Of a stretch of DNA of 10,425 bases, positions 1-10,425 are shown one piece after another. Source of the stretch: an uncultured Bacteroidota bacterium (GTDB lineage Bacteria; Bacteroidota; Bacteroidia; Chitinophagales; Chitinophagaceae); contig CAMLKS010000052.1 in the NCBI GenBank assembly GCA_946480675.1, forward strand, positions 1 to 10,425, written 5' to 3'. Within the stretch, counting starts at the first letter, position 1, and every line of letters starts with the position of its first letter. The notes under the pieces are model-generated. The model was not told the DNA's origin, searched no databases, and saw only the letters and a list, made by a program, of their open reading frames with translations. Position numbers and translations under genes: made by a program.

Positions 1-1236
1 AGGATTAGGATAGAGTGTTATCTCTTCGGGTATATTTCGTACTACATCATCGTAGCGGAAAAGCTCCCAACCATATACATCATCGAAGGCGGAGAAATAA
101 AGCATGTCATTGAATACCGCAGGCGTATAAGAACCGAATATCTGCGTGCCTGCAGGTGGTGGCATTATTTCGTATGCACCTGTTTGCGGGGCGAAGAGCA
201 TAAGGCCATAGTGATAACTTTGTGCAATGCCTGCCACCAGCTTATCGCGGTAGGGAATGATGCCGCCGATGTTTGTATAATCAAACGGCAAGGTTAATAC
301 CTCTTTGGCAGTACCGGTAGCTATATGGTATGCCCATATAGATGCGGTGCTGCCCTGCTGCACAGGCAGGTAGATACTGCCATTGAAATGTGCAAAATAC
401 GGCCGCCTGAATAAGGCATAACTACTGCCAAATGCACCGGGAATATCCGTGCACTGCGCAGCTGTGCCGCTGCCGTTGTAGCTATACAGTTGCAAGGTAT
501 CTGCTCTCTTGACAACGAAAAAAAGTTTATCATCCACTACCGTAAGCTCATATATACCTGTGCCGCCCGGGTTGGGAGGTATACTGAAAATAAGTGTAGC
601 GGTGCGAGTAGCTAAGTCGAAAGCGTACAATTCATCGCCGGTGCCACCCATGGGACGTGTAAAGTACAGCTTGTCTTTGTGCCATGTTTTATAATAGCCG
701 CCTGCCCCCAGGTTATCCAGGCTGCCGGTAGCAGGGGTATATTGCCATAGCTGGTAATTCCAGGTAGTTGAATTGCGCGCGGTGAAGATGATCCTGTCAT
801 TGATAGCCACCGGTTCGGTGGGGTCCTCAATATCCGGCCGGCCGGCAACGAGATTGTGTGGTGAATCGATGCCATTCCAGGCATACAGGCGGCGTTCTTC
901 CTGCAGCAGGTCGAAGTCTTGTGTATAATATAATGTATCGCCCAGCTGGGCAGCATAGTGGGGATGCATATACCAGGGGGTGTTTGTCGAATCTATATTG
1001 TATTTGTATTTAGTAATGCGTTCCTGCTTATCGCAGGCATACAGGTGTATGGCGGTATCATCCCAGGCGCTGAAGATGAGCCTGTCTTTAAATACGGTAA
1101 CGAATGAGGGCATAGCATTTCCTGTCATGCTATCATGCTTTACCGCGTTAATATCGGCCACCAATACGGGCCGAAATGTTTGTGTATATGCATGCAGGGT
1201 GCAGCATACCAGCAGGGTACTGAAAATAGTTTTCAT
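1..1236 (-). CDS. Secreted beta-propeller-like protein with T9SS sorting tail (3' end missing)
   Basis: The frame is open from ATG at 1236 to the window edge, giving 412 codons with no stop. Residues 1-19 form a signal peptide (Lys, hydrophobic core, then AYTQ). The body has about eight irregular repeats of the type 'hydrophobic-FSA-x(6-9)-ELF/LYxxD', near residues 53-70, 102-121, 149-168, 190-209, 238-255, 287-306, 333-352 and 379-397. The last repeat (YFSAFDDVYGWELFRYDD) resembles the ELWxxDGT repeat known from Bacteroidota surface proteins, so a beta-propeller fold is inferred. The visible part ends in ITLYPNP (406-412), which is how a type A T9SS C-terminal sorting domain (TIGR04183) begins. 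The protein is therefore probably moved to the outer membrane surface by T9SS, with roughly 60-80 residues lying beyond base 1. Substrate and function are unknown. The start is set by the signal peptide; no Shine-Dalgarno sequence is visible. Confidence 0.85.
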   Translation of the reverse strand, partial: MKTIFSTLLVCCTLHAYTQTFRPVLVADINAVKHDSMTGNAMPSFVTVFKDRLIFSAWDDTAIHLYACDKQERITKYKYNIDSTNTPWYMHPHYAAQLGDTLYYTQDFDLLQEERRLYAWNGIDSPHNLVAGRPDIEDPTEPVAINDRIIFTARNSTTWNYQLWQYTPATGSLDNLGAGGYYKTWHKDKLYFTRPMGGTGDELYAFDLATRTATLIFSIPPNPGGTGIYELTVVDDKLFFVVKRADTLQLYSYNGSGTAAQCTDIPGAFGSSYALFRRPYFAHFNGSIYLPVQQGSTASIWAYHIATGTAKEVLTLPFDYTNIGGIIPYRDKLVAGIAQSYHYGLMLFAPQTGAYEIMPPPAGTQIFGSYTPAVFNDMLYFSAFDDVYGWELFRYDDVVRNIPEEITLYPNP

Positions 1237-1356
1237 AAAGGCAGTATTACAACTACCATGGCAGCCGTTTTATTGTACAGACTGTGAGAATAAGGCAAAG
1301 GGATTGACTGCAATTGTAAAATGATGGTAAAATCAAAAAGGTGGTGCAGGCGATGA

Positions 1357-2011
1357 CTACCGAATAGTGCTGTAATCAATATGATACCTACGGTTGTCTT
1401 TATCGGCACGTATAAATATATGCATGGAATCTTCATGAACGTAATAATGACTGTTGCTGCCCAGACTACCGGAGAAAAACCAGCCTGTAGAAGACATACT
1501 AACGAGTGGGATAAAAATATTCCCTATGGGGTTAAAAGTTGTGTCGTTTGGTATGACAATTCTCGTATTGTTTATAGTAGTTAAACTGAAAACAACATCT
1601 CTTTCAAATTCATGTTTGTGATTATAGGGTAAAGTATTAATGATTTCGAAAGAGTTGGCACTTACATGCCATTTTTTGAAGCGCTGCAGCCTGTGCAAAC
1701 CGGTATCGATATGAATAGCCTTACGTACCGTGTCGGTATCGGCTATCATAACAACATGGTAGGTACCAGGCATTGGGTAGCTGTAAGAAGGCTGCTGCGT
1801 ATCGGAAGTTGTGCCATCACCAAAATACCAGCTAACAGGTGAGGTGACATTGGGTATAAAAGTGAGTGTGCTATGGGTGAATGTATCGGCTGTATATGTG
1901 AAGTCGGCCACGGTAGTGGTGGTTTTAGGTGGCGTATACGTTGTGGTATTACCGCTTTTTTTGCTGCAGGCTGCGATGGTTAAATAGTAGAAAGGGTAAT
2001 AATCTTTGCAT
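1357..2011 (-). CDS. PKD-domain surface lipoprotein with apparent frameshift in its signal peptide
   Basis: The intact reading frame from about 1980 down to the stop TAG at 1359-1357 begins with a lipobox-like stretch (LTIAACSKKSGN) and a Thr-rich linker. A PKD domain follows, with WYFGDG, then PSYSYPMPGTYHVVM. These are the usual FGDGT and PGTYxV motifs of this Ig-like fold, which is common on Bacteroidota surface proteins. About 120 further residues match nothing I recognise. No ATG, GTG or TTG lies in this frame between the lipobox and the upstream stop at 2049-2047. The ATG at 2011 opens a different frame and encodes MQRLLPFLLF. Removing one base near 1981 would join it to TIAAC and give a normal 15-residue lipoprotein signal. 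Either the gene is disrupted here, or one base is wrong in the sequence, or translation starts internally at GTG 1911 without export. It is the likely upstream partner of the T9SS protein 120 bases further on. Confidence 0.7.
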
Positions 2012-2099
2012 AGGATGAGGATTGATGTATTAAAAATACAAATTTTTCAACCCTGCTGACATAGGGTTGTCACTAACCGGTGTTTACTTTGCTGTATAA

Positions 2100-2606
2100 A
2101 TGGAACATGATATGGAAACACAGCAACTGATAACACCTGAGCAATTACTGAAACACTGGAAAGGACACCGCGACCTGACACGCCGTGTGATTGAAGCTTT
2201 TCCCGAAGATAAACTGCTGAACTACAGCATAGGCGGCATGCGCACCTTTGCCCAGCTGGCGCACGAACTGCTGGACCTGGCAGATACCGGTGTGCAGGGT
2301 ATGGCTACCGGCAACTGGGAAAGCCGCCCGGGTATGAACCACCATAAAGATGCATTTACATCGAAAGAAGCGCTGCTGGCTGCATGGGATGAAACTACAA
2401 AGCGTATAGACGAAATGTTTCCGCAGATAACGGCAGAGCGCTGGCTGCAGGTAGATAAGGCTTTTGGCCAGTTTGAAAACACGACGATAGGCACACTGAT
2501 GTATTTCCTGGATAATGAGAACCACCACCGTGGACAGGGATATGTGTACCTGCGTGCCTTAGGTATAGAACCACCGGCATTCTGGGACAGGGCAAGCTTT
2601 GATTAA
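2100..2606 (+). CDS. DinB-family protein
   Basis: The 168-residue protein is predicted to be a four-helix bundle of the DinB/YfiT-like superfamily, cytoplasmic because it has no signal peptide. Support comes from His55 in AHELLDLADTG and His142/His143 in NHHRGQGYVYLRALG. These match the family's usual metal-binding histidines on helix 2 and near the start of the last helix. The C-terminal GIEPPAFWDR ending is typical of the family. Members bind a divalent metal. Some are thiol-dependent transferases, but most, including this one, have no known substrate. The length fits the family. A second in-frame ATG at 2112 (METQQL) is an equally plausible start. The gene stands alone: it is divergent from the PKD lipoprotein and convergent with the next gene across a strong terminator. 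Confidence 0.85.
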   Translation: MEHDMETQQLITPEQLLKHWKGHRDLTRRVIEAFPEDKLLNYSIGGMRTFAQLAHELLDLADTGVQGMATGNWESRPGMNHHKDAFTSKEALLAAWDETTKRIDEMFPQITAERWLQVDKAFGQFENTTIGTLMYFLDNENHHRGQGYVYLRALGIEPPAFWDRASFD

Positions 2607-2628
2607 TCAGATGTTTAGAAGAATGAGT

Positions 2629-2667
2629 AAAACCCATCGCTGCTTGTAACGGGCAGTGATGGGTTTG
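2629..2667. terminator. Bidirectional intrinsic terminator
   Basis: A 13-position stem is formed by AACCCATCGCTGC (2631-2643) and GCAGTGATGGGTT (2653-2665) with a single internal mismatch and a 9-base loop. It is flanked by A's on the left and T's on the right. It lies between the stop of the DinB gene (2606) and the stop of the convergent minus-strand gene (2668), so it can end transcription from both sides. Confidence 0.85.
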
Positions 2668-3093
2668 TTATTTGCCTTTGGCGTAAAATTGTTTTATTCG
2701 CTCTTTTTCTTCCTTTGTGAACATGACCTCGTAGGCTATGCCAAAGATATTATTGCCCATCATGTCATCTTTTCTGAATGCCGTGCTGGGTTCTTCTTCA
2801 TACACCGTAATACTTTGAAATGATTTTAAAGGGATCTGTATGATGTGCATGCCCATACTGTCGTTGCAATTCAGATATTGCGATTTGCCATCCTCACCGT
2901 TCATTGCAAACTGATGCGGATTTTGAAACCCGATATAGGTTTGCGTAGCCGTATCGAGCAGGGTAATATGCATCTGGCTGTCTATAGCTGTAAGGTAAAC
3001 TAAGACAGGTTTTTTATATGCGTAGCCTGTGAAGGTTTCCTGCGCGTGCAGAGAAGATGTAAGCAGTGTAAGGTAGAGAAACAGAAGGCGCAT
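2668..3093 (-). CDS. Small exported protein of unknown function
   Basis: This ORF encodes 141 residues. Residues 1-18 are a clear Sec signal peptide (MRLLFLYLTLLTSSLHAQ) with probable cleavage after HAQ, so the mature protein of about 123 residues is periplasmic or outside the cell. There is no lipobox Cys and no later membrane segment. The mature part looks beta-rich (YKKPVLVYLTAI, MHIIQIPLKSFQSITVYEEE) and ends in a charged helix (FTKEEKERIKQFYAKGK). I do not recognise a family. Its start lies 8 bases after the stop of the upstream gene at 3102, so the two are almost certainly co-transcribed and may act together in the cell envelope. The bidirectional terminator follows immediately. Confidence 0.75.
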   Translation of the reverse strand: MRLLFLYLTLLTSSLHAQETFTGYAYKKPVLVYLTAIDSQMHITLLDTATQTYIGFQNPHQFAMNGEDGKSQYLNCNDSMGMHIIQIPLKSFQSITVYEEEPSTAFRKDDMMGNNIFGIAYEVMFTKEEKERIKQFYAKGK

Positions 3094-3101
3094 ATGTATT
3101 G

Positions 3102-3803
3102 CTAATGGTTACTGATAAGGCTATACTCATAATAACCCTTGTTGGGATGTTGTATGGTAATGACAGGGCGGCCTACCCATACGCCCATACCTATCTCGCA
3201 CCTGATAAAATACACTTGGCCAAAACGTATATCCAGTTCTTTTTCCGCGCGTGTTTCAATTGTACCCCACAGTTTCACAGGGCCTTCTTTTTCAATCTTT
3301 ACCACGCAAGAGCTATAGTTGCGCACCCGGCATACTTCCTCGTCATTTACATGCAACCAATAGTTTAATAAACCTCCAACAGAACTATGTGGCCGATAAA
3401 TATACAGCAATGCATATTTCGCAGTGTCGTTTATCAGCATAGGTGTAACTTTATCCTGCATAATGGCACCCATCAGACTTTCAAGGCTGTCTGTGTAATA
3501 CGCTTCGCCCCATACGCGGTAGCAGGTGCTTCCTAATACGCTGGGTTCTTTCAGCTTGGTTATTTTTAAGATGTTACCCCCTTTTTTTATTACTTTTTCT
3601 TTGGCCTCATCCATCACCCTTTCATACCCGCAGTTTATCTTAAAGCCACCATCGCCTACTTTTATCTTCCCCAGGAATTTAATGTTGGCAGGTGCTTCGG
3701 CTTCTTCTTCTATTACCAATACATCTTGCGTGTTTTGTGCGGTTGCCATGGTGGTAAAACAAACGAGGCAGGCTAAAAAGATGTTTCTTATAGTTGGGTA
3801 CAT
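3102..3803 (-). CDS. Exported protein with DUF2846-like domain
   Basis: The start at 3803 gives 233 residues with a good signal peptide (MYPTIRNIFLACLVCFTTMATAQ). An ATG at 3824 would add seven residues that do not improve it. Residues about 40-105 form one compact unit with two Cys (C58, C94) and the pattern 'AKEKVIKKGGNILKITK...STCYRVWGEAYY'. This loosely recalls RcsF/DUF4156-type folds, which is inference only. Residues about 128-217 fit DUF2846: 'ALLYIYRPHSSVGGLLNYWLHVND', then a Tyr/Phe-rich strand, then 'GMGVWVGRPVITI'. The DUF2846 family is a small beta-sandwich on bacterial envelope proteins with no known activity. The gene heads a two-gene unit with the exported protein 8 bases downstream, and is divergent from the membrane protein at 3879. 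Confidence 0.75.
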   Translation of the reverse strand: MYPTIRNIFLACLVCFTTMATAQNTQDVLVIEEEAEAPANIKFLGKIKVGDGGFKINCGYERVMDEAKEKVIKKGGNILKITKLKEPSVLGSTCYRVWGEAYYTDSLESLMGAIMQDKVTPMLINDTAKYALLYIYRPHSSVGGLLNYWLHVNDEEVCRVRNYSSCVVKIEKEGPVKLWGTIETRAEKELDIRFGQVYFIRCEIGMGVWVGRPVITIQHPNKGYYEYSLISNH

Positions 3804-3878
3804 CAGGTATGTAATTTGCGGCACAAGATAAAGCAGTTTTTTATTTATCAGTATCTTGCTATAGCTTAAACCGCTGCA

Positions 3879-4265
3879 ATGAGAAAACTACTGAACGCCA
3901 GCCTGCTGCTGACATCGCTGATAGGCTACCTGGAATGGGGGAAAGGGATGCATGCCTTCCTCTTCGAGGTGGAATACCAGTTGCTCTTTGTAAAAACACC
4001 CGATAAGCAGGCGTTTATGCACCCCTTTGTACTGGTGCCGATAGTGGGGCAATTGCTGCTGTTGTTTACCCTGTTTCAGAAAGTGCCCAGCAAGTGGGTA
4101 AGCATGGTTGGGCTGCTGTGCCTGAGCCTCATTATGGTCATGATATTTATCATCGGCATTATGGGTATGAACATCCGTATACTGCTGTCGGCAGTGCCGT
4201 TTATTGCTACGGGTATAGGGGTGATATGGTATAACCGGAAGGCGCGCAGGCAGATAGCTGCATGA
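3879..4265 (+). CDS. Four-helix integral membrane protein, function unknown
   Basis: The protein has 128 residues. Hydrophobic segments lie at about 4-18 (LLNASLLLTSLIGYL, followed by EWGKGMHAF), 49-67 (FVLVPIVGQLLLLFTLF), 73-95 (WVSMVGLLCLSLIMVMIFIIGI) and 99-118 (IRILLSAVPFIATGIGVIW). The last is followed by the basic tail YNRKARRQ. Four transmembrane helices are therefore likely, with the basic C-terminus in the cytoplasm. No catalytic or binding motif is visible and I do not recognise the family. The start ATG is set by the helix beginning directly after MRK. The gene is alone on its strand: divergent from the DUF2846 gene and about 200 bases from the next plus-strand gene. Confidence 0.7.
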   Translation: MRKLLNASLLLTSLIGYLEWGKGMHAFLFEVEYQLLFVKTPDKQAFMHPFVLVPIVGQLLLLFTLFQKVPSKWVSMVGLLCLSLIMVMIFIIGIMGMNIRILLSAVPFIATGIGVIWYNRKARRQIAA

Positions 4266-4408
4266 ACAGGAATTCGTACCATGACATAGCGGGATATTGC
4301 TTCGTTCACTTGCCATTGCATTGGTTGTGTATGGTCATTTGATAAGTTTCCACATTGCAGGTGCGATACAGCACAAGGGCGACACTGCAAAGTCCCGTTA
4401 AAACACTG

Positions 4409-4439
4409 GTTGTTTTTTTGATATATGTGTGTACCTTGT
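4409..4439 (+). promoter_or_regulatory. Candidate Bacteroidota promoter for the Cys-rich secreted protein
   Basis: A GTTG (4409-4412, one mismatch to TTTG) is followed by a 19-base spacer and TACCTTGT (4432-4439). The second box matches TAnnTTTG imperfectly. It lies 25 bases upstream of the ATG at 4465. This is a pattern match only. The remainder of the 199-base gap (4266-4464) shows no terminator or other structure that I can support. Confidence 0.3.
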
Positions 4440-4464
4440 GCGTTCACCAAAAAATCTTAAAACC

Positions 4465-4878
4465 ATGAAACAGTTATTATTAATGGCATTGCTATTTGTA
4501 TGCGGCTACACAGCACAGGCACAGGATGCAATGAACGGTTCAAGATGCGATGTAGAATACAGGCAGGTATGTATAGACCCTGTAACATGTACTGTTAGCT
4601 ATCCTTCAACTACCTGGATATCGGTGCCTGCAACTTCAATGGTTAGCCTTACCATTACCAGTTGTAGTCCGGGTGAGATAATAGGCTTTGAGGTGCGGTA
4701 TGATGCTGGTAGTACGGGCTGTACCAATACGCCTACCATCATACAAGACCAATCGGTTCCGCCGGTTTCTTGCCCCGGTATCTACCATCACGGACAAATG
4801 GGTTCTTGTCCATGTACTGCTAACTCTTACGGGCTGGATATACACTTCAATGGCACGAACCTGCACATTGACGGTTAA
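4465..4878 (+). CDS. Small secreted cysteine-rich protein
   Basis: The 137-residue protein begins with a Sec signal peptide (MKQLLLMALLFVCGYTAQAQ). This sets the start at 4465 rather than the in-frame ATG at 4429, which would put 12 charged residues in front. The mature chain of about 117 residues has eight Cys (28, 36, 42, 67, 86, 103, 115, 117), an even number that could form four disulfides, including a CPC pair near the end. It is rich in Thr, Ser and Pro and short beta strands are likely. It ends in LDIHFNGTNLHIDG. No T9SS tail, lipobox or known family is visible, so it is best described as a disulfide-stabilised periplasmic or secreted protein of unknown role. It is a single gene ending in a strong terminator. 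Confidence 0.7.
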   Translation: MKQLLLMALLFVCGYTAQAQDAMNGSRCDVEYRQVCIDPVTCTVSYPSTTWISVPATSMVSLTITSCSPGEIIGFEVRYDAGSTGCTNTPTIIQDQSVPPVSCPGIYHHGQMGSCPCTANSYGLDIHFNGTNLHIDG

Positions 4879-4950
4879 TAGCTTTGCCAAAAAGATGCCT
4901 TGCATAATTGGGGCTTTTTAATTGTTGCTGGCAGAAAGTATATAGAAAGA

Positions 4951-4977
4951 AAAAGAGCCGCTCATCGCGGCTCTTTT
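4951..4977. terminator. Bidirectional intrinsic terminator
   Basis: A perfect 11-bp stem, AAAAGAGCCGC (4951-4961) with GCGGCTCTTTT (4967-4977), encloses the 5-base loop TCATC. Runs of A and T at the two ends serve either direction. It sits between the Cys-rich protein gene (stop 4878) and the convergent VOC gene (stop 4981). Confidence 0.9.
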
Positions 4978-4980
4978 GTA

Positions 4981-5433
4981 TTAGGCTTGTTGTGTGGCTT
5001 GCTGCTCGTTGTAGCTCATCATCCAGTTGATGCCGAACTTATCGGTAAGCATACCAAAGTAATCGCCCCAGAAGGTGTTGGCCAATGGCATGGTTACCTG
5101 CCCGCCTGCAGACAGGGCATTGAATATGCGGTCGGCCTCATCTTTGCTGGCTGCATTTACAGAGATAGAGAAGTTGTTGCCTTGTTTGAAGCTGGCTGCC
5201 CATTCGCCACCGGTATCGCTACCCATCAGCATGGTTTCCTTGCTTATGGGCAGTGATACGTGCATAATGCGGTTGGCCATTTCTTCCGGTACCTGCTTGC
5301 CGGCATCCTCAGAAGGCGGCATGTCTTTAAAACGGCCAATGTAAGGATATTCGCCACCGAATACGGATTTGTAAAAGTCGAATGCCTGTTCGCAGTTGCC
5401 ATCGAAATTCAGATAAATGTTTACGATTGCCAT
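4981..5433 (-). CDS. VOC-superfamily protein, PhnB-like
   Basis: The 150-residue cytoplasmic protein belongs to the glyoxalase/bleomycin-resistance (VOC) superfamily, PhnB-like branch (the '3-demethylubiquinone methyltransferase-like' domain). Visible marks are the N-terminal 'IYLNFDGNCEQAFDFYKSVFGG', 'RIMHVSLPISKETMLMGSD' in the middle, and the closing 'TFWGDYFGMLTDKFGINWMM', which corresponds to the family's FWGxxxGxxxDxFGxxW motif. The length is normal for a single-chain member with paired beta-alpha-beta3 modules. The substrate of this branch is unknown. Many homologues sit alone, as this one does. It is divergent from arsR, with its own promoter-like sequence in the gap. A link to arsenic metabolism is not supported: VOC proteins such as ArsI act in organoarsenical breakdown, but ArsI's characteristic vicinal Cys pair is absent here. 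Confidence 0.85.
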   Translation of the reverse strand: MAIVNIYLNFDGNCEQAFDFYKSVFGGEYPYIGRFKDMPPSEDAGKQVPEEMANRIMHVSLPISKETMLMGSDTGGEWAASFKQGNNFSISVNAASKDEADRIFNALSAGGQVTMPLANTFWGDYFGMLTDKFGINWMMSYNEQQATQQA

Positions 5434-5458
5434 AGTTATATTGTTAGTGGGTGAAGGG

Positions 5459-5490
5459 CAAATGTAGGGGTATTTATAAATGGCATAATG
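5459..5490 (-). promoter_or_regulatory. Candidate promoter for the VOC gene
   Basis: On the minus strand an exact -7 box, TACATTTG (5466-5459), lies 25 bases upstream of the ATG at 5433. TATG (3 of 4 to TTTG) lies 17 bases further upstream (5487-5484). The arrangement fits the Bacteroidota TTTG / TAnnTTTG promoter, though the -33 part is weak. Confidence 0.45.
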
Positions 5491-5509
5491 GCTGTTTTCA
5501 GAAAATTAA

Positions 5510-5540
5510 TTTGGTTATAAAAATATCTATCGTAATTTTA
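5510..5540 (+). promoter_or_regulatory. arsR promoter (Bacteroidota -33/-7 type)
   Basis: TTTG (5510-5513), exactly 19 bases of spacer, then TAATTTTA (5533-5540), which is 7 of 8 to TAnnTTTG. Spacing and both boxes fit the known Bacteroidota housekeeping promoter. The predicted RNA start falls around 5545-5547, at or after the first ATG of arsR (5543). This favours the ATG at 5549, with a very short leader, as the real start. Confidence 0.6.
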
Positions 5541-5544
5541 CGAT
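5529..5544. promoter_or_regulatory. Probable ArsR operator (perfect inverted repeat)
   Basis: ATCGTAA (5529-5535) and TTACGAT (5538-5544) are exact reverse complements separated by TT. The dyad centre lies inside the -7 box of the arsR promoter and the right arm contains the first two bases of the ATG at 5543. A bound ArsR dimer would cover the -7 box, which fits autorepression lifted by As(III) or Sb(III). The assignment is by position and symmetry. Confidence 0.7.
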
Positions 5545-5878
5545 GAATATGGGTACGACAAAGTCAGACTTATTTACGAAGAAACAGAATGAAATAGCCG
5601 CCATGGCCAAAGCCATAGCACACCCGGCACGTATAGCTATACTGCAGGAACTGCTGAAAGCCAATGCCTGCATTTGCGGCGACCTGGTAGATGAGCTGGG
5701 GCTGGCACAAGCCACTATTTCGCAACACCTGAAAGAGCTGAAAAACATAGGATTGATACAAGGCAACGTAGAAGGTACCAGCGTATGCTACTGCATCAAC
5801 CCGAAAGTATGGAACAGCTACAGGCAGGTATTTGAAGTATTTTTTAAAGAGGTGGCTGCAAGCGATAAGTGCTGCTAA
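5543..5878 (+). CDS. arsR: ArsR/SmtB-family As(III)-responsive repressor
   Basis: This encodes 111 residues of a winged-helix repressor, expected to bind DNA as a dimer without metal and to let go when trivalent arsenic or antimony binds. The order is: helix with [15 protein letters not shown] (24-38), the family's HPxRxxIL motif; [13 protein letters not shown] (41-53), in which C43-x-C45 aligns with the As(III) site ELCVCDL of classic ArsR; recognition helix [17 protein letters not shown] (56-72); and wing strands to CYCINP (82-87). Extra Cys at 82, 84, 110 and 111 could add ligands; their role is not known. The ATG at 5543 is kept as given, but the promoter position makes 5549 at least as likely. 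The gene leads the arsenic cluster, with arsM 56 bases downstream. Confidence 0.93.
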
Positions 5879-5895
5879 AAATTTTACCCAAATTC

Positions 5896-5911
5896 ATCGC
5901 AATATTGCAAT
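5896..5911. promoter_or_regulatory. Second ArsR-operator-like inverted repeat, upstream of arsM
   Basis: ATCGCAATATTGCAAT contains the perfect 10-base palindrome GCAATATTGC (5899-5908) and has arms of 8 with one mismatch. Aligned to the arsR operator, 12 of 16 positions are identical. It lies in the 56-base arsR-arsM gap, 23 bases before the arsM ATG. It could let ArsR control an internal promoter or act as a roadblock. Chance similarity of AT-rich palindromes is not excluded. Confidence 0.4.
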
Positions 5912-5934
5912 AAAGAACCAAACACATTTTATCA

Positions 5935-6774
5935 ATGAAAAGCGACAATGAACTGAAAGAGCTGGTAAGGCAGAAATATGCCGAAATAGCCATGCAAGAC
6001 AAAGAAACCAATATGGCATCGTGCTGCGGTGCAGGTGGCTGTTCTACCGAAGTGTATAACATCATGAGTGATGACTATAGCCAACTGGAAGGTTATAACC
6101 CCGATGCAGACCTGGGCCTTGGTTGCGGATTGCCTACCGAGTATGCACAGATGAAAGCCGGTGATATGGTGATAGACCTGGGTAGCGGTGCGGGTAACGA
6201 CTGCTTTGTGGCACGGGGCGTAGTAGGCGAAACCGGTAAGGTGATAGGTATAGACTTTACAGAGCAGATGATAGAGAAAGCACGTGCGAATGCCGAGAAA
6301 CTGGGGTATAACAATGTAGAATTCAGGCAGGGGGATATAGAGAAGATGCCCGTGACGGCGAACGTAGCCGATGTAGTGGTGAGCAACTGCGTGCTGAACC
6401 TGGTGCCGAATAAGGACAACGTTTTCAAAGAGATATACCGCGTGCTGAAAACCGGTGGGCACTTCAGCATATCGGATGTGGTGCTGGTGGGCGAGCTGCC
6501 GGAAAAACTGCAACAGGCTGCTGAGATGTATGCCGGTTGCGTATCGGGTGCTATACAGCGCGATGCATACCTGGCCCTCATTAATAAGAATGGTTTTAAG
6601 AATGTCATTGTGCAGAAACAGAAAGCGATAGTGATACCCGATGATATACTGAAGAACTATTTAACAGACGAAGAAATAACAGCTTATAAAGAAAGCAAAA
6701 CAGGCATCTACAGCGTAACGGTGTATGCCGAAAAACAGGCAGGTTGTTGTGAGCCGGGTTCGGGCTGTTGTTAA
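5935..6774 (+). CDS. arsM: Arsenite S-adenosylmethionine methyltransferase
   Basis: The protein (279 residues) methylates As(III) using S-adenosylmethionine and glutathione or thioredoxin-type reductant, in the cytoplasm. The products are methylated and finally volatile arsenicals. The SAM-binding Rossmann fold begins at VIDLGSGAGNDCFVA (79-93). The acidic end of strand 2 is IGIDFTEQM (104-112). Motif FRQGDIEKMP is at 130-139. The three cysteines that bind and act on arsenic in ArsM enzymes are present: C64 in GLGCGLP, C152 in SNCVLNLVPNK and C202 in AGCVSGA. Two additional clusters occur: C30, C31 and C36 near the N-terminus, and a C-terminal CCEPGSGCC tail (271-279), typical of many bacterial ArsM proteins and probably able to hold As(III). 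The start ATG gives the usual MKSDNELKELVRQKYAEIA opening. It lies 56 bases after arsR, with an operator-like repeat between. Confidence 0.95.
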   Translation: MKSDNELKELVRQKYAEIAMQDKETNMASCCGAGGCSTEVYNIMSDDYSQLEGYNPDADLGLGCGLPTEYAQMKAGDMVIDLGSGAGNDCFVARGVVGETGKVIGIDFTEQMIEKARANAEKLGYNNVEFRQGDIEKMPVTANVADVVVSNCVLNLVPNKDNVFKEIYRVLKTGGHFSISDVVLVGELPEKLQQAAEMYAGCVSGAIQRDAYLALINKNGFKNVIVQKQKAIVIPDDILKNYLTDEEITAYKESKTGIYSVTVYAEKQAGCCEPGSGCC

Positions 6775-6797
6775 TAAACGGATCATACAATCATTCC

Positions 6798-6953
6798 ATG
6801 GAAAGAACGAAAGCATATCTTTTGCGCCATAAACGTTTTGGCATCATACTCGCGGGAATCATAGGCCTGAACATGGCCTATGGTTTCGACCCGCGGTTTA
6901 CTATCATCAACCTGCTGTGGATAGCCATCAGCGTCATAAAAATAGACCGATGA
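6798..6953 (+). CDS. 51-residue membrane protein in arsenic operon
   Basis: Starting at ATG 6798 (MERTKAYLLRHKR) the ORF has 51 residues. A start at 6768 would overlap arsM and add ten polar residues, which is less likely. A basic N-terminus is followed by two hydrophobic stretches, about 14-30 (FGIILAGIIGLNMAYGF) and 34-48 (FTIINLLWIAISVIK), separated by a DPR turn, so a helical hairpin in the inner membrane is probable. The stop TGA overlaps the start of arsC in ATGA (6950-6953), and arsM ends 23 bases upstream. This tight placement argues that it is a real, translated gene. I recognise no family; it has no Cys and no motif of ArsB, Acr3 or ArsP. A role beside a pump, or in passing arsenicals through the membrane, would be speculation. 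Confidence 0.6.
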   Translation: MERTKAYLLRHKRFGIILAGIIGLNMAYGFDPRFTIINLLWIAISVIKIDR

Positions 6954-7339
6954 AGAAAATACTGTTTGTGTGTATAGAAAACAGCAACCGCAGCCAGATG
7001 GCCCAGGCTTTTGCAAATATGTATGGCAATGGAAACGTAGCGGGCTACAGTGCGGGTTCCAACCCCAGCGGTAAGGTGAACCCCAAAGCGATAGCCGCTA
7101 TGCAGGAACTGGGCTACGACCTGAACACGCATCATAGCAAGACACTGGACGAAGTAAAAGCCGAAGCACCTTTTGATGCCGTGGTGACTATGGGCTGTGG
7201 CGATGCCTGCCCGTGGATGCCTGCAAAGCAACATATAGACTGGCAGATACCTGACCCGCGCAATATGGAACCTGCAGATTTTAATACTGTGCGCGACCGG
7301 ATAGGTACATTAGTTAAAGAATTGATTGCTACTTTATAA
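6950..7339 (+). CDS. arsC: Arsenate reductase, low-molecular-weight phosphatase family
   Basis: The 129-residue protein is the thiol-dependent arsenate reductase type built on the low-molecular-weight tyrosine phosphatase fold, cytoplasmic. It would convert arsenate to arsenite. The P-loop is C8-IENSN-R14 (CX5R) followed by SQMAQAFA. The distal loop VVTMGCGDACP supplies C83 and C87, as in the Cys cascade of pI258-type ArsC. The general-acid Asp is in PDPRN (D102). N13 replaces the second Cys seen in the CxxxxCR loop of staphylococcal ArsC, which is not essential. The start at 6950 gives MKKILFVC, the normal beginning; the 4-base overlap with the membrane ORF implies translational coupling. 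A phosphatase role cannot be excluded by sequence, but the context and three cysteines favour arsenate reduction. The electron donor (thioredoxin or another thiol) is not shown. Confidence 0.9.
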   Translation: MKKILFVCIENSNRSQMAQAFANMYGNGNVAGYSAGSNPSGKVNPKAIAAMQELGYDLNTHHSKTLDEVKAEAPFDAVVTMGCGDACPWMPAKQHIDWQIPDPRNMEPADFNTVRDRIGTLVKELIATL

Positions 7340-7466
7340 TAGTATCATTTTTTGTGTGGCGTGCGCTGTTTTCTTTGGTTTCAATAATAAAATGTTTTAT
7401 ATTAGGGTAGTTACATAAGAGTACCCCTGGTAGCAAATATTTATTTCACCGTTGTAAAACACCCGG

Positions 7467-9668
7467 ATGGACGAAGCGCTATATAAGAGTGTGTATGAGC
7501 ATGGCCCCGTAGCGGTGATGCTGGTATCTGCAACGGGCGGTGCCTTTATTATTCAAGATATTAACCGTGCTTGTGAAAACCTGATGGGTGCCACAGCCGT
7601 GAATGCAGACGGCCATCGTGCCGATGCATTACTGGCCATGCTCACCGGTGCATCGCAGGTAGCTATAGCTTCACATCTATTGCAGGCGGTAAGTGAGAAG
7701 AAAATCATAAGCATGCACTTGTCGGGGCCCGATGGCGACTCGCGGCCAATAGATATTACCATCAAAGCCATCGACGATGGTGCGCTGCTGATGGTGACAC
7801 TGGAAGAAAACAAAATGCAATCGCTGATAGCAGAACAACAGCGTTACGAGAAATTTTTAAGAGAAACACAACAGGCATCGCGCAGCGGTACATGGGAAAT
7901 AAACCTGGTTGAAAATACATCTGTATGGTCGGACGGGTTGAAAGAGCTGCATGAGCTGCCTGCCGATTATCAGCCAACAGTAGAAACCTCTATGGATTTC
8001 TATACATCGGATGCCCACCGGCAATTGTCGACACAGGCCGTAACCGATGCCATAGCCAAGGGCCAACCCTTTGATATAGAAGTAGAAATACGAACTGCGA
8101 AAGGTAACCTGCGATGGCTGCGCAGTACGGGTAGTGCAGAGCTGAAAGATGGCATGCCCATACGCATATTTGGCACCGCACAGGATATTACCGATATAAA
8201 AGAAACGAAGCAGGCCCTTATAAAATCGAATGATTTGTACCAATCGCTGCTGCAGGCTGTAGAAGGGGTGGTATGGGAAGCCGATGCGCAGACATTTGAG
8301 TTTACCTTCATCAGCGAAAGTGTGACGCGTATATTAGGCTATACGCCGCAGGAATGGCTGGTATCGCCCACCTTCTGGAAAGACCATATATATAAGGATG
8401 ATACCGACTATGCCATCACTTATTGCCATGCACAAACACAGCAACTACGCAGCCACTCCTTCGACTACCGGATGATAAAAGCCGATGGTACACTGGCATG
8501 GATACGCGATTTTGTATCGGTAGTAGCAGCAGAAGGCAAGCCGCATTTGCTGCGCGGCATCATGGTGGATATTACGGAACCGAAACTGATGGCCGCCCTG
8601 GACCACCTGGAGAAAGAGGTGCTGGAAATGAGCGTGCAAAAGGATGTGCATGTGGAAGCCATACTGCACAAGTATGTGCAGGGCATGGAGCAGCTTTTTC
8701 CCGATATGAAATGCTCTATAATGGCTGTGAACAGTGATTGGCTATATTCGTGGGCCGCACCCTCATTGCCGGCAAGCTACCTGCAGCAGATAGAAGGAAT
8801 GGAGATAGGGCCGCTGGCAGGGTCCTGTGGAGCAGCAGCCTATGAGCGCGAAGTAGTTATTGTAAATGATATAGAAAATGATGTGCGCTGGGCGCCATAT
8901 AAACAATGGATATTGCCATATGGACTGAAAGCCTGCTGGTCGCACCCGGTAATGGATACACATGGTGATGTGATAGCGGTGATGGGGGTGTATTATGATA
9001 AAGTGAAAGCGCCTACTGCTACGGAAATGGAAGTGATATCGCGCACGGTGGCCATACTGAAGCTGATACTGGAATACAAACAGTATTCGGAAAAGATGCA
9101 GGAGATGAATATGGTGGTGCTGCAGGGCCAATCGCTGGCCAACTTTGGCAGTTGGCAATGGGAAATCAACAGTAACAAAGTAACCTGGTCGGATGTATTG
9201 TATAAGATATACGGCCTGGATAAGAAAACCTTTAAGGCCGACTTTGAAGGCTATCTTTCGCGCCTGCACCCCGATGACCGGGCACGTGTGCAGCATACGG
9301 TAGAAAGTGTACTGCATACGCATGAAGATGTGGTGTTTGAAGAACGCATTGTAAGGCCTGATGGCGAGGTGAGGCACCTGAAATCGTGGGGACGGCTGAT
9401 ACTGAACAGCGAGGGGGAACCGCAGAAAATGATAGGCGCCTGCCTGGATATTACAGCAGCCAAAGAGACGGAAAACAAAATGCAGGAAATAGCCTGGCAG
9501 CAATCGCACGTGGTGCGTGCCCCACTGGCCACCCTGATGGGGCTGGTAAACCTGCTGGAAGAAACATCTACCGACAACCGCCAGCACGAAATACTGCAGC
9601 ACATAAAAGCTACCGCTACGCAACTGGATGATGTGATACGCAGCATCAGCCAGAATACGAAGGGTTGA
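7467..9668 (+). CDS. Multi-PAS/GAF sensor protein with histidine-kinase DHp helix but no ATPase domain
   Basis: The protein has 733 residues and no membrane segment. Domain order: a diverged PAS (about 5-113), a helix (114-137), PAS (138-245, GTWEINLVENTSVWSD, closing GTAQDITDIKE), PAS (255-373, closing RGIMVDITEPK), GAF (395-537, with 'AGSCGAAAYEREVVIVNDIE' and GLKACWSHPV, the well-known SCGTAA/RACWS type), PAS (551-665, FGSWQWEINSNKVTWSD and LHPDD), and a DHp helix pair (672-733). The H-box is SHVVRAPLATLMGLVNLL with His681. The chain ends 52 residues after that His, so the ATP-binding HATPase_c domain is absent and no partner with one follows. It may be phosphorylated by another kinase, heterodimerise, or only signal. 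The start at 7467 is the first ATG of the PAS region. The 127-base gap before it shows no promoter or terminator I can defend. Confidence 0.88.
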   Translation: MDEALYKSVYEHGPVAVMLVSATGGAFIIQDINRACENLMGATAVNADGHRADALLAMLTGASQVAIASHLLQAVSEKKIISMHLSGPDGDSRPIDITIKAIDDGALLMVTLEENKMQSLIAEQQRYEKFLRETQQASRSGTWEINLVENTSVWSDGLKELHELPADYQPTVETSMDFYTSDAHRQLSTQAVTDAIAKGQPFDIEVEIRTAKGNLRWLRSTGSAELKDGMPIRIFGTAQDITDIKETKQALIKSNDLYQSLLQAVEGVVWEADAQTFEFTFISESVTRILGYTPQEWLVSPTFWKDHIYKDDTDYAITYCHAQTQQLRSHSFDYRMIKADGTLAWIRDFVSVVAAEGKPHLLRGIMVDITEPKLMAALDHLEKEVLEMSVQKDVHVEAILHKYVQGMEQLFPDMKCSIMAVNSDWLYSWAAPSLPASYLQQIEGMEIGPLAGSCGAAAYEREVVIVNDIENDVRWAPYKQWILPYGLKACWSHPVMDTHGDVIAVMGVYYDKVKAPTATEMEVISRTVAILKLILEYKQYSEKMQEMNMVVLQGQSLANFGSWQWEINSNKVTWSDVLYKIYGLDKKTFKADFEGYLSRLHPDDRARVQHTVESVLHTHEDVVFEERIVRPDGEVRHLKSWGRLILNSEGEPQKMIGACLDITAAKETENKMQEIAWQQSHVVRAPLATLMGLVNLLEETSTDNRQHEILQHIKATATQLDDVIRSISQNTKG

Positions 9669-9670
9669 CC

Positions 9671-10249
9671 TTAACCCAAATACTTCGGCTTGATACCCGC
9701 CGCACAGTCGGCTATCATTTCATCTATACGTTTTTGGCGGGTTTCGGGGCGCTGTGCGAACTTTATCCATGCCAGCAGGCGTTTCTTATCGCTGGGGCTG
9801 AGGGTTTCAAACATTTTTGCGGCTTTAGGGTTCTTTGCCAATGCAGCCTGCAGGCGGGGCGGGATGGTGAGGTTATCAATATCATCCAGTATGGTCCAGT
9901 AGCCATTGGCTTTGGCGGCTTTTATAGCATCGAGCCCCGGCTGCGCCATGCGGCCTTCTTTTATCAACAGGGCTACTTTGTCTTTGTTTATTTTACTCCA
10001 CATGCTTTTAGGCTTGCGGCGGCTGAAGGACTGTACATAGGTATGTTCATCTCCCGAGTGCGTAGTGCCATCTATCCAGCCATAACACAGCGCTTCATCC
10101 AGTGCATCGCCACGGCTGATGGTTTGCTTCGGTGCATCTTTCTTAGAAAGTACCAGCCATATGGTATCGTTACTTTCATGGTTTTTCGATAGCCATGTGC
10201 GCCATTCCTTTCTGTTTTTTAGTGCCAGGGTTTGCGATTGCTTTGCCAT
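9671..10249 (-). CDS. YdeI/OmpD-associated family protein
   Basis: The start at 10249 (MAKQSQTLALKNRKEWRTWL) gives 192 residues; an ATG at 10264 would add MHLCI and has a TAnnTTTG-like CATCTTTG within the added codons, which argues for the shorter form. Family marks are EALCYGWIDG (52-61), 'RRKPKSMWSKINKDKVALL' (77-95), GRMAQPGLDAI (99-109), and the C-terminal OmdA-type helical domain 'AKNPKAAKMFETLSPSDKKR' (138-157) leading to FAQRPETRQKRIDEMI. Members are sometimes called bacteriocin-protection proteins; the biochemical activity is unknown. No signal peptide or membrane segment is seen. The stop lies 2 bases from the stop of the convergent sensor gene. Confidence 0.88.
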   Translation of the reverse strand: MAKQSQTLALKNRKEWRTWLSKNHESNDTIWLVLSKKDAPKQTISRGDALDEALCYGWIDGTTHSGDEHTYVQSFSRRKPKSMWSKINKDKVALLIKEGRMAQPGLDAIKAAKANGYWTILDDIDNLTIPPRLQAALAKNPKAAKMFETLSPSDKKRLLAWIKFAQRPETRQKRIDEMIADCAAGIKPKYLG

Positions 10250-10295
10250 GATACAAAGATGCATTAGCGTAGTGACAACAGTATGGCAGGAGGAA

Positions 10296-10327
10296 TAAAA
10301 ACAGCGGCTGCAATATGCAACCGCTGT
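10296..10327 (-). terminator. Intrinsic terminator of the minus-strand gene at the right edge
   Basis: On the minus strand ACAGCGG-T-TGCA (10327-10316) pairs with TGCA-G-CCGCTGT (10312-10301) around a 3-base loop, giving an 11-bp stem with one internal mismatch, followed by TTTTTATT. It lies between the stop at 10340 and the start of the YdeI-type gene at 10249. Confidence 0.8.
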
Positions 10328-10339
10328 GAAGGATAATAA

Positions 10340-10425
10340 TTATTGTTTTACTGCCCTGTGTATAGCCTGTGCTACAGGAGAGGCGTTTATTTCATCATCC
10401 AAAGCAATCGCGCCTTTCATCAGCA
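10340..10425 (-). CDS. C-terminal end of an unidentified protein (partial)
   Basis: One frame is open from the window edge to TAA at 10342-10340 and encodes LMKGAIALDDEINASPVAQ then AIHRAVKQ, a likely helical, mildly charged tail. Its reality rests on the terminator that follows 13 bases later on the same strand. Too little is present to name a family. Confidence 0.55.
   Translation of the reverse strand, partial: LMKGAIALDDEINASPVAQAIHRAVKQ

Follow-up and report, generated by a model that had tools for sequence, protein, structure and literature searches.

A small two-helix protein gene next to arsC in Bacteroidota genomes without an intact Acr3: a candidate route for arsenite exit

Arsenate enters cells through phosphate transporters, and ArsC reduces it to arsenite. 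The locus described here raises the question of how arsenite is disposed of when an ars operon encodes no pump. It lies in a 10,425-nucleotide stretch of DNA (hereafter the window) from an uncultured member of the Chitinophagaceae (Bacteroidota; assembly GCA_946480675.1, contig CAMLKS010000052.1), in which arsR, arsM and arsC are accompanied by a short ORF predicted to code for a membrane protein (Table 1). A Pfam scan found no pump gene among the eight proteins of the window that it covered, as the initial annotation of this DNA had held, and its placing of the ORF, with a 23-base gap on one side and an ATGA overlap on the other, proved correct. The ORF, of 51 codons, reads MERTKAYLLRHKRFGIILAGIIGLNMAYGFDPRFTIINLLWIAISVIKIDR followed by a stop codon; the gap separates it from the end of arsM at 6774, and its stop codon shares the ATGA with the start of arsC, whose ATG is at 6950-6952. 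The overlap suggests that the small gene and arsC may be translationally coupled, and the small gene is probably co-expressed with the ars operon. The ArsC protein scores 86.9 bits with NCBIfam TIGR02689, under the cut-off of 157.6. Further downstream, positions 7467-9668 code for a 733-residue PAS/GAF protein with a terminal HisKA domain, for which Pfam matched no ATPase domain; ORFs of 734 residues occupy its place in two related loci, L007 and L008.

Table 1. Positions of the ars features in the window and of the relatives of the small gene in viral contigs
Feature	Position	Strand	Evidence or remark
arsR, ArsR/SmtB-type repressor	5543..5878	+	Pfam HTH_5 45 bits (cut-off 22); NCBIfam HTH_metalloreg 69.6 bits (cut-off 55)
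arsM, arsenite methyltransferase	5935..6774	+	NCBIfam PRK11873 363 bits (cut-off 263)
ArsM C-terminal Cys tail CCEPGSGCC	6745..6771	+	Reading of the sequence; upstream genes of other loci mostly have a tail of this kind
51-residue gene: basic N-terminal helix, helix 12-28, GFD turn, helix 32-50	6798..6953	+	Homologues, AlphaFold2 model
ATGA overlap, small gene stop / arsC start	6950..6953	+	Recurs in 24 of the 51 loci measured
arsC, low-molecular-weight-phosphatase-type arsenate reductase	6950..7339	+	Pfam LMWPc 68 bits (cut-off 23.2)
Viral relative in L129	4998-5120	+	
Viral relative in L130	4995-5120	+	
Viral relative in L133	near 2463-2586	+	
Viral relative in L134	near 3060-3185	-	

Comparisons at the sequence level indicate that the small ORF is a real, conserved gene of an undescribed family under selection. 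A search with the single sequence returned 92 proteins at E<=0.01, its own included, and a 28-row profile of diverse members returned 656, of which 120 are listed. The small ORF differs from those of its two nearest relatives at 2 (L007) and 6 (L008) of 51 codons, all of them synonymous, and the protein is identical, whereas arsC shows 19 synonymous and 6 non-synonymous differences from L007, and 21 and 10 from L008. The median pN/pS is 0.34 over 1587 pairs with pS >0.1, drawn from 57 loci, among which some places are represented twice. Between distant pairs, synonymous change is almost saturated, with a dN of ~0.09-0.31 in the long form of the protein. Thus, the selection that had been supposed for this ORF is borne out by its synonymous-only differences and its many homologues. 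Homologues beside arsM or arsC, whose absence would have refuted the initial annotation, were found. All 81 aligned sequences, which are not independent of each other, share residues L24, G29, D31, F34, N38 and W41; a protein outside that set (L048, genome G159) has Glu at the position of D31. The absence of Cys noted earlier holds for the window copy and fails for the family, since several relatives have one Cys, which many short forms carry in helix 2 and some long forms in helix 1. Neither the long nor the short form had a match in the plasmid collection.

The AlphaFold2 model computed from the 81 sequences agrees with the basic N-terminus and two-helix hairpin first proposed: it predicts helices at residues 2-10, 12-28 and 32-50 (pLDDT 77.6, pTM 0.46). 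The basic N-terminus suggests, by the positive-inside rule, that it is located in the cytoplasm. The short form common in the class-wide sample described below has ~41 residues and ends in NIIWLFV or a similar motif. Its second helix is predicted to have 12 residues (pLDDT 80.7, pTM 0.45), which would be short for a full membrane crossing. Each helix has its conserved residues concentrated on a single face (p 0.0054 and 0.0016 by permutation), the pattern that packing of helices or assembly would produce. Foldseek returned no PDB match for the predicted fold, and the best match among PDB sequences had an E-value of only 0.94.

We then turn to the genes around the small gene in other genomes, using 52 distinct cellular loci: 32 from genome_contigs, 21 from the class-wide sample (four being shared), the window, L004 and L006. 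Of these, 51 have an arsC gene downstream, on the same strand. For the genome_contigs loci, which were found with the alignment, the count is 31 of 32, L015 being the exception; arsC is 431 bases away in L021, and a methyltransferase gene is inserted before it in L038. The class-wide sample comprises 295 genomes drawn regardless of arsenic and yielded 21 strong matches (E <1e-12) in 20 genomes of 13 families, all with arsC next to the small gene, that of genome G089 being split by a frame break. Seven weak matches out of 28 (E 5e-5 to 0.01) were not counted as carriers. One of these is a remnant in G019 (L059, reverse strand, near 1501-1560), where all that is left of the small gene, directly before arsC, is its C-terminal part and Acr3 is encoded elsewhere in the genome. 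The distribution among nearer kin is patchy, with the small gene in 5 of 15 genomes of the genus and 6 of 59 relatives overall.

The spacing between the two genes is tight. The ATGA overlap recurs in 24 of 51 loci measured, and 46 of the 51 have the arsC start no more than 40 bases away; in these counts the motif pattern missed L049, one of the 52 loci, and L015 and L051 gave no arsC start, arsC being found beside the small gene in both L049 and L051 on separate inspection. Three ArsC motif types follow the small gene, C(I/V)ENSNRSQ, CTGNSCRSQ and CIHNSARSQ, and identity to the window ArsC falls to 33% among the 21 proteins aligned.

The upstream gene is variable. In the 32 genome_contigs loci, it is DUF6428 in 19, arsM in 8 and arsR alone in one, with none of these in four. 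Two DUF6428 examples, in L014 and L016, were verified with Pfam PF20001 (215 and 202 bits); elsewhere the label is based on tblastn likeness or a PF20001 scan. Thus, of the two neighbours between which the gene had been placed, arsC is constant and arsM is not, and a main role as an ArsM-specific helper is rejected because arsM is upstream in only those eight loci. Most upstream genes end in a Cys tail of the type C(C)xPGxGCC, similar in ArsM and DUF6428 (L001-L058; DUF6428 in L068-L096), and the window ArsR likewise ends in CC. The ArsM tail is a likely ligand of trivalent arsenic. A handover by Cys tails specific to the small gene was also considered and rejected, as DUF6428 proteins encoded without a small gene nearby bear the same tail.

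No other ORF of at least 70 codons with at least two hydropathy-predicted helices was found between arsR and arsC in the 52 loci scanned, 1500 bases upstream being taken in the 12 loci where the arsR motif was not found. In three of the 52 carrier loci (L047, L049 and L056), arsC is immediately followed by an ORF for which three helices are predicted. The one in L056 (genome G158) is Cys-rich, and a similar ORF follows DUF6428 in L091 (G172), the two having ~176-184 residues; the L056 protein has Cys motifs and could itself carry metal, perhaps as another metal transporter. In L034, an ORF without helices, GNAT-like from a reading of its sequence, is inserted between DUF6428 and the small gene. 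A HWENVY-type methyltransferase recurs near arsC or the small gene (L027:6569-7186, L031:6782-7378, L038:6138-6749, L004:2059-2676 and L055:1661-2272).

Relatives of the small protein are also encoded by open reading frames in four IMG/VR viral contigs (L129, L130, L133 and L134; Table 1). Clear phage genes are present in three: a DNA polymerase gene in L129, endolysin and RNA ligase/tail attachment genes in L130/L131, and, in L134, genes for a single-strand DNA-binding protein and a UvsX-like recombinase that flank the small gene. The viral nature of L133 is unproven. A search for arsC in the four records, which may be fragments, found none, the search having no positive control. This suggests that the small protein probably does not need a neighbouring arsC in order to act, and it may use that of the host. 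INPHARED phages had no match to the small protein, and a second degenerate pattern, for the short form with Lys and Cys/Phe, found nothing in viral contigs. The window protein had no match in PHROGs either; the best E-value for the 81 members was 0.0049, to a family of unnamed function that six of them matched.

We next consider the usual arsenite pumps. Acr3 exceeds the TIGR00832 cut-off in 112 of the 295 class-sample genomes, and DUF6428 is present in 103. An intact Acr3 was found in 0 of 20 carriers vs 112 of 275 non-carriers (Fisher p 5.8e-5) and, among genomes with DUF6428, in 0 of 18 carriers vs 47 of 85 others (p 6.7e-6). These tests ignore kinship, for which a within-family permutation corrects partly: over the 103 DUF6428 genomes and two carriers without DUF6428, 5.29 carriers with Acr3 were expected and none was observed (p 0.0003). 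Within genera, the permutation was not significant (p 0.11), the sample being too small. Genome G089 has Acr3 in broken pieces beside a second arsC; when it is counted as present, the p-values become 0.0013 overall and 0.0006 within families. The 43-bit match of G136 is far under the Acr3 cut-off.

Five further carriers from the search of relatives also lack Acr3 (0 of 5). ArsB and ArsP were each found in 0 of 25 carriers at E<=1e-5, with 3 of 14 and 8 of 14 control genomes positive, respectively. The initial suggestion that the small protein pairs with a distant pump is thus disfavoured, Acr3, ArsB and ArsP having been sought as such partners and none found intact in the 25 carriers. Aquaglyceroporins occur in 8 of 25 carriers vs 5 of 25 Acr3-bearing controls, and 17 of the 25 carriers have no intact member of the Acr3, ArsB, ArsP or aquaglyceroporin families. 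The genome nearest to the window among those compared (G001) has none of the four, and G012, whose small protein is identical, has a MIP protein. In two carriers, a second arsC adjoins a MIP gene, forming an AqpS-like pair (G158:C64:212218-213254 and G206:C48:18201-19105).

The gene clusters were also tallied by arrangement. The order DUF6428-small gene-arsC occurs 19 times and small gene-arsC twice. The acr3 clusters are DUF6428-acr3-arsC (5), DUF6428-arsC-acr3 (5), arsC-acr3 (22, one being the broken copy of G089), acr3-arsC (9) and arsC-acr3-arsC (1). The small gene is present in none of the 42 clusters with acr3 beside an ArsC matched by profile A3, and acr3 occupies its very slot, between DUF6428 and arsC, in five genomes. 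A further 68 arsC matches have no such partner beside them, and other phosphatases may be among them.

Being without a pump does not oblige a genome to have the small protein, given that DUF6428-arsC operons without the small gene exist in Acr3-less genomes. Of the 85 non-carrier DUF6428 genomes, 38 also lack Acr3, and ArsB was present in 2 of the 20 of those tested. Both the small gene and acr3 are missing from 12 DUF6428-arsC clusters, of which 11 belong to genomes without Acr3, six of the 11 coming from one genus (g52); in G116, G269 and G302 at least, the DUF6428-arsC gap is roomy enough for other genes. These clusters argue most strongly against the small protein being strictly needed. 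Examples are found in G062, G108, G145, G177, G207 and G237 (five of them in L110, L103, L123, L104 and L125). Inspection by eye revealed no divergent small ORF in the pump-less loci of G145, G207, G108, G177, G237 and G077, nor in that of the Acr3-bearing G097.

The small gene is thus under selection and, in cellular genomes, closely linked to arsC; no genome of the sample has it together with an intact Acr3. Its occurrence where the usual arsenite pump is missing suggests that it may be part of arsenic disposal. Our tentative reading is that the small protein could take the place of the pump, perhaps as a small oligomeric arsenite exit acting downhill of ArsC, as AqpS does; we infer the oligomer, the pore and the substrate. 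In such a scheme, arsenate enters via phosphate transporters and ArsC makes arsenite, raising its concentration inside above that outside. The hairpin protein (~40-58 residues, with both termini predicted inside by the positive-inside rule) would oligomerise via its two conserved helix faces, and arsenite would leave downhill. Arsenite that remains might be handled or buffered by ArsM or DUF6428, both of which have a Cys tail at the C-terminus. That the small protein assists transport had been one of the first proposals, and it stays the best reading of the pattern, as a supposition.

An exit of this kind works only if arsenite is made inside; hence, the gene would be expected to accompany arsC, as aqpS does in Sinorhizobium. 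According to excerpts of published accounts, AqpS, an aquaglyceroporin encoded in the ars operon of Sinorhizobium meliloti, substitutes for ArsB and disposes of the arsenite made by ArsC (PMC6205960; PMC4435449). The constant arsC, the absent pump and the variable other partners fit this logic. The acceptance of the small gene by three ArsC motif types is also expected if the link is the product of ArsC. Further points in favour are the five genomes with acr3 in the slot of the small gene, the lack of another multi-helix ORF between arsR and arsC, the conserved helix faces, and the remnant of the small gene in G019, which has an Acr3. Against a pore, the 41-residue form with its predicted 12-residue second helix would be very small. 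Counted against an exit role are the clusters with neither gene, the 38 Acr3-less DUF6428 genomes that are not carriers, the non-significant result within genera, the broken Acr3 of G089, the weak match of G136, the three-helix ORFs of L047, L049 and L056, the viral copies for which no arsC was found, and the lack of a PDB match. It is less likely than not that the hairpin family and ArsC alone replace Acr3/ArsB in the 13 families of the class sample and that phages have acquired the gene as a trait in its own right.

There are known cases of small membrane proteins tuning transporters, such as MgtS, which interacts with PitA. The small protein might similarly bind and regulate a large transporter of the host, for instance a phosphate transporter, so that less arsenate is taken up and no pump is needed. 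Such a regulator would account for the three ArsC motif types, the several upstream contexts and the viral contigs with the small gene alone. However, it predicts neither the association with arsC in 51 of 52 loci nor the exclusion of Acr3, and we consider it unlikely.

The small protein might instead hold ArsC at the membrane, or join it to a general exporter yet to be identified, so that arsenite is made beside its exit. The basic N-terminal helix and the tight coupling of the two genes (ATGA in 24 and spacing within 40 bases in 46 of the 51 loci) speak for this arrangement. Nevertheless, the same small family is followed by three ArsC types, down to 33% identity, four viral contigs have the small gene with no arsC found, and anchoring does not by itself predict the exclusion of Acr3. 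The anchoring of ArsC or ArsM suggested in the initial annotation is weakened by the ArsC diversity and the viral contigs, and we would not expect it to be the main function.

The pattern could also reflect the history of the lineages, if cassettes made of the small gene with arsC and of another ArsC with acr3 had been swapped for unrelated reasons, the small protein being an accessory, for example in membrane repair or sensing. In keeping with this, where the small gene is missing, DUF6428 is often followed by a longer ArsC-like protein of ~205-213 residues (judged from 30 of the 111 DUF6428 matches), Acr3-less operons without the small gene exist, and the within-genus test is not significant (p 0.11). 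Yet the within-family permutation still gives p 0.0003, and acr3 is also found beside profile-A3 ArsC, in 42 clusters, none with the small gene; a purely historical explanation thus seems rather improbable. Finally, that the ORF is a chance reading frame or a mere leader for arsC translation, as its shortness and its overlap with arsC in 24 of 51 loci might suggest, is rejected as scarcely credible in view of its protein conservation with saturated synonymous change, its 656 relatives, its predicted two helices and its synonymous-only changes in L007 and L008.

If the small protein is an exit path, it would be a minimal pore that is easy to study, and it would explain the arsenate resistance of some Bacteroidota that lack any known pump. 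As a regulator, it would represent another way of dealing with arsenate. Either way, two genes are enough to test the question directly. The ars operon is known; an operon with this hairpin as its only core membrane part is new. We found no paper on the small gene in the open-licence PMC literature, mostly judged by titles and the starts of abstracts, and none naming DUF6428. To our knowledge, the hairpin family would, if an exit device, be the smallest for arsenic. A survey of ars operons in ~2,500 strains counts, in the excerpts available, ArsY (Acr3), ArsB, ArsP, MFS and MIP transporters and minor groups (PMC4435449), and the small protein is none of the transporter groups counted there. 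Operons with this short unnamed protein as their only membrane protein were probably overlooked by such surveys.

How does the small protein compare with known families? The window protein has no Pfam match. It matches none of the Acr3, ArsB and ArsP models (TIGR00832, PF02040 and PF03773), which are not among the families matched by the 81 members either; the early statement that it resembles no known arsenic transporter thus holds for those searched here. The 2TM domain (PF13239) provides the UniRef name of one relative (P0073, from Flaviaesturariibacter amylovorans), but the window protein does not match it and only 4 of 81 members do, with a best E-value of 0.036. The sole NCBIfam match of the window protein is CBU_0592 (NF047864), a model of 72 positions with which it shares a weak likeness of the last hairpin (N..Y...P...NL.WI.I), at 14.7 bits vs a cut-off of 25. 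This model is matched by 29 of the 81 members (best E 0.0019), and an hhalign comparison of the small-family profile A4 with the NF047864 member in L127 gave a probability of 55 and an E-value of 1.2e-4. A CBU_0592-type hairpin is a possible distant origin of the small protein.

MerF and MerE are likewise small two-helix membrane proteins encoded in a metal-resistance operon. They transport mercury, as importers relying on Cys pairs, whereas members of the small family have no Cys or a single one, and the window protein none. The Acr3 operons of the class share the DUF6428 and arsC partners, with acr3 in the same slot in five genomes; in contrast, the Acr3 model (TIGR00832) has 327 positions, the two families do not match each other, and no intact copy exists in the sampled carriers. 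The closest parallel in context is the AqpS-ArsC pair, in which, in the excerpts of its description, a membrane protein other than Acr3 or ArsB adjoins arsC in the place of the pump (PMC6205960). AqpS belongs to the Pfam MIP family, and aquaglyceroporins are recognised by a MIP domain with two NPA motifs, unlike the small protein with its ~40-58 residues and two main helices; the 51 residues of the window copy include no NPA. Like AqpS, the small protein is encoded in one operon with arsC, in carriers in which the searches found no intact Acr3, ArsB or ArsP.
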